Source: Pseudomonadota bacterium
Lineage (GTDB): Bacteria; Pseudomonadota; Gammaproteobacteria; Eutrophobiales; Eutrophobiaceae
Direction of reading: 5' to 3'
DNA length: 64,000 nucleotides
Assembly: GCA_013112535.1 (NCBI GenBank)
Contig: JABFGI010000006.1
Coordinates: 62,001 to 126,000, forward strand
The notes below the pieces were generated by a model. The model saw only the letters and a list, made by a program, of their open reading frames with translations, did not search any database and had not been told where the DNA came from. The translations under genes were made by a program, and so were the position numbers. Below are positions 1 to 64,000 of the stretch, piece by piece (within the stretch, counting starts at the first letter, position 1; each line of letters starts with the position of its first letter).

Positions 1-977
1 ATTTAGCGAAAATATGTGGAGCAAGGTTAGAAGGTGATGCAGACTGTGAAATCAGCGCTGTTAATACTTTAAGTAAGGCGAAGCATGGTGAAATATCTTT
101 TTTATCAAATCGACATTATGCACATCAGCTAAATAATACTAATGCTTCGGCTGTCATTTTAGCTGAAGAAGATTTAAAAAATAGTCCTACAAATGCACTC
201 GTTACTGCAACGCCTTACCTGGCCTATGCTAAAATTGCAAACCATCTATATCCTCGTGTTAAATACTCCGGGAATATTGATGGTAATGTAATAAAAGGCG
301 CAGACTGTAAAATTGATGAAACATCGTTCATATCAGCTAATGTTGTTATAGGAAATAATGTTTCTGTCGGTTCTGGGACTTATATAGGCCCTGCTTGTGT
401 TATTGGTGATGATGTTGAAATAGGTGAAAACTCGACCTTACATGCAAATGTTATTTTACAACAAGACGTTGTTATCGGGAATAATGTGACATTACACCCT
501 GGAGTCGTTATTGGAGCCGATGGCTTTGGTATGGCACAGGAAAATGAACAATGGGTAAATATTCCCCAGATCGGTTCAGTCAGAGTTGGTAATAATGTTG
601 ATGTTGGAGCAAATTCAACTATCGATAGAGGAGCAATAGAAGATACAGTCATTGCTGATGGTGTAAAGATAGATAATCAGGTCCAAATAGGGCATAACGT
701 TATCATTGGTGAACATACGGCGATTGCAGGTTGTACAGGTATCGCGGGAAGTACTGTAATAGGAAAACGCTGTATGATTGCAGGAGCTGTTGCTATAAGT
801 GGTCATATTCAGATTGTTGACGATGTGATAATTACAGGTATGTCCGGGGTTGCTAATTCAATAAAATCCCCTGGGATATATTCATCAGGTCTTCCTGTTA
901 CTGAAAATAAGATTTGGAGAAGAAATATTATCCGCTTTAAAAAATTAGATGAAATTTTAAAAAAGCTTACGACTTAA
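1..977 (+). CDS. lpxD: UDP-3-O-acylglucosamine N-acyltransferase LpxD (5' end missing)
   Basis: The reading frame is open from base 3 to the stop at 975-977, so the N-terminus lies before the window. The protein adds the second 3-hydroxyacyl chain to UDP-3-O-acylglucosamine in lipid A synthesis. The visible N-terminal part matches the uridine-binding domain, and from about base 270 on the protein consists of isoleucine-rich hexapeptide repeats typical of the left-handed beta-helix acyltransferases. The IGHNV motif (around base 690) carries the expected catalytic histidine. It is followed 20 bp later by fabZ and then lpxA and lpxB, the classic lipid A operon order. An internal start at 486 would give only a fragment and is not the real start. 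Confidence 0.96.
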
Positions 978-997
978 TTATATACAAGGTAGATTTT

Positions 998-1453
998 ATG
1001 CAAGATGCTGCATCCATCATTGATGTTGAAAAAATAAAAACGATTCTGCCTCATCGTTACCCTTTTTTGTTAGTCGACCGAGTTCTCGAAGTAGAAAAAG
1101 GTAAACGCATTAAAACATTAAAAAATGTCTCAGTTAATGAACCCTTTTTTCTAGGTCACTTCCCAAATAAATCTGTTATGCCTGGTGTTTTAATCATAGA
1201 AGCATTAGCACAATCTGCTGCGCTACTTGGTGCATTGGGGTTTGATGAAAACAGGGTATCTGATGATGATTTATATTATCTGGTTGGTGTTGATAAATCA
1301 CGATTTAGAAAACCAGTCGGTCCCGGAGATCAACTTATTCTGGATGTCGAATTTATTACAGTAAAAAGAAATATCTGGAAGTTTGAAGCATCGGCTTATG
1401 TTGACTCAAAATTAGTTGCATCAGCTGAGTTATTAACGACACTCATGGAGTAG
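998..1453 (+). CDS. fabZ: 3-hydroxyacyl-[ACP] dehydratase FabZ
   Basis: This 151-residue hot-dog-fold enzyme removes water from 3-hydroxyacyl-ACP during fatty acid elongation in the cytoplasm. The family motif [12 protein letters not shown] is at residues 17-28. The catalytic pair is visible as His54 in LGHFP and Glu68 in [11 protein letters not shown]. Length is normal for the family. It sits between lpxD and lpxA, where it competes with LpxA/LpxD for 3-hydroxyacyl-ACP, and the stop lies 4 bp before the lpxA start, so translation is probably coupled. Confidence 0.98.
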
Positions 1454-1457
1454 TTCC

Positions 1458-2231
1458 ATGATTGATGCAACAGCTATTATTCATCCTGATGCTAGTCTAC
1501 ATCCAGATGTATGTGTTGGTGCATATTCTGTTATTGGTGCAAATGTTTCTATCGAATCGGGCACAGTTATAGATTCTCATGTTGTTATAAAAGGCCCTGT
1601 GAAAATTGGTTCGAATAATACAATCTCCAGTTTTTGTTCTTTAGGCGGGGATCCTCAAGATAAAAAATATGAAGGAGAATCAGATTCGATTCTTGAAATA
1701 GGTTCGGGGAATACCATTCGTGAATACGTATCGATAAATCGTGGTACAGGTGATGGTGGTGGTAAAACAGTTATTGGAGATAATAACTGGATTATGGCTT
1801 ATGTGCATATCGCACATGATTGTATCGTTGGTAGTAATATAATTTTTGCAAATAATGCGACTCTGGCTGGCCACGTTATAATAGATGACTTTGCCATTCT
1901 TGGTGGTTTTACTGGTGTACACCAGTTTTGTCGTGTTGGTAGTTATAGTTTTTCAGCAATCTCTTCAGTCATTGTTAAAGATGTTCCTCCCTATGTTTTA
2001 GTATCAGGAAATACAGCCAAACCATCAGGTCTTAACCGCGAAGGCTTGAAACGACATGGTTTTGATTCCGATACAATTAATATATTGCGCAAGGCTTATA
2101 AAGCTGTATATCGTGAAGGTTTGATTCTTAAAGATGCGCTTAATGTATTAGCTGAGCTCTCTACCGAGTCCGATAAGGTTGAGTTGATGCGTTCGTTTAT
2201 CGCTGCTTCAGAACGCGGTATTGTTAGATAA
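1458..2231 (+). CDS. lpxA: Acyl-[ACP]-UDP-N-acetylglucosamine O-acyltransferase LpxA
   Basis: LpxA performs the first lipid A step, 3-O-acylation of UDP-GlcNAc. The 257-residue protein is a hexapeptide-repeat beta-helix for about its first 190 residues, followed by an alpha-helical C-terminal domain. The catalytic histidine is expected at His120 in the HIAHDC motif, and the conserved GGDPQDKKY segment is present at residues 63-71. It starts 4 bp after fabZ and is followed 12 bp later by lpxB. Confidence 0.98.
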   Translation: MIDATAIIHPDASLHPDVCVGAYSVIGANVSIESGTVIDSHVVIKGPVKIGSNNTISSFCSLGGDPQDKKYEGESDSILEIGSGNTIREYVSINRGTGDGGGKTVIGDNNWIMAYVHIAHDCIVGSNIIFANNATLAGHVIIDDFAILGGFTGVHQFCRVGSYSFSAISSVIVKDVPPYVLVSGNTAKPSGLNREGLKRHGFDSDTINILRKAYKAVYREGLILKDALNVLAELSTESDKVELMRSFIAASERGIVR

Positions 2232-2243
2232 CGTCGTAATTCA

Positions 2244-3392
2244 ATGATACGCATAGGTCTTGTCGCAGGTGAAGCATCGGGCGATATCTTGGGCGCTGGC
2301 TTGATAAATGAGCTGGGAAAAGAAATTAAAAATATATCAGTTGAAGGAGTGGGTGGAGCAAAGCTTGCCAAGTCTGGCATGAACATCTTATATCCAATGG
2401 AACGTCTGTCAGTTATGGGGTTTACTGAAGCAGTGAGTCGGTACAGAGAGCTAAAAGTTATGAGGGATGACCTTATAAAATATTTTATTAAAAATCCCCC
2501 TGATGTTTTTATAGGAATTGATGCACCTGATTTTAACCTGTTTTTAGAAAAGTCATTGAGAGAAGCAGGCATCAAAACTGTTCACTATGTTAGTCCTTCT
2601 ATTTATGCGTGGCGCGAATACAGAATTAAAAAAATAAAAAAATCTGTAGATTTGATGTTGAATCTTTTTCCATTCGAAACTGACATCTATAGCAAACATG
2701 GCATTCGAAACTGTTATGTTGGGCACCCGTTAGCCGATAAAATAAAAAATAATATTAATATTCAGAAAATTAAAACTGAATTGAAATTACCAACGGATAA
2801 AAAAATTATTGCGCTATTGCCCGGCAGTCGAATTTCTGAAATCAAAAAAATTGCGGCACCGTTATTAAATGCAGCAGAGTTATCAAATAAATCGAATACG
2901 AATCTCCATTTTGTAAGCAGTCTGGTCAATGACAAATCTTTAAAATGTTTTGAAGAAATTAAAAAAGAAGTCGTGCCAGGTTTAAATGTGGATGTATTTA
3001 TTGATAAAACATATCAGGTGATGGCATCGGCAGATATTATTATGCTTGCTTCCGGTACGGCAACACTTGAAGCAATGCTGTTTAATAAACCAATGATTGT
3101 CGCTTATAGACTGTCATGGCTAACACACCTGATTGTTAAATTATTAGCAAAAATCCCATATGCCTCCTTGCCTAATATTTTAGCAGGTAAAAGAATTGTG
3201 CCTGAATATCTCCAGTATAAATGCACGTCAAAAAACTTGTCTAATGAGTTAAATGATTTACTAACTTCAAATGAGAAAATTGAAACGATGAAAACTGAAT
3301 TTTCAGATTTGACAAAACAGCTTATACAAGGCGCAGATAAACAAGCGGCTAAAGCCATCATGGAATTAATAAATAGTGAAGTGCATGCTTGA
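2244..3392 (+). CDS. lpxB: Lipid-A-disaccharide synthase LpxB
   Basis: This is a GT19 glycosyltransferase that condenses UDP-2,3-diacylglucosamine with lipid X to form the lipid A disaccharide on the inner membrane face. The 382-residue protein has the N-terminal GLVAGEASGDILGA motif, the central HYVSPSIYAWRE and LPGSRISEI motifs, and the late SGTATLEAM nucleotide-binding segment. Its final codons overlap the start of rnhB. Length is normal. Confidence 0.97.
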   Translation: MIRIGLVAGEASGDILGAGLINELGKEIKNISVEGVGGAKLAKSGMNILYPMERLSVMGFTEAVSRYRELKVMRDDLIKYFIKNPPDVFIGIDAPDFNLFLEKSLREAGIKTVHYVSPSIYAWREYRIKKIKKSVDLMLNLFPFETDIYSKHGIRNCYVGHPLADKIKNNINIQKIKTELKLPTDKKIIALLPGSRISEIKKIAAPLLNAAELSNKSNTNLHFVSSLVNDKSLKCFEEIKKEVVPGLNVDVFIDKTYQVMASADIIMLASGTATLEAMLFNKPMIVAYRLSWLTHLIVKLLAKIPYASLPNILAGKRIVPEYLQYKCTSKNLSNELNDLLTSNEKIETMKTEFSDLTKQLIQGADKQAAKAIMELINSEVHA

Positions 3393-3975
3393 CCTTTCAT
3401 TTTTAAATAACGTTGAATTATTAGCCGGTGTTGATGAAGTCGGTCGAGGGCCTTTAGCCGGACCTGTCGTTGCTGCAGCAGTGATTCTCGATCCGGAAAA
3501 AATAATACCAGGTTTAAACGATTCAAAAAAGATTACCCAGAAAAAGCGCGAAAGAATGTCAGACGACATAAAATCAAATGTCCTGGCATGGTCATTGGGT
3601 AGAGCAGAAGTAGAAGAAATAGATGAAATTAATATTCTTAAAGCAAGTTTGTTAGCTATGAAACGTGCTATTGAAGCACTATCCATTGCGCCAAAATTGG
3701 TTGCGGTTGATGGTCAGTATACACCGGACGTGGCTTTTGAAAAAATAGCGATTATTAAAGGAGATAGTTTGGTGCCTGCCATTAGTGCGGCATCGATCAT
3801 TGCTAAAGTAGCACGCGATAATGAAATGATAGGATTTGAAGAGAAATATCCCGGTTATGGCTTCTCTTCACACAAAGGTTATCCAACAAAGCAACATATC
3901 GCGTCTTTGGAAAAACTGGGTATTACGGAAATACATCGTCGAAGTTTTGCGCCCGTGGCAAAATATTTGTTGTAA
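3385..3975 (+). CDS. rnhB: Ribonuclease HII
   Basis: RNase HII cleaves RNA in RNA/DNA hybrids, including single misincorporated ribonucleotides. The active-site motif GVDEVGRGPLAGPV is at the N-terminus, and other conserved blocks (SKKIT, AAASIIAKVARD, GYGFSSHKGYPT) follow. The ATG at 3385 lies inside the lpxB stop region (a 4-codon-frame overlap). A GTG at 3376 would add three residues, and no strong ribosome site distinguishes the two. About 196 residues, normal length. The gene sits between lpxB and dnaE as in E. coli. Confidence 0.96.
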   Translation: MLDLSFLNNVELLAGVDEVGRGPLAGPVVAAAVILDPEKIIPGLNDSKKITQKKRERMSDDIKSNVLAWSLGRAEVEEIDEINILKASLLAMKRAIEALSIAPKLVAVDGQYTPDVAFEKIAIIKGDSLVPAISAASIIAKVARDNEMIGFEEKYPGYGFSSHKGYPTKQHIASLEKLGITEIHRRSFAPVAKYLL

Positions 3976-3984
3976 TTAATTCAA

Positions 3985-6900
3985 ATGAGTTTCGTTCACT
4001 TACATCTTCATACTGAATTCTCGTTAATTGACGGGATGATAAAAGTGAATCAATTAGCTGAAAAAGCGGCCGAGTTAGCCATGCCGGCAATGGCTGTAAC
4101 AGAGCAAAGTCAAACGTTCTCTGCAGTTAAATTTTATCGTGCTATGCAAAGCCACGGTATAAAACCAATCATAGGTTCAGAAATAAAGGTAATCGATAAC
4201 CGTTTAAATGAGAGCTTTAACTTGATTCTACTTAGCCAGCATTTCGAAGGCTATCAAAATTTATCCAGGCTGATATCAAAAAGTTATATTGAAGGGCAGC
4301 GAAGAGGAATTCCTTTCGTAAATTATGATTGGCTCAAAGATAATAATGAAGGTCTTATTGCAGTTGATTGTGCGGATAATGGAAGTTTTACAAACAGTAT
4401 ATTGCAACAGGATGAATCAAAAATAGAAAAAAAATGTGAAAACTGGTTGTCACTATTTCCCGATCGCTATTATTTTGAGTTACAAAGAATTGGTTTAAAA
4501 GGTCAAAATAACCATATAAGTAACGCCATTAAGTATTCAGAAAAATTTGATATTCCTGTCGTTGCTTCTAATAACGCACGATTTTTAGATGAAGATGATT
4601 TTGAAGCGCATGAAGCACGTGTCTGTATTTATCAGGGCTATACATTAAATGATACAAGGCGTCCCAAACAATATACCGCACAACAATATATTCGTAGTTC
4701 AGAGGAAATGCAGGAATTATTTTCTGATATTCCTGAAGCGATAGAAAACACGATGAAAATTGCACAACGTTGCAATATAGAATTTGTTCTGGGTGAAAAT
4801 TTTCTGCCTAATTTTAAAGTTAATGAAAATGAAACGCAGGATGATCGATTAATTGCTGATGCAAAAGCAGGTTTGGCAAGGATTATTGAAGATGATGATA
4901 AAATCACGAATGAAAATAGTACTGACTATTCTCATAGATTGGATATAGAAATAGATGTTATTACCAAGATGGGGTTTTCCGGATATTTTCTTATTGTTGC
5001 TGACTTCATTCGTTGGGCAAAAGAAAATGGTATACCGGTTGGCCCTGGTCGCGGTTCCGGTGCCGGTTCGCTTGTTGCCTATGCACTGGATATTACAGAA
5101 TTAGATCCGCTTGAGTATGATCTATTATTCGAACGTTTTTTAAATCCAGAACGTGTTTCCTTGCCTGACTTTGATATTGATTTTTGTATGGATCGTCGTG
5201 ATGAAGTTATTGACTACGTTGCAATGAAATATGGCCGGGATCATGTTTCACAAATTATTACCTACGGTACTATGGCAGCAAAAGCAGTAATCAGGGATGT
5301 TGGTCGTGTATTAGGTTTTCCATATGGCTTTGTCGATCAGATAGCCAAGCTTATTCCTTTTGATATAGGTATGACATTAGACAAAGCCATGGAAGAAGAG
5401 AAGGAATTAAGACAGCGTTATAATTCGGAAGAAGATGTTAAGTCGTTAATGGATTTGGCAAAAAAACTCGAAGGTTTATCGCGTAATGCCGGACGTCATG
5501 CAGGTGGACTTGTCATTGCGCCCAAGCCTTTATCTGATTATATGCCGCTTTATTGTGAAGAAGGTTCGCAAGCAACCGTGACCCAGTTTGATATGGGTGA
5601 TGTTGAATCTATAGGACTGGTTAAGTTTGATTTTCTTGGATTAAGAACGTTAACTATTATTGACTGGGCTTTACGTGATGTTAATCGACTAAAAAAACAA
5701 AATAACGAAAAAGAAATTAATATTCGTAAAATTCCGCTAGATGATCCTGAAACATATGCCTTGATTCAACGTATGGATACAACTGCAGTATTTCAGTTGG
5801 AATCAGACGGCATGAAAAAACTGGTCAGTCGCTTAAAACCTGATGTGTTTGATGACTTGATCGCTTTGGTTGCTTTATTCAGACCCGGTCCTCTGCAATC
5901 CGGGATGGTTGATGATTTCGTTGATCGTAAACACGGTAGGGCACGTGTGCAGTATATGCATGATGATTTGGAGTTTGCACTTAAGCCGACTTATGGCGTT
6001 ATTCTTTACCAGGAACAGGTAATGCAGATTGCACAGGTATTATCCGGCTATTCATTAGGGGCGGCAGACTTATTACGTCGTGCCATGGGTAAGAAAAAAC
6101 CGGAAGAAATGGCCAAGCAAAGACAAATTTTTACAGAAGGCGCCGTCAGCAGAGGCGTTGATGAAAAACAGGCAACCATGATTTTCGACTTAATGGAAAA
6201 GTTTGCCGGTTATGGTTTTAATAAATCACACTCTGCTGCTTATGCTTTAGTTGCTTACCAGACAGCATGGTTAAAAGCACATTATCCTGCCGCATTTATG
6301 GCGGCGGTATTATCTTCTGATATGGATAACACCGATAAGGTTGTCATGCTTTTTGAAGAGACACGGCGAATGCAAATAGAAGTCGAACCACCTTCAGTAA
6401 ATGAAAGTTTTTATAGTTTTACTGTTATCAATGAAAAATCAATTCAGTATGGATTAGGCGCAATCAAAGGTGTTGGTGCTGCTGCAATTGATAATATTAT
6501 CGCTGAAAGAAAAGAAAATGGACCATTTGAAAATTTATTCGATCTTTGTAAACGAATTGATTTAAGAAAAGCAAATAAACGAGTGCTTGATGCGCTGATT
6601 AAATCAGGTGCAATGGACTCATTAGGTGCAGGCAGAAGCACTCTAAACGAAAATCTGGATAAAGCGACATCTTTAGCGGAACAACATAATAAAGATCTCG
6701 ATAGCGGACAAAATGATATGTTTGGTCTTGATGCACCAGCAAGTTCGAGTGAAGAAGAGGAGTCATCTTCTGTTTATGACATTATAAAGGATTGGGATGA
6801 CAAACAACGTGTAATGTATGAAAAAGAAACGCTGGGTTTTTATTTGTCAGGTCATCCTATAAACCGATACAAGCAGGAACTATCCAGAATTACGCGCAAA

Positions 6901-7467
6901 CTGTATGGTTTGAAAACAGGTGATGTAAAAGTCGCAGGCTATATTATGAGTATACGGAAATCAGGGATGAGAGAAGAATTTGATGTCAAGATTGATGATA
7001 ATACATCCAGAAAAGTTGTTGTTGTTAAATCAGATGATTATGAAAAATACAGAAATTACTTAATAAAAGACCACTTAATAATTGTGCATGGACGAGCCAG
7101 AAATGATGACTATTATGAAGGTGGTATTAAAATTTTAGCTGATTCTATTTTTACAATTGATGATGTTCGGAAGCCGGGTAATCCGTTCAATCTTACCAGT
7201 TCTTTGAAATTGACCTTGCATGAATCGCAAATGAGTAACGGACTGATTAATAATATAAAAACTATTCTGCATAAATATCATCATGATGTATCAAATGTAG
7301 TCGTTAAATATGTGAAGCCAGATGCTGCCGGCTTGGTACCATTTGGAAAAGAGTGGAATGTCCGGATTAGCGACGATCTGATCGATGAATTAATGAATAT
7401 ACTTGATATAAATCAGATTGAAATCGAGTATAATCCCAAGGTTAAAAACAATAACAGTTTGATTTAA
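3985..7467 (+). CDS. dnaE: DNA polymerase III alpha subunit
   Basis: The replicative polymerase, 1160 residues, normal for DnaE1. It starts with a PHP domain ([11 protein letters not shown]). The polymerase palm contains the PDFDIDF catalytic aspartates at about residues 395-399, preceded by the [13 protein letters not shown] motif. The fingers region contains the LFRPGPL and YQEQVMQIA blocks. The clamp-binding motif QNDMFG begins at residue 909. An OB-fold-like region follows near the C-terminus. The gene is 9 bp after rnhB and 2 bp before accA. Confidence 0.98.
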
Positions 7468-7469
7468 AT

Positions 7470-8423
7470 ATGAATTTTTTAGATTTTGAACAACCTATTG
7501 CCGAACTTGAAGCAAAAATTGAAGAACTGCGACATGTTGGTAATGATAAAGAAATCAATATTAATGAAGAAATAACGCATTTAAAAAAGCGTAGTTCTGA
7601 ATTGACGGCGTCTATTTTTTCATCTTTGAGTTCATGGCAAGTATCCCAACTATCCAGACATCCTCAACGTCCATACACGCAGGATTATATCGACCGAATA
7701 TTCACTGATTTTGAAGAATTACATGGTGAAAGATATTTTGCAGACGATGCGGCTATTATTGCCGGTATCGCTCGTCTTGAAGATATTCCAGTTGCGGTTA
7801 TTGGGCATCAAAAAGGACGAGATACAAAAGACAGGATCAAGCGTAATTATGGTATGCCTAAACCGGAAGGTTATCGTAAAGCATTAAGGGTTATGAAATT
7901 AGCCGAGAGATTTGGTTTACCCGTATTAACCTTTATTGATACTCCAGGTGCTTATCCGGGTATTGATGCAGAAGAGCGAGGGCAAAGTGAAGCGATAGCA
8001 AGAAACCTGATGGAAATGTCTGAATTAAAAACACCGGTTGTTGCTACAGTAATAGGAGAAGGTGGTTCTGGTGGTGCACTGGCGATCGGTGTCGCAGATC
8101 GTCTATTAATGCTTCAATATAGCACTTTTTCAGTTATTTCCCCTGAAGGTTGCGCCTCCATCCTTTGGAAAAGTGCTGATAAAGCAAAAGAAGCTGCTGA
8201 GATTATGGGAATAACAGCACCAAGATTAAAAGAACTTGGACTGATTGACCGCATAGTTGAAGAGCCATTGGGAGGTGCTCATCGGGATTTTGATAAAATG
8301 ACTAAACAGATGAAGCAGGTATTAGTTGAAGAGTTGACGCAATTAAAACAACTCCCATGTTCTGAAATCGTAATCCAGAGACAACAAAAATTGCGTCAGA
8401 TTGGTGAGTTTAAAGAAAGTTAA
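7470..8423 (+). CDS. accA: Acetyl-CoA carboxylase carboxyltransferase alpha subunit
   Basis: AccA pairs with AccD to transfer the carboxyl group from carboxybiotin to acetyl-CoA, making malonyl-CoA. The 317-residue protein has the expected N-terminal helical segment (residues 1-60). The crotonase-fold core follows with [33 protein letters not shown] and [10 protein letters not shown]. It begins 2 bp after the dnaE stop, which implies cotranscription and the usual dnaE-accA linkage. Confidence 0.98.
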
Positions 8424-8478
8424 AGCTCCGCATGTCAGGGTATTTTGAAAATAGTTTCAAGAATGCTCTGTTAAGAAT

Positions 8479-9834
8479 ATGAAAAGTACGGCGTCAACAA
8501 AATCACTTTGTAACGAAAGTTTCCTGTCAGGTTTAAATCAGTTTTCAAACACTAAAAAATTCTGGATTGCTTATAGCGGCGGAATGGATTCCAGTGTTCT
8601 ATTACATCTGTTTTATTCTAATAAAGATAAAATCAGGCAAAATATTAATGTCGTATATGTACATCATGGTTTGCAGGAAGAAGCTGACGATTGGGCCCAA
8701 TTTTGTAAAGAGCAATGCCAGTACTATGGTTTTTCTTTCATTAAACTGCAAATAACAGAAGGTTGCCCAAAGGGAGAAAGTGTTGAGGCATGGGCGAGAG
8801 AAAAACGTTATGCGCTGATTAGCGAAGTGATGAATAATAATGATGTGCTTTTTACTGCTCATCATCAGGACGATCAGGTTGAGACATTTTTCCTGCAGGC
8901 ATTAAGAGGCGCAGGACCACGCGGTCTCGCATCAATGCCTGAGATTAGGAAAAAATCAAATACATTGCTTGTCAGGCCGTTATTAAATTATTCACGTAAT
9001 GATTTAAAAGAGTATGCAGCAGTAAATAAAATAAATTGGCAGGAAGATAAAAGTAATAGTAATCATCGATATGATAGAAATTATTTTAGGCATCAACTGG
9101 CACCTGTTATTGAAGAAAGGTGGCCTGCTTATCGTGAGACAATAAGTCGCTTAATTGATAATCAGAATGAGTGTCGACTTTTATTGAATGAACTGGCAGC
9201 AGAAGACTTAGAACGCGCCATGCATAAAAATAGTCTTAAGCTTGATGTTGTTAAAACATTAAGTGTTACCCGGCAAAAGAACCTTATCTTTTTCTGGCTA
9301 CAAGAATTAAATTTGAAAACGCCAGGCTCCAGAAATATTAACAAAATTATTTCCGATATTATAAATTCTGCACCAGATAAATCACCTTGCGTAAATTGGG
9401 AAGATGTTGAAGTCAGAAGGTATAGAAACAGTCTTTATGCCGCTAAAGTGTTGGAAGAATTTGAAGCTAATATTGAGTATAAATGGAATCCAGAAGAAGT
9501 TTTGAATATTTCAGGTGAAACACTTTCTACAATATCTGGGAAGGGCAAAGGGATTTCAAAAGATAAAATTAAAAATGCCGAACTTGTCATTCGCTTCAGG
9601 CAAGGTGGTGAAAAAATTAAGCCTGATGGATTTTCTCATACAAAAACAGTCAAGCAACTATTTCAGGAACGTTCTGTTTTGCCCTGGTTAAGGGACAGAA
9701 TTCCATTGATTTACATTGATGATAAGTTGATCGCTATTCCCGGTTTCTGTATAGATGAACGTTATCTGGCAGCTCAAGATGATCAATCATGGGATATTGT
9801 CTGGTCCGGGTTTGACAAAGTTATTCAATCGTAA
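8479..9834 (+). CDS. tilS: tRNA(Ile)-lysidine synthetase TilS
   Basis: TilS converts C34 of tRNA-Ile(CAU) to lysidine using ATP and lysine, changing both codon and amino acid identity. The PP-loop motif SGGMDSS is at residues 33-39. HHGLQEEAD and the TAHHQDDQVET segment follow in the N-terminal ATPase domain. The C-terminal substrate-binding domain includes the KTVKQLFQERSVLPWLRDRIPL-type region. At 451 residues it has the full E. coli-like length. Its TAA stop shares bases with the ATG of the next gene. Confidence 0.96.
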   Translation: MKSTASTKSLCNESFLSGLNQFSNTKKFWIAYSGGMDSSVLLHLFYSNKDKIRQNINVVYVHHGLQEEADDWAQFCKEQCQYYGFSFIKLQITEGCPKGESVEAWAREKRYALISEVMNNNDVLFTAHHQDDQVETFFLQALRGAGPRGLASMPEIRKKSNTLLVRPLLNYSRNDLKEYAAVNKINWQEDKSNSNHRYDRNYFRHQLAPVIEERWPAYRETISRLIDNQNECRLLLNELAAEDLERAMHKNSLKLDVVKTLSVTRQKNLIFFWLQELNLKTPGSRNINKIISDIINSAPDKSPCVNWEDVEVRRYRNSLYAAKVLEEFEANIEYKWNPEEVLNISGETLSTISGKGKGISKDKIKNAELVIRFRQGGEKIKPDGFSHTKTVKQLFQERSVLPWLRDRIPLIYIDDKLIAIPGFCIDERYLAAQDDQSWDIVWSGFDKVIQS

Positions 9835-10628
9835 TGGAGAATTTGTTCTATTTGGCACATAAGTGTTTGACTGAAACAGAACTGGATAAAAAAATATTTT
9901 TATCAGTTGAAATCGTGAAAAAAGTTTCTGTAAGAGCAGTAAACTTCGATACGTATGATGTATATGTAAAAAATATAGAGCCAGGACGCCCGGATAAGCC
10001 CATATTAATAACGCCTAAGGATGTGCCTAAACGGAATATGACGACACCTGAGGGTAGGGCTGCGATGGTGCATTCATTTGCACATATAGAGTTCAATGCA
10101 ATAAATCTGGTTCTGGATTTGATTAGTCGGTTTCGAAATATGCCTGAAGAATTTTATCTGGACTGGCTACAGGTTTTCGAAGAAGAAACTAAACATTTTA
10201 AATTGTTAAGAGAAAACCTGATTGATAGTGGATATGATTATGGAAGTTTTTCTGCACATGATGGGTTATGGGCCATAGCTGAACAAACAAAACATGATCT
10301 ATTACTTCGTCTTGCAGTTGTTCCTCGTATTATGGAAGCGCGAGGCCTTGATGTAACGCCAGATCTAATTGATCGATTTCGGCAGATTAAAGATGATAGA
10401 ATGGTTTCAATATTGGAGTTAATTCTTGAAGAAGAAATTGGTCATGTAAATTTTGGAACAAAATGGTACCGTTATTTATGTCAGAAGATGCATCAAAATC
10501 CTGAAGATAGATTCAAGGAAATTATTAACGAATTTCTTCCTTCTGCCAAAACAAAAAGAATAAATCAAAGCGCCAGATTGAAAGCAGGTTTTATTCAATC
10601 TGAAATTGATTACCTGGCTACGATATAG
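9834..10628 (+). CDS. DUF455 ferritin-like protein
   Basis: The 264-residue protein matches the DUF455 family, which has a ferritin-like helical fold and no firmly established activity. Candidate metal ligands are in the helices containing HSFAHIEFNAI, FEEETKHFKLL, EAR and LEEEIGHVNFG, which follow the spaced Glu/His pattern of diiron proteins. The start codon overlaps the tilS stop (TAATG), so the two genes are probably cotranscribed. In other bacteria the family is often annotated as an uncharacterised conserved protein. Assignment to the family is fairly certain; function is unknown. Confidence 0.85.
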   Translation: MENLFYLAHKCLTETELDKKIFLSVEIVKKVSVRAVNFDTYDVYVKNIEPGRPDKPILITPKDVPKRNMTTPEGRAAMVHSFAHIEFNAINLVLDLISRFRNMPEEFYLDWLQVFEEETKHFKLLRENLIDSGYDYGSFSAHDGLWAIAEQTKHDLLLRLAVVPRIMEARGLDVTPDLIDRFRQIKDDRMVSILELILEEEIGHVNFGTKWYRYLCQKMHQNPEDRFKEIINEFLPSAKTKRINQSARLKAGFIQSEIDYLATI

Positions 10629-10639
10629 AATAAAATATA

Positions 10640-11368
10640 ATGAATATTCTGAATAAAATTAAATCACTCTTCAATTTTAAAAAGTATGAAAAAAATAGTG
10701 TTAAAGCTGAGAACTCTGACGTATCCATGCAAGATCGTGAAGAAAAAATATTTGAAAAGGAGCGCTTAAATTTACAAAAGTTATATGAGCAATGGTCATG
10801 TGAGGAAACATGGTTGCTTTATGAAGAAGGTATTCCATTGCTGTTCGGTATTGAACCACAAAGTCGAAGTATTTTAGAAAGTGATGTTTCAGAGAAAATA
10901 GAAAGCTTATGGCAACATGCCAAGGAATGCGGTCATAAAAAACTATTGCCAGTGATTAATATTGAGAAACCTGAAAAGGAATGGGAAGTAAGGCCAATAG
11001 ATTTGTATTCATGGGGAACCATTAGTCGTATTATGATGCCTGAAGAATTTAGTACGTTGATGACATTTGTCGCACAGACAATAAAGCCTGTAGAAACTCA
11101 ATCAAGCAATAATTACAGTGAAAATTCTCAAGACATTATGTATTTGAAACATAGAGAAGTTGTGCTCGGTGCTGCGATGTCATTATTGGTTAGTGCACCG
11201 GAATTATGTAAAAACAGGAAAGGACGAGTAGTTAGTAATAAAATTGCCAGAAATATTCTGGAAAATGAAGATCAATGGTTTGGCGATGAAAGACCTTTGT
11301 TAGCTGAAACGGCTATGGCGGACCTCATTGATGAATACTTAAAACTAACGCAGCCCATAGTGCATTAA
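10640..11368 (+). CDS. Unknown protein, 242 residues
   Basis: I do not recognise this family. The N-terminal 40 residues are lysine- and glutamate-rich and probably coiled or disordered. A tryptophan-rich segment (EQWSCEETWLLYEEG, residues about 50-65) follows. The C-terminal 50 residues (GRVVSNKIARNILENEDQWFG onward) look like a compact helical unit. No signal peptide or membrane segment is seen. It starts 11 bp after the DUF455 gene in the same direction and ends 6 bp before the convergent vWA-FHA gene, so it is probably the last gene of the lpxD-tilS transcript. Confidence 0.7.
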   Translation: MNILNKIKSLFNFKKYEKNSVKAENSDVSMQDREEKIFEKERLNLQKLYEQWSCEETWLLYEEGIPLLFGIEPQSRSILESDVSEKIESLWQHAKECGHKKLLPVINIEKPEKEWEVRPIDLYSWGTISRIMMPEEFSTLMTFVAQTIKPVETQSSNNYSENSQDIMYLKHREVVLGAAMSLLVSAPELCKNRKGRVVSNKIARNILENEDQWFGDERPLLAETAMADLIDEYLKLTQPIVH

Positions 11369-11374
11369 AACTAA

Positions 11375-12868
11375 TCAATGAGTGCTTGGCATTCTTGTTT
11401 TTTGCATAACAGTGGATTCTTCCAGTGAGTAATCAGGTGCGAGTTGAGTAAAGTTAAGAAAATAATCTCCTATCTCAAGTACATCTCCCTCATGTAATTC
11501 TGCTTTTCCTATTTTTTCATTATTGATATAAACACCATTCATTGAATCCAGATCAATAATTTCGAAACCACCATCGTTGTTTCTGTGTATTTCTGCATGA
11601 CGTCTGGAAATAGAAGTGTCATCAAGATGTAGTTCATTGTCTTTACTGCGCCCAATTCGACAGATTGTGCGAGTTATTGGATAGCGTGTCTGCTTTTCAT
11701 CATTAGAAATTAAATAGGCGTAAGGTCTATAAGAATTTTTAGAATTACCTGTTTGTTGTTGAGGTTTTTTCCATAAAAGAAATAAAGTAATTAATATAAA
11801 AATTATAATAATGATAAAAGCTGCTGGTAGACCGTACCAAATCCATAAGTTAATAGGCTGTGGCGCTGCTTGTTTAGTTATAATTTGTACGGGCGCTTTT
11901 CCTGATGAAGTGTTGTTTGAAATTATTTTTTCAGCTATAGCGCTCTCTGTCTTATTTTTAACATCCTTATGTTCAGGCTTTATCTTTACAGGTGCTTGAA
12001 TTCGTTTTAATCCAGCTTCAGTAGAAAAAGATAACGTAATATAATTTACTGCATTTTCAGCTTGATATAAATTATCAAGGGCAACAGAAAAACTTCCTCC
12101 GTTATCAATATTATCAAAAAGTTTATTCATTTCGCTTTTAGATATATTGTAAGATGTCTCTGTCTCTATATAACGCCCACCAGTTTCTTCGCTTAGTCGT
12201 CTTAATGTTTGTAAAGCAACTGACAAGGATATAGAACGAGGATACCCGATCGTGTTTATAACTATGCTATATTTTCTGGCCATTTTAATGACATCTGAAT
12301 GGAAGTAGGCTTTATCTTCAGCTTGTCCGTCAGAAAGCAAAACAATCACTTTTCTTTCTGCCTGAAATGTATGGAGCTGTTGGATTGCTTCCAGCAGGTT
12401 ACGATACAATTCAGTTGTTTTTCCTGATGCTTTTAGTGTTTCCAGTGATTTTGATAGTAAAAATCCAGACGTTCCAATAGTTGATTGAATCTTGAGCGAT
12501 TTATCAAATGAAGCCAGGCCTGCTTTTTGATGAGGTTTAAGGGATGAAATTATTTCCTTAATATGAGATTTATTTCTTTCAATAACATTTTGTCTTGCTG
12601 GATCGCTGGTGTCCACCAGAAACAAGATTGCGGTCTTTTCTTGTGCTTCTGGATATGTACTATTATTCGTGGTTTCCAGTTTTAATCCGTTTGAACTGGC
12701 ATCAATAGAAGAAACGTTTTTATTCGATATAGAACGATAATCGCAATTAAGCTTTTTCTGAATTTGCTGACAACTGACATCAAGGTCATTTGTAAGTGTA
12801 TTCCAGGCAATAGCCGGTATTGAAAATACAAGTAAAGGTAAAAAAATTGAAGTTGTTAGTTTATTCAA
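11375..12868 (-). CDS. vWA-transmembrane-FHA domain protein
   Basis: This 497-residue envelope protein has a signal peptide (about residues 1-21). A periplasmic von Willebrand A domain follows (about 79-260), then a proline/alanine-rich linker, one transmembrane helix (about 342-366) and a C-terminal FHA domain (about 398-475) on the cytoplasmic side. The FHA phosphopeptide-binding residues are visible as RIGRS, SISRRHAEI and NGVYIN. The vWA MIDAS motif reads DTSDP at 86-90 rather than DxSxS, so metal binding may be altered. It is the last gene of a four-gene minus-strand run (channel, DUF2135-like, small membrane protein, this). A role in signal-responsive force or adhesion is inference only. 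Confidence 0.85.
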   Translation of the reverse strand: MNKLTTSIFLPLLVFSIPAIAWNTLTNDLDVSCQQIQKKLNCDYRSISNKNVSSIDASSNGLKLETTNNSTYPEAQEKTAILFLVDTSDPARQNVIERNKSHIKEIISSLKPHQKAGLASFDKSLKIQSTIGTSGFLLSKSLETLKASGKTTELYRNLLEAIQQLHTFQAERKVIVLLSDGQAEDKAYFHSDVIKMARKYSIVINTIGYPRSISLSVALQTLRRLSEETGGRYIETETSYNISKSEMNKLFDNIDNGGSFSVALDNLYQAENAVNYITLSFSTEAGLKRIQAPVKIKPEHKDVKNKTESAIAEKIISNNTSSGKAPVQIITKQAAPQPINLWIWYGLPAAFIIIIIFILITLFLLWKKPQQQTGNSKNSYRPYAYLISNDEKQTRYPITRTICRIGRSKDNELHLDDTSISRRHAEIHRNNDGGFEIIDLDSMNGVYINNEKIGKAELHEGDVLEIGDYFLNFTQLAPDYSLEESTVMQKTRMPSTH

Positions 12869-12879
12869 AAATATATCCT

Positions 12880-13398
12880 TTAACTGCCTTTGTCAGGAAA
12901 TAGAGGATCCGGTAAATCATAAAATTCGATTTTAACTGATTTTACTCCACGACGTTGCTCATCCACCTTATTGAATACATCATCAGGTTTTTTAAATTCG
13001 CCTAGTTGAGCAATGTCTTTATCCAGTTTTGCTTTTACATTAACAATTTTTTCATGTAGTTCATTGGAATATTCGAGTTTATACGCCCTTGGTTCCGGCA
13101 AATCTGTCATGTTTTCAATTTCAGTTAACCAAAGGTAGATAGAACCTTCTTTACCTAACTCTTTATCCGGTTGGGAAACGTGTGCAGAAATCAAACGAAA
13201 CTGTGCAGGAGGATATTCAGAAGTTGGCCAACCGAGTAATGGTGGAAATGAATAATAACTGATGACATAGAACGCAGAGGTGATCACAATAGTGGCTGCT
13301 TTAACAGGCCATGACCATTTTGAATAAAGATTAATACTAAGTAAAAGCAGCGCAAGTAATATATATGCTGAAATAATACCGGTTATGCCCAAAGTCAC
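12880..13398 (-). CDS. Small two-TM membrane protein of the vWA-FHA locus
   Basis: I do not recognise a named family. The 172-residue protein has two hydrophobic helices at about residues 6-25 and 31-50. A soluble C-terminal part of about 120 residues follows, with a WLTEIENM segment and a charged, proline-rich tail. It lies 11 bp upstream of the vWA-FHA gene and 29 bp downstream of the DUF2135-like gene in the same orientation. Its conservation with that set would show whether it belongs to the same machine. Confidence 0.75.
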   Translation of the reverse strand: MTLGITGIISAYILLALLLLSINLYSKWSWPVKAATIVITSAFYVISYYSFPPLLGWPTSEYPPAQFRLISAHVSQPDKELGKEGSIYLWLTEIENMTDLPEPRAYKLEYSNELHEKIVNVKAKLDKDIAQLGEFKKPDDVFNKVDEQRRGVKSVKIEFYDLPDPLFPDKGS

Positions 13399-13427
13399 AA
13401 TAATTTCTCCAATTATTCTAGTTTTTA

Positions 13428-14021
13428 TTATCCAACATCTACAATAGATTTAGGTAAAAAGTTTATTCCATAAATACTTCCATCGTGGCCGATAGAAAAC
13501 CGGACCGCAGTTTTTTCATCACCTCTTTTCTCCATATTTACTGTACCATAGTAAACAATTTCCAATTTAGGATTCACCTTTGCTAGCCTCACATTTACAT
13601 CGACAGGATTGCCTGTTTCTGAAGCATAATAGTGAAGATTAACAATGTATTCACCTTTAACAACTCCTCTTAATGTTACAACTTCCTGATTGAGTGGATT
13701 TTGAACTTCTTCACCATTAATCGTTATGGTGTCATTAACCAAGCCGCGATCATCGCGATCCAGATGTAATAATCCTGCTTCAGGTGTTCTAAACCATACG
13801 ATTTGTCCTTCCGGATCCTCGACCCAGACATCCACATCATCAGGACTATTATCTTCCCAGGTAATGGTCAGTATATATTCGGCCTTTGGATCAATGATTC
13901 CCGATTTTGCTTCAGGATTCATGAACATGATGGCAACCAGAAATAAAAAGGTAAAACCCAACAAGGCGTTAAACAATAAGTCTGTAAACGGATCAGAACG
14001 AAGTCGATCTTTAACGCGCAT
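13428..14021 (-). CDS. Single-pass membrane protein with DUF2135-like periplasmic domain (ExbD/MotB-like N-terminus)
   Basis: The 197-residue protein starts with a short cytoplasmic segment, then one membrane helix (about residues 16-34) with an aspartate at its start (Asp14, in DPFTDLLFNAL). This layout resembles the proton-carrying helix of ExbD, TolR and MotB. The periplasmic part contains TWEDNSPDDVDVWVEDPEG and LHLDRDDRG, which resembles the DUF2135/YfaP-type beta domain instead of an ExbD or OmpA domain. It follows the MotA/TolQ-like gene by 5 bp, as expected for a stator pair. Family calls are by motif resemblance. Confidence 0.75.
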   Translation of the reverse strand: MRVKDRLRSDPFTDLLFNALLGFTFLFLVAIMFMNPEAKSGIIDPKAEYILTITWEDNSPDDVDVWVEDPEGQIVWFRTPEAGLLHLDRDDRGLVNDTITINGEEVQNPLNQEVVTLRGVVKGEYIVNLHYYASETGNPVDVNVRLAKVNPKLEIVYYGTVNMEKRGDEKTAVRFSIGHDGSIYGINFLPKSIVDVG

Positions 14022-14026
14022 GTTTA

Positions 14027-14770
14027 TTAAACACCGTTAAATTTTGGAATGACATGCACTTGAGTTAAATGCCGAGTTAACTCTATCAATTCATCGACAT
14101 GTCTATCGATCATATGATATTGCAAGGCAGACAGAATACTACATATTAAACCCGCGAGAGTGGTATAAAGAGCAGTACCCATACCATTGCTCATATGTTG
14201 TAAAATTTTCTGCATATTACTGACATCGAAATCAGCAATATTGGCAACTGAAGCTAACATGAAAATAAATCCAATAATGGTGCCAAGCAAACCAAGTTTT
14301 AACATCATATCTGAGACAAACCAGCCAAGTTCCTGCGGTCCTTTCAGACGTGATTCATAAACATCAATGAGATCAGAATGGGAACTGGATTCTTCTGAGC
14401 CGGATGTGTTTTTATTGGTGTAATACAGATCGCCTATATAGTCTGTCATAAAGCAATCAGGCAATTTTTTTGATGAGTTGATAAAAATCGCGTCATCATC
14501 AAACTTTAAATCAAGTTTGTCTTCATTTTTAATCATATTATCCACTTTTCGGGATAAATTAGTTTGTGAAGAAATGATATAAGTCAGTCTGGCGCAATGT
14601 AGGGTAACCAACAAATAAATTAACGCGATTACTGATGCAATACGACTCTTGTCGATATTAAAGAGTAGTGAAAAAACACCTTCATTCCATGCAATGATGA
14701 TAGAAAATGCGATAAGGCCAGTTAAAATCAGCCACTTAAGTAATAAACTATGTTCAGGTTGTTCCTTCAT
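14027..14770 (-). CDS. MotA/TolQ/ExbB-family proton channel-like protein
   Basis: The 247-residue protein has four predicted membrane helices at about 10-29, 44-66, 155-177 and 196-218. TM3 (LKLGLLGTIIGFIFML) and TM4 (MGTALYTTLAGLICSIL) carry the family pattern of MotA/TolQ/ExbB, and an acidic cytoplasmic loop separates TM2 from TM3. It is the first gene of the four-gene minus-strand set ending in the vWA-FHA protein. It probably forms an ion-conducting complex with the next gene product; the coupled work is unknown. Confidence 0.85.
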   Translation of the reverse strand: MKEQPEHSLLLKWLILTGLIAFSIIIAWNEGVFSLLFNIDKSRIASVIALIYLLVTLHCARLTYIISSQTNLSRKVDNMIKNEDKLDLKFDDDAIFINSSKKLPDCFMTDYIGDLYYTNKNTSGSEESSSHSDLIDVYESRLKGPQELGWFVSDMMLKLGLLGTIIGFIFMLASVANIADFDVSNMQKILQHMSNGMGTALYTTLAGLICSILSALQYHMIDRHVDELIELTRHLTQVHVIPKFNGV

Positions 14771-14808
14771 TTTTACTTATACCTTAGCGTTTAGTACACA
14801 GTTAGTAG

Positions 14809-15282
14809 TTAGTTATACTCAAGAATAAATGGGTCTTCCGAGGCTGCGTATTCTACCATTGAGCGTAATTTTTTATTAATATTTTTAGCGATTAAATCCA
14901 TTTGTTTGTTGCCTGTATTTACAGGTAGAAGACGTGTCCCTATTATGATTTTTTTCTTGTATTCAGTAGCCGTTACTTTATATGGACAGTAATTGATATA
15001 ACGAGGTTCAATTTTTAACATTTCTTCTGCTATGGTCAGATTGCAAAACAGGATAACTTCATTTTTAGGAAAGTCAGTATTACCCCGTTTTTGAATTGCA
15101 TCACCAATGTGTAGACGGTTGGTAATACGAAAATTATTTTCGGTGATAGCAAATTCACTATCTTGAATGACCTCTGCAAATGATTTTTTTGTGCTTTTTT
15201 CGTATATCTGATTTGATTCGTTTGAACATGCCGTTAACAGAATCAACTTGGAAATAAAAATAAAACTCAGGAATAACCTCAT
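14809..15282 (-). CDS. DUF302-like lipoprotein
   Basis: The 157-residue protein has a lipoprotein signal peptide with lipobox LTAC (Cys19). The mature part resembles the DUF302 family (NNFRITNRLHIGDAIQKRG, then VILFCNLTIAEEML and YCPYKVTATE), whose biochemical role is not known. The start codon overlaps the stop of the L,D-transpeptidase gene (ATGA), so the two are cotranscribed. It is likely anchored to an envelope membrane. Confidence 0.75.
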   Translation of the reverse strand: MRLFLSFIFISKLILLTACSNESNQIYEKSTKKSFAEVIQDSEFAITENNFRITNRLHIGDAIQKRGNTDFPKNEVILFCNLTIAEEMLKIEPRYINYCPYKVTATEYKKKIIIGTRLLPVNTGNKQMDLIAKNINKKLRSMVEYAASEDPFILEYN

Positions 15283-15842
15283 TCTTTAATAATGACTGGT
15301 GTGCCCACATCAACAAACTTTCTCAAGTCATTTATTTCCTCGTTAGTTAATGCAATGCAACCTTCAGTCCAGTTTATTTCTTGATGAATAGTTAATTTTT
15401 CATCATTTTGAATGCCTAGTCCATGGATCCCAATAAATCCTCCTAGTTCAGTATCTTGCGGTGGTGTTTCCCGGTTTTTATAAGCTGCTGCGATACGTTT
15501 AAAATCTTTTGCATCAATCGTTTTATTTTTATAACCATACCAGGCATCAATTAAATTTGGGTAATCTAACTGAATAAAATAATGAAAACGGCTGCTTTTT
15601 TTAAATTTCGCAATTCGGTAGGTACCCTGTGGGGTCTTGCTATCGCCCTGACGACGCTTTGTTCCTTTACCACCCTTACCACTGGCAATATGATATTTCT
15701 TTACAACTTCGCCTGCTTTTTCGACGATGAGTTCATGATTTTTTTTTGAGATTAATATCTGATACTCGCTAGCTTGTGCTAAAGGTATGAGCGAGAACAT
15801 GAATATTAATAGCGATAGTTTTAATATAAGGTGCTTACTCAT
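15279..15842 (-). CDS. L,D-transpeptidase (YkuD domain)
   Basis: This 187-residue secreted protein has a signal peptide (about residues 1-24) and one YkuD domain. The active-site signature is visible: IHGLG, then TEGCIALTN with the nucleophilic cysteine near residue 162. The SKTPQGTYRI segment is also typical. Such enzymes make 3-3 crosslinks in peptidoglycan or attach proteins to it. The TEGC motif replaces the more common S-x-G-C. The specific substrate cannot be inferred. It is in an operon with the DUF302 lipoprotein. Confidence 0.9.
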   Translation of the reverse strand: MSKHLILKLSLLIFMFSLIPLAQASEYQILISKKNHELIVEKAGEVVKKYHIASGKGGKGTKRRQGDSKTPQGTYRIAKFKKSSRFHYFIQLDYPNLIDAWYGYKNKTIDAKDFKRIAAAYKNRETPPQDTELGGFIGIHGLGIQNDEKLTIHQEINWTEGCIALTNEEINDLRKFVDVGTPVIIKE

Positions 15843-16008
15843 TTTTGTTGTTGTTTTCCCCTAAGTTCGGAAAATATAATCTTCACGAAATGATAGGCAA
15901 TTCACCTGCCAAATATTAATTTTAGAGAGTATTATCCTGATAAAAGAGGCTGAAAGCCAGCATGTTAGCTATTTCAGCATGAGTCCAGACGAATGAGGAA
16001 AAAGTAGT

Positions 16009-16539
16009 ATGGAAATACAGCGATATAATAACACAGCAATTCTGATCCACTGGTTAATGGCTATCATGATATTTGCCATGATTGGTCTTGGGTTTTATAT
16101 GGTTGGTCTGGAAAAAGGCAGTGATGAACGAAGCTGGTTTTTTGCGCTGCACAAATCAATTGGGTTGACACTGGCCTTGCTGGCGCTCATCCGATTAGTC
16201 TGGAAATTAAGCTCAATACAACCAGCGTTACCTGATTACATAGCGCCATTACAACGGAAAATGGCAACAGCGACTCACCATTTATTATATTTAATGATGT
16301 TTATCCAGCCTGTTTCGGGTTACATTTCGTCTTCATTTAGTGGATACAAAACTAAATTTTGGGGGATACCATTACCGCACTGGGGATGGAAAAACCCTGA
16401 ATTAAATGATTTATTTACTGGAATTCATGAAATCAGTGCTTTCTGCTTAATTTTACTGCTCTTGTTACACATTGCCGGTGTTATCTATCATTTGTATAAG
16501 AAACAAACTGATTTGTTTAAAAGGATGTGGTTTGGTTGA
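16009..16539 (+). CDS. Cytochrome b561-family protein
   Basis: The 176-residue integral membrane protein has four hydrophobic helices, with heme-ligating histidine candidates in ILIHWLMAI, ALHKSIGL, THHLLYLM and LLLLHIAGVIYH. This fits the bacterial YceJ/CybB-type cytochrome b561 family, di-heme quinol-linked electron carriers of the inner membrane. A good ribosome site (GAGGAAAAAGT) precedes the ATG. It is convergent with the orphan pqqA gene, with a bidirectional terminator between them. Confidence 0.9.
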   Translation: MEIQRYNNTAILIHWLMAIMIFAMIGLGFYMVGLEKGSDERSWFFALHKSIGLTLALLALIRLVWKLSSIQPALPDYIAPLQRKMATATHHLLYLMMFIQPVSGYISSSFSGYKTKFWGIPLPHWGWKNPELNDLFTGIHEISAFCLILLLLLHIAGVIYHLYKKQTDLFKRMWFG

Positions 16540-16626
16540 TATGGTTTAGATAGATAAGAGTTTGCTTATAGATTTTCGGCTGCTTGCTCGAAGCGCAGCT
16601 CTACCGCCTACTTCCCTGTAGGCGTA

Positions 16627-16656
16627 AAAAAAGGGAATCATAGGACTCCCTTTTTT
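16627..16656. terminator. Bidirectional intrinsic terminator between cytochrome b561 and pqqA
   Basis: The arms AAAAAAGGGA (16627-16636) and TCCCTTTTTT (16647-16656) form a hairpin with a 10-nt loop and a T-run on both strands. It can therefore end transcription of the plus-strand cytochrome b561 gene and of the minus-strand pqqA gene. A second hairpin, CGCCTAC-TTCCCT-GTAGGCG at 16605-16624, adjoins it. Confidence 0.75.
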
Positions 16657-16675
16657 ACTTCAGCTAATACAACAA

Positions 16676-16750
16676 TTACTTGTTGTTGATGTACATGGTG
16701 ACTTCGAAGCCAAAACGAATGTCACTGTATTCTGGAGTTTCCCATTTCAT
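16676..16750 (-). CDS. pqqA: PQQ precursor peptide PqqA, orphan copy
   Basis: This 24-residue reading frame encodes a PqqA peptide beginning MKWETPEYSD and ending VTMYINNK. The glutamate and tyrosine that are fused to make PQQ are Glu16 and Tyr20 in the E-x3-Y motif. A strong ribosome site (AGGAG) precedes the ATG. It stands alone, about 38 kb from pqqBCDE, and is divergent from a histidine kinase gene. Compared with the second copy at 55071-55145 it differs at four residues (4, 7, 13, 22) while ten other codons differ silently. This argues that both are maintained as functional peptides. Confidence 0.95.
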   Translation of the reverse strand: MKWETPEYSDIRFGFEVTMYINNK

Positions 16751-16820
16751 GTTAACTCTCCTCATAGTGTTATTAAAAGAACCCGGAAAACCGGGACACA
16801 TATATTTCGTGCACAATTTG

Positions 16821-16840
16821 TATATCACCTATCGTGCCAA
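16821..16840 (-). promoter_or_regulatory. Possible sigma-54 -24/-12 element for orphan pqqA
   Basis: On the minus strand the sequence TTGGCACGATAGGTGAT has a perfect -24 box (TTGGCACG). The -12 box reads GTGAT in place of TTGCA/T, so the essential GC is GA. It lies about 70-90 nt before the pqqA start. It could be a weak or degenerate sigma-54 promoter, and the resemblance may be chance. The partner element before the other pqqA has an intact GG-N10-GC. Confidence 0.35.
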
Positions 16841-16946
16841 TTTAATTAAATTAAATATTAACTAATAAAATCAATTGCATATATGAAATAAGTAGAATGT
16901 ATTTTCCTTCTAATTTTACTATTTTGGCTAATATTACCCAATTTAT

Positions 16947-16964
16947 TTGGTTCATTTGAACCAA
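16947..16964. promoter_or_regulatory. Palindrome TTGGTT-N6-AACCAA, candidate operator (copy 1)
   Basis: The sequence TTGGTTCATTTGAACCAA is an inverted repeat with 8-bp perfect arms and a 2-bp centre. The same TTGGTT-N6-AACCAA pattern recurs at 55333-55350. It lies 197 bp upstream of the orphan pqqA start and 20 bp upstream of the divergent histidine kinase start. There it would overlap a possible promoter whose -10 could be TATACT at 16973-16978. It is probably a binding site for a dimeric regulator. Confidence 0.6.
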
Positions 16965-16984
16965 TACTAGGTTATACTTGACCG

Positions 16985-18439
16985 ATGTCCTTAAGACGCC
17001 CTAAGTCATTAAAAAACCTTATATTTCGTCATGAAATTGCTATTTTGTTCCTGGTTGCAGTTACTGGTTTACTAGGCGGACTATCTGCTTACTTTTGGCA
17101 GCAAAATTCATCTGAATCTGTTCGAATTAATTCCATGTTTTATCTAACTGAGCAAATCAGAGGCGAACTCTACGCCCAAATACAGGAAATGATCCGAGCT
17201 CGAGTACTTGAAGACGAACGAGCATTAGAAGCCTATCCAGAATATTCACGTAGTATTTCTGAAAGGTTCAATGAGCTGAGAAGGCGTTCCCGATCACGTG
17301 AAGAAGATATCTCTATTCAGGAATTGAATCTTTCTTATCGGGAAATTCAGGGGGATATGAATAATATTTTTAATGACCCGTATGCCGCGAATCGATTTGC
17401 ACGAATACAGATTCTGAATCCGACATTCGCACAACAAATGGTTGGTAAATTTGAAAGCCGGTATTTTTCCTTCAAACAGATTTTATCCGAACAGCATAAA
17501 AAACTGGATGAAACCCTGGCAATGTGGACCAGGTTTGCTCCTTTTGTAATACCGATTCCATTAATTATTGCGTTTATCATTGTTTTTTATACACGACATA
17601 TTATGCGTACTGAGTTCATTAAACCGTTGGCAAAAATAGTAAAAGGTGCCGCTGAAATCAGTCATGGCAAACTGGATTACCATATTGAAGAGACTGGCGT
17701 TGAAGAAGTTTCTGAGCTGGCAAATGGCATTAACATAATGGCTAAGGAACTTGCAGAGAGTCGAGACGCAATGGTTGAGAATGAAAGGCAAGCGGCATTA
17801 GGTTCGCTGGTTCCTGTTGTTGCACATAATATCCGTAATCCGTTAGCCAGTATTCGTGCAACAGCACAATTATTAGAACATACCGAAAATCAGGAAGAAA
17901 TTCGCGAATCAAGTCATACGATTATGGAGACAACTGACCGTCTGGGACGGTGGGTTAGTTCATTGGTCTCATATCTTCACCCGTTAAAACCTAACCTGAG
18001 GAATGTGGACGCAATAACGTTGATCGATGCAGCTCATGGATTGTTAAATAGTAAAATTGCTGAAAAGAATATAAAAATCATTAAAGAAGGTTGGGAGCTT
18101 TCTCAAGAATTGAATGTCGATCCGGATTTAATGGAACAGGCTTTGTATAGTTTGTTGGCTAATGCTGTCGATGCTTCTCCAAAATCAGGCACAATAAAAA
18201 TAAGTTTGATAAAAACAAATGATTATATCGAGTATCGTATTCTTGATAGCGGCCCGGGTTTACCTTTTGAACCAACACCCGGAAAACTGGAACCTGGTCC
18301 TTCAACAAAGAAATTTGGCACAGGTTTAGGTATTCCGATTGCGTTCAAGATTTGCCAGAAACATGGATGGAATTTAAATTTTAATGTGATTGATGGTCAG
18401 GGAACAGAAACCATTGTTTCAGCTCCAATTGAAAAATAA
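16985..18439 (+). CDS. Membrane sensor histidine kinase (HAMP-HisKA-HATPase)
   Basis: The 484-residue protein has two membrane helices (about residues 15-37 and 185-205) flanking a helical periplasmic sensor region, then HAMP. The dimerisation domain has the phospho-acceptor histidine in VVAHNIRNPLASIRA, and the ATPase domain includes LDSGPGLP and GTGLGIP. It forms an operon with the NtrC-type regulator 17 bp downstream. The gene is divergent from the orphan pqqA with the shared palindrome just before its start. A role in controlling PQQ genes is inferred from position only. Confidence 0.9.
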   Translation: MSLRRPKSLKNLIFRHEIAILFLVAVTGLLGGLSAYFWQQNSSESVRINSMFYLTEQIRGELYAQIQEMIRARVLEDERALEAYPEYSRSISERFNELRRRSRSREEDISIQELNLSYREIQGDMNNIFNDPYAANRFARIQILNPTFAQQMVGKFESRYFSFKQILSEQHKKLDETLAMWTRFAPFVIPIPLIIAFIIVFYTRHIMRTEFIKPLAKIVKGAAEISHGKLDYHIEETGVEEVSELANGINIMAKELAESRDAMVENERQAALGSLVPVVAHNIRNPLASIRATAQLLEHTENQEEIRESSHTIMETTDRLGRWVSSLVSYLHPLKPNLRNVDAITLIDAAHGLLNSKIAEKNIKIIKEGWELSQELNVDPDLMEQALYSLLANAVDASPKSGTIKISLIKTNDYIEYRILDSGPGLPFEPTPGKLEPGPSTKKFGTGLGIPIAFKICQKHGWNLNFNVIDGQGTETIVSAPIEK

Positions 18440-18456
18440 TACAAGGTATTAAGTAA

Positions 18457-19857
18457 ATGGATGATCTAATTACATCTGCAGAAGTTCCTGTTCTGGAAAA
18501 ACGAATTCTTTTAGTCGAAGATGAAAGTGTTTTTGCAAAAGCAGTAAAAAAACATTTAGAACGTGCTGACTATAAAGTTTATCTCGCGGGCGACCTGGAA
18601 ACAGCCAGAGAACAATATAAAAATAACTCGCCTGACCTGGTGCTACTCGATATGCGCTTGCCAGATGGTTCTGGTCTGGATTTACTTTCAGAAATAAAGT
18701 CATCAATTACAAATACATCTGTTCTTGTTATGTCAGCTTACGGCGAACTGGAAGATGCTGTGTCAGCTATGAAGTTAGGAGCTTCCGATTACTTAAAAAA
18801 ACCAATAGATCTGGAAGAACTAATTATTAATGTAGAAAAAGTACTGGATAAAAGCGAACTGACACAAAAATTGACAAACTCTGCAAAGCGGGAGCAGCAT
18901 GCTACAGAAACTGTTGAGTTTTTAGGAAAGTGTAAGGAAATTAAAGCGGTTCGCGATCAAGTCGAGCGTATTTCAAAATTATCCCAATCAACAGAAGTCA
19001 TCCCGCCTACAGTATTAATACTTGGTGAAACTGGAACAGGTAAAGACGTTGTTGCAAGACTGTTACATGAAAAAAGCAGTCGTCATCAAAAGCCATTTGT
19101 ACATGTTGATTGTGCATCTTTACCCAAAGAATTAATTGAATCGGAATTGTTCGGTCATGAAAAAGGTGCGTTTACTAATGCTCATGTTGCACGTACCGGT
19201 TTAATTGAAGCCGCTGAAGACGGCGTTTTGTTTCTTGATGAAATTGGTGAGTTACCTTTGGATTTGCAATCAAAGTTACTGGCTGTCCTGGAGAGAAGAA
19301 CCCTAAGACGTGTTGGTACGACACAAGAACGACCAGTAGCGGCATGGATTGTGGCTGCCACGAATCGAGATATCGAATCATTATCAGAAAAAGGTGAATT
19401 CAGATCAGATTTATATTATAGATTAAATGTTATGTCACTTTCGATGCCTGCGCTACGAGAACGAGGCAATGATATTTTATTATTAGCAAATCATTTTGCG
19501 GGCCAGACATCAAGACGTTATGGGTTGCAGTTCGAAAATTTTTCAGAAGAAGCAGAAGAAACATTACTCGATTATCCGTGGCCGGGAAATGTACGCGAGA
19601 TGAAACACTTATTGGAACGTGCTGTCCTGTTAAGTGGTGGCGGTGTACTTGAAACAAATATATTAGGTCTGGATAAAAAGTCTGAACCTAAATTAGAAGA
19701 AGGTGAAATGAATGATGATTTGACTTTAGGTGAGGCCGAATTGCATCTAATTAAACAGGCGTTAGAAAGAACGAATCGCAACGTTTCAAAAGCAGCAAGA
19801 GAATTAGGCATAACCAGAATGGCATTACGTTATCGGATAAAGAAATATAATTTATAA
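18457..19857 (+). CDS. NtrC-family sigma-54-dependent response regulator
   Basis: The 466-residue protein has a receiver domain with the phospho-acceptor aspartate in LVLLDMRLPDG. An AAA+ domain follows with Walker A GETGTGKD, Walker B FLDEIGEL and ESELFGHEKGAFTNA, then a C-terminal Fis-type helix-turn-helix (RNVSKAARELGITRMALRYRI). The sigma-54 contact loop reads GAFTNA where most family members have GAFTGA. It is the cognate partner of the histidine kinase upstream. It may recognise the TTGGTT-N6-AACCAA palindrome found before both pqqA genes; this is untested. Confidence 0.93.
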   Translation: MDDLITSAEVPVLEKRILLVEDESVFAKAVKKHLERADYKVYLAGDLETAREQYKNNSPDLVLLDMRLPDGSGLDLLSEIKSSITNTSVLVMSAYGELEDAVSAMKLGASDYLKKPIDLEELIINVEKVLDKSELTQKLTNSAKREQHATETVEFLGKCKEIKAVRDQVERISKLSQSTEVIPPTVLILGETGTGKDVVARLLHEKSSRHQKPFVHVDCASLPKELIESELFGHEKGAFTNAHVARTGLIEAAEDGVLFLDEIGELPLDLQSKLLAVLERRTLRRVGTTQERPVAAWIVAATNRDIESLSEKGEFRSDLYYRLNVMSLSMPALRERGNDILLLANHFAGQTSRRYGLQFENFSEEAEETLLDYPWPGNVREMKHLLERAVLLSGGGVLETNILGLDKKSEPKLEEGEMNDDLTLGEAELHLIKQALERTNRNVSKAARELGITRMALRYRIKKYNL

Positions 19858-19869
19858 TAGGGGTAGGAA

Positions 19870-20283
19870 ATGGCTAAAGTAAACATGTCAACTGATCTTG
19901 ATGTTGCAGCAGATAAACTCTGGAATTTAATTGGTGGTTTTAATGCCTTACCAGACTGGCATCCAGCAATAGAAAATAGTGAATTACAGGAAGAAGGCAG
20001 TATGCGAGTATTGAGTCTTGCCGGCGGTGGTGAAATTGTTGAAAGACTGGAAAAATATGATGATAACGAACGCATTTATTCTTACACAATTACAGATAGT
20101 CCGTTACCAGTAAAAAATTATCGCGCTGAAATCAAAGTGATTGATAAAGGAGATGATAAAGCCAGTGTTGAGTGGTCTAGTGAATTTAGTGCAGAAGGTG
20201 CAACAGAAAGTGAAGCGATGGATGTTATTACTGGAATATTTCAAGCGGGTTTAGATAACCTGAAAAAAATGTATGGAGGATAA
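19870..20283 (+). CDS. MxaD-like SRPBCC-family protein
   Basis: The 137-residue protein belongs to the SRPBCC (polyketide cyclase/START-like) superfamily and resembles MxaD-type proteins of methylotrophs. Visible features are WNLIGGFNALPDWHPAIENSEL near the N-terminus and a C-terminal helix (VITGIFQAGLDNLKKMYGG). It has no signal peptide, unlike periplasmic MxaD. It follows the response regulator by 12 bp with a GGGGTAGGAAA ribosome site, so it is the third gene of that operon. The ligand is unknown. Confidence 0.75.
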   Translation: MAKVNMSTDLDVAADKLWNLIGGFNALPDWHPAIENSELQEEGSMRVLSLAGGGEIVERLEKYDDNERIYSYTITDSPLPVKNYRAEIKVIDKGDDKASVEWSSEFSAEGATESEAMDVITGIFQAGLDNLKKMYGG

Positions 20284-20330
20284 TGTTATGTCCACCTATG
20301 ACTGCTATTTCAAGCGGACGTTATAATCAT

Positions 20331-21659
20331 TTAATGTAACTTCATTCTTGGCTTGGTTTTTTGCGTCAAAATATTTGCAATCGTCGTTAACCCAACTCGT
20401 ATAAAGCCCTGTATTGCTAATTGATGCATTTTGTATAGGGACATATAAACAAAACGGGCGATAATACCTTCTATTAAAATACTGCCTGCTTTTTTACCAA
20501 GCAAATTTCCCATCATATTGCCGACGGTTGTATAACGGCTGAGATTAATTAATGAACCGTAATCGACATATGTATAATCTGGTAAAGGTTGCTTATTCAT
20601 TCTATTAATAACGGTTTTGATCAACATGGTTGCTTGTTGATGTGCTGCCTGGGCGCGTGGCGGAACGGTTTCATCAGTTCCTTCCATTGGACAGGCAGCA
20701 CAGTCGCCAAATGCAAAGACATTTTCATCTCGCGTAGTTTGTAATGTTGGTTTTACAACAAGTTGGTTAATTTGATTTGTTTCGAGGCCTTCAATATTTT
20801 CAAGAAAATCCGGCGCTTTGATACCTGCAGCCCAAACTTTCATTTCAGAAGGAATTAAGCCACCTTTATCAGTAACAAACCCTTCTTTAGTGGCTTCCAA
20901 AACACGGTGACCTGTTAGAAGAACTACATTGATTTTTTCCAGTGCATTTGCTGTTTTTTCTGATAAGGCGGGGGGTAATGCGGGTAGAACCCTGTCTGCT
21001 GCTTCAATAATAGAGATTGAAACTTCATTTACATCGAAACCATCCAGACCAAATTCATAAATATGATTAATTGCTTCATGTAATTCTGCTGAAAGTTCAA
21101 CGCCAGTTGCACCGGCACCGGCAATTGCAATCTTTAACTGGCCTTCGCGCAGAGGTGTCTGTTGGGCATGGGCTGAATAGGCATTTCTGAAAAAATATTG
21201 ATGAAATGTATCGGCTTGATCTCGATCATCAAGAAACATGCAGTGTTCTTTTACGCCTTTAATACCAAAATCATTTGTTGTGCTACCAACGGCAAAAATC
21301 AATGTGTCGTATTGAAATGTTCGTCTGGGAATATATTCATTACCTTCGTTATCCAGTGTTGGTTCGGTACTGATTTCCTGCTTTTCACGATTCAGTGAAT
21401 CAACCCGACCAAGTCGAAAGGTAAAATGATTTTTATACGCCAGAGCAAGGTAACTCAATTCATCTTCGTATGAGTTCAAAGTGCCTGCTGCGACTTCATG
21501 CAATAACGGTTTCCATAAGTGGGTCAGGGTGCAATCAATGAGTTTGATGTCAGCCCTTTTCTTTTTTCCCAGTTTATTACCTAGCTTTGCAGCCAATTCC
21601 AGTCCGCCTGCGCCACCGCCGACAATTACAACTTTGTGTAAATCTTCTTGTTCAGTCAT
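20331..21659 (-). CDS. ndh: Type II NADH dehydrogenase (NDH-2)
   Basis: This 442-residue FAD enzyme oxidises NADH and reduces quinone at the membrane without pumping protons. The FAD dinucleotide-binding motif VIVGGGAGGLELA is at the N-terminus. The NADH-binding motif is AIAGAGATGVELSAEL, and the C-terminal FAD motif is NVFAFGDCAACP. A hydrophobic C-terminal stretch (RFVYMSLYKMHQLAIQG) fits membrane attachment. It is convergent with the MxaD-like gene and stands alone. Confidence 0.93.
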   Translation of the reverse strand: MTEQEDLHKVVIVGGGAGGLELAAKLGNKLGKKKRADIKLIDCTLTHLWKPLLHEVAAGTLNSYEDELSYLALAYKNHFTFRLGRVDSLNREKQEISTEPTLDNEGNEYIPRRTFQYDTLIFAVGSTTNDFGIKGVKEHCMFLDDRDQADTFHQYFFRNAYSAHAQQTPLREGQLKIAIAGAGATGVELSAELHEAINHIYEFGLDGFDVNEVSISIIEAADRVLPALPPALSEKTANALEKINVVLLTGHRVLEATKEGFVTDKGGLIPSEMKVWAAGIKAPDFLENIEGLETNQINQLVVKPTLQTTRDENVFAFGDCAACPMEGTDETVPPRAQAAHQQATMLIKTVINRMNKQPLPDYTYVDYGSLINLSRYTTVGNMMGNLLGKKAGSILIEGIIARFVYMSLYKMHQLAIQGFIRVGLTTIANILTQKTKPRMKLH

Positions 21660-21791
21660 GTTTCTGTCTGGTTTGTTATTGATTTATATATAGTAAGTCT
21701 ACATCAAGTCTTGGCGTCTGACTCTAATAATTTACTTGGTTATGAAATTGATTATACTTGCAGAATACAGAAAATAATGGTTATTAAAATT

Positions 21792-22085
21792 ATGGATAAA
21801 AAGACAGAACTCGAGGCAGCAGCTTTTAGAAAACTTGTGCAACATTTAAGAGAGCACACAGAAGTACAAAATATTGATTTAATGAATTTGGCCAGTTTTT
21901 GTCGGAATTGTTTATCAAAATGGTATCGCGCTGCGGCTGAAGAGAGAGGCGAAGAAATGGATTACGAAACAGCCAGAGAAATTGTTTATGGCATGCCGTA
22001 TTCAGAATGGAAAGATAAGTATCAAAATGAAGCAAGCTCTGAACAAAAAGAAAAGTTTAAGGAAGTGACTGGAGAAGAGGCTTAA
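21792..22085 (+). CDS. DUF1244 family protein
   Basis: The 97-residue protein matches the small DUF1244 family: FRKLVQHLREHTEVQNIDLMN, CRNCLSKWY and EIVYGMPYSEWKDKYQ. It has a Cys-x2-Cys pair in ASFCRNCLSKW. The ATG at 21792 is chosen because the family begins there; the longer frame from 21648 adds residues that overlap the divergent NDH-2 gene. The function of the family is not known. Confidence 0.88.
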   Translation: MDKKTELEAAAFRKLVQHLREHTEVQNIDLMNLASFCRNCLSKWYRAAAEERGEEMDYETAREIVYGMPYSEWKDKYQNEASSEQKEKFKEVTGEEA

Positions 22086-23014
22086 TAGATTTGAGTAATT
22101 GAATATGATTTTTTACTCAATTCATTAAGCAAGCCGTTTGCTCCTGCAAGGTGAGAAGCACCAACGGCAACAAAAACATTACCTGATTTAAATTCATTTT
22201 CTATTCGTTTAAGCATTCTTGTATTGCGATCATACAATATTCGTTGCATGAATCGTACAAATACGGCTTCGTCGTAATGTGGTTGATTGTTGAATTCAAG
22301 CATGCCTTGTAAATCACGATTAATATATAAATCGACGAGCATTTTTGTATCATGAATAATCTGTTCATGATTACAAATCGTGTCTTTCAAAATAACGACT
22401 TGATCATTCATCGCTAATCCATCAAGCGCAGATAGTATTTCTTCCATTGTTTCCAACGATTTTATTTGCAACATGCTTTGTTGCGCGGCCTTTAATAAAT
22501 TACTTTCAAGCGTTGGTGCTCTAACGGGCTTTGGCCGACCAATTAAACTAAAGGCAGCCCAGGGCTTTACAAAATTCGCATGCTCTGCTGCTACGCCATA
22601 GTCCTGTATTATTATTATTAGTGTATCCAGTAGTGCTGGTTCTAATAAGTGATCTAGTCGTTGTTTATCTTTAAAGTACATCATGTTTAAAAAAGTCTGG
22701 TTCGCTTCTTCATTCGGGATGGTTTCTATTAATAAAGTATTACTTTTTGCCAGAGCCAATCGAACTTTTGGTGGAATTGGGCTAACGGCATAATCCTGTG
22801 AGTGCATGGTGCCAAAGATATAATTCTCTTTGCCGTCTTTCTCAATTTTCCATAGTAGTCCTTTATTAAAAGGTGTGTCAGGGATGTCGGTTAGATCTTG
22901 TTCCGATGTGTCATTGATAAAAGCATTACATTCAGCAGGATAGTTTGGTTCTTCTCCTGCAAATACGAATGAAAAAAATATAAACAGATAAAAAAAGGAA
23001 AGTTTCCTAATCAT
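22082..23014 (-). CDS. TraB/GumN-family secreted protein
   Basis: The 310-residue protein has a signal peptide (about residues 1-19) and the TraB/GumN (TIKI-like) fold. The family motif GTMHSQD occurs near residue 69, and a second conserved block (VFVAVGASHLAG) near the C-terminus, which together carry the Gly-x2-His pairs typical of this putative metalloprotease group. Its stop overlaps the convergent DUF1244 gene by four bases. The substrate is unknown. Confidence 0.85.
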   Translation of the reverse strand: MIRKLSFFYLFIFFSFVFAGEEPNYPAECNAFINDTSEQDLTDIPDTPFNKGLLWKIEKDGKENYIFGTMHSQDYAVSPIPPKVRLALAKSNTLLIETIPNEEANQTFLNMMYFKDKQRLDHLLEPALLDTLIIIIQDYGVAAEHANFVKPWAAFSLIGRPKPVRAPTLESNLLKAAQQSMLQIKSLETMEEILSALDGLAMNDQVVILKDTICNHEQIIHDTKMLVDLYINRDLQGMLEFNNQPHYDEAVFVRFMQRILYDRNTRMLKRIENEFKSGNVFVAVGASHLAGANGLLNELSKKSYSITQIY

Positions 23015-23075
23015 ATATTGTCAAAATCATTTTATTATAGTTTTTTAAAAATTAAGGAATGTATCTGGTTTAATT

Positions 23076-23603
23076 ATGTTAATAGACAAAATAGTAAAAT
23101 TTCAGTTCATCATTATCATTTTAGTCTTTTCAGTTTCAGTTTATGCCGATAATTATTATTCTGGAAGTCAATATTTTGAAAAATGTATGTCCGAAGCAGT
23201 CAAAGTTAAACAAGGAAACATTATTAAGATAGAGCTCAAACGTGAAAATAACATGTTGGTATATGAATATGATATTCGAGACGAAGATAATCGAGATTGG
23301 GATGTTGAATGTCAGGCTGATACCGGTGAAATTATAGAATTGGAAAGAGAGGTTTTTGGTATTTATGACAAGGCTTTTCACAGTTATATGAAGATTAACC
23401 TGGAACAGGCAAAAACTATCGCGCTACAAAAATATCCTGGCGAAATTATCGAGATTGAATATGAAATAGAAGAAGATGGGCGTGCAGTCTATGAGTTTGA
23501 TATAGATACAGAAGACGATAAAGAAATGAAGATCGAGATCGATGCCGCTTCAGGTAATATTCATGAAGAAACCGAGGAATTATGGCAAATTGGCTATGAA
23601 TAA
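23076..23603 (+). CDS. PepSY-domain periplasmic protein
   Basis: The 175-residue protein has a signal peptide (about residues 1-24) and two PepSY repeats. Each has the typical pattern of a helix (KVKQGNIIKIELKRENN; AKTIALQKYPGEIIEIEYE) followed by a strand that ends in acidic residues (YEYDIRDEDNRDWDVECQ; YEFDIDTEDDKEMKIEID). The very acidic character suggests possible divalent metal binding. It lies upstream of the RND efflux operon, so an accessory role is possible. Confidence 0.8.
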   Translation: MLIDKIVKFQFIIIILVFSVSVYADNYYSGSQYFEKCMSEAVKVKQGNIIKIELKRENNMLVYEYDIRDEDNRDWDVECQADTGEIIELEREVFGIYDKAFHSYMKINLEQAKTIALQKYPGEIIEIEYEIEEDGRAVYEFDIDTEDDKEMKIEIDAASGNIHEETEELWQIGYE

Positions 23604-23654
23604 CAGTGCTTTACCTTTATTATCAGGGGATAAATTTCCGATTAGTATAGTGCT

Positions 23655-25127
23655 GTGTCCAATAATAACGATAAGACGGAAAAAATCCGCTATTCCAATC
23701 TAGTTTCAGTAAAAACAGCTCTTTGTTCTGTTTTATTGTGTCTTATTGTCATTTTATCAGGCTGTTTTAAATATCAGTATGTCCCTAAACCCATCAATGA
23801 AACTCAATCATTAACAGATATTCTGGCTCATGATCCGGCGGATCCGGCATTTAAATCTTTTCTTGACGAACACCAGTTCTCTAATCTTGCCTGGCCAATA
23901 AAGAAATGGGATCTTAATTCTTTAATGCTGACAGCGATTTTCTTTAATCCCGCTATTAAAGTTGCTAAATCTGAATTGTCCATGACACAGGCGGCAGAAA
24001 TTACGGCAGGTCAAAGACCAAACCCAGGTGTTGGAATTCCACTGGAACATCATAGTGAAACAGGTGAATCACCCTGGTTAATTGGGTTGGTTAGTGATTT
24101 TTTGTTTGAACGTGCAGATAAAATTGAATCAAGACAAAAACAGGCTATCTCAAAAACACAAGCAGCTGAAATTAATCTGGAACAGCAGGTTTGGAATACA
24201 TATAGTGGTTTGCATCAAAATCTAATCGAGTTTTATGCGGCTACAAAACAAAAAGAATTACTGCAACAACAACAGGAATTATTATCTGAAAACCTGAGTT
24301 TGTTAGAGAGACGACAGGAGCTCGGTCAGGTAAGTCAATTTGAAGTCAGTAGTGTTAGACTTGAGTTACAACATATTCAGTTACGCGTCTCTGATCAAGA
24401 TTATGAGATTAATAATGCCTTCCACAATTTAATTGCTGAAACAGGGTTGCAAGTAGATAAGTTTAAAAAATCAGAACTTGATTTTTCCAACCTTGATTCT
24501 GAATTTAATTCTCAACAGTTTGATGAAGTCAGTTTACGTGAAGAAGTATTAAATCATCGTTTTGATGTCAGAATTAAGTTGAAAGAATATGAAGCATTGG
24601 AAGCAGCGTTACGACTTGAGATAGTGAAACAGTATCCGGACATCAATCTTTCACCCGGGTTTATTTTTGATCAAGGTGATCGCATCTGGACATTAGGTGC
24701 AGCATGGATATTGCCGTTGTTTCATAATAATGAAGGGCAGATTGAAGAAGCACTGGCCGCACGCCAGCATTTGCAGGCTGAATTTCTACAATTACAGACA
24801 TCTTTATTAAATGAATTAAATCGTAAACGTCAAAATTATCTGGATAAATTAAATTCATATCAAAACACATTAAAATTGATGGATGAATTAACAAACAGAT
24901 CTGAGCAAATACAAAAACAATTTGATCTTGGCTATACCGATAGTCTTTCTGTAGTTCGTTCAAAGATCGAGCTTGAAAAAGCTAGGCAGGCTATTTTTGC
25001 AATAAAGATTGATGTATTGAGGGCAATAGAACAATTGGAACAGGTTTCTCAAAATGCATTACATAACAATATTGATTTAAAAACTTTAACAACTCGACTC
25101 TTGAACAATACCAGGCAAACAAAATGA
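23655..25127 (+). CDS. TolC-like outer-membrane efflux lipoprotein
   Basis: The 490-residue protein has a lipobox (LSGC, Cys37) after an N-terminal hydrophobic segment and two outer-membrane efflux (OEP) repeats of coiled-coil helices. It is the exit duct of a tripartite pump; its stop overlaps the start of the adaptor gene (ATGA). The start is a GTG at 23655 that gives an N-terminal extension of about 20 residues before the signal segment, and a later start is possible. It belongs to the operon with the adaptor and the RND pump. Confidence 0.88.
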   Translation: MSNNNDKTEKIRYSNLVSVKTALCSVLLCLIVILSGCFKYQYVPKPINETQSLTDILAHDPADPAFKSFLDEHQFSNLAWPIKKWDLNSLMLTAIFFNPAIKVAKSELSMTQAAEITAGQRPNPGVGIPLEHHSETGESPWLIGLVSDFLFERADKIESRQKQAISKTQAAEINLEQQVWNTYSGLHQNLIEFYAATKQKELLQQQQELLSENLSLLERRQELGQVSQFEVSSVRLELQHIQLRVSDQDYEINNAFHNLIAETGLQVDKFKKSELDFSNLDSEFNSQQFDEVSLREEVLNHRFDVRIKLKEYEALEAALRLEIVKQYPDINLSPGFIFDQGDRIWTLGAAWILPLFHNNEGQIEEALAARQHLQAEFLQLQTSLLNELNRKRQNYLDKLNSYQNTLKLMDELTNRSEQIQKQFDLGYTDSLSVVRSKIELEKARQAIFAIKIDVLRAIEQLEQVSQNALHNNIDLKTLTTRLLNNTRQTK

Positions 25128-26197
25128 AGCAACTGATTACTATTCTAATAATCATATTGATACTTGTAGCAGGTTTTACTTTTGCTCCTGAATACATGAA
25201 GCCTGCTTTTTTAACTGAGCTATCAGAAACAGAACACGATGATGATGACGACGATGATGATGAAGTAAATACACGACAACAGCTGGTCGATGGTAAGTTA
25301 CAAGTAAGGATTGAAAAAGAAACGCAGCAATTGGCAGGCATTAGAACCAGCCTTGCAGAAAATATAAGTGTGCGGTCAGAAAACAGGGCATTTGCAACTG
25401 TTATTGATATAAAAGAAATTATAGATTTAAGGGCATCATATAGAAATGTTGCTGCACGGCGGGAAGTTATAAATACTAATTATAGAAACGCTAGCAAATT
25501 ACTTGAGCAACTTAAAGTGTTGCATAAAGAAGCTAGAAATATCTCAGCACGCGAATTACAAGAAGCTCAATCAAGTTGGGAAGAATATCGTGCTCGCATG
25601 CGTGCTGCTGATGTAGAGTTACAAAATATAAGAGCGACAATGGTTCAAAAATGGAATACAGAAATAACCGATATGGCCTTGAAGGATGATTCTGAAATTT
25701 TTAATCGCCTGACGCAACGTGAAGAATTTATTATTCTGGTTACATTAAAAGCTGAGCAACAACTTGATCCCAATACGGCATTTGTTTTTGTTAATCGTAT
25801 TGATGACAGGATGCATGCGAGAAAGGCCTATTTTATTTCACCTGCACCATTTTCAGATAGCACCTTGCAAGGTGAAACTTATTTCTTCAGAACCAATGCG
25901 GATAAAATACGTATTGGTATGCGTCTTTATGTGTGGTTACCGGGAACCGGTTTTACTGGACAAGGCGTTAACATTCCGGAAGAGGCCATCGTCTGGTATG
26001 CAGGAAAACCCTGGGCTTATGTTCAGGTTGATGATGAGTTGTTTAGTCGCAGAAGTTTGATTGATGCGATTGAAGTATCAGGTAGTTGGTTAGTGAAGGA
26101 AAATTTTGATGTTGGTGAAAAGGTCGTTACCAGTGGGGCGCAGACCTTATTGTCAGAGGAGTTTAAGTGGGCGATTCCGGATGAAGATGACGACTGA
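25124..26197 (+). CDS. RND efflux periplasmic adaptor with Asp-rich tract
   Basis: The 357-residue membrane-fusion protein has an N-terminal anchor helix (about 4-20), then a helical hairpin region and beta-barrel domains. Just after the anchor is a run of eight aspartates (residues 39-46) preceded by His38 and followed by Glu47, a possible metal-binding tract. The protein links the TolC-like lipoprotein to the RND pump downstream. Substrate is unknown; a metal is plausible given the acidic tract. Confidence 0.85.
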   Translation: MKQLITILIIILILVAGFTFAPEYMKPAFLTELSETEHDDDDDDDDEVNTRQQLVDGKLQVRIEKETQQLAGIRTSLAENISVRSENRAFATVIDIKEIIDLRASYRNVAARREVINTNYRNASKLLEQLKVLHKEARNISARELQEAQSSWEEYRARMRAADVELQNIRATMVQKWNTEITDMALKDDSEIFNRLTQREEFIILVTLKAEQQLDPNTAFVFVNRIDDRMHARKAYFISPAPFSDSTLQGETYFFRTNADKIRIGMRLYVWLPGTGFTGQGVNIPEEAIVWYAGKPWAYVQVDDELFSRRSLIDAIEVSGSWLVKENFDVGEKVVTSGAQTLLSEEFKWAIPDEDDD

Positions 26198-26287
26198 AAA
26201 AATGCAGATTATGAAAATGACAAAATATATTGCTTCATTATCTACTCATAGACGTTTATTGACATTCGTTAAGATATTTTATTAATT

Positions 26288-29200
26288 ATGCTTTCTGCTA
26301 TAGTTCGATTTTCGATTAACTTTCGTGGTGTTGTCATTGCCATTGCTACACTGTTAATGGTTTACAGTGTTTATAGTTTATCGCGTGCTGGTCTGGATAT
26401 TTTTCCCGAATTTTCTCCTAACCTGATTGTGGTGCAAACAGAAGCATCGGGTTATTCAACAGAGCAAGTAGAAGTATTAATCACTCGTCCTATAGAATCT
26501 GCTTTATCCGGTTTAATCGGTATAGATCACGTCCGTTCCGAATCAATTCAAGGCTTGTCCATCGTTAATGTTTATTTTGATGAAGACACCGATATCTATC
26601 GTAACAGGCAGTTGGTTTCAGAACGTTTGGCTGGATTAACCAATTTATTACCGGAAGGTGTTGGTCCTGCTGTCCCAGTTCCTATGGCTTCATCATCAGC
26701 AACTATTCTGACCATGGGTGTAACATCAGATAGTAAAAACCTGATGGAGTTACGTAGTATTGTTGACTGGAATCTGGTGCCGACCATTTTAAGTGTTCCC
26801 GGTGTGGCTGATGTCAATGTTTTTGGCGGCGAGATTAAACAATTACAGATCCAGTTAGATGAAAACAAACTACATAAATATGGACTTGGTATTAACGAAG
26901 TAACCGAAGCAGCAAAACAGGCAACAGGAATTTTCGGAACCGGCTTTATTGAAAACGTGAATCAACGTTTAACTTTAAGTGTTACTGGCTTACCCGATAA
27001 AAAAGAAGAGCTTGCCGATGTTGTGATTAAACATCTTGATGGTATCAATATCACCTTGGGCGATGTTGCCAATATTGAATATGGTGCTGAGCCTGCTTTT
27101 GGTAAAGGTGCCATTATGGGTAAAGAAGGTGTTGTATTGATGGTGATTGGTCAATACGGAGCAAATACATTAAACGTATCAAATGCCGTTGAAGAAGCAA
27201 TTCAGGGACTCGATCAGATCTTTGCCATTAATAACATTCAGTTTCATCCTACCTTGTTTCGCCCGGCAAATTATATTGAACGTTCTGTTACCAGTATTAC
27301 AGGCCATTTATTAGTTGGTGGAATATTTGTTGTAGCAGTATTAGTCGTTTTTCTATTTAACTTCAGAACCGCTTTCATATCTGTTATGGCAATTCCATTG
27401 TCGCTATTAACGGCAATACTAATCTTGCTGGAGATGGGGATTAATTTAAATATCATGGTGATTGGTGGACTTGCTATTGCACTTGGTGAAGTCGTCGATG
27501 ATGCGATTATTGATACGGAAAATATCTTTCGTCGTTTACGACAAAACCGGCTGTTACAAAATCCTTTACCTATGAAGGATGTTGTTTTTAATGCATCCAT
27601 GGAAGTGCGCGGTTCCGTTGTTTATGCCAGCTTTATTGTTGCCTTGGTATTTTTACCCTTATTACATATTAGTGGAATTACCGGTCGTTTATTTCAACCA
27701 CTTGGAACGGCTTATATTCTTTCCATCATGATGTCGCTATTGGTGGCATTAACAGTAACACCGGCATTGTGTTATATCATGCTGGCTAAAGATGAATTGA
27801 AAAATATAGAGCCGCCATTAATGCGTTTCTTACAACCGCTTTATGCGAAATCTTTGTCGTTAATCTCGTGTGCTCCTTATTTGATTGTGTTTGTCACGGT
27901 ATTATTTTGTTTGGCCGGTTTATTTGTTTTACCCAATGTTGGCGGTCAATTTATTCCAAATTTGAGGGAAGGGCATTACATCGTTCATACCTCAAGTATT
28001 TCAGGAACTTCATTGGAAGAGTCCATTCGCGTTGGCAATCAATTAACAAAATCATTTCTGGAAATAGAAGGCGTAACTTCAGTTTCCCAATGGGCAGGAC
28101 GGGCAGAACGTGGGGCAGATACGTTTGGCAGTCACTATAGTGAATTTGAAGTTGATCTAGAATATAACCTGAGCGGGAAACAACAACAGACTGTATTGGA
28201 TAACATTCGTGAAATATTGGAAGAGTATCCGGGGATCCGGTTTGAAGCATATAACTTTTTGTCTGAACGTATTTATGAAACGATTTCCGGTTATACAACA
28301 CCCATAGTTGTTAATATCTATGGAAATGACTTAAATGCACTAGATAGAAAAGCAACAGAAGTCGCTGCGGTCATGCAAACTATTGAAGGTGCAAGCGGTG
28401 TTCAGGTACAGTCATCAACCGATACACCTTTATTACAAATTGGATTAAAACTGGAAAAGTTAAAACAACATGGTTTAACACCAGTTGAAATAGTGACCAG
28501 TATCAAGACTGCGTTTGAAGGATTGCCCGTTGCAAAATATCAGGAAGACAATCGTATTTTTGATGTTGCTGTTATTTTTCCGGGACAAAAACGTGAGACC
28601 TATGAAGATGTCAGACAACTGCTCATTAAAACTGCTAATGGTTCACTTTTGCCTTTATATGAGTTCGCTGATATTCGTCAGCTAAGTGGTCGCTATAATA
28701 TTCTTCATCAGGATGGGCAGCGTTTACAGAGTATTACCAGTCATGTTGTTGATCGCGACATCGTCAGTTTTATGGATGAACTGGAAGAAAAAATATTAAA
28801 GGAAGTTCAATTCAGTGCCGAGTTATATCCCGAGTTTACCGGTGCTGCAATAGAGCAGGCTAAGGCGAAGGAAGAACTGATTATTCTTTCCTTATTAGTT
28901 CTGGCCGTTGTATTAATGCTGATCTATATTGCTATTCGTAATTTAAGACATGTGTTTTTAATGTTACTAAATCTACCTTTTGCATTAGTAGGCGGAGTTA
29001 TTGCCGTAATTTTAACAGGAAGTAGTTTATCTGTTGGTTCTTTGGTGGGTTTTGTTACTTTGTTTGGTATTACCATACGTAACTCGATTATGTTGGTTTC
29101 GCATTACCAGTATCTGGTTGATGAAGAAAAACATCCGTGGAATCTTGAAGTTGCAATACAGGGGGCACAGGAACGTTTGCCATCTATATTGATGACTGCT

Positions 29201-29377
29201 TTGGTCACCGCTTTGGCTATGCTACCGATTGCAATTGGTAGCGATAATCCCGGTAGAGAAATAATGGGGCCAATGGCAGCGATTATTATTGGTGGATTAG
29301 CTTCTTCGACCATCCTAAATTTATTGATTATGCCGACAGTTATGTTGAAATTCGGGAAATTTAGTCAAACGGAATAA
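26288..29377 (+). CDS. RND efflux pump, inner-membrane subunit (HME-like)
   Basis: The 1029-residue protein has the twelve-helix RND layout with two large periplasmic loops. It resembles the heavy-metal-efflux CusA/CzcA branch more than AcrB: it starts with the LSAIVRFSINFRG segment and has the GEVVDDAIIDTENIFRR motif in TM4, which carries the acidic proton-relay residues. The gene follows the adaptor gene by 90 bp and is followed by a receiver-kinase gene. The substrate cannot be read from sequence. Confidence 0.88.
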   Translation: MLSAIVRFSINFRGVVIAIATLLMVYSVYSLSRAGLDIFPEFSPNLIVVQTEASGYSTEQVEVLITRPIESALSGLIGIDHVRSESIQGLSIVNVYFDEDTDIYRNRQLVSERLAGLTNLLPEGVGPAVPVPMASSSATILTMGVTSDSKNLMELRSIVDWNLVPTILSVPGVADVNVFGGEIKQLQIQLDENKLHKYGLGINEVTEAAKQATGIFGTGFIENVNQRLTLSVTGLPDKKEELADVVIKHLDGINITLGDVANIEYGAEPAFGKGAIMGKEGVVLMVIGQYGANTLNVSNAVEEAIQGLDQIFAINNIQFHPTLFRPANYIERSVTSITGHLLVGGIFVVAVLVVFLFNFRTAFISVMAIPLSLLTAILILLEMGINLNIMVIGGLAIALGEVVDDAIIDTENIFRRLRQNRLLQNPLPMKDVVFNASMEVRGSVVYASFIVALVFLPLLHISGITGRLFQPLGTAYILSIMMSLLVALTVTPALCYIMLAKDELKNIEPPLMRFLQPLYAKSLSLISCAPYLIVFVTVLFCLAGLFVLPNVGGQFIPNLREGHYIVHTSSISGTSLEESIRVGNQLTKSFLEIEGVTSVSQWAGRAERGADTFGSHYSEFEVDLEYNLSGKQQQTVLDNIREILEEYPGIRFEAYNFLSERIYETISGYTTPIVVNIYGNDLNALDRKATEVAAVMQTIEGASGVQVQSSTDTPLLQIGLKLEKLKQHGLTPVEIVTSIKTAFEGLPVAKYQEDNRIFDVAVIFPGQKRETYEDVRQLLIKTANGSLLPLYEFADIRQLSGRYNILHQDGQRLQSITSHVVDRDIVSFMDELEEKILKEVQFSAELYPEFTGAAIEQAKAKEELIILSLLVLAVVLMLIYIAIRNLRHVFLMLLNLPFALVGGVIAVILTGSSLSVGSLVGFVTLFGITIRNSIMLVSHYQYLVDEEKHPWNLEVAIQGAQERLPSILMTALVTALAMLPIAIGSDNPGREIMGPMAAIIIGGLASSTILNLLIMPTVMLKFGKFSQTE

Positions 29378-29399
29378 GAAAAATTCATTTTCCAATAAT

Positions 29400-29450
29400 A
29401 ATTAACTTGATTAATCATTTATAATTGATTGAGTTAATTATATTTTTTTT
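29400..29450 (+). terminator. Possible hairpin and T-run after the RND pump gene
   Basis: AATTAACT (29400-29407) and AGTTAATT (29432-29439) can pair around an imperfect inner stem, followed by a run of T at about 29442-29450. The stem is AT-only and imperfect, so this is a weak candidate terminator. Confidence 0.3.
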
Positions 29451-29493
29451 ATAGACTTCGTTCACTTTCTTAAAAAAGTTCGATCCTATATCA

Positions 29494-30747
29494 ATGAAGA
29501 TACTAATAATCGATGACTCTAGTGATTTTAGAGCCTTGCTGAGGCTGTATCTAAACAAAGAGCTAAAGGATGTGGAAATTATTGAATATGATTTTGATAA
29601 TTTGGGCAAGCCTGACGATAATTTTGACTGGTCTATCTATGATATTTTATTCTTGGACTACAAATTAGGCCCTGTTGAAGACGGTCTTAAATGGTTAAAA
29701 GAATTCAAGAATAAACCCGGTTTCCCTCCAGCTATCGTTCTTACTGCAGAAGGTGATGAATACGTCGCTGTAAAATCAATCAAGCTGGGTGCGGCTGATT
29801 ATATTAATAAAGTTGATATTAAGCCAAAACGAATTGCAGAAATGGTTGCTGAAGCAACTGAATTTTCAAAACGTTCAGATACTTCTTTAAATGAAGATAT
29901 TAATGATGCGACTCAGATAATTAAAAAAGTTGCACATAAGAAAGATCATGTGCCAGATACAAGTCTGGATATAGGTTATAAATTTGTTCGAATGATTGGC
30001 GAAGGTGCGATGTCAAAGGTTTATCTGGCAGAGCGAGTCAAAGATAAAATGACAGTGGTGCTTAAGGTACTTGATTTAACGAGGGTTAAAGAATCCAAAT
30101 TAATCAAGCGATTTATACAGGAAGCAAACCTCATTGCCGAATTAAACTCTCCTTTTGTGGTAAAAATTTACGAGCACGGTCTTACTGATGATTATGGTTA
30201 CATTGCAATGGAATTTTTTTCGCGTGGTGATTTAAAACAACGCGCTGAACTCGGATTAAATCATGAAATAGCATTGATTTATGCAACGCACATAGCATAC
30301 GGCCTGGAACAGATCCATTCAATTAATGTTGTGCATCGAGATCTTAAGCCAGCGAACTTGATGTTTCGTGGTGATGATAGTCTTGCCTTGGCAGACTTCG
30401 GTATTTCTAAAAAGATGGATGAAGTTAATGATATTACAACAATGGGTCAAATATTAGGCACGCCTCATTATATGAGTCCAGAGCAAGGCGAAGGTGGCAT
30501 AGTTGATGCGCGTACTGATCTATATAGTCTGGGGGTACTGTTTTATGAGTTATTAACGGGAGATAAACCGTATACTGCGGCTACACCTGCCGCATTAATT
30601 TATCAGCATATACATGCACCGATTCCCAGATTACCAAGTGCGTTGAAGCAATATCAGGATGTTATTGATTTATTACTGGCGAAAAAACCTGATGAGCGAC
30701 TGCAAACAGCAAGAGATGTTATAAATGTGTTTGAAGAATTTCAGTAG
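29494..30747 (+). CDS. Receiver domain-Ser/Thr protein kinase fusion
   Basis: The 417-residue protein joins a CheY-like receiver domain (about residues 1-120, with the phospho-acceptor aspartate in LFLDYKLG) to a eukaryotic-like Ser/Thr kinase (about 160-415). The kinase has the glycine loop GEGAMSKVY, VVLKVLD, the catalytic HRDLKPAN, DFGIS and GTPHYMSPEQ. It has no transmembrane segment, so it is cytoplasmic. The receiver may gate the kinase. Neighbours are the RND pump upstream and the convergent TPR gene of the TonB locus. Confidence 0.9.
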   Translation: MKILIIDDSSDFRALLRLYLNKELKDVEIIEYDFDNLGKPDDNFDWSIYDILFLDYKLGPVEDGLKWLKEFKNKPGFPPAIVLTAEGDEYVAVKSIKLGAADYINKVDIKPKRIAEMVAEATEFSKRSDTSLNEDINDATQIIKKVAHKKDHVPDTSLDIGYKFVRMIGEGAMSKVYLAERVKDKMTVVLKVLDLTRVKESKLIKRFIQEANLIAELNSPFVVKIYEHGLTDDYGYIAMEFFSRGDLKQRAELGLNHEIALIYATHIAYGLEQIHSINVVHRDLKPANLMFRGDDSLALADFGISKKMDEVNDITTMGQILGTPHYMSPEQGEGGIVDARTDLYSLGVLFYELLTGDKPYTAATPAALIYQHIHAPIPRLPSALKQYQDVIDLLLAKKPDERLQTARDVINVFEEFQ

Positions 30748-30756
30748 CCTGCCAGC

Positions 30757-31992
30757 TTAGCTTTTCTGCATTGCTTCTGAAGTTTTTTTCAAATGTTCCA
30801 ACCACCATTTAGCCTGTTCTTCAGTTGATGCATCTGATAGTGAATTGGTAAAAGCTCGTGTTGCGTCAGTTAAATTATCGGAATGGTATTGAGCAATACC
30901 TAAAAGCAGGTTTACTTTAGATGTCAGAGTTTTATCTTTAGTATTGAGTTCTACATTCAATATTGCTATGGCTTTTTCCCATTCTTCTGATTCCAGATAA
31001 AGTTGACCTAGCCTAAGTCGAGCAGTATCGTCATTAAACTTTTTGATAATTTCCTTGAAAACAGATTTCGCTTTTTCATTTTCCTGAGCCAATATCCAAC
31101 TATCAACTAATAAAGTCAGCATTTCCCTGTCAGGTTCTATATCACCGATAGCCATTTCTTTTTCAAGCAGGGTAGCTGCTTTATATGGCATTTCTAAATA
31201 TCGGTAATTTTTTATCAATTGAATAACTTCATCTTTCTTTAATAGTTCCTTTGTGTAAGCCAGTTCATAAAGCGCCAAAGCTTTTTTTTCTTTATTTAGT
31301 TGTTGATATATCGCGGCAAGTTGTAACCAGTAATCTGTTTTTTCAGGATAGCTCGCAATAATATTTTCAAGTGTTGATGCTGCATTTTTATAATCTTTTA
31401 ATTCGTAATATCCGGCTAATAGAAGTTCATGCCAGTTTAAAGGAGGTTTCTTATTGAGTAACAATGCTTTTTCGACATGTACGATTAGTTGCTTATAATT
31501 TTCACTGTAGTAATAGGCTGTCGCTGCCAATATATGTGCGTCTGTTTTTGGCTTAGCTTCATTAGCAAACCACTTTGATAAATAGAGCAGGCCTTTTTTG
31601 GGTTTTTCAGTATGAATTAATAACTGAGCTGTCGAATATTGAAGTTCATGCGTGACTTTTTCCGGAAGAGCATTAAATGATAAAGCCTTAATAAAATACT
31701 CAGCCGCATTTTCAAAATTATTTAAACCATTTTCTGCAAACCCCATGGTTTGATAAACAATGGCAGCATCATAATCTTTAATTTTTTCTGAAGAGATTAT
31801 TTTTTTTAATTTTGTAAGTGCTTCAGTATGTTTGCCCGACTCCATGTCTTTATGAACTTCGGAAAGAGCAGAATGTGTCTTGGCATCCAGTAAGTACGCA
31901 TCTTCTTTTGCTAAGGCAGGCTGAATACAAAAAAGTATATAGAGCGTAACTAATACGTTTATTAACACATTTTTTTTGTAAATTTTTATCAT
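30757..31992 (-). CDS. TPR-repeat periplasmic protein of the TonB locus
   Basis: The 411-residue protein has a signal peptide (about residues 1-28) and at least six tetratricopeptide-like helical repeats (for example AIVYQTMGFAENGLNNFENAAEYF). It is the last gene of the operon DUF3450-TtpC-ExbB-ExbD-TonB-TPR, and its start overlaps the tonB stop. Similar TPR proteins accompany TonB2-type systems of marine Gammaproteobacteria. Confidence 0.85.
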   Translation of the reverse strand: MIKIYKKNVLINVLVTLYILFCIQPALAKEDAYLLDAKTHSALSEVHKDMESGKHTEALTKLKKIISSEKIKDYDAAIVYQTMGFAENGLNNFENAAEYFIKALSFNALPEKVTHELQYSTAQLLIHTEKPKKGLLYLSKWFANEAKPKTDAHILAATAYYYSENYKQLIVHVEKALLLNKKPPLNWHELLLAGYYELKDYKNAASTLENIIASYPEKTDYWLQLAAIYQQLNKEKKALALYELAYTKELLKKDEVIQLIKNYRYLEMPYKAATLLEKEMAIGDIEPDREMLTLLVDSWILAQENEKAKSVFKEIIKKFNDDTARLRLGQLYLESEEWEKAIAILNVELNTKDKTLTSKVNLLLGIAQYHSDNLTDATRAFTNSLSDASTEEQAKWWLEHLKKTSEAMQKS

Positions 31993-32681
31993 CGCTGAAG
32001 CTTGAACTTTACATCTTGTCTAGCGCGTTTTTCGGCTGGCTTACCATCTACCATGTCCGGATTAAACTTCCATTTAGTGATTGATTTCATTACTGCCTTA
32101 TCAAATATTTTTGGTGGTTTGGATTTAACAATAACAGGATCTTTAACAGAACCATCAATCGCAATCGTGAACTCAACAGTTACGACACCTTCAATACCAC
32201 TACGAAGTGCTCGTGCCGGATAGACCGGTGGAATTCTTAAAGTAGGCACAACATTTGTATCAATGGCTGGCTTGGCCGGTTTGCCTATAGTTTTTCCTTT
32301 TTTTGTGCTCTTTGCAAAATCTCCAAGATAAGGTGTGCCGGATAACGATAAGGGAATATCGATTTCTGGTAATGATAAATCCATTTCCATCGCTTGCGGT
32401 TTTTCCATTTGTGGTTCTGGTACATCAGGAGGCGGTGGTTCCTGTTCCGGTGGTGGTTGTTCTATATCTTCGATTTCTTTTTTTTGTTTAGGAGGTTCAG
32501 GTTTTCGCTCAAAGCGGATAAATTCAATCAGGTTTACATCGACAAGTTTAATATTTAGTTTGTGATCTTTGTTGACGAGTTGTTGGATCAAAATAAATAT
32601 CGCAATATTAAAACTTAGAGCGATAATAATTAAAAAGGGTGTCTTTAAAAAATCATGAATATTTATTTTTAAAAATTGCAT
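31989..32681 (-). CDS. tonB: TonB energy-transducing protein
   Basis: The 230-residue protein has one N-terminal membrane helix (about residues 15-34) and a proline/glutamate-rich spacer (PPPEQEPPPPDVPEPQ). The TonB C-terminal domain follows (PPVYPARALRSGIEGVVTVEFTI, then KSITKWKFNPDMVDGKPAE). It transmits proton motive force from the ExbB/ExbD complex to outer-membrane TonB-dependent receptors. It lies in the TonB2-type operon. Confidence 0.93.
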   Translation of the reverse strand: MQFLKINIHDFLKTPFLIIIALSFNIAIFILIQQLVNKDHKLNIKLVDVNLIEFIRFERKPEPPKQKKEIEDIEQPPPEQEPPPPDVPEPQMEKPQAMEMDLSLPEIDIPLSLSGTPYLGDFAKSTKKGKTIGKPAKPAIDTNVVPTLRIPPVYPARALRSGIEGVVTVEFTIAIDGSVKDPVIVKSKPPKIFDKAVMKSITKWKFNPDMVDGKPAEKRARQDVKFKLQR

Positions 32682-32700
32682 GGTCGCAACAAGAAATTAC

Positions 32701-33105
32701 TTAATCTTTAGATGCAGCAATTGAAACATTTGTAACGCCAGCTAAACGAACTTGATCCAATACTTCAACAGTTAATCCTGTTCTGGCATCTTCATCAGCT
32801 AGAATAATGACTGTGCCTTCCGGGTTTTGTGCATGATTATGTTCAACATGTGCTCGAACGGCACGTAAATCAATTTTCTGGTTTTCCATCCATATTTCAC
32901 CGTTTTTATTAATGCCAATAATCATGCTGCCTTGTTCTTCTCTTACGGCAGTTTGGGCGGTAGGGCGGTCAACATCAATTCCTGATTCCTTGGTAAAAGA
33001 AGCCGTGACCAGAAAGAAAATTAACAGGATAAATACCATGTCAATCAGTGGTGTCATGTTAACACTTTCAGCAGCTGTCTCGTGTTTAGTATGTGTATGT
33101 CTCAT
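32701..33105 (-). CDS. exbD: ExbD biopolymer transport protein
   Basis: The 134-residue protein has one membrane helix beginning with the proton-pathway aspartate in VNMTPLIDMVFILLIFFLV and a periplasmic ExbD/TolR domain. It works with ExbB and TtpC to energise TonB. The gene is 2 bp after exbB and 19 bp before tonB in the operon. Confidence 0.95.
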   Translation of the reverse strand: MRHTHTKHETAAESVNMTPLIDMVFILLIFFLVTASFTKESGIDVDRPTAQTAVREEQGSMIIGINKNGEIWMENQKIDLRAVRAHVEHNHAQNPEGTVIILADEDARTGLTVEVLDQVRLAGVTNVSIAASKD

Positions 33106-33107
33106 AA

Positions 33108-33623
33108 TTAATTATGGGTCAATAATTCTTTTGCATGTAACTCTTTTGTTTTAGCGCGTTTATTCAGATCTGCACTAAAATAAATACCGATAATAGAAGT
33201 TACTAATCCTGCAGTTGTTGGTAATAATGCTCTTGAAATTCCTTCTGCCATGCCTCGTGCATTACCATTACCAAAAACATTTAATACTTCAAAAATGGTT
33301 ATCATTCCTGTAACCGTACCTAATAAGCCTAATAAAGGTAGTATTCCAGTCAATGCCTGAATAGGAATCAGGTTATGCTTTAATTCAATCGATATCTCGC
33401 TTAAAAAACCATCTCGTATTTTCAAAGCATACCATGAGGAATGATCTCGACGACGATGCCATTGATTTACAATTGTTTGCAAACGAGTTGGATAAATCTT
33501 GTACAAAAAATAATATCGTTCAAGTATCAATGCCCATAAGAAAATAGACAATCCGAACACACCTGCTAAGACGGGACCGCCTTTGGCAAAAAAGTCTCGC
33601 ATAATATCGATTTGATCAAACAT
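33108..33623 (-). CDS. exbB: ExbB biopolymer transport protein (second, short)
   Basis: The 171-residue protein is a MotA/TolQ/ExbB-family channel with three membrane helices. The conserved TM2/TM3 patterns are LTGILPLLGLLGTVTGMITIFEVL and AEGISRALLPTTAGLVTSIIGI. It overlaps the TtpC-like gene by 8 bp. It is the ExbB2-like component of a TonB2-type system, in which a larger ExbB-like protein is also needed. Confidence 0.93.
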   Translation of the reverse strand: MFDQIDIMRDFFAKGGPVLAGVFGLSIFLWALILERYYFLYKIYPTRLQTIVNQWHRRRDHSSWYALKIRDGFLSEISIELKHNLIPIQALTGILPLLGLLGTVTGMITIFEVLNVFGNGNARGMAEGISRALLPTTAGLVTSIIGIYFSADLNKRAKTKELHAKELLTHN

Positions 33624-34962
33624 TATTCTTGAGTCGGTTTATTTCAGCAAGTAATGCAACGAAAGCTGTGCTTTTTTCATCCAGAATTTGAATCAAGGCA
33701 TTGCTCTTGGAAGAAAGAAAACTATGAAATAATAATAAAGGAATAGCGACTAATAATCCCATTACCGTTGTTACCAGTGCTTGCGATATGCCGCCGGACA
33801 TGACGCGAGGATCACCTGTTCCATGTAAAGTAATAGACTGAAAGGTTTCAATAATACCGGTAACTGTGCCAAGCAAACCTAATAGTGGTGAAACTGCGGC
33901 TAGCAGGGCAAGCGCACTCAGACCACGCTGTATTCTAGGCATCTCTTTTAATATTGCTTCATCCAGTTTTAATTCCAGTGTTTCTGTTCCAACATCCGGG
34001 TTTTGTTCATAGACCTGCATGATACGGCCTAGAGGGTTGTCCTTCGGTTTTTTACTCTTCAATTGTTTTTGCACTTTACGACCCGTTACGACCAAAACAA
34101 TCAAACGTTCCAGTGCTATTAAGACACCGACTAAGCCGATAAAGATAATGACATAGCCAATGAAACCACCTTGTATTATGCGTTCCTTTAAAGTTGGTTC
34201 TTGAACTAGTAATGCCAGCATTGCACCGCTTGTTGGGTCAATCGGAAAAGCATGAATTCCTGAATTAGCCTTTTCAAGTTCTCGGGCCATATTTTGAAAC
34301 CGTTGGCTCGGTTGTCTACCGGGTTCAATTAATTTACCTGTTTCTGGTAAATTCCTTAAAAAATGACCTTTTGAAATTGCGTTAAATACCCCAATACGTG
34401 TGACATCCTGTTCTATTTCATTACCGGCAGCAGTAACAATTTTTCCTTTAAACTTGACAACTTTTGCAGACTCAACCATCTCGTCCATGGCTAAAACCCA
34501 GAGTTCCTCCAATTCTTCTAATGAAGGTAATTCTTTGCGACTGGAAAGTACGTCAAGAATTTTGTCGCGATCAGGTTTCTGTGCTGAGACTAAAGATGAA
34601 TCAATAATACTATCAAGGTCTCCAGCAATTTGTTTCACGATACCGTCAAGCTCACCCAGTGTTCCCATTTTTTCTTTTAACAGGGCATTTTGTCTGGAAA
34701 TTGTTGTTTCGTAACTTGCATAACTTTTTCTTAATGCTTCGCTACGTCTTTCATCTTCATCCAGTTTTTTTAGTGCAGCATTAAGTAATTGTTCTTGTTT
34801 GTCTCGTGCGTTTTTAAATTTTTGCTCGCGTTTAACAAGTTCCTGTTTTTCCTGTGCACGCTCTTGTTTTACCTGATCTAATAATTCCTGCAGGCTGCCA
34901 GGTTCAGCAGCAAAAGAGTGAGAGAAAAAGATTAGCAGACTTAATATAAATGATTTTTTCAT
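33616..34962 (-). CDS. TtpC-like ExbB-family protein with N-terminal coiled coil
   Basis: The 448-residue secreted/membrane protein has a signal peptide (about 1-18), a long charged coiled-coil segment (about 20-110), a soluble domain, then a C-terminal MotA/TolQ/ExbB unit with three membrane helices. That unit carries the AAVSPLLGLLGTVTGIIETF motif. This arrangement matches TtpC of Vibrio TonB2 systems, which is needed in addition to ExbB2-ExbD2-TonB2. It is encoded between the DUF3450 gene and exbB. Confidence 0.9.
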   Translation of the reverse strand: MKKSFILSLLIFFSHSFAAEPGSLQELLDQVKQERAQEKQELVKREQKFKNARDKQEQLLNAALKKLDEDERRSEALRKSYASYETTISRQNALLKEKMGTLGELDGIVKQIAGDLDSIIDSSLVSAQKPDRDKILDVLSSRKELPSLEELEELWVLAMDEMVESAKVVKFKGKIVTAAGNEIEQDVTRIGVFNAISKGHFLRNLPETGKLIEPGRQPSQRFQNMARELEKANSGIHAFPIDPTSGAMLALLVQEPTLKERIIQGGFIGYVIIFIGLVGVLIALERLIVLVVTGRKVQKQLKSKKPKDNPLGRIMQVYEQNPDVGTETLELKLDEAILKEMPRIQRGLSALALLAAVSPLLGLLGTVTGIIETFQSITLHGTGDPRVMSGGISQALVTTVMGLLVAIPLLLFHSFLSSKSNALIQILDEKSTAFVALLAEINRLKNNV

Positions 34963-34964
34963 AA

Positions 34965-35735
34965 TTACTTTCCTGCCACATCGACAGGCAATTTAATTAG
35001 CTCAGGCGGTGCCTGTTTTTTTGCTATTTGTAAGCCTTTGTTTATAGAGCGGTTATATTCAGAGGGTAGTTTTTTCCATGATTTCGATTCTCTGTTCCAG
35101 CTTCCACTTTGTACACCATCAAGCGTTTGAAATGTAAGTAAAAGTCGCCCAACACGCAAAATATCGACAGTATATTCTTGTCCATCCATTTTAACTGTGT
35201 CGGTGTATGTTTCTATCGTTCGACCATATTCCATTTCAATTTGATAAGCTTCCATAATGCGACGATATTTATCAGGCAAAGTGACATCAGGACGGTCCAT
35301 AATTTCTTTCAAAAAAGCGATGCGTTGTTGTCTTTCCTGTTGAAGAAAGGGCAAATCAAGACTGACAAACTGATCAAGTGTATCGATCATCTTGAGCATG
35401 AGCGGCACAATATTACGTTGTGTTTCTTCTACATTATCAAGTTGACGCTGAATTGAAGCTAAATCCTCTTTTTGTTGTTTTATCAGCTTGGCTAACTGTT
35501 TGTTATACGTGCTAAGGCTATCGGACTTACGAATTGCATCACGATATTCCTGAGCGGAATCCTTCGTTTGTTCGACTAATGAGTCGACTTTTTTTTGTGA
35601 GCTGACAACATCTTTTTGTGCTTGTAGTTTGGTTTCAACAGCCGATTTCAGTGGCTCTGTTTCCGCAATTGATACGTTAACAAGAGTGAAGGTCAAAATA
35701 AGTAATTTTATGAAGGATATTATGGGCTTATCCAT
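34965..35735 (-). CDS. DUF3450 periplasmic coiled-coil protein
   Basis: The 256-residue protein has a signal peptide (about 1-24), a coiled-coil N-terminal half (residues about 30-110), and a C-terminal part with YRRIMEAYQIEMEYGRTIETY and GRLLLTFQTLDGVQSGSWN. This is the DUF3450 family commonly found at the start of TonB2/TtpC operons. It is the first gene of the six-gene minus-strand operon here; its role in TonB energy transduction is not established. Confidence 0.9.
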   Translation of the reverse strand: MDKPIISFIKLLILTFTLVNVSIAETEPLKSAVETKLQAQKDVVSSQKKVDSLVEQTKDSAQEYRDAIRKSDSLSTYNKQLAKLIKQQKEDLASIQRQLDNVEETQRNIVPLMLKMIDTLDQFVSLDLPFLQQERQQRIAFLKEIMDRPDVTLPDKYRRIMEAYQIEMEYGRTIETYTDTVKMDGQEYTVDILRVGRLLLTFQTLDGVQSGSWNRESKSWKKLPSEYNRSINKGLQIAKKQAPPELIKLPVDVAGK

Positions 35736-35897
35736 AAGGAATTTTTCCTAGTTTATTATATAGTTACAGAATATATACTATTCGCAATTTAGTATGCAAC
35801 ATTAATACACAAAAGCAGTAAAATCGTTAATAAATTTATTACCTATACTCAAAATCGGCTACACAGCAAAAATCTTTAATCATGGGTGCATATTTTA

Positions 35898-37232
35898 ATG
35901 AGTCTTAGAGTCAGACTGAACCTGTTTATCACCCTGTTATTTATTAGCTTATTCGCCTGTAGTAGTTTTTATATTATATCGAATGCACGTGAAACTGTTG
36001 GGCACGAGGTCGAATCGACTGCTCATCTCGCATTAAAATTAATTCAAATAGCATTTTCATCTGACTCAATAGAGAAAAATGAGAAAAAACAATTGAAACT
36101 CCTGCGTGCTCTCTCAGAACTCGACCAGACTCGACACCTTTATATCGATATACAAAATCCGGATAGTAAACTCATACCAGATAAGGAATTTAATGTATTA
36201 AAGAATACAAATGCACCTGAATGGTTTGTAAGACTCGTGCAACCTCCACCAACAGAAATTAGACAATGGTTTTATAGTCCTATGGTTGCTCCTATAGGTG
36301 TCATTATCAGGGCCGATCCATCAGATGAAATCGATGAAACATGGAATGAAGTACGCGGTGTTCTAATTTTATTATTTGTTTTTATCATTCTAGCTAATTT
36401 GTTGGTTTATATAACAATAGGGAAATATCTTTCTCCTATAGATAGAATTTTAGAGGCATTATCCGGAATTGAAAAAGGAGATTATAAGGAATTACCTCAC
36501 TTTCGGTTGCCCGAACTTGATCGGATTTCACAACAATTTAATCATATGGCAAGAGTGCTATTGGAGAGCAAAGCGAAGAACAGGTTATTGACACAACGTT
36601 CTCTGGAAATTCAGGAAGAAGAAAGACGACATCTTTCGCAGGAGTTACATGATGAACTGGGTCAAACAATTGCAGCAATCAAAGCTGTTGCTGTTGCTAT
36701 ATCGAATAATGATGTTCCTGATAAGGAGCATGTCGATTCAAGTGTTAAAACGATTGTTCAATACTCTGATCATATCTATCAAGTTGCAAAAAATATGATG
36801 CATCGATTACGTCCATCTGTACTTGATGAATTAGGACTAATTAAAGCACTACAAAATATGATTGATGAATGGAATAGTCGACAAGATGATATTTTTTGTC
36901 ATTTTTCATTTTCTGATATTCCTTCTAACTTGTCAGAGTCATTAAAAATTAGTTTGTTTAGGATAATACAGGAAAGTTTAACCAACGCTCTAAAGCATTC
37001 ACGTGCAAACCGTGTTTCTATATCAATGAACAAAATATTTGTTGATAGAAAAGAGAATATTGGTTTAACAATAGAAGATGACGGCATTGGTCTGGATGAA
37101 AATAAAACAATGTCAGGTTTAGGGCTACCTGGCATGAAAGAACGTGTTGAGATGAATAATGGAACATTTGAACTTACCAGTATTCATGGTAAAGGAATAA
37201 AGATAGAAATAGTTGTTCCCGTAAATATTTAA
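35898..37232 (+). CDS. NarX-type sensor histidine kinase
   Basis: The ATG at 35898 is preferred over the GTG at 35886. The protein of about 444 residues has two membrane helices (about 8-27 and 155-176), a small periplasmic sensor region, HAMP and a HisKA_3 dimerisation domain with the phospho-acceptor histidine in LSQELHDELGQTIAAIK. The ATPase domain contains NALKHS, EDDGIGL and GLGLPGMKERV. The adjacent LuxR-type regulator and the PQQ-related genes beyond the terminator resemble the ExaDE/PedSR arrangement that controls quinoprotein alcohol dehydrogenases; that parallel is inference. Confidence 0.9.
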   Translation: MSLRVRLNLFITLLFISLFACSSFYIISNARETVGHEVESTAHLALKLIQIAFSSDSIEKNEKKQLKLLRALSELDQTRHLYIDIQNPDSKLIPDKEFNVLKNTNAPEWFVRLVQPPPTEIRQWFYSPMVAPIGVIIRADPSDEIDETWNEVRGVLILLFVFIILANLLVYITIGKYLSPIDRILEALSGIEKGDYKELPHFRLPELDRISQQFNHMARVLLESKAKNRLLTQRSLEIQEEERRHLSQELHDELGQTIAAIKAVAVAISNNDVPDKEHVDSSVKTIVQYSDHIYQVAKNMMHRLRPSVLDELGLIKALQNMIDEWNSRQDDIFCHFSFSDIPSNLSESLKISLFRIIQESLTNALKHSRANRVSISMNKIFVDRKENIGLTIEDDGIGLDENKTMSGLGLPGMKERVEMNNGTFELTSIHGKGIKIEIVVPVNI

Positions 37233-37243
37233 GGATTAATGTA

Positions 37244-37885
37244 ATGAGCGATAAAATAAAAGTAATGCTAGTTGATGATCATGCTGTTGTACGCGCAGGT
37301 TATCAGATGTTATTAAAAAGTTCTCCAGAAATAGATGTTGTAGCTGAGGCGAATAGTGGTGAAGAGGCATATCGATTACATGGACTACATGAAATAGATG
37401 TCATTGTGATGGACTTATCTTTGCCAGGGATAGGTGGAATTGAAGCAATCAAGCGTATTCATGCGCGTGATAATAAAACGAAAGTTCTTGTGTTTAGTAT
37501 GCACGAAGAAATTATTTTTGTAGAACAATCATTACAGGCAGGAGCCAGTGGTTATATTACCAAGAGCACAGACCCGCAATTGTTGGTTGAAGCTATAAAA
37601 CGACTTTCAAGAGGTGAAAAGTATATTGACCCGGAGCTGGCGCAAAGATTGGCATACGAAAAATCCAGAGGACAAGATTCTCCCTTGTCAGATTTCTCCA
37701 CAAGGGAGTTTGAGATTTTCTGTATGTTGGCAGAAGGTTTGAACACCAGTGAAGTAGCGAAGCGACTTTCATTAAGTTACAAGACGGTTGCCAATTACAG
37801 CACACAAATTAAAACGAAACTTGATGTGGCAACCGTTGCTGATATAGCGAGGATTGCGATTAGATATAATATTATTCAAGCATAA
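37244..37885 (+). CDS. NarL/LuxR-type response regulator
   Basis: The 213-residue protein has an N-terminal receiver with the phospho-acceptor in VIVMDLSLPG and a LuxR-type helix-turn-helix at the C-terminus (FSTREFEIFCMLAEG, NTSEVAKRLSLSYKTVANY). It follows its histidine kinase by 11 bp with an AAGGATTAATGTA site. A strong terminator at its 3' end separates it from the convergent beta-propeller gene. Confidence 0.95.
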   Translation: MSDKIKVMLVDDHAVVRAGYQMLLKSSPEIDVVAEANSGEEAYRLHGLHEIDVIVMDLSLPGIGGIEAIKRIHARDNKTKVLVFSMHEEIIFVEQSLQAGASGYITKSTDPQLLVEAIKRLSRGEKYIDPELAQRLAYEKSRGQDSPLSDFSTREFEIFCMLAEGLNTSEVAKRLSLSYKTVANYSTQIKTKLDVATVADIARIAIRYNIIQA

Positions 37886-37914
37886 AAAAAGGCGCTGCAA
37901 GCAGCGCCTTTTTT
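37884..37914. terminator. Bidirectional intrinsic terminator
   Basis: GGCGCTGC (37891-37898) and GCAGCGCC (37901-37908) form a GC-rich stem with a two-base loop, flanked by an A-run and a T-run. It can stop the response-regulator transcript and the convergent beta-propeller transcript. Confidence 0.92.
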
Positions 37915-37928
37915 AATATAATAGTGAC

Positions 37929-38885
37929 TCAGTCATTAATGACGACGCCCCATGGAAATTTACCGACTTTAATAGTTTTTATCACTTCATTCTTATCGGT
38001 GTCGATTACTGAAACAGTACTACTAACACCATCGGTGCTAAAAACACGTTTACCATCCCTGGTCATTGCCAGGCCCCATACACGTTTACCTACGGGAATA
38101 CCTTTTATAATTTCAAGTGTATCGGCATCCATAACAAGGACCTTATTTGCACGGCCACCGGCAACGTAAACGACTTTTTCATCTTTGCTCAATAACACAT
38201 CTTTAGGTTTGGATTTGCTATCACCAGTGTTACCGATTTTAAGAATCTTGGCATTGACCATATCTACTTTAACGACTTCACCACTGATCTCGGCAGTCGC
38301 ATAAGCAATATCTCCAGACTGAGTGAAAGTAGCCGCACGTGGACGTGAGCCGACGAGAATATTATTTTCTATGATATTTTCAGGTGCTTTAATCACATGC
38401 AACATATTAGTTGATTCGCTGGTAACGATAACGCGTTTACCATCAGGAGAAATGGCCACACCTTCGGGTTCCAGACCAACTTTAATTTCAGCAACTTGCT
38501 CTCCTGTCTTTGGATTAAATACAGTTGCTTTAGCATCGTCTTCATTTGAAATATAAATATTTCCATTAGGGTGAACAGCAAATGTTTCCGGATCAGAGCC
38601 AGCTTCAAATTCACGAAGTATTTCCAGTGATGAAGGGTCAACAACTTTGATTTTGTTTTCTTCACTTACTGCAACATAGAGTTCACTGCCATCTGGAGAA
38701 AGGCCTATGCCTCTTGGGCGTTCTCCGATTTCGATTGTTGCTTCAACTTCCAGTGATGTCCCATTAATGACTGAAACAGAATCACCTTTTTCATTTGTGA
38801 CAAAAATTCGATTTATCGGTGAAGCACTTACACTAAAAGTGATAAGCGCTAGTAATGATGTTAGTGCCCAATGTTTTGTATTCAT
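37929..38885 (-). CDS. PQQ-associated YVTN beta-propeller protein
   Basis: The 318-residue secreted protein has a signal peptide (about 1-22) and repeated 40-45 residue blades with the pattern IFVTNEKGDSVSVI...GISPDG...YVA. It matches the PQQ-dependent-catabolism-associated beta-propeller family that accompanies quinoprotein alcohol dehydrogenase genes. It lies 41 bp downstream of the substrate-binding protein gene in the same orientation. The enzymatic partner is not in the window. Confidence 0.88.
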   Translation of the reverse strand: MNTKHWALTSLLALITFSVSASPINRIFVTNEKGDSVSVINGTSLEVEATIEIGERPRGIGLSPDGSELYVAVSEENKIKVVDPSSLEILREFEAGSDPETFAVHPNGNIYISNEDDAKATVFNPKTGEQVAEIKVGLEPEGVAISPDGKRVIVTSESTNMLHVIKAPENIIENNILVGSRPRAATFTQSGDIAYATAEISGEVVKVDMVNAKILKIGNTGDSKSKPKDVLLSKDEKVVYVAGGRANKVLVMDADTLEIIKGIPVGKRVWGLAMTRDGKRVFSTDGVSSTVSVIDTDKNEVIKTIKVGKFPWGVVIND

Positions 38886-38926
38886 TTTATAACTCCTGAT
38901 ATATTTGAATTCATTTTATGACTAGT

Positions 38927-39754
38927 TTATTTTTTACAGTTTATAATTCCAAGGCTGTCTAATGTCGGTGGCTTTGCTATTCCTCTAACCGGTGCTTCAG
39001 CAACAATCTTGTTGTCTTCAATCAATAATAAAAGCTGGCGTAATTGACCGGTCTCTCTAAAATTCATATTGCTTCCTTTTTGACCATCAAAAGAAAGTTC
39101 GCTTTTAAGATAATTTAACATTTTTTCCGGATTCGTTATTTGTGTTCTCGCAACAGTATCTGTTGTCATTTTAACTGCTGACCAACCAGACCAGGAGTAA
39201 TCATCCATTTTGACTTTATGATTCTTTTTAAAACGTTTATTAAGATCACGTGCTGCAAATTTTACAAAATCAGCATGCCATGCCTGAGCTTTTGCATTTG
39301 AGTCAGCTTCTTTTTTCTGCCACTGTGATAAAGCATCTTCGGCCATACGATTACTTGGAATAATATGTAAGGTGTTGTCAGCACATGCTGCTCTGATGCT
39401 GTCATCGCTGATAGATAGATTGAACACAGGTGTGTTAGATAAACTTTTAGCCAGTATTTGAAAATTATCAATATCAACAGCTGTTAATACAGCAATATAG
39501 TCAGAAAAATCATGTGTCAATGCATCTTTAGTCGCAAAGAGGTCGAGGTTATATTTTTGATTTAGAAATTGTCCTTGTAAATTAGCTTCTTCTAATCCCT
39601 GTTTAACACCGAGTAGAGCAGAGTGTTCTTTATCGCCGACATAGGCAAAATTAACTTCAATTATTTCAGCCGAAGCTGTTTTGCATACTAGAAGTGTTGC
39701 TATCAGACTTATCAAAACTGTATTAATAGTTTTATTTAACATAGTGTTTACCAT
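38927..39754 (-). CDS. PQQ-system-type periplasmic substrate-binding protein
   Basis: The 275-residue protein has a signal peptide (about residues 1-28) and resembles the ABC-type binding proteins found in PQQ-dependent alcohol dehydrogenase loci. Recognisable blocks are FAYVGDKEHSALLGVKQGLEEAN near the N-terminus and WSGWSAVKMTTDTVART. It is transcribed with the beta-propeller gene. No ABC permease or ATPase gene is adjacent, so it may act as a periplasmic ligand sensor. That is inference. Confidence 0.8.
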   Translation of the reverse strand: MVNTMLNKTINTVLISLIATLLVCKTASAEIIEVNFAYVGDKEHSALLGVKQGLEEANLQGQFLNQKYNLDLFATKDALTHDFSDYIAVLTAVDIDNFQILAKSLSNTPVFNLSISDDSIRAACADNTLHIIPSNRMAEDALSQWQKKEADSNAKAQAWHADFVKFAARDLNKRFKKNHKVKMDDYSWSGWSAVKMTTDTVARTQITNPEKMLNYLKSELSFDGQKGSNMNFRETGQLRQLLLLIEDNKIVAEAPVRGIAKPPTLDSLGIINCKK

Positions 39755-39945
39755 TATTCCTTAAATGAATAAATTTGATATAAGTAATGAATATGAATTT
39801 TTGAGAGAAAAAGCTTAAAATTCCATAAGCTTGGCAAATTACCTGCTGAAGTAATTATATGACAATAGAATATAAAATAAATTCAGTCGAAACAGGATAG
39901 GAAAATTGCCTGTTTTATAAGCTATTTACGAATTAATTTTCATTG

Positions 39946-41112
39946 CTACCAATTTTTACGGCGACGATATATTGTGGTGCGGTCAATATTTAACATTCTG
40001 GCGGCTTTGCTAACATTCCCACCTGCTTTTAATAGTGCCTTTTTAATTAATTCGTCTTCATTTAATTGTAAGCTGGTAGAAATAGTTTTATGGCGATGTT
40101 TATCGATGACCATAAGAAAACAACCCAGAATTTCTCTATGTTTTTTATAGGGTTTTACCAGTAAGCGTGCCGGATCAGCGTACGTTTGATGTAATTCCAG
40201 TTCACATTCTTTTTCCATTCCATCATTAACACATTGTTTAATTATACTTATAAGTTCAGGAAAAAAAGATTGCACAGGTTGATTAAGCATGGATACCGGC
40301 TCATTCAGAAATGAATATGCATGGGCATTGATATCGATAATACATCCATATTTATCTACTAAAAATGAAGCGTTGTTTGGCCATTTAGACTGAAAATTAC
40401 GGTAGGCCAGTCGCAATTCCTCACGTTTTTTGTATTGGATAACTGACAAGTCTGATTCTATAGATTGGCTTATCGATATAGCTAGTGCCATTGCTTCTAC
40501 ACAGACTTTGTTTGCTGGCCCGGTAATGTCAACACAACCAATAACCGTACGGTCAGCTGGATTGTGTATAGGAGAGCCATAACAAACCCAGGGTTGCCAA
40601 CCCTGACAGTAGTGTTCAGAGCCTAAAATAAGTTCCGGGCGACCCAGAGTTAATGGTGTACCAACACCATTGGGGCCAACAATATTTTCGTTCCACTCGC
40701 CGCCAGGTCTAAAGTTTATTTTTTCAAGATGACTTTGTGTTCGCTGATGACCCACCGAATAAATTATTCTTCCTGATTTGTCAGCAAGTACGATGACGTG
40801 TCCAGTGGCACTAATCGTATCAGACATTTTATCTAGCACATTTTTTGCTGAAACACCGAGATTTTCTGAAGAAAGTTTATTTTGAATTTCAGAATTTGAA
40901 ATAACTGATTTCGCTCTGGTACTTAGGGGGTTAATGCCTAAATCACGAGATTTTAGCCATCGATCAACGATAACTGGTCTAAGACGCATGTCATTTAGTT
41001 CGCCAGTGCCAACAAACTTTTCCCAAATATTCGCAACTGTGTTTGACGATATTCTGGCGTTTTGATTAATAAATGCTTTTGTCGTTTCTAATGGCGACAT
41101 TTTATATCCCAA
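39946..41112 (-). CDS. AcoR-like GAF-PAS-Fis transcription regulator without AAA+ domain
   Basis: The 388-residue protein has an AcoR-type N-terminal part: SDRW-like DRWLKSRDLGINPL, then a GAF domain with NFRPGGEWNENIVGPNGVGTPL and GSEHYCQGWQPWVCYGSPIH. A PAS-like domain follows (about 230-340), then a Fis-type helix-turn-helix at the very end (GGNVSKAARMLNIDRTTIYRR). The AAA+ sigma-54 activation domain normally lying between GAF and HTH is absent. It is divergent from the AOR cluster, so it probably controls it, in response to an aldehyde or alcohol; the inducer is unknown. Confidence 0.85.
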   Translation of the reverse strand: MGYKMSPLETTKAFINQNARISSNTVANIWEKFVGTGELNDMRLRPVIVDRWLKSRDLGINPLSTRAKSVISNSEIQNKLSSENLGVSAKNVLDKMSDTISATGHVIVLADKSGRIIYSVGHQRTQSHLEKINFRPGGEWNENIVGPNGVGTPLTLGRPELILGSEHYCQGWQPWVCYGSPIHNPADRTVIGCVDITGPANKVCVEAMALAISISQSIESDLSVIQYKKREELRLAYRNFQSKWPNNASFLVDKYGCIIDINAHAYSFLNEPVSMLNQPVQSFFPELISIIKQCVNDGMEKECELELHQTYADPARLLVKPYKKHREILGCFLMVIDKHRHKTISTSLQLNEDELIKKALLKAGGNVSKAARMLNIDRTTIYRRRKNW

Positions 41113-41433
41113 GCTTCAGTCAATTTGTATCAGGTAAGTATAGTAGAAATAGTTTAAATACTTTTTATCAACTTCATTTTCTATTCTGGCAAAACAATTT
41201 TATATAATAATAGCAGCATCGAAAATCAAACCGTTGCATTTTGCAACATGCTAATTTTAAAAGGGAATTTAATAAGAAATGTCTTTCATATTTTGCTGAT
41301 ATCATGAAAAATACAGTTTATACTTTGCTTCATAAGCGTAAGTAATTTTTATGTCTATAATCATATTTGAAGTTAGTTTGAAATTGAATCATTAGAATTC
41401 AAGTCAAAAAATAACCACAAGAGGAGTATGTTT
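41113..41433. promoter_or_regulatory. AOR/regulator intergenic region with inverted repeat
   Basis: This AT-rich gap between the divergent regulator and the AOR cluster must hold both promoters. It contains the perfect inverted repeat GTTGCATTTTGCAAC (41233-41247) about 187 bp before the aorA start. A possible -10 (TATACT, 41319-41324) is visible but has no well-spaced -35. I see no GG-N10-GC sigma-54 element. The GAGGAG ribosome site is at 41421-41426. Confidence 0.5.
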
Positions 41434-41913
41434 ATGTTCAGATCTTTACAGATTGAACCGGAAAAATGCACTGGTTGTCTGCAATGTGAAATGGCCTGTT
41501 CTTACATCGAAACAGGAAAATACAATCCTGCAAAATCCCGAATCAAAATATTTACTTTTCATGAAGAAGGTCGATTCGTCCCATATACCTGTACACAATG
41601 TAGTGAAGCCTGGTGCTTACATGCCTGCCCTGTGGAAGCAATCGTTATAAATGAGACTACCGGCGCAAAAGAAGTCATTGATGATGTTTGTGTTGGATGT
41701 AAAGTTTGCACCATAGCCTGTCCATTCGGCACGATTAATTATAATCAGGAAGCTGGTACGGTTCATAAATGTGATCTGTGTCAAGGTGATCCAGAGTGTG
41801 TTAAAGCCTGTCCAACTGATGCGCTTACTTATGTTGATGCAGATGCAGGCGGACTGGAAAGAATGCGTGCTCATGCAGCGCAAAATCTTCCTCAAGATAG
41901 TGCGCAAGCATAG
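41434..41913 (+). CDS. aorA: AOR-associated ferredoxin, four [4Fe-4S] clusters
   Basis: The 159-residue iron-sulfur protein has four cysteine groups, CTGCLQCEMAC, CTQCSEAWCLHACP, CVGCKVCTIACP and CDLCQGDPECVKACP, enough for four [4Fe-4S] clusters. It matches the electron-transfer subunit (AorA) of the Aromatoleum-type tungsten aldehyde oxidoreductase. The ATG at 41434 is chosen because the GAGGAG site is 7 bases upstream; an ATG at 41428 would be only 1 base from it. It precedes aorB by 11 bp. Confidence 0.9.
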   Translation: MFRSLQIEPEKCTGCLQCEMACSYIETGKYNPAKSRIKIFTFHEEGRFVPYTCTQCSEAWCLHACPVEAIVINETTGAKEVIDDVCVGCKVCTIACPFGTINYNQEAGTVHKCDLCQGDPECVKACPTDALTYVDADAGGLERMRAHAAQNLPQDSAQA

Positions 41914-41924
41914 GAGTGTGAAAA

Positions 41925-43778
41925 ATGTCCTGGACTAAAAAAGTATTACGAGTGAATTTAACAGAAGGTTCAATATCTGAAGAGCCTTTAAATATGGAAT
42001 GGGCAATGGATTATTTGGGTCAACGTGGTTTGGCAACCAAATATCTGGTCGAAGAAACTGACCCTAAAAGTGATGCATTAAGCCCTGAAAACAAGATGAT
42101 CATGACGACCGGTCCGTTGACCGGGACGATTGCGTCTACTGCAGGCCGCTATTCCGTTGTTACCAAGAGCCCATTAACAGGTGCAATAGCCTGTTCCAAT
42201 TCAGGCGGTTATATTGGTAATGAGATGAAAAACGCTGGGTGGGACATGATTATCTTTGAAGGTAAAGCCCCAAATCCGGTGTATTTATATATTGAAAATG
42301 ATAAAGCTGAGTTACTTCCCGCTGATGATCTTTGGGGCAAAACTGTTTGGGAAACTGATGAGCTGCTGCACACTAAACATCAGGAGCCCCAGCTAAGAGT
42401 TGCTGCAATTGGACGTTCAGCAGAAAAAGGCTGTTTATTTGCTGCAATTGTTAATGATCTGCATCGTGCGGCCGGGCGATCTGGAGTAGGGACGGTCATG
42501 GCATCCAAAAACCTTAAAGCAGTTGCAATACGAGGTACGTTGGGCGTTGGTAATATTGAGAATCCTAAAGAATTTTTACAAGCAACTCAGGATGGCAAGA
42601 AAGTGTTGGCTGAAAATGCAGTCACAGGTGAAGGTTTGCCTGAGCATGGTACTCAGGTATTGATGAATGTTATCAATGAAGTTGGTGCTTTACCTACTCG
42701 AAATCACCGAGAAGTCCAGTTTGAAGGTGCGGGTAAGATATCAGCCGAAGCGATGCGTGAAGTCCGAGAAGGTGATGGCAGAGCAAATCTCACAACAAAT
42801 GCAGCATGTTTTGGTTGTACTATAGCCTGTCAGCGTGTTTCTACCGTCGATAAAACTCATTTCACAGTAAAAGATAAACCTGAATATCAAGGAAGCTCTG
42901 GAGGTCTCGAATTTGAAAATGCCTGGTCTTTAGGAACTGATTGTGGAGTTGATGATCTGGATGCGATTACATTTGCTAATTATCTCTGTAATGAGGATGG
43001 GATGGACCCAATTAGCCTTGGAGCGACGATAGCTGCAGCGATGGAATTATTCGAAGAAGGCTATATTACGGTCGAAAATACGGATGGAGTCGAATTGAAA
43101 TTCGGGTCTGCTGAAGCACTTGTTTGGGCGACAGAAGTCACTGCAAAAGGTGAAGGTTTTGGTAAGGAACTGGGTCTGGGATCAAAAAGACTTTGCGAAA
43201 AATATGGTCGACCCGAATTTTCCATGACGGTTAAAGGGCAGGAATTCCCTGCTTATGACCCACGTGGTATACAGGGAATAGGCTTAGCCTATGCCACTTC
43301 AAATCGTGGTGCCTGTCATCTGAGAGGCTATACCGTTGCATCTGAAATAATGGGCATTCCGGAAAAAACGGATCCACTGGAAACTGAGGGTAAAGCCGGG
43401 TTGGTCAAAGCTTTTCAAGATGCAACTGCTGTCGTTGACTCTGTCGGAATATGTGTTTTTTCAACATTTGCCTGGTCTATGGAAGACATTGCGCCGCAAA
43501 TTGATGCCGCATGCGAAGGAGACTGGAGTGTTGACAGATGCCTTGAAGTTGGTGAGCGCATCTGGACGATGGAACGTGACTATAATCTGGCCGCTGGTCT
43601 GACGGCTATGGATGACACATTGCCAAAACGTTTAATAAAAGATATTGCAGCGAAATCCGGGCCTGCAGAGGGTAGAGTAAACGATTTGAGTAAAATGTTG
43701 CCAGAGTATTATGAGGTTCGTGGATGGACGCCAGATGGTGTGCCAACAGAAGAAACTCGCCAGAGACTTGGTCTATAG
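41925..43778 (+). CDS. aorB: Aldehyde:ferredoxin oxidoreductase, tungsten subunit
   Basis: The 617-residue protein belongs to the AOR family, which oxidises aldehydes to acids with a tungsten bis-molybdopterin cofactor. The N-terminal half carries the pterin-binding blocks TGPLTGT, GRYSVVTKSPLTG and NSGGYIGNEMKNAGWD. The [4Fe-4S] cluster motif CFGCTIAC is at residues 295-302, with a later cysteine in SVGICVFS. Neighbouring ferredoxin, FAD and MoaD-like genes match the AorABC organisation of Aromatoleum. The physiological aldehyde is not known. Confidence 0.93.
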   Translation: MSWTKKVLRVNLTEGSISEEPLNMEWAMDYLGQRGLATKYLVEETDPKSDALSPENKMIMTTGPLTGTIASTAGRYSVVTKSPLTGAIACSNSGGYIGNEMKNAGWDMIIFEGKAPNPVYLYIENDKAELLPADDLWGKTVWETDELLHTKHQEPQLRVAAIGRSAEKGCLFAAIVNDLHRAAGRSGVGTVMASKNLKAVAIRGTLGVGNIENPKEFLQATQDGKKVLAENAVTGEGLPEHGTQVLMNVINEVGALPTRNHREVQFEGAGKISAEAMREVREGDGRANLTTNAACFGCTIACQRVSTVDKTHFTVKDKPEYQGSSGGLEFENAWSLGTDCGVDDLDAITFANYLCNEDGMDPISLGATIAAAMELFEEGYITVENTDGVELKFGSAEALVWATEVTAKGEGFGKELGLGSKRLCEKYGRPEFSMTVKGQEFPAYDPRGIQGIGLAYATSNRGACHLRGYTVASEIMGIPEKTDPLETEGKAGLVKAFQDATAVVDSVGICVFSTFAWSMEDIAPQIDAACEGDWSVDRCLEVGERIWTMERDYNLAAGLTAMDDTLPKRLIKDIAAKSGPAEGRVNDLSKMLPEYYEVRGWTPDGVPTEETRQRLGL

Positions 43779-43790
43779 AGGGGTAATATC

Positions 43791-45059
43791 ATGCGGCACG
43801 TTATAATCGGAGCTGGCCCTGCTGGTGTGATAGCTGCAGAAACGATTCGTAAAGCTGATCCTGCATCATCCATCACCATTATTGGTGCTGAAAAAGAAAC
43901 GCCATACTCGCGTATGGCGCTTCCTTATCTCCTGCATGGCAGAATAGAAGAAAAGGGTACTAATCTACGTACATCAGAAGACCAATTTAATACGCTTAAA
44001 ATTGATTTGATCAACGCCAGGGTTGATAAAGTTGACCCTCCCAATAATAAGGTAATACTTGATAATGGCGATTCAGTCGACTATGACCAGTTACTGATCG
44101 CAACCGGGTCACGGCCTTATACATCTAATCTTGATGAACTCAATTCAAGCAGAGTACAGTCCTGTTGGACTTTGGAAGATGGTCGCAAAATCATGGAGCA
44201 TGCTAATAAGGGTGATGATGTGTTATTAGTTGGTGCTGGTTTTGTTGCCTGTATTATCATGAATGCACTGATAGCACGTGGAACAAATTTAACAACTATC
44301 GTTCGTGGTAAACAAATGGTCAGAAGTATGATGAACCCAACGGCAAGTGCTATGGTTAAACAATGGTGTTTAAAAGAAGGTTTAAATGTTCTGACCGAGA
44401 CCATTATAGATGATGCGTGTATAAAAGATGACGGTAAAATTGAGGTTAACTTTAATACTGGCGACAAGATGGATGCTGATCTGATCATTGTTGCTACTGG
44501 TGTTCAACCTAATGTTGAGTTTCTTGAAGGAAGCGGCATTGAAGTAGACAATGGTATTGTCATTGATGAATATTTGCGCACCAATATTCCAAATATTTAT
44601 GCTGCTGGTGATTGCGCTCAGGGATTTGATTTTTCAACGGGAGAACAAACAGTTCATATTATTCAACCTACGGCAGCAGACCATGGACGCGTGGCAGGTT
44701 TGAATATGACTGGACACAATTCCAGATTTCAGGGCAGCATATTGATGAATGTGTTGGATACGGTGGGTTTAATATCTGGTTCATTTGGTAAATGGCAGGG
44801 TATCGAAGGTGGGGAATCTGCAGAATTGTTAGATGAAGAAAATTATAAATATATAAATCTTCAATTCGAAGAAGATCGTTTAATAGGTGCATTAACACTA
44901 GGTCACACAGGGCACGTGGGCGTGATTCGTGGTCTTATTCAATCCAAAGTTAAACTGGGAGATTGGAAAGACAAGCTTAAAGAGGATCCGAGTCTTTTTA
45001 TGCATGCCTACCTTGCCAAAACTCAAGCTATTGGACACAATGCCGGAGTTTTTGGTTGA
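43791..45059 (+). CDS. aorC: AOR FAD subunit 1, with altered second dinucleotide motif
   Basis: The 422-residue protein is a two-domain pyridine-nucleotide-disulfide-type oxidoreductase. The FAD motif VIIGAGPAGVIAAET and the C-terminal IYAAGDCAQG motif are intact. In the second Rossmann domain the motif reads VGAGFVACI, losing the third glycine, and the acidic residue that usually binds the NADH ribose is lost (TTIVRGKQM). Its paralogue downstream keeps both. It follows aorB by 12 bp and should be the FAD subunit of the complex, but may use a different electron partner. Confidence 0.85.
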   Translation: MRHVIIGAGPAGVIAAETIRKADPASSITIIGAEKETPYSRMALPYLLHGRIEEKGTNLRTSEDQFNTLKIDLINARVDKVDPPNNKVILDNGDSVDYDQLLIATGSRPYTSNLDELNSSRVQSCWTLEDGRKIMEHANKGDDVLLVGAGFVACIIMNALIARGTNLTTIVRGKQMVRSMMNPTASAMVKQWCLKEGLNVLTETIIDDACIKDDGKIEVNFNTGDKMDADLIIVATGVQPNVEFLEGSGIEVDNGIVIDEYLRTNIPNIYAAGDCAQGFDFSTGEQTVHIIQPTAADHGRVAGLNMTGHNSRFQGSILMNVLDTVGLISGSFGKWQGIEGGESAELLDEENYKYINLQFEEDRLIGALTLGHTGHVGVIRGLIQSKVKLGDWKDKLKEDPSLFMHAYLAKTQAIGHNAGVFG

Positions 45060-45273
45060 TTTGATTCGTTATATAGATGATTAATCATTCATTGCAAAAC
45101 CTGATATTTTTATAATGTCAATCGGTCTTCGTTTAACTGAAGTTAATATCAAGCAAGCTGTTCTATAATAAAAATACAATAAATTATCTAAATCTTTCTT
45201 AATAGTTGTCTGTTAATGACTATGTAATATTCAATTAATATGGGTAAGCAGGTTTAGTAGAGGAGAATAATAA

Positions 45274-46545
45274 ATGCAGCATATTATTATCGGTGCCGGT
45301 CCAGCAGGTGTTATCGCCGCAGAAACATTACGAAAAGTTGAACCCTCCTCAAATATAGTTGTAATAGGTGATGAACCAGAACGACCGTATTCGCGCATGG
45401 CCTTACCTTATTATTTGATTGAGAAAATAGAAGAGGAAGGCACTTTTTTAAGGAAAAACCCTGATCATTTTAGCGATAAGAATATTGAAATAATCAAGGA
45501 TCGAGTTAACAAAATTGATACAGCTGCTAAAACTCTCAATCTTCAAGGAAAAGCATCCTTAAATTATGACAAGCTATTAATTGCAACCGGATCACATCCA
45601 ATCAGACCTCCTATTGATGGTATGGACTTACCCGGTATTCATTCATGTTGGACATTGGAAGATGGTAGAAATATTGCTAAACGTGCCAAACCCGGTGCAA
45701 ATGTCGTGTTAATGGGTGCGGGATTTATTGGCTGTATAGTTCTTGAAGCATTAGCACTACGAAAAGTTAACCTTACTGTTATTGAAATGGGTGATCGCAT
45801 GGTGCCCAGAATGATGGATCAAACGGCGGGAAATTTAATTAAAGAGTGGTGTCAGAAAAAAGGTGTTGCTGTCCATACATCTACTAAAATTGAATCAATT
45901 GAAAAAACGGGTATTTTTGGTAGTAAATTGAAAGTCAATTTAAGTAATGGAGAAAAATTAAAAGCCGATCTGGTTATATCAGCAACGGGCGTTGCTGCTA
46001 ATACACAATTTTTAGAGGATAGTGGTGTAGAAACTGATCATGGTGTTTTAGTTAATGATCGGTTGCAAACTAATAACACTGATATCTATGCAGCTGGTGA
46101 TGTTTGCCAGGGGAAAGATTTTTCGACGGGTGAATATAGTGTTCAGGCGATTCAACCGACAGCAGCAGATCATGGGCGTATTGCTGCATTGAACATGTCA
46201 GGAAGAGACTCGGTGCATCAAGGCTGTATCAATATGAATGTTCTCGACACAATGGGATTGATATCAAGTTCATATGGATTATGGATGGGCGTTGATGGAG
46301 GCGAATCTGTTCAGTTATGTGACAATGAACGTTATCGTTATTTAAGTCTTCAATTTGAAGATGATGTCCTGGTTGGTGCGCAGGCATTAGGATTAACTCA
46401 ACATGTTGGAGTTTTGCGTGGCTTAATACAAACCAAACTGAAATTGGGCAAGTGGAAAGATCAGCTGTTAAAAGATCCTACTTTAATTATGGAAGCCTAT
46501 CTTGCTAATACTCAGGCTATAGGTCATAACGCTAAAGTAATTTAA
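45274..46545 (+). CDS. AOR FAD subunit 2 (paralogue with intact NAD motif)
   Basis: The 423-residue protein is closely similar in length and order of motifs to the FAD subunit before it. It has the FAD motif IIIGAGPAGVIAAET, an intact second motif MGAGFIGCIVLEAL with the glutamate in LTVIEMGDRM, and the C-terminal DIYAAGDVCQG. It is therefore the better candidate to reduce NAD(P)+. It is preceded by a 214-bp gap and its own AGAGGAG ribosome site, so it may have a separate promoter. Confidence 0.85.
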   Translation: MQHIIIGAGPAGVIAAETLRKVEPSSNIVVIGDEPERPYSRMALPYYLIEKIEEEGTFLRKNPDHFSDKNIEIIKDRVNKIDTAAKTLNLQGKASLNYDKLLIATGSHPIRPPIDGMDLPGIHSCWTLEDGRNIAKRAKPGANVVLMGAGFIGCIVLEALALRKVNLTVIEMGDRMVPRMMDQTAGNLIKEWCQKKGVAVHTSTKIESIEKTGIFGSKLKVNLSNGEKLKADLVISATGVAANTQFLEDSGVETDHGVLVNDRLQTNNTDIYAAGDVCQGKDFSTGEYSVQAIQPTAADHGRIAALNMSGRDSVHQGCINMNVLDTMGLISSSYGLWMGVDGGESVQLCDNERYRYLSLQFEDDVLVGAQALGLTQHVGVLRGLIQTKLKLGKWKDQLLKDPTLIMEAYLANTQAIGHNAKVI

Positions 46546-46554
46546 TATTTCTAG

Positions 46555-46803
46555 ATGAAAATTACATTAAAGTTATACGCAGGTTTAAGTCAGTATTTAC
46601 CAGTAGATTCAAAAAATCATTCTACCAAGCTTGATATCTCGTCTTCTGCAACAGCTTCATCAGTGCTTGATAAATTTGTACCTGAAGGTGCTGCTCATTT
46701 AGTTTTACTTAATGGTGTATTTCTTGAGCCAGAAGAAAGAAAACTGCCAAAGTTAAAAGACGGCGATACTTTGGCTGTGTGGCCACCAGTAGCGGGTGGT
46801 TAA
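46555..46803 (+). CDS. MoaD/ThiS-like protein of the AOR cluster
   Basis: The 82-residue beta-grasp protein ends in the PPVAGG motif of MoaD/ThiS sulfur carriers. It lies 9 bp after the second FAD gene. Such a protein in an AOR cluster probably supplies sulfur for molybdopterin of the tungsten cofactor. A second MoaD-like gene is at 59134-59370, so the two may serve tungsten and molybdenum enzymes respectively. Confidence 0.85.
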   Translation: MKITLKLYAGLSQYLPVDSKNHSTKLDISSSATASSVLDKFVPEGAAHLVLLNGVFLEPEERKLPKLKDGDTLAVWPPVAGG

Positions 46804-46815
46804 CATTTATCCAGA

Positions 46816-47106
46816 ATGATTGAACGTTTTGAGCGCGAGATGGGAATTTCAAATAAGGAATTTTATCGCTTATTACCTCAAGCATTAAAAAACATGGATT
46901 ATGAGATAATTAACGATAATCTGATTAATGCTAATTATGCTGGTGGCAAGATAGAAATAGAACATGGTGTTGAACAAAAACGTAAAATTGCTTCACTTGA
47001 GTTACCTGTTTTACACGTTACCTTTACATTTGCAGATATATCTCCTGATAATATCGAATTATTTAATACAAAATTTAGTCAGGTTTATCAGCGTGGTGGC
47101 GGATGA
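46816..47106 (+). CDS. Unknown 96-residue protein ending in GGG
   Basis: I do not recognise the family. The protein has no signal peptide and has an alternating beta/alpha pattern (LPVLHVTFTFADISPDNIELF). It ends with YQRGGG, a C-terminal tri-glycine reminiscent of sulfur-carrier or ubiquitin-like tails. It starts 12 bp after the MoaD-like gene and is the last gene of the AOR cluster, so a role in cofactor assembly is plausible but unproven. Confidence 0.7.
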   Translation: MIERFEREMGISNKEFYRLLPQALKNMDYEIINDNLINANYAGGKIEIEHGVEQKRKIASLELPVLHVTFTFADISPDNIELFNTKFSQVYQRGGG

Positions 47107-47456
47107 TATCTTGTTGAATTATGTAACCTATTGAAATATAACAATAAAAAAGATTGTGGTGAAATTGCAACACAAAATTGTTAGTGACATTATTTCTAAT
47201 CAATATTAATTCTAAAAAATTCTACTGTAACCTTATAAAAGCAAAGTGATTTTTTATAATATGTTGTAAAATAACAACTAGATTTAATGGATAATTATAT
47301 TTGTTGTATAAAAGCAAAAAAATAATTGCATCATGAGGAAATCTGTTGTATTTTCCGTTCTTAAGTTTTGGTGGAAGGCTTAATCGCCTTTATATTTAAA
47401 GCTTATTAATTATAAATCTCTAGAGAGACATGTATTCCTAAAGGAGGATATACAAA
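47107..47456. promoter_or_regulatory. Intergenic region before the porin gene
   Basis: I see no gene here. The region is AT-rich and should hold the porin promoter. It contains an imperfect inverted repeat GTTGT-AAAATA-ACAAC (47263-47278), which loosely resembles the GTTGC-N5-GCAAC repeat before the AOR cluster. A strong AAGGAGG ribosome site is at 47441-47447, 9 bases before the GTG start. Confidence 0.45.
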
Positions 47457-48764
47457 GTGAATAAATCTATATTAAAAAAAGCTAGTCTGGTTGCTTTAGC
47501 CGGTTTGCTGCCTGTTTCAGCAATGGCTGATGTTAGCATCTCAGGCTGGGTCAACGAAGAAATGATGTATTACGATGACGGAAGTTCAAGCGATCTCGTG
47601 TCTGCATCAGGTAACGGTGTAACCTTAGGTTCTCGTATTACTTTTTCTGGTTCTACCGAACTTCCAAACTCTGGCTTAACAGCTGGTTTTGAAGTTATTT
47701 TAGAACCACAAGGTGGTATTGATGGACAACCTTTCCTGGCTAACCAAATCGGTGGCGGTGTTGGTGCATCATTTGATGATGGTACCGGTATCCTAGGTAA
47801 CACTGTGACAACTTTAGGTCACAACGTTAACTTGGCAGGTAGCTTTGGTAAAGTTACTTTAGGTTTAATCTCAACCCCAACAGATAACATTGGTGTATTG
47901 TCTGATCCTACTGTTGGTCTATGGGATGCTATTGCTATTCCTTATCATGGTATTGGTTTTACCCTTAAAAACGGTGCTGGCGCATCTGTAGGCGCTGGTT
48001 GGGGTGGTTTCCTCCAATGTGCTAACTTAGGTGTTGGTGGTGGTATTGGTGCTGACTGTAACGGTGCGTACCGTAATGGTATCCGTTATGACTTACCTTC
48101 ATTCAACAATGTTAATATAGCTATCGGTTATGCTAACGACGATATCTATGATATTTCTGCTGAATGGAAAGGTAACTTAGGCGGATTAACAGCTGCTTTA
48201 GGTCTTGGTTATATGATCAACAACAACCCTACCAATATTCTTGGTGGTCAATTAGTTAACCTGGCTGGTGCTGCTACTGTTGTAGGTTCTACCAGTGCTT
48301 GGCAAGAAACTGAAATTTTTCAAATGCAAGCTGGTTTGATGGATCCTGGCACAGGTATCTATGGTTGGGCTTATTATCAAAACGAAGATGCTGATATGAC
48401 TTCTGCTGCTGCTGCTGCAACAGCTGCTGGTCAAACTGACTCTGACACCTATATGTTTAAAGTTGGTATCAAAAAAGCATTTAATAGCCTAGGTGATACT
48501 TCAATTTCAGGTTTCTATGGTAGTTACAACGATATGTTTGGTGCTGGCGCAGGCTCAGCAGCAGCTAGTGGTACTACTGGTTCTGAAGTTGAACGTGTTG
48601 GCTTCTCTGTTGTTCAACATTTTGGTGGAAGTTTTCAAATTTATGGTATGTATGAAAACTATGACCTAGATGTTGATTGTACAGCTGCTACAGCTTGTGC
48701 AACCGCTTTTAGCACTGCTGAAGACTTAGACGTATTTGTTCTAGGCACAGTATTTTTCTTCTAA
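47457..48764 (+). CDS. Gram-negative outer-membrane porin
   Basis: The 435-residue protein has a signal peptide (about 1-24), alternating amphipathic strands of a trimeric beta-barrel porin, and a terminal phenylalanine (VFFF), the signal recognised by the Bam complex. It starts with a GTG behind a very strong AAGGAGG site. Glycine- and alanine-rich loops are present. It has its own terminator. It may admit substrates of the neighbouring oxidation systems, but general porin function is enough to explain it. Confidence 0.88.
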   Translation: MNKSILKKASLVALAGLLPVSAMADVSISGWVNEEMMYYDDGSSSDLVSASGNGVTLGSRITFSGSTELPNSGLTAGFEVILEPQGGIDGQPFLANQIGGGVGASFDDGTGILGNTVTTLGHNVNLAGSFGKVTLGLISTPTDNIGVLSDPTVGLWDAIAIPYHGIGFTLKNGAGASVGAGWGGFLQCANLGVGGGIGADCNGAYRNGIRYDLPSFNNVNIAIGYANDDIYDISAEWKGNLGGLTAALGLGYMINNNPTNILGGQLVNLAGAATVVGSTSAWQETEIFQMQAGLMDPGTGIYGWAYYQNEDADMTSAAAAATAAGQTDSDTYMFKVGIKKAFNSLGDTSISGFYGSYNDMFGAGAGSAAASGTTGSEVERVGFSVVQHFGGSFQIYGMYENYDLDVDCTAATACATAFSTAEDLDVFVLGTVFFF

Positions 48765-48805
48765 GAGTTATTTAAAGAAGAAAAGCACAAAACACATTTT
48801 TGTGT

Positions 48806-48838
48806 AAAAAAGGCCTCCATTTGGAGGCCTTTTTTTTT
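48806..48838 (+). terminator. Intrinsic terminator of the porin gene
   Basis: AGGCCTCC (48811-48818) and GGAGGCCT (48823-48830) form a stem around a four-base loop. An A-run precedes it and an eight-T run follows. It is well placed after the porin stop. Confidence 0.93.
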
Positions 48839-49018
48839 GAATAAATAATTCTGAATATTTACTTCCCAATTATTTTACTGTAAAAGCTGCTAATTGAAAT
48901 TTAGTATGTTTTTTGTATTAACGGTTATTATGTTCTTGTGACTAATAATGTAAACTTTAATGCGATTTACTTATCTAAATAATAATTTTCTTTTTATTAC
49001 AAAATTCTTAATTATCAT

Positions 49019-49975
49019 ATGAAAGTTCAAAAATTTAACTTATTAATTTATATATTATTTCTGTCTTTGTTGACTATTAATAGTGCAATTGCGGCCAGTT
49101 ATTTTGAGGATGAGGATGTAATTTGGCAGTCTGGATACAATTTATTTAAATTTGATGACAAAGACAGAAAAAATGCTATTCAAAATGATCACCCGGTGAA
49201 TTTAAATGAAAAAGAAATTGCAATAGCACTTGAGTCTTTAAGAATTATAGAAAAAAAATTGTTTGGTTCTGATGATGAACCAGAGTCAGTTTTCTCGATT
49301 AGTACATCACGTAAATTGGCTAAATTTATTGTCGAAGGATTAAAACAGGCAAAACCAAATCAAGATATAGTTTTCATGGTTCAATCGTTGAAACCTAAAT
49401 TAGTCTTTCTTGAGCAAAAATACATGACATCTGGTCGTGTGTTTATTAAAGATAATAAACTAAACTTGATTATAGGTGATTTTGAATATCCTATTAATGA
49501 TGCATTTGAGTCAGCCATCAATCCTTCTGGTCAAGGTACCAGTACATTAACTACGCTTGGTTTGAAACATGGGTCTCGTTCAGAAAATTCTAACGGATTT
49601 AAAGAAACTTTGATAACGAGTGCAGGTATAGATAACAAAAGATCAAAAAATGAATTGAGAAATGACTGGTTAGTAATAGATACTAAAATTGCTGCTGATA
49701 CGTATTTAGCAGAAATAGAAAAATTGAAAAATCCCAAGACCCAGACGGATAAAAAACTGGAAGCTGAAGCGGCAAAGTTAGCTAAACAACGACGTGAGAT
49801 GCGTGCAGAGATGGCACGTATGAGAAAAGAAGTGCAGGATGCTACATCCAATAAATCATCTTCTGCTAAATCGATTGAAGAACGTATGGCTACTTTGGAT
49901 CAGTTATTAGACAAAAAGTTAATTACTCAGGAAGAATACGATTCCAAGCGTAAAGAAATTTTGAGTGATATTTAG
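49019..49975 (+). CDS. Secreted protein with C-terminal SHOCT-like motif
   Basis: The 318-residue protein has a signal peptide (about 1-25) and an unrecognised middle region. A charged coiled coil follows (about 240-280), then a short SHOCT-like C-terminal helix pair (IEERMATLDQLLDKKLITQEEYDSKRKEIL). The family function is unknown; SHOCT units often mediate oligomerisation. It is monocistronic or followed by the pip gene after 36 bp. Confidence 0.7.
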   Translation: MKVQKFNLLIYILFLSLLTINSAIAASYFEDEDVIWQSGYNLFKFDDKDRKNAIQNDHPVNLNEKEIAIALESLRIIEKKLFGSDDEPESVFSISTSRKLAKFIVEGLKQAKPNQDIVFMVQSLKPKLVFLEQKYMTSGRVFIKDNKLNLIIGDFEYPINDAFESAINPSGQGTSTLTTLGLKHGSRSENSNGFKETLITSAGIDNKRSKNELRNDWLVIDTKIAADTYLAEIEKLKNPKTQTDKKLEAEAAKLAKQRREMRAEMARMRKEVQDATSNKSSSAKSIEERMATLDQLLDKKLITQEEYDSKRKEILSDI

Positions 49976-50011
49976 TAAGTACTAATTTTCCATTTAGAAA
50001 AGGAAATTAAC

Positions 50012-50962
50012 CTGCTAGAACTTTACCCTGAAATAAATGCTTTTTCAGAAAGTAATCTGAAATCTAAATCCGGACATTCTGTTTATTATGAACAAGCTGG
50101 CAATGAATCGGGTATACCTGTCGTTTTTTTACATGGTGGACCTGGTTCAGGTTGTAATGAAAATCATCGCCGATATTTTAACCCTGAAAAATATCGCATC
50201 ATACTTTTAGATCAACGCGGTTGTAATCGATCATTACCGAACGGGAATGTCAATACTAATACAACACAGGATATTCTTGATGATATTGATTCTATTCGAA
50301 AAGAATTAAACATTGATAAATGGCTATTGTTTGGAGGATCCTGGGGTGCAACTCTGGCTTTACTTTACGCCGAACAATTTTCAAATTATGTTTCAGGAAT
50401 AATTATCAGAGGGACGTTTCTAGCGAGACAATGCGATTTTCACTGGTTCGCTATATCAGGCGTTAACAAAATATATCCGGATTATTGGCAAGAATTTATA
50501 TCATATTTTAATGATGATGAAATGAGTCGCCCTATAGAAGTACTTCATAAAAATGTAATGTCTGATAATAAAACTGTTCAACTTGAAGCTGCAAAAACGT
50601 GGGCGCTATGGGCGGGAAGAATAGTAACGCATAGTCTAGTTGATGATTATATTCTTGAAGTTGAAGATGAAGATAAATTAATTAGTGAAGTCAGAATAGA
50701 GATGCACTATGCGAGAAATAAATACTTTATTGAAGAGAATCAAATCGTTGAGAACCTTTCAAAGGTACCGAATGTTCCTGTTAAGATTATTCACGGACGC
50801 AAAGACTTAACATGTTTGCCTGAATCTTCCTGGTCTGTTCATCAAGCTTTACCTGATTCAAAATTAAATATTGTTTCTGGAGCAGGTCATTTAGCCAGTG
50901 AGCCTTCAATGATTGATGCGTTGATAACAGCGACAGATGAAATGGCAGAGTTACTATCATGA
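50012..50962 (+). CDS. pip: Prolyl aminopeptidase with probable CTG start
   Basis: This alpha/beta hydrolase releases N-terminal proline from peptides. The active site is visible: FGGSWGAT with nucleophile Ser110, an aspartate in HGRKDLTC and a histidine in GAGHLAS. The reading frame opens upstream of the TTG at 50327, and the family N-terminus (LELYPEINAFSE) is encoded in the same frame. The best ribosome site, AAAAGGAAA, is 7 bases before a CTG at 50012, which I take as the start (316 residues, normal length). No ATG, GTG or TTG lies at the expected point. Confidence 0.85.
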   Translation: MLELYPEINAFSESNLKSKSGHSVYYEQAGNESGIPVVFLHGGPGSGCNENHRRYFNPEKYRIILLDQRGCNRSLPNGNVNTNTTQDILDDIDSIRKELNIDKWLLFGGSWGATLALLYAEQFSNYVSGIIIRGTFLARQCDFHWFAISGVNKIYPDYWQEFISYFNDDEMSRPIEVLHKNVMSDNKTVQLEAAKTWALWAGRIVTHSLVDDYILEVEDEDKLISEVRIEMHYARNKYFIEENQIVENLSKVPNVPVKIIHGRKDLTCLPESSWSVHQALPDSKLNIVSGAGHLASEPSMIDALITATDEMAELLS

Positions 50963-51786
50963 ACATATTAGATAAAAATATGCCGTTAATAATGGGTATT
51001 TTGAATGTTACACCAGACAGTTTTTCTGATGGTGGAAAATTTACAAACATTGATTCAGCAGTGAATCATGGTAAACAAATGATTGATGAAGGTGCTGATA
51101 TTATAGATATCGGAGGAGAGTCTACTCGTCCGGGTTCGAAACGTGTAAATGTAAATGAGCAAATTGAACGTGTCGTACACATAATAAAAGCGATTAGTGA
51201 AACAATTCCTGATCATGTGAAACTCAGTATAGATACAACGAGATCTAAAGTAGCGGATGCAGCGCTTGATGCCGGTGCACATATAGTTAATGATGTTTCA
51301 GGTGGCAATGATGATCCGGAAATTATTAATTTATGTGCAGATAAAAATTGTCCTTATATTATTATGCATATGCAGGGTACTCCTGAGACCATGCAGAATA
51401 ACCCTGCCTATGAAGATGTTGTTTCAGATATAAAGCAGTTTTTAGAAAATAGAATCGGTGATTGTATTAAAGCCGGAATTAATGAAAAAAATATTATTAT
51501 CGATCCGGGTATCGGGTTTGGTAAAACAAGAGAACATAATCTAACTTTGTTGAAGAATCTTAATATATTTGTTGATACTGGACATTTCGTTTTATTGGGA
51601 ACAAGCAGAAAACGATTCATGGGATCAATATGTGTGGTTAATACGCCTGATGAGTTAATCGGCGCGACAACAGCAACAACAGCTTTGGGTGTCGAAGCCG
51701 GAGTGAAGATATTTCGTGTGCATGATGTTAGACCAAATCGCCAGGCAGCAGATGTTGCCTGGACTATTTTGAATCAAACGTATTAG
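50959..51786 (+). CDS. folP: Dihydropteroate synthase FolP
   Basis: The 275-residue TIM-barrel enzyme joins p-aminobenzoate to dihydropterin pyrophosphate in folate synthesis. Characteristic blocks are LIMGILNVTPDSFSDGG, IIDIGGESTRPGS, NDVSGG, DPGIGFGK and LGTSRKRFMG. Its ATG overlaps the pip stop (ATGA). It is distinct from the DHPS-like protein at 55410-56903, which belongs to the H4MPT type. Confidence 0.97.
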   Translation: MNILDKNMPLIMGILNVTPDSFSDGGKFTNIDSAVNHGKQMIDEGADIIDIGGESTRPGSKRVNVNEQIERVVHIIKAISETIPDHVKLSIDTTRSKVADAALDAGAHIVNDVSGGNDDPEIINLCADKNCPYIIMHMQGTPETMQNNPAYEDVVSDIKQFLENRIGDCIKAGINEKNIIIDPGIGFGKTREHNLTLLKNLNIFVDTGHFVLLGTSRKRFMGSICVVNTPDELIGATTATTALGVEAGVKIFRVHDVRPNRQAADVAWTILNQTY

Positions 51787-51818
51787 GTGTGAGCTACTAT
51801 AGATTAAGGCAACAGACT

Positions 51819-52982
51819 CTAAGCTGTTTCTGACGATTTCTTTTTTATGATTTCTCTGGAGTTCTTCATGTTCCTGAATACCATCGGTTTTTCTTCAAGT
51901 TCAGGTGTCCCTGCGAGCTCGTCAACCCGATCAACAAGATCTGTTATCTTGCTATGATACGGAGATTTGCTACATACCGGATCAGCATTAGTCGCATCAC
52001 CCGTTAGCATATAAGCCTGACAACGACAGCCTCCTAAATCTTTTTCTTTTTCATCGCATGAAAGACAGGGTTCTTTCATCCAGCCAAGTCCGCGATATTT
52101 TTGAAAATCAGGAGATTCATTCCAAATCCAGTCAACACTATGATCTTTAACATTTGGAAATTCGAGACCGGGTAGTTGTCGCGCTGCGTGACAGGGAAGG
52201 GCTGTTCCTTCAGGTGTAATCGTCAGAAAAACCTTTCCCCAACCATCCATACATTTCTTCGGACGATCTTCAAAGTAATCCGGAATGACATAATATATCT
52301 TCATTTTACCTTCCAGCTTTTCCTGATATTCTTTTGCAACTATTTCAGCATGAGCAAGTTGTGCTTTAGTTGGGAGAAGTTGTTCACGATTGTGATATGC
52401 CCAACCATAATATTGCGTTGTTGCCAGTTCGACATAATCAGCTTCGAGAGCAACACATAAGTCAAGTATGTCTCTAATCTGATCTTCATTTCTACGGTGA
52501 AGAACAAAACATAACACCATCGGGTATCCATATTTTTTTACCAGCCGCGCCATTTCTTTTTTATGTTCAAATGCATCAGTCCCGGCAATAAGGTTATTTA
52601 AATCTTCGGTACTTGCTTGAAAACTGACCTGGATATGATCTAGACCTGCTTTCTTAAATGCCTTAATACGTTTTTCATCCATGCCTATGCCTGATGTGAT
52701 TAGGTTGGTATAGAAGCCAAGTTGTCTGGCTTCTGCAATTAATTCTTCCAGATCAGGTCGAGTGAGGGGTTCACCGCCGGAAAAACCAAGTTGTGTTGCT
52801 CCCATCTTACGTGCTTCGCGTAGAACTCTAATCCAGTCATCAGTAGCAATTTCATTTTTTACCTTAGCCATCTCTACCGGATTTGAACAATAGGGACATT
52901 GCAATGGACAGGCATACGTTAGTTCACACAACAACCATAATGGTTGAGGTATTTTATTTTGTTCTGATCCAGCCATTGCCAT
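51819..52982 (-). CDS. pqqE: PQQ synthesis radical SAM enzyme PqqE
   Basis: PqqE forms the first carbon-carbon bond between Glu16 and Tyr20 of PqqA. The radical SAM cysteines are in CPLQCPYC (C-x3-C-x2-C) near the N-terminus, and the SPASM domain has further cysteines near the C-terminus ([16 protein letters not shown]). The ATG at 52982 is chosen because GGAGG is 6 bases upstream; TTG 52988 and ATG 52976 are alternatives. It overlaps pqqD. About 387 residues, normal length. Confidence 0.96.
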
Positions 52983-53247
52983 GGGCAACCTCCAAAAATT
53001 TTAAAATATCTTCTTCAAGATCTGCGCCTGAATATTTCTTCTGCAAATCTTCAATAATTGTTTTTACATCTTTCTCACCATCGCATTGTTGTAATATTTC
53101 TGCCGAAGTAGGATTGAGTTTAACCATGCCTTCGGGATAAAGGATGACATGACAATCCTGTGCCTCTTCCCATTGCAGGCGATGAGTAGATGCAAATGTC
53201 GGTATAACATCAGGTCCAATCGCTTTGTCTGTTTCATCTTTAAGCAT
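52954..53247 (-). CDS. pqqD: PQQ synthesis peptide chaperone PqqD
   Basis: PqqD binds PqqA and delivers it to PqqE. The 97-residue protein has the PqqD winged-helix pattern: [24 protein letters not shown], then [16 protein letters not shown] and the acidic C-terminal part. The ATG at 53247 with AAAGGAT upstream is preferred over a TTG at 53268 that overlaps pqqC. Its 3' end overlaps pqqE. Confidence 0.95.
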
Positions 53248-53261
53248 CAGTAAATTATCCT

Positions 53262-53987
53262 TTAACAATTATGATAGGGTGGTTTTTTCTCAATATAAGC
53301 CATCCACATACAATCACACATAGTCCAGAGCACGTCGAGTTTAAATTGCAGGACATTTAACATCATTTCCTGTTGTTCTCGTGTCTTATAATAATCCAGC
53401 GTTATTTCAAGGCCACGCTCAACATCTCGTCGTGCTTCGGTAAGCCGTTTAGTAAAATAGCGGTAACCTTTAGACTGGTCGATCCAGGGATATTTATCAG
53501 GCCAGTTATCAATACGATCTTTGTGTATCGTTGGTGCAAAAAGTTCTGTTAAAGAAGAACTGGCTGCAACTTGCCAGGGTTGTTGCTTGGCAAAATTGAT
53601 ATAAGCATCGATAGCAAATTTAACACCAGGTAATAAATGTTTGTGTGTTAAAAGATCTTCGCGCGGTAAACCTACTGAGTCTCCCAATTCCAGCCATGCT
53701 TCAATGCCACCTGAATCTTCTTCATTACCGTCATGGTCAATAATACGTTGTATCCAATGCCGACGGACTTCCCGATCCCAACAGTTAGACATAATGGCGG
53801 CATCTTTAACAGGAATAGCGACTTGATAATAAAAACGATTAGCAACCCAGCCACGTACAGCTTCTTCATCAAGTTTGCCTTCATTCATCAAAACATGAAA
53901 CTCATGGTTTCTATGATAAAACCTGGACTTGTCTCGTAATTTTTGTTCGAATTCTTCTTTAGTCCAGGGTGTTGTTTCATTAGTCAT
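53262..53987 (-). CDS. pqqC: PQQ synthase PqqC
   Basis: PqqC catalyses the final ring closure and eight-electron oxidation to PQQ. The 241-residue protein has the all-helical heme-oxygenase-like fold with conserved blocks [26 protein letters not shown] and [17 protein letters not shown]. It is encoded between pqqB and pqqD in the usual order. Confidence 0.97.
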
Positions 53988-54006
53988 TAAGTATTACTCC
54001 AAAAAG

Positions 54007-54921
54007 TTAAATATTTATATCCATACCGTCATAGGAAACTTCAATACCAAGGGCATCAAGTTGTTTTCTCTCATCCGACTCTTCATCCAGAATTGGATTA
54101 GTATTATTAATATGAATTAAAATTTTTCGTGGTTTTTCAAGGCCGGATAACATTTCCATGATGCCGCCTTTACTTGATTGGTCAAGGTGCCCCATTTCAC
54201 TGGCTAACTTGTCACTAATACCATGTCGTGACATTTCGTCATTAGTCCAGACTGTTCCATCAACTAAAACAACATCAGCATTACTCATGAATTCAAGAAC
54301 ATGATCTTCCATCGTGCCGAGCCCGGGTGCGTAAAATAAATTTTTACCAGTAGAAGTATCTTCTACTTTATAGCCGACATTATCGCCGGCAACGGTATTG
54401 TGCCTGTGTGGTGAAAAAGGAGGAGCCTCACTTTTCAAGGGAACTGCTGTAAAAATCAGGTTATCAGCTTTTGGAATTTCAAAGGGAGTTTGCTCCGTAC
54501 TAACTTCATGCCAGTTAACCCCACGAAAATGGCTGAGCATGTTAAAAATTGGATATCCCGTCGTCATATCTTCATGAACAGCTGATGTACAGTAAACATC
54601 CCAGGGTTTGTCGTGTTCTCTCATGATAATTAAACCGGTTGTATGATCTATTTGTGCATCACAGAGAATAATTGAACAAATACCGGTATCACGAATTTTT
54701 CGAGCAGGTTGTAATGGTGGAAAAGATTCTATTTGTGCTCGGATGTCAGGAGACGCATTGAATAAAACCCAGTCCTCACCATTTCCGCTAACGGTAATGG
54801 ACGATTGTGTGCGTGCAGAGCTTTTAATGGATCCTTTACGGAGTCTGCTGCAATTGTGGCAATTACAGTTCCACTGAGGAAAACCACCGCCAGCTCCAGT
54901 GCCTAATAAACGTATATGCAT
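54007..54921 (-). CDS. pqqB: PqqB metallo-beta-lactamase-fold enzyme
   Basis: PqqB is a metal-dependent hydroxylase-like enzyme acting on the crosslinked intermediate in PQQ synthesis. The 304-residue protein begins HIRLLGTGAGGGFPQWNC and has the CNCHNC zinc-type cysteine cluster. It contains the metal-binding block AQIDHTTGL of the beta-lactamase fold. It lies 19 bp before pqqC and 149 bp after pqqA. Confidence 0.96.
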   Translation of the reverse strand: MHIRLLGTGAGGGFPQWNCNCHNCSRLRKGSIKSSARTQSSITVSGNGEDWVLFNASPDIRAQIESFPPLQPARKIRDTGICSIILCDAQIDHTTGLIIMREHDKPWDVYCTSAVHEDMTTGYPIFNMLSHFRGVNWHEVSTEQTPFEIPKADNLIFTAVPLKSEAPPFSPHRHNTVAGDNVGYKVEDTSTGKNLFYAPGLGTMEDHVLEFMSNADVVLVDGTVWTNDEMSRHGISDKLASEMGHLDQSSKGGIMEMLSGLEKPRKILIHINNTNPILDEESDERKQLDALGIEVSYDGMDINI

Positions 54922-55070
54922 ATTTTTTTATCTTGTAGTTATTATTTGAGTGGAATCATAAGTGAGATAACTTTTGAGGTCGAATATTAACCTCAGCTTT
55001 ATAAGCTGATTAGAACCGAGCTTTTAGCAGAACTCAGTTTACAGGGGATTCCAAAGTGTTAATGTAAAAA

Positions 55071-55145
55071 TTACTTATTATCGATATACATTGTTACTTC
55101 AAAGCCGTAACGGATATCGCTGTAATCAGGTGTAGACCATTTCAT
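55071..55145 (-). CDS. pqqA: PQQ precursor peptide PqqA, operon copy
   Basis: A 24-residue PqqA peptide starting MKWSTPDYSD and ending VTMYIDNK, with the precursor Glu16 and Tyr20. It is the first gene of the pqqABCDE operon, divergent from the H4MPT-type genes. It differs from the orphan copy at residues 4, 7, 13 and 22, with ten further codons differing silently. A candidate sigma-54 element and the shared palindrome lie upstream. Confidence 0.97.
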   Translation of the reverse strand: MKWSTPDYSDIRYGFEVTMYIDNK

Positions 55146-55185
55146 AATAATTCTCCAAATTTTTAAATAATGACTGTTTCTGATA

Positions 55186-55203
55186 GAGCTATAATCATGC
55201 CAG
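55186..55203 (-). promoter_or_regulatory. Possible sigma-54 promoter of pqqABCDE
   Basis: On the minus strand CTGGCATGATTATAGCTC has GG and GC separated by exactly ten bases, the sigma-54 -24/-12 spacing, about 43 bases before the pqqA start. The -24 box (TGGCATG) is close to consensus TGGCACG. The -12 box reads TAGCT. The shared palindrome is about 140 bp further upstream, a normal enhancer distance. Confidence 0.5.
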
Positions 55204-55332
55204 CTAATTTAAAAGTATAGAAAACATTGTAATAATTAATAAAAACAATGAGATAAAATATAAAATTAAAGTAAAAAATAGATATTCTACGTATTTATTT
55301 ATTAGCAAAATGGATAAAATAGCGCGTTTAAA

Positions 55333-55350
55333 TTGGTTAATATGAACCAA
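55333..55350. promoter_or_regulatory. Palindrome TTGGTT-N6-AACCAA, candidate operator (copy 2)
   Basis: The sequence TTGGTTAATATGAACCAA repeats the TTGGTT-N6-AACCAA pattern of 16947-16964. It lies 188 bp upstream of the operon pqqA start and about 60 bp before the likely ATG of the divergent DHPS-like gene. It may serve both transcription units. Both copies are in the pqqA intergenic regions, so they are probably bound by the same regulator. Confidence 0.6.
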
Positions 55351-55409
55351 TATATTTGTCGAAAATAGTACTCTGATTTAGAGCCTTGCCTGCTTATAAT
55401 GCTGCGGCA

Positions 55410-56903
55410 ATGCAAGAAAAAGAACAAAGTCAGGAACACCTGCTTTTCCTCACCGGAAAACTCGCACAAAAACGTCTGCAAAACATCTTGCAAGAGATGG
55501 CTCCGACGGAATTTACCTATGAAATTCGAAATATTGGTGTCAGTGTCGCTGCGCTGATGACGGCTCAAATGATTTCGCGTCGATTAACAGAATTGAATGG
55601 CATTGACAGGATTATTGTTCCGGGTCTATGTCGTGGAGATTTGTCATCAGCTTCGCAAGCGCTGGGTGTTGAATGCGTTAGAGGAACAATTGATCTAAAA
55701 GATTTACCTGCTTTTTTTGGTCGAGATTGTAAGCCTGTCGATTTAACGCAGCATAATGTCGAGATATTTGGTGAAATCGTAGATGCACCGATGGTTAGTA
55801 TCGATGAGATTCTGCAACGAGCAGAAAAATATCGTCGGGATGGTGCTGATGTGATTGATATTGGATGTTTACCCGATACACCTTTTCCGCATTTAGAAGA
55901 GACGATAAACGCATTGCATGATTCTGGTTTTAAAGTCAGCATCGATTCCCTGGAAGAAGAAGATTTATTACGTGGAGGTAAAGCCGGTGCTGATTTCTTA
56001 CTAAGTTTGAAAGAAAGTAGTTTATGGATTGCTGACGAAGTTGATTCGATACCTATATTAATCCCTGAGAATCATGGTGATATGGATTCTTTGTATCGAA
56101 GCATTGAAGCCTTTGCTAAAAAGGGACGCCCTTTTTATGCCGATGCGATTCTTGATCCGATTCATTTTGGTTTTACTGAATCGGTGACTCGTTATCATGA
56201 GTTACGTCAAAACTGTCCCGATCTAAAAATAATGATGGGGATAGGAAACCTTACCGAGTTAACTGAAGCGGATACAACCGGTATTAATGCCTTGTTATTT
56301 GGCATGATCTCGGAAATGGATATCAATGCTGTGTTGGCAACGGAAGTGAGTCCACATTGTCGTACTGCAATAAAAGAAGCTGATATGGCACGTCGGATTA
56401 TGTTTGCGGCAAAAAAAGATGAAAGCTTGCCTAAAGGCCTGGATAGTTCGCTACTTGGAATGCATGCGAGAAAGCCTTTCCCATATAATAGCAATGAAAT
56501 TGAAGAGTTTTATCAGAATGTAAAAGATCCAAGTTATCGTATTCAAGTGAGTGAAGAGGGTATTCACGTTTATAATCGAGATGGAATCAATATCAGTGTT
56601 AATCCATTTGAGTTATTTCCGAGGCTTGAACTTTTACAAGATGATGCACCACATGCATTTTATATGGGAGTGGAATTATCCAAGGCACAGATAGCCTGGC
56701 AATTAGGCAAGCCTTATATGCAAGATGAAGAATTGAGCTGGGGCGTCTGTGTAAATACGAAATCAGAAGAAGAAAAAGATCAGGATTCTCGCTCAGCGCA
56801 TGCTATGAAAGAATTACGAAAAGAGTCAGTTGAAAATAGGGAAGAATATAAAGCAGAAGGGAGTACACTTAGAGCTAGCAGAGAGAACAAAAAGAAAAAA
56901 TGA
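55410..56903 (+). CDS. DHPS-like H4MPT-type protein (DUF6513/TIGR00284-like)
   Basis: The protein of about 497 residues (ATG 55410; a TTG at 55386 would extend it) has an N-terminal region like DUF6513 and a central TIM barrel resembling dihydropteroate synthase (DVIDIGCLPDTPFPHL, then FYADAILDPIHFGFTES). It matches the DHPS-related proteins linked to tetrahydromethanopterin synthesis in archaea and methylotrophs, not folP. It overlaps the DUF447 gene by four bases (ATGA). Its exact reaction is not established. Confidence 0.85.
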   Translation: MQEKEQSQEHLLFLTGKLAQKRLQNILQEMAPTEFTYEIRNIGVSVAALMTAQMISRRLTELNGIDRIIVPGLCRGDLSSASQALGVECVRGTIDLKDLPAFFGRDCKPVDLTQHNVEIFGEIVDAPMVSIDEILQRAEKYRRDGADVIDIGCLPDTPFPHLEETINALHDSGFKVSIDSLEEEDLLRGGKAGADFLLSLKESSLWIADEVDSIPILIPENHGDMDSLYRSIEAFAKKGRPFYADAILDPIHFGFTESVTRYHELRQNCPDLKIMMGIGNLTELTEADTTGINALLFGMISEMDINAVLATEVSPHCRTAIKEADMARRIMFAAKKDESLPKGLDSSLLGMHARKPFPYNSNEIEEFYQNVKDPSYRIQVSEEGIHVYNRDGINISVNPFELFPRLELLQDDAPHAFYMGVELSKAQIAWQLGKPYMQDEELSWGVCVNTKSEEEKDQDSRSAHAMKELRKESVENREEYKAEGSTLRASRENKKKK

Positions 56904-57475
56904 TTCAGGAAATAATTGTTACAACACAGAATGAAGATGGCTCGACACATATTGCGCCGATGGGCATTCGAGAGGAAAATGGTTTGATTATGATTGCACC
57001 GTTTAAACCTTCAGCGACATTGGAAAATATACAGAGAAATAAATCAGCCGTGGTTAATTGTATAGATGACGTTCGTATATTTGCCGGTTGTATAACAGGA
57101 CGTAAGGACTGGTCGTTAGTGCCAACCGAAAAAATAACCGGGCAAAGATTAACGGCTGCATTAAGTCATATAGAACTCGAATTAGATTCATTTGAAGATG
57201 ATGGGCTACGACCGCAATGTTATTTTAAACCTGTTTTTGAAGTAACACATTTCGCATTTAAAGGGTTTAATAGAGCGCAATCAGCTGTGTTAGAAGCCGC
57301 TATACTTGTTAGTCGTTTGAGTATGTTATCAGAAGAAAAGATTAGTCAGGAGCTGGAATATTTAATGATAGCCATTGACAAAACTGCAGGCGAAAATGAA
57401 AAAATTGCATGGCAGTGGTTAATGGAAAAAATTGAAAATTATCGACAGCACAAAAAAGAGAGTGAAATAGCATGA
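56900..57475 (+). CDS. DUF447 family protein (H4MPT-linked)
   Basis: The 191-residue protein matches DUF447, a flavin-reductase-like family common in methanogens and H4MPT-containing methylotrophs. Conserved features are HIAPMGIREENGLIMIAPFKPSATLENI near the N-terminus and FKGFNRAQSAVLEAAILVSR in the C-terminal half. Its start overlaps the previous stop and its stop overlaps mfnB (ATGA), so the three are tightly coupled. Function is unknown. Confidence 0.85.
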   Translation: MIQEIIVTTQNEDGSTHIAPMGIREENGLIMIAPFKPSATLENIQRNKSAVVNCIDDVRIFAGCITGRKDWSLVPTEKITGQRLTAALSHIELELDSFEDDGLRPQCYFKPVFEVTHFAFKGFNRAQSAVLEAAILVSRLSMLSEEKISQELEYLMIAIDKTAGENEKIAWQWLMEKIENYRQHKKESEIA

Positions 57476-58197
57476 CCGGGATGTTAGCTAGTGTCAATTC
57501 TATTGCTGAAGCAAAAATTTTACTCGATGCCAATGTTGATATTATCGATATAAAAAATCCACATGAAGGTGCATTAGGTGCACTTGAAAATAATGCAGTG
57601 AAAGAAATTGTAAATATAGTTAATAGTCAAATTCTTACCAGTGCAACTATCGGTGATATTGATTCAAACGACCCGGAACTTTCAAAATATATTGTCGAAA
57701 TGTTTAAGACGGGCGTTGATTATGTAAAGGTCGGATTGTTTGACAATACGCCATCAGATTATTTTGTTGAAACAATTAAAAATGCGGCGGACAATAATAT
57801 TAAATTAGTCATAGTAATTTTTGCAGAAAATTATCAAGGTGAGGATTCGATTGAGCCATTATTGCAAAGTGGAATAGCAGGCATAATGTTAGATACAAAA
57901 GAAAAGAAGAGTAGAAATTTGTGTGCTGTTTTGAATGATAATGAGTTAAAGCAATTTATAAAAACAGTTAAAGAGTTTGATTTATTAACCGGGCTTGCCG
58001 GATCATTGAAGTTTGAAGATATTAGTTCACTTCTTAAATTGAATTCAGATTATCTTGGTTTTCGAGGAGCGCTTTGCTTGGAAAGCGACAGAATAAAATC
58101 TATTAACGAAGAGCAGGTAAAGAAAATAAGAGAGGCAATACCATTTTCAGAACTTAATGACTTTCAAGAAGACCAATATAGAGAAGCAATTATTTAA
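57472..58197 (+). CDS. mfnB: (5-formylfuran-3-yl)methyl phosphate synthase MfnB
   Basis: MfnB condenses two glyceraldehyde-3-phosphate molecules to the furan precursor of methanofuran. The 241-residue TIM-barrel protein (formerly DUF556) has the recognisable VDIIDIKNPHEGALGA motif, the DYVKVGLF block and a GLAGSL phosphate loop near residues 170-180. Its presence indicates methanofuran synthesis, which fits the formyltransferase/hydrolase pathway of formaldehyde oxidation. Confidence 0.9.
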   Translation: MTGMLASVNSIAEAKILLDANVDIIDIKNPHEGALGALENNAVKEIVNIVNSQILTSATIGDIDSNDPELSKYIVEMFKTGVDYVKVGLFDNTPSDYFVETIKNAADNNIKLVIVIFAENYQGEDSIEPLLQSGIAGIMLDTKEKKSRNLCAVLNDNELKQFIKTVKEFDLLTGLAGSLKFEDISSLLKLNSDYLGFRGALCLESDRIKSINEEQVKKIREAIPFSELNDFQEDQYREAII

Positions 58198-58208
58198 GGT
58201 GATCAAAT

Positions 58209-58598
58209 ATGGCTCAATGGCGTAAAGCAGGAAAAGACGAAACCTATACAGAAGAAGAAATTGAAGCGCGACTTAAAGACGAATTACCCCATTGGTATTA
58301 CGAAGGTGGCTGGATTAGACGTAAATACAAAACCAGTGGCTGGAAAGCAACCTTAATGGTGGTCAATACAGTAGGGCATCTAGCCGAAGCAGGTTGGCAT
58401 CATCCTGATCTAACCGTGTCATATGCTTTTGTTACAGTAAAATTAATGAATCATGCTGCAAAAGGCGTAACAGATAAAGATTTTGAATTAGCAAAAAAGA
58501 TAGAAGAAGTTATTCAATGGCAACCGGCTATAGAAGAAAATAGTGCTTTGGATGGAACACCAGACGATCCACGATTCAAGTATATGAAATACGATTAA
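58209..58598 (+). CDS. Pterin-4a-carbinolamine dehydratase family protein
   Basis: The 129-residue protein has the PCD/DCoH active-site signature [19 protein letters not shown] followed by NH and the later aspartate (KGVTDKD). It lies in the H4MPT/methanofuran operon 11 bp after mfnB. In methylotrophs such proteins are linked to the pterin of tetrahydromethanopterin, instead of phenylalanine hydroxylase. Its 3' end overlaps the convergent moaC gene by four bases. Confidence 0.88.
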
Positions 58599-59071
58599 TC
58601 TCTAGTCCATGTTCCTGATTTGCCACCTGATTTTTCTAATAATTTAATATCAGAAATCACCATGCCGCGGTCAACGGCTTTGCACATATCGTAAATAGTT
58701 AATAATGTTACTTGAACAGCGGTGAGTGCTTCCATTTCTACACCTGTTTTGCCATCAGTTTCTGCTCGACATTCGCAATAGACAGAGGAATTACCTTCAT
58801 TGATATTTAAATCAATATTAATGTGTGTCAGAGAAATAGGGTGACATAGGGGGACGAGTTCCGATGTTTTTTTTGCGCCCATAATTCCTGCGGTTCGAGC
58901 AATGCCTAGTACATCCCCTTTTTTATGACCGCCTTCTTTAATTAATGACAAGGTATCCATTTCCATACAGATAGAACCGCCAGCAACGGCAACACGATGT
59001 GTTATCGACTTGTCGCCGACATCAACCATATGAACAGCGCCATCTTCGTTAAAATGCGTTAATTTAGACAT
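58595..59071 (-). CDS. moaC: Cyclic pyranopterin monophosphate synthase MoaC
   Basis: MoaC converts the MoaA product to cyclic pyranopterin monophosphate in molybdopterin synthesis. The 158-residue protein has the conserved blocks [34 protein letters not shown] and [27 protein letters not shown]. It is divergent from moaD-moaE. No moaA is seen in the window. Confidence 0.96.
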
Positions 59072-59133
59072 ACAATACTCATCTCTTTGATATAATTCCT
59101 AATATTACTCAAATACAGGTTTTAGTGAAACAC

Positions 59134-59370
59134 ATGCAGGTATCCGTTAAGTATTTTGCCAGTTTACGTGAATTAATGGGTGAAGCCAGTTCAGTGATTG
59201 AAATTGAAGAGGGCACGCCTATTAGTCAATTATGGCAATTGATTATTGAAAACAAAAATATTGAATTTGAAAATGTCATGATGGCGGTCAATATGGAGTA
59301 CGTAAAGTCAGAACATCAACTCAAGTCAGGAGATGAGGTGGCTTTTTTCCCACCGGTTACCGGAGGTTAA
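59134..59370 (+). CDS. moaD: Molybdopterin synthase sulfur carrier MoaD
   Basis: The 78-residue beta-grasp protein begins MQVSVKYFASLRELMGE and ends PPVTGG, the diglycine tail that carries thiocarboxylate sulfur. The ATG at 59134 aligns with E. coli MoaD; a GTG at 59125 is a possible alternative. It is directly followed by moaE, whose ribosome site (GGAGG) is in its last codons. Confidence 0.94.
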   Translation: MQVSVKYFASLRELMGEASSVIEIEEGTPISQLWQLIIENKNIEFENVMMAVNMEYVKSEHQLKSGDEVAFFPPVTGG

Positions 59371-59371
59371 A

Positions 59372-59809
59372 ATGTTAATTGAAATCCGAAAAAAACCTTT
59401 CAATGCTTATCAGGAAATTCAGGCTTACCTTGAAAACCTTGATCTGGCTGGCCAATATGGTGCCACAGCAAGTTTTGTAGGTTCTATGCGGGATTTCAAC
59501 GAAGATAAAAAAGTGACTTATATGACACTCGAACATTATCCCGGAATGACAGAAAAACACCTTGAGACGATTGCCAAAGAAGCAATTGAAAAATGGCAGT
59601 TGCTCGATGTTTTAATATTGCATCGAGTCGGCAAAGTTAAGATAAGTGAAGATATTGTTCTGGTCGCAACATGGTCTGCACATCGCAAGGAGGCTTTTGA
59701 AAGTTGCCGTATGATTATGGAACAGCTTAAATCAGGTGCGCCATTCTGGAAAAAAGAAGAGACGAACTCAGGTTCACAATGGGTTGAGAAAAACACGCCC
59801 GGCTATTAA
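59372..59809 (+). CDS. moaE: Molybdopterin synthase catalytic subunit MoaE
   Basis: MoaE, with MoaD, inserts two sulfurs to make molybdopterin. The 145-residue protein has the GATASFVGSMRDFNEDKKVTYMTLEHYPGM region and the LHRVGKVKISEDIVLVATWSAHRKEAF block. The ATG at 59372 is chosen because GGAGG is 5 bases upstream; the longer frame from 59333 overlaps moaD. Confidence 0.96.
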   Translation: MLIEIRKKPFNAYQEIQAYLENLDLAGQYGATASFVGSMRDFNEDKKVTYMTLEHYPGMTEKHLETIAKEAIEKWQLLDVLILHRVGKVKISEDIVLVATWSAHRKEAFESCRMIMEQLKSGAPFWKKEETNSGSQWVEKNTPGY

Positions 59810-59817
59810 TAATCACC

Positions 59818-61041
59818 ATGTCTTTAAATAAACACCCTGATTTTCTGATTATCGGGGCCGGCATAGTTGGTCTTACGATCGCACTTGAATTAAAAAAACA
59901 ATTCACTGATTCGAGTATTACTATTATCGAGAAAGAAGAACGTCCTGGTGAGCATGCCAGTGGACGAAATAGTGGCGTACTTCATGCCGGTTTTTATTAC
60001 ACTGCGGATTCATTAAAAGCAAAACTTTGTCGTGACGGTAACTTAGCATGGCAAGAGTACTGTAAGGAGAGAGCATTAACAGTCAACCATTGTGGAAAAT
60101 TAGTGGTTGCACGTAATGAAGTAGAGTTAAAGGGACTAGATGAATTATATAAACGCAGTCAGATTAATAGTGTTGAATTAAAAAAAATTACAGCAGAAGA
60201 GGCACTGGAAATCGAACCAAATGTATATACATTTGATCGTGCTTTATGGTCACCGACAACGGCAACAGTTAATCCTGTTGAAGTTATCGAGTCTGTCCTA
60301 AAAGATATTAAAGAAGCAGGAATAACGTTACTGAATAACACAACTTATTTAAGACGAGTTGGCGGTAAAATTATTACCAGTAATGGTGAGTTTGAATCAG
60401 CCTATGTTATTAACGCTGCTGGCTTGTATGCGGACAAGATAGCAAAAGATTATGGTTTTTCTAAAGACTATAAAATATTGCCATTTAAAGGCATATATCT
60501 GTATGCGAATGATCAGAAAGAGGGCATGGGGCTAAAGTTGAAAACCAACATCTATCCCGTGCCTGATCTACGTAACCCTTTTCTGGGAGTTCATTTTACA
60601 GTTACCGCAGAAAATAAAACAAAAATAGGACCGACTGCCATTCCGGCTTTCTGGCGTGAAAATTATGCCGGCTTTGAAAAATTTAACATGAAAGAAATGA
60701 TCGATATTCTTGGTATCGATGCCAGTTTGTTATTAGCTAATAATTTTGGCTTCAGAAAACTGGCAATAAATGAAATGATGAAATATTCAAAAAGGAAACT
60801 GGTTCAACTTGCAGGCAGTTTAGTAAGAGAAATCAATCAGGATGGTTTTGTTCATTGGGGTAAACCCGGTATACGTGCGCAATTAATAAATATTAAAACT
60901 AAAGAGCTGGAAATGGATTTTAAGTACGAAGGCGATGAGACATCGTTTCATGTACTAAACGCTGTTTCTCCAGCATTTACCTGTGCCATTCCATTTAGTG
61001 AATATCTGGTAAAGAAGATTAAAGAAAAGATTAATAGTTAA
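59818..61041 (+). CDS. lhgO: L-2-hydroxyglutarate oxidase LhgO
   Basis: The 407-residue FAD enzyme oxidises L-2-hydroxyglutarate to 2-oxoglutarate and feeds electrons to the quinone pool. It begins with the FAD motif FLIIGAGIVGLTIALEL. The family signature ASGRNSGVLHAGFYYTADSLKA follows. The last bases overlap the convergent ParA-like gene. It is 8 bp after moaE and may be on the same transcript. Confidence 0.92.
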   Translation: MSLNKHPDFLIIGAGIVGLTIALELKKQFTDSSITIIEKEERPGEHASGRNSGVLHAGFYYTADSLKAKLCRDGNLAWQEYCKERALTVNHCGKLVVARNEVELKGLDELYKRSQINSVELKKITAEEALEIEPNVYTFDRALWSPTTATVNPVEVIESVLKDIKEAGITLLNNTTYLRRVGGKIITSNGEFESAYVINAAGLYADKIAKDYGFSKDYKILPFKGIYLYANDQKEGMGLKLKTNIYPVPDLRNPFLGVHFTVTAENKTKIGPTAIPAFWRENYAGFEKFNMKEMIDILGIDASLLLANNFGFRKLAINEMMKYSKRKLVQLAGSLVREINQDGFVHWGKPGIRAQLINIKTKELEMDFKYEGDETSFHVLNAVSPAFTCAIPFSEYLVKKIKEKINS

Positions 61042-61777
61042 CTTGTTTGTTTTCATCCAATATAGGAGGTGGTAATTCTTTATGATCATAAAGTGTTAAA
61101 CCATCTTCAACAAATTTAAGAATATCATCCCAATCACTGACATCCTGTTTCACTAGAGAAGGGGGATACATTTCGTGAATTCCAATACCCTGCTTGGCAG
61201 CATTAACGTAGTTTTGAGTATCCCTTAGCCTGCCAACAAATGGGAAATCAACTTGCTGCAAAAATTTATCCAGTTGATTTAAGATTTTTGTATTCTTTTT
61301 AACCCTGTTAGCAATAACCGCAACTTTAACATCGAGTGATCTGATTTTTACATTAAGTAATAAATTAGCAATCAACTGTGTAGTTGCATGAATATCAGCG
61401 TCAGAAGGAATAACGGGAATCAGGATATAATCGCTGTTAATAACAAAATCATTTAATTCCAAACCATGGATTCCAGCTGGCGTATCTATGATCATGCGGT
61501 CAGTGCCGGCAGGCACACGCATTTGATAGCTTCGGGTCATTCCCGGATTTTGTTGTGTCGCGTTAATACCATGAATGGGTGAATATTCGTCAGATCGTTG
61601 TTTCAACCAACGAATAGCTGTGCCTTGTGGATCATAATCAATCAGGGTTGTACGCAAACTATTAGTAGCAAAAATACTGGCAATATTGGTTGCCAATATG
61701 GATTTCCCGCTACCACCCTTGGAATTAAGGACAGTAATACGTTTAACGTCATAGCCTGATTTACTAATAACTTGCAT
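61031..61777 (-). CDS. ParA-family ATPase
   Basis: The 248-residue P-loop ATPase has the deviant Walker A motif KGGSGKS near residue 20. Other ParA/MinD motifs are DYDPQGTAIRW and DTPAG (Walker B region). There is no adjacent parB. It may position a protein cargo or act in chromosome organisation rather than plasmid partition. The long leader before the P-loop is slightly unusual. Confidence 0.85.
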   Translation of the reverse strand: MQVISKSGYDVKRITVLNSKGGSGKSILATNIASIFATNSLRTTLIDYDPQGTAIRWLKQRSDEYSPIHGINATQQNPGMTRSYQMRVPAGTDRMIIDTPAGIHGLELNDFVINSDYILIPVIPSDADIHATTQLIANLLLNVKIRSLDVKVAVIANRVKKNTKILNQLDKFLQQVDFPFVGRLRDTQNYVNAAKQGIGIHEMYPPSLVKQDVSDWDDILKFVEDGLTLYDHKELPPPILDENKQVNY

Positions 61778-61956
61778 AAGCTGTATGAAACAAATTAAAT
61801 ACTATATTAAGTTTCGTACTAAACTCATTGTTTTACAAGGAATATTTAATGTTTTTTAGTAAATTACATGAAGTATTATTTTTTTTGAGTCATTGGTAGC
61901 TTTGGCTATTAGATAATTTCATTTATTAAATGCGTTTTGTCCTAAACAATACAGTG

Positions 61957-62442
61957 TCAGGCACTTTCATCTACTTCTGGCGCATCATCAAAGCTACCTT
62001 CAATTCTTGCCTCACACGTTTCAAAAGAGAGAAGTTCACTTTCCTCATAGTTCTCTAACTGATCATATACTGCTATGTGGTCACCAGTAGGCTCAATATC
62101 TACAGCCACGTTTGTACCATTTGCTCGTTCGTACGTAGTCTTATATTGCTTTAATGAGTTCAGGAGCACTTCCTGTTTTTGACGATCAACCTCTTTATTA
62201 AAAATAATTCGATAGGTTCGATGCTCACCAGGCGTTATTACTTTCCTAATCTCTGGCTTTAGGTCTTCTGAATCAGGGGTCGCTAATACTATGTCTTGGA
62301 AATTTAATCCGTAAGCAAAGAAAGGAATATTTTCGATTCGATAAAGATTATTTCCAAGTGGTGTAGCCCATAGTGATTCCCCTCCAATTGCCCAATGATT
62401 AGGAAGGTCAATATGTACTTTTTCTAACTCTTCATCATTCAT
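61957..62442 (-). CDS. DUF4265 domain protein
   Basis: The 161-residue protein resembles the DUF4265 family (IENIPFFAYGLNFQDIVLATPD, HRTYRIIFNKE). It has no signal peptide and an acidic C-terminus. It is flanked by gaps of 179 and 142 bp that hold no gene I can recognise. Function is unknown; it may be an accessory gene inserted between parA and moeA. Confidence 0.7.
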   Translation of the reverse strand: MNDEELEKVHIDLPNHWAIGGESLWATPLGNNLYRIENIPFFAYGLNFQDIVLATPDSEDLKPEIRKVITPGEHRTYRIIFNKEVDRQKQEVLLNSLKQYKTTYERANGTNVAVDIEPTGDHIAVYDQLENYEESELLSFETCEARIEGSFDDAPEVDESA

Positions 62443-62584
62443 TAATTTTATGAGCTGACTTATTGCAAGGCAGCTGTATATTGGCTGTTCATTTTTCTGG
62501 GAAGTAAGTCTGAATGGCTACAGATAAGATATTAAAAGAAATATAGGTAGACATTAAAATTATGACTTATTCATCTATCAATAT

Positions 62585-63850
62585 TTAGACTATGCCATGA
62601 AATAATTGTACATCCACCATTTCTCCCTCTTTCACACCTTCGTTTTCCATTGGCAAAACAATAAAACAATTTGCATCAGCCATGGATCGTAGTATCCCTG
62701 AACCTTGTTTGCCTGTTTTGCGAACGACCATACTGCCAGTTTCATCCTGTTCCAAAACACCACGTTGATATTCAACACGGCCAGGACGTTTTTTAAGGTT
62801 TGATACACATGGTGCTTTCATCGTGATTGGAGAATAAACGGTTTCTCCTAAAAGTCTTTTTAATGCAGGTTGAACGAATTGATAAAAAGTGACCATGACC
62901 GATACAGGGTTACCTGGGAGACCAAAGAAAAGTGTGTTATTAATTTTACCAAAGGTGAGAGGGCGACCTGGCTTCATGGCAACTTTCCAAAAATCGACTG
63001 TTCCCTGTTTTTCTAAAATTTCTTTGATGTAATCAGCATCGCCAACAGAAACACCTCCCGAGGTAATTATTACATCGGCTTCTTCCGCCGCTTCGATAAA
63101 AGCGCGATCTAGTAATTCCTTGTCATCTCTAACGACACCCATGTCAATAATTTCAACGCCTATACGAGCTAACATTCCAAATAAGGTATAGCGGTTACTG
63201 TCGTATATAGCACCATCATCAAGAACTTCTCCAACAGAACGTAATTCATCGCCGGTTGAAAAAAAAGCAACTTTTATATTTTTAAATACAGAAACTTTCG
63301 CCTGACCCAAAGATGCTAATAATCCGATTTCAGCCGGTGTTACACGCATTCCTTTTTCAAGAACAAGATCACCGATGGACAAATCTTCACCAGCTTGTCT
63401 TACATTGTCTCCGGGTTTCGTATCGTTACCTATATCGATATATTCACCCGCGACAATAGCTTGTTCCTGAATTACTACCGTGTCCGTTCCTTCTGGCATA
63501 ATTGCGCCGGTCATAATACGGACACATTCGCCTTCATTGACCGTGTCCAGAAAATTTTTGCCGGCAAGACAAGTTCCGATTAGTTTTAGTTTTTTTATTT
63601 CGTGTGCAGGTATATCAGAGCCTTTAATCGCGTAACCATCCATTGCTGAATTTATTCCTGAGGGCACATTGATTTCAGACTTTATGTCACTGGCTATTAC
63701 ACGGCCTAATGATTCTCTTATAAATACGCTTTCAGTTTCATTGACAGGTGTAATGGCATTAAAAATATTCTCAAGCGCTTTGTCAGGTGTAATAGAGTCT
63801 GGATCGTAGTCGTCTTTACAGCTAGCGGTTTTATGTATTGTTTCTGACAT
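62585..63850 (-). CDS. moeA: Molybdopterin molybdotransferase MoeA
   Basis: MoeA inserts molybdate (or tungstate) into adenylylated molybdopterin. The 421-residue protein has the expected N-terminal SAMDGYAIKGSD block, the MTGAIMPEGTDTVVIQE region, and the TSGGVSVGDADYIKEIL motif. The KPGRPLTFG and FGLPGNPVSVMVTFYQFV blocks follow, then a C-terminal domain IV. Just upstream, on the same strand, is the end of mobB. Confidence 0.96.
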   Translation of the reverse strand: MSETIHKTASCKDDYDPDSITPDKALENIFNAITPVNETESVFIRESLGRVIASDIKSEINVPSGINSAMDGYAIKGSDIPAHEIKKLKLIGTCLAGKNFLDTVNEGECVRIMTGAIMPEGTDTVVIQEQAIVAGEYIDIGNDTKPGDNVRQAGEDLSIGDLVLEKGMRVTPAEIGLLASLGQAKVSVFKNIKVAFFSTGDELRSVGEVLDDGAIYDSNRYTLFGMLARIGVEIIDMGVVRDDKELLDRAFIEAAEEADVIITSGGVSVGDADYIKEILEKQGTVDFWKVAMKPGRPLTFGKINNTLFFGLPGNPVSVMVTFYQFVQPALKRLLGETVYSPITMKAPCVSNLKKRPGRVEYQRGVLEQDETGSMVVRKTGKQGSGILRSMADANCFIVLPMENEGVKEGEMVDVQLFHGIV

Positions 63851-63874
63851 TAATGTATTCCCCTCAAGAATTTA

Positions 63875-64000
63875 TTAAGAACAAATTTTATCATTGCAAA
63901 AAGTAGTAATAATAAATTCTGCAATTTCTTCATAGTTATTTAAATCGAGTAACGGCAATTTTGTCTCAGTGTCTATAGGTGCATCTGTTGCTATTGCTAT
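63875..64000 (-). CDS. mobB: MobB-like GTP-binding protein, C-terminal fragment
   Basis: Only the last 41 codons and the stop (63875-63877) are in the window. The sequence (IAIATDAPIDTETKLPLLDLNNYEEIAEFI) matches the C-terminus of MobB, which aids molybdopterin guanine dinucleotide formation. It is 24 bp upstream of moeA on the same strand. The call rests on this short tail and its context. Confidence 0.65.
   Translation of the reverse strand: MAIATDAPIDTETKLPLLDLNNYEEIAEFIITTFCNDKICS

Follow-up and report, generated by a model that had tools for sequence, protein, structure and literature searches.

The 64,000-nucleotide stretch of gammaproteobacterial DNA analysed here (the window) carries a complete pqqABCDE operon and a second, solitary pqqA, which lies back to back with a histidine kinase gene and an NtrC-type regulator gene. 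This raises the question of what the solitary copy is for and whether it has a control circuit of its own. The available excerpts of earlier reports describe several pqqA genes, most of them apart from the operon, in Methylophilaceae, Methylovorus MP688 and Methylorubrum extorquens (PMC4109929, PMC11317620, PMC9851590), and indicate that some methylotroph copies stand alone and are differently expressed. A shared regulator, sigma-54 control or a leader is not described in these excerpts. The regulation of PQQ synthesis is called unclear even in model bacteria in the part of the literature available (PMC9851590).

Results

The orphan gene is an intact open reading frame on the reverse strand (16676-16750), which encodes the 24-aa PQQ precursor peptide MKWETPEYSDIRFGFEVTMYINNK and scored 41 bits against the PqqA family profile PF08042 (cut-off 21.1). 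It is preceded by a ribosome-binding site region with AGGAG, read through the start codon (TGAGGAGAG, 16742-16764, reverse strand), and followed by an intrinsic terminator made of a hairpin and a T-run (AAAAAAGGGAGTCCTATGATTCCCTTTTTTT, 16626-16656, reverse strand). A preliminary description of the locus had claimed a lone pqqA next to a kinase/regulator pair, with its own ribosome site and terminator and about 38 kb away from the operon, and our reading frame, profile match and coordinates bear this out. Its codon comparison with the operon pqqA (55071-55145, reverse strand, likewise a PqqA profile match) was also exact, with four amino-acid and ten silent differences. Among 30 kinase-adjacent pqqA copies of the family, the amino acid was unchanged at most positions and many codons varied silently, and the amino-acid variation was concentrated at positions 4, 7 and 9. 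A conserved Glu...Tyr pair (E-x3-Y) is the hallmark of PqqA, and E16 and Y20 were invariant in these copies. A near-invariant peptide despite silent codon changes agrees with the purifying selection and old origin that had been proposed.

The description spoke of two PqqA genes, which proved wrong, as the profile search found four in the genome: the orphan, the pqqA of the operon, a solitary gene on contig 11 (C11:11584) and one on contig 2 (C2:540660). The other operon genes, pqqE, pqqD, pqqC and pqqB, occupy 51819-54921 on the reverse strand, and PqqB, PqqC, PqqD and PqqE each exceeded the cut-offs of the NCBIfam equivalogs. The contig-2 copy encodes a divergent variant (MQWVDPAYCDLRLGFEVTAYVYVR) and is the first gene of a second pqqA-pqqD-pqqE set (G000:C2:540660-542225, L006:10660-12225), near which neither pqqB nor pqqC was found; PqqA of this type also occurs in G005, G012, G038, G049 and G052. 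This set may feed PQQ synthesis or make another product, and similar pqqADE sets are reported from other methylotrophs in the excerpts available. H4MPT-type genes adjoin the pqq operon and the genome also has an MDH-type gene, which suggests that the host is a methylotrophic gammaproteobacterium. In genome G011, an SAH riboswitch was seen directly downstream of a contig-11-type pqqA (L012:1764-1848).

The divergent orientation of the orphan and the pair, already noted in the preliminary description, was confirmed by Pfam and the coordinates. The sensor histidine kinase (HAMP, HisKA and HATPase domains; 16985-18439) and the NtrC-type response regulator (18457-19857) are both on the forward strand, and the receiver, sigma-54 AAA+ and Fis HTH domains of the latter (PF00072, PF00158 and PF02954) were all above cut-off. 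The likely -10 box of the kinase gene (TTATACT) and its start lie at 16970-16987 on the forward strand, as read from the sequence, and a GTATAAC motif recurs in relatives. In NtrC-type activators, the GAFTGA loop contacts sigma-54. The loop of this regulator reads GAFTNA, and most orthologues have GAFT[NSDHT]A, with GAFTGA or GAYTGA in a few. The gene rpoN was present in 48 of the 53 family genomes, this one included. The phospho-acceptor box of the kinase (residues 281-286) is H-N-I-R-N-P, with Asn after the His, and was invariant in 35 aligned kinases. Structure prediction of the kinase followed by a PDB fold search gave matches to the catalytic core only and revealed no ligand.

The region shared by the orphan and the kinase gene contains a predicted upstream activating palindrome (TTGGTTCATTTGAACCAA, 16947-16964) that matches TTGGTT-N6-AACCAA exactly and overlaps the -35 region of the predicted kinase promoter. 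In tandem with it stands a second, weaker predicted regulator palindrome with two mismatches (TTGGCTAATATTACCCAA, 16924-16941). The pqqABCDE operon also has a predicted activating palindrome with an exact match (TTGGTTAATATGAACCAA, 55333-55350). A sigma-54 promoter is recognised by GG at -24 and GC at -12, 10 bp apart. Both are found in the sigma-54-like element of the operon (TGGCATGATTATAGC, 55188-55202, reverse strand), whereas that of the orphan (TGGCACGATAGGTGA, 16825-16839, reverse strand) has an intact -24 box and GA in place of the -12 GC. The exact palindrome occurs only four times in the 3.05-Mb genome, every time upstream of a pqqA, the operon included, and the contig-11 copy is preceded by two palindromes with one mismatch. 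The other one-mismatch palindromes of the genome that could be read were inside open reading frames (10 of 10). All three non-orphan pqqA copies have a palindrome together with a -24/-12 element upstream. A genome-wide search for palindromes with two mismatches performed no better than the control, and there was no exact palindrome near either of the genome's two quinoprotein dehydrogenase genes. The MDH-type quinoprotein gene (L176:1203-3165, G000:C16) has its own sigma-54-like element (TGGTATACCTCCTGC) with a sigma-54 activator gene upstream, so that sigma-54 may be needed for the quinoprotein as well as for the supply of its cofactor.

The same elements were counted in 53 family genomes with 98 pqqA copies, 96 of which entered the palindrome and shuffle counts; dinucleotide shuffles and an everted pattern were the palindrome controls. 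When up to one mismatch was allowed, the core palindrome was found at 92 of the 96 copies, compared with 1.8 expected from the dinucleotide shuffles, and the full palindrome at the same stringency at 53 of 96 (0.25 in shuffles). A sigma-54 element lay within 150 bp of 87 of the 96 copies against 2.35 in shuffles, and a -24/-12 element with no more than one mismatch preceded 95 of all 98 copies. The distance from palindrome to -24 box clustered at about 102, 124 and 146 bp, that is, in steps of two helical turns. The 53 genomes hold 35 exact palindromes, 21 of them upstream of a pqqA or pqq operon, and five matches to the everted control. The intergenic design is conserved: a palindrome next to the start of the kinase gene, in many cases with a second one 22 bp away, is combined with a -24/-12 element, a structured leader and AGGAG. 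This predicted motif arrangement upstream of the pqqA copies is the layout expected of an enhancer-binding activator. Three extra orphan pqqA copies (MNWQTPEYNDIRFGFEVTMYINNK; L022, L027 and L235, in three genomes of the genus) have neither palindrome nor sigma-54 element.

Two features set the kinase-adjacent copy apart. The first lies in its -12 box: GC has given way to GG, GA or GT in this genus, as well as in one neighbour species and the small-genome genus g16, but is retained by the other pqqA copies. In more distant genera the kinase-adjacent copy has the canonical TGC in most cases and CGC in a few. The lost -12 C of the orphan promoter may mean either a weaker promoter or activator-independent expression. 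The second feature is a double hairpin in the 5' leader (H1 GCACG..UGUGU, H2 CCCGG..CCGGG; 16782-16813, reverse strand), which starts at about the predicted +1. The two hairpins abut, 94.4% of cells were paired and in five of ten pairs both partners had changed (0 of 500 shuffles), and the covariance model built for it (R1) matched strongly at kinase-adjacent pqqA copies only. No Rfam family reached its gathering score, either across the window or at those pqqA leaders that were scanned. A c-di-GMP riboswitch has been reported beside a Methylophaga pqqA (PMC12530212); the Rfam scan did not find it at the pqqA copies covered. The predicted double hairpin probably stabilises the orphan mRNA.

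These data bear on two other readings of the orphan. The first is that it is a decaying duplicate without a role, for which one could cite the degenerate -12 box of the clade and the kinase-adjacent copy of G005 (L040, G005:C39:27-83), where TAA replaces the Glu-16 codon near a contig end, whether as a real stop or an assembly error. The 30 copies with an almost invariant peptide and silent drift, together with leader hairpins maintained by compensatory change, make this very hard to credit. The second is an inducible circuit private to the orphan, which would yield additional PQQ precursor independently of the operon; it would suit a leader and a -12 box that are distinct on the orphan copy only, as well as an adjacency to the pair that is conserved across genera. 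We consider it unlikely, however, as the palindrome and the sigma-54 element are common to the operon and the other pqqA copies. The dedicated control circuit of the preliminary description thus stands in part: the link to the pair is conserved and the control looks dedicated, but it does not appear private to the orphan. The inducible additional precursor that it proposed is a plausible outcome.

The kinase and the regulator were both found in the same 39 of the 53 family genomes, and in 31 of these genomes, which represent 13 of 14 genera, a pqqA divergently adjoined the kinase gene (a count that includes the copy with an in-frame stop). Genomes with the pair had a pqqA in 38 of 39 cases, those without it in 6 of 14 (p 2.7e-5, uncorrected for relatedness). 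Among 369 genomes sampled from the class, relatives of the kinase with 35-55% identity occurred in about 16 other gammaproteobacterial families, and pqqA adjoined them in six. The absence of the association in relatives had been named beforehand as a finding that would refute the preliminary description; the association is present in 31 of 39 family genomes with the pair and in six further families, and so does not refute it.

The pair sits in an old block with the order VWA, LDT, cytochrome b561, ..., kinase, regulator, SRPBCC and NDH-2. In the window, positions 11375-15842 carry genes for VWA/FHA, 172-aa, 197-aa, MotA-like, DUF302-like (a label of our own interpretation) and L,D-transpeptidase proteins, and this block travels with the pair across gammaproteobacterial families. 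In other families, the position ahead of the kinase gene is taken by pqqA, by an MDH-type quinoprotein gene, by a gene for a PqqU-like TonB receptor or by other genes; several of these families have no recognisable PQQ gene there, and pqqE or pqqBCDE lies near the pair in some. A distant pair, whose kinase is 39% identical, has a TonB receptor gene (L327) that also carries the palindrome and the sigma-54 element; the receptor scored 453 bits against a curated PqqU cut-off of 1200 and is therefore named PqqU-like only. Two other candidates for PQQ evidence were rejected, namely ABC transporters near some kinases (best score drrA, below cut-off) and a sorbosone-dehydrogenase-like gene with no NCBIfam match. 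Of the four nearest named regulators, which belong to Methylophilus and relatives, three are encoded after a TonB receptor gene; one of the four has tandem palindromes with a -24/-12 element, and another has an MDH-type gene upstream.

It could be argued from this ancient block, which sometimes lacks a PQQ gene, that the palindromes serve another factor, that the pair regulates something else and that the adjacency is inherited synteny. In line with this, G034 (rated 100% complete), G001 and G050 keep palindrome and sigma-54 element, and no pair was detected in them. On the other hand, in nearly every genus the palindromes lie within the region shared by the divergent genes, the distant pair has the same palindrome at its PqqU-like gene, and in Methylophilus the regulator gene comes after a TonB receptor gene that carries these palindromes. 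This explanation therefore seems improbable to us.

Discussion

Our results suggest that the two-component system encoded divergently from the orphan controls a pqqA regulon of which the orphan is a part, a reading that we regard as very likely from the motifs and their conservation. Within this regulon, the orphan is probably the member linked to the regulator and not a separate circuit. From the genes, motifs, conservation, statistics and rpoN that were computed, we infer phosphorylation, binding, the direction of control and the signal as follows. The membrane kinase would phosphorylate the NtrC-type regulator, which would bind the TTGGTT-N6-AACCAA palindromes located upstream of the sigma-54 promoters at a distance of about 100-150 bp. 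From there the regulator would drive every pqqA of the genome, those of the pqqABCDE operon and the pqqA-pqqD-pqqE set among them. Since the operon and the other pqqA copies share the palindrome and the sigma-54 element, the circuit most likely serves the whole PQQ precursor supply. The short stand-alone pqqA genes would provide more of the consumed precursor without more of the enzymes. The regulator probably also controls itself, because the palindrome closest to the kinase gene overlaps the predicted promoter of that gene. PQQ shortage or quinoprotein demand is the most likely candidate for the signal, although this is the weak step; it is a guess drawn from the gene neighbourhoods, with pqq genes, quinoprotein genes and, in a distant relative, a PqqU-like receptor with the same operator.

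The proposed system resembles NtrC-family systems such as ZraSR, AtoSC and NtrBC in its sensor kinase, its REC-AAA-Fis regulator and the predicted palindromic enhancers and sigma-54 promoters. It differs from them in its predicted targets, the pqqA genes, in the GAFTNA loop in place of GAFTGA, and in a regulator score far below every named equivalog cut-off (377.8 against 714 for AtoC). In Pseudomonas, PQQ synthesis is likewise regulated together with quinoprotein use by AgmR/ErbR (PMC12997753), but this is a LuxR-type activator of the pqq operon, and the available excerpts of that paper describe neither sigma-54 control of pqq nor an orphan pqqA. Among the open-access papers that were searched, including those on Methylophaga, no description of a pqqA/sigma-54/NtrC circuit was found.

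A broader reading can be put forward tentatively, as a real possibility rather than as our expectation. The pair may be a widespread gammaproteobacterial two-component system dedicated to PQQ homeostasis, which would sense PQQ or quinoprotein demand in the envelope. Through one palindrome/sigma-54 code it would raise pqqA in bacteria that make PQQ and a PqqU-like uptake receptor in others, and the pqqA leader RNA would add post-transcriptional control.

Nearly every pqqA copy can be predicted from one regulator, the 18-bp operator that it would bind and one class of promoter. With this, the regulation of PQQ and the reason for the many pqqA copies of methylotrophs become directly testable, and handles for PQQ production are provided.
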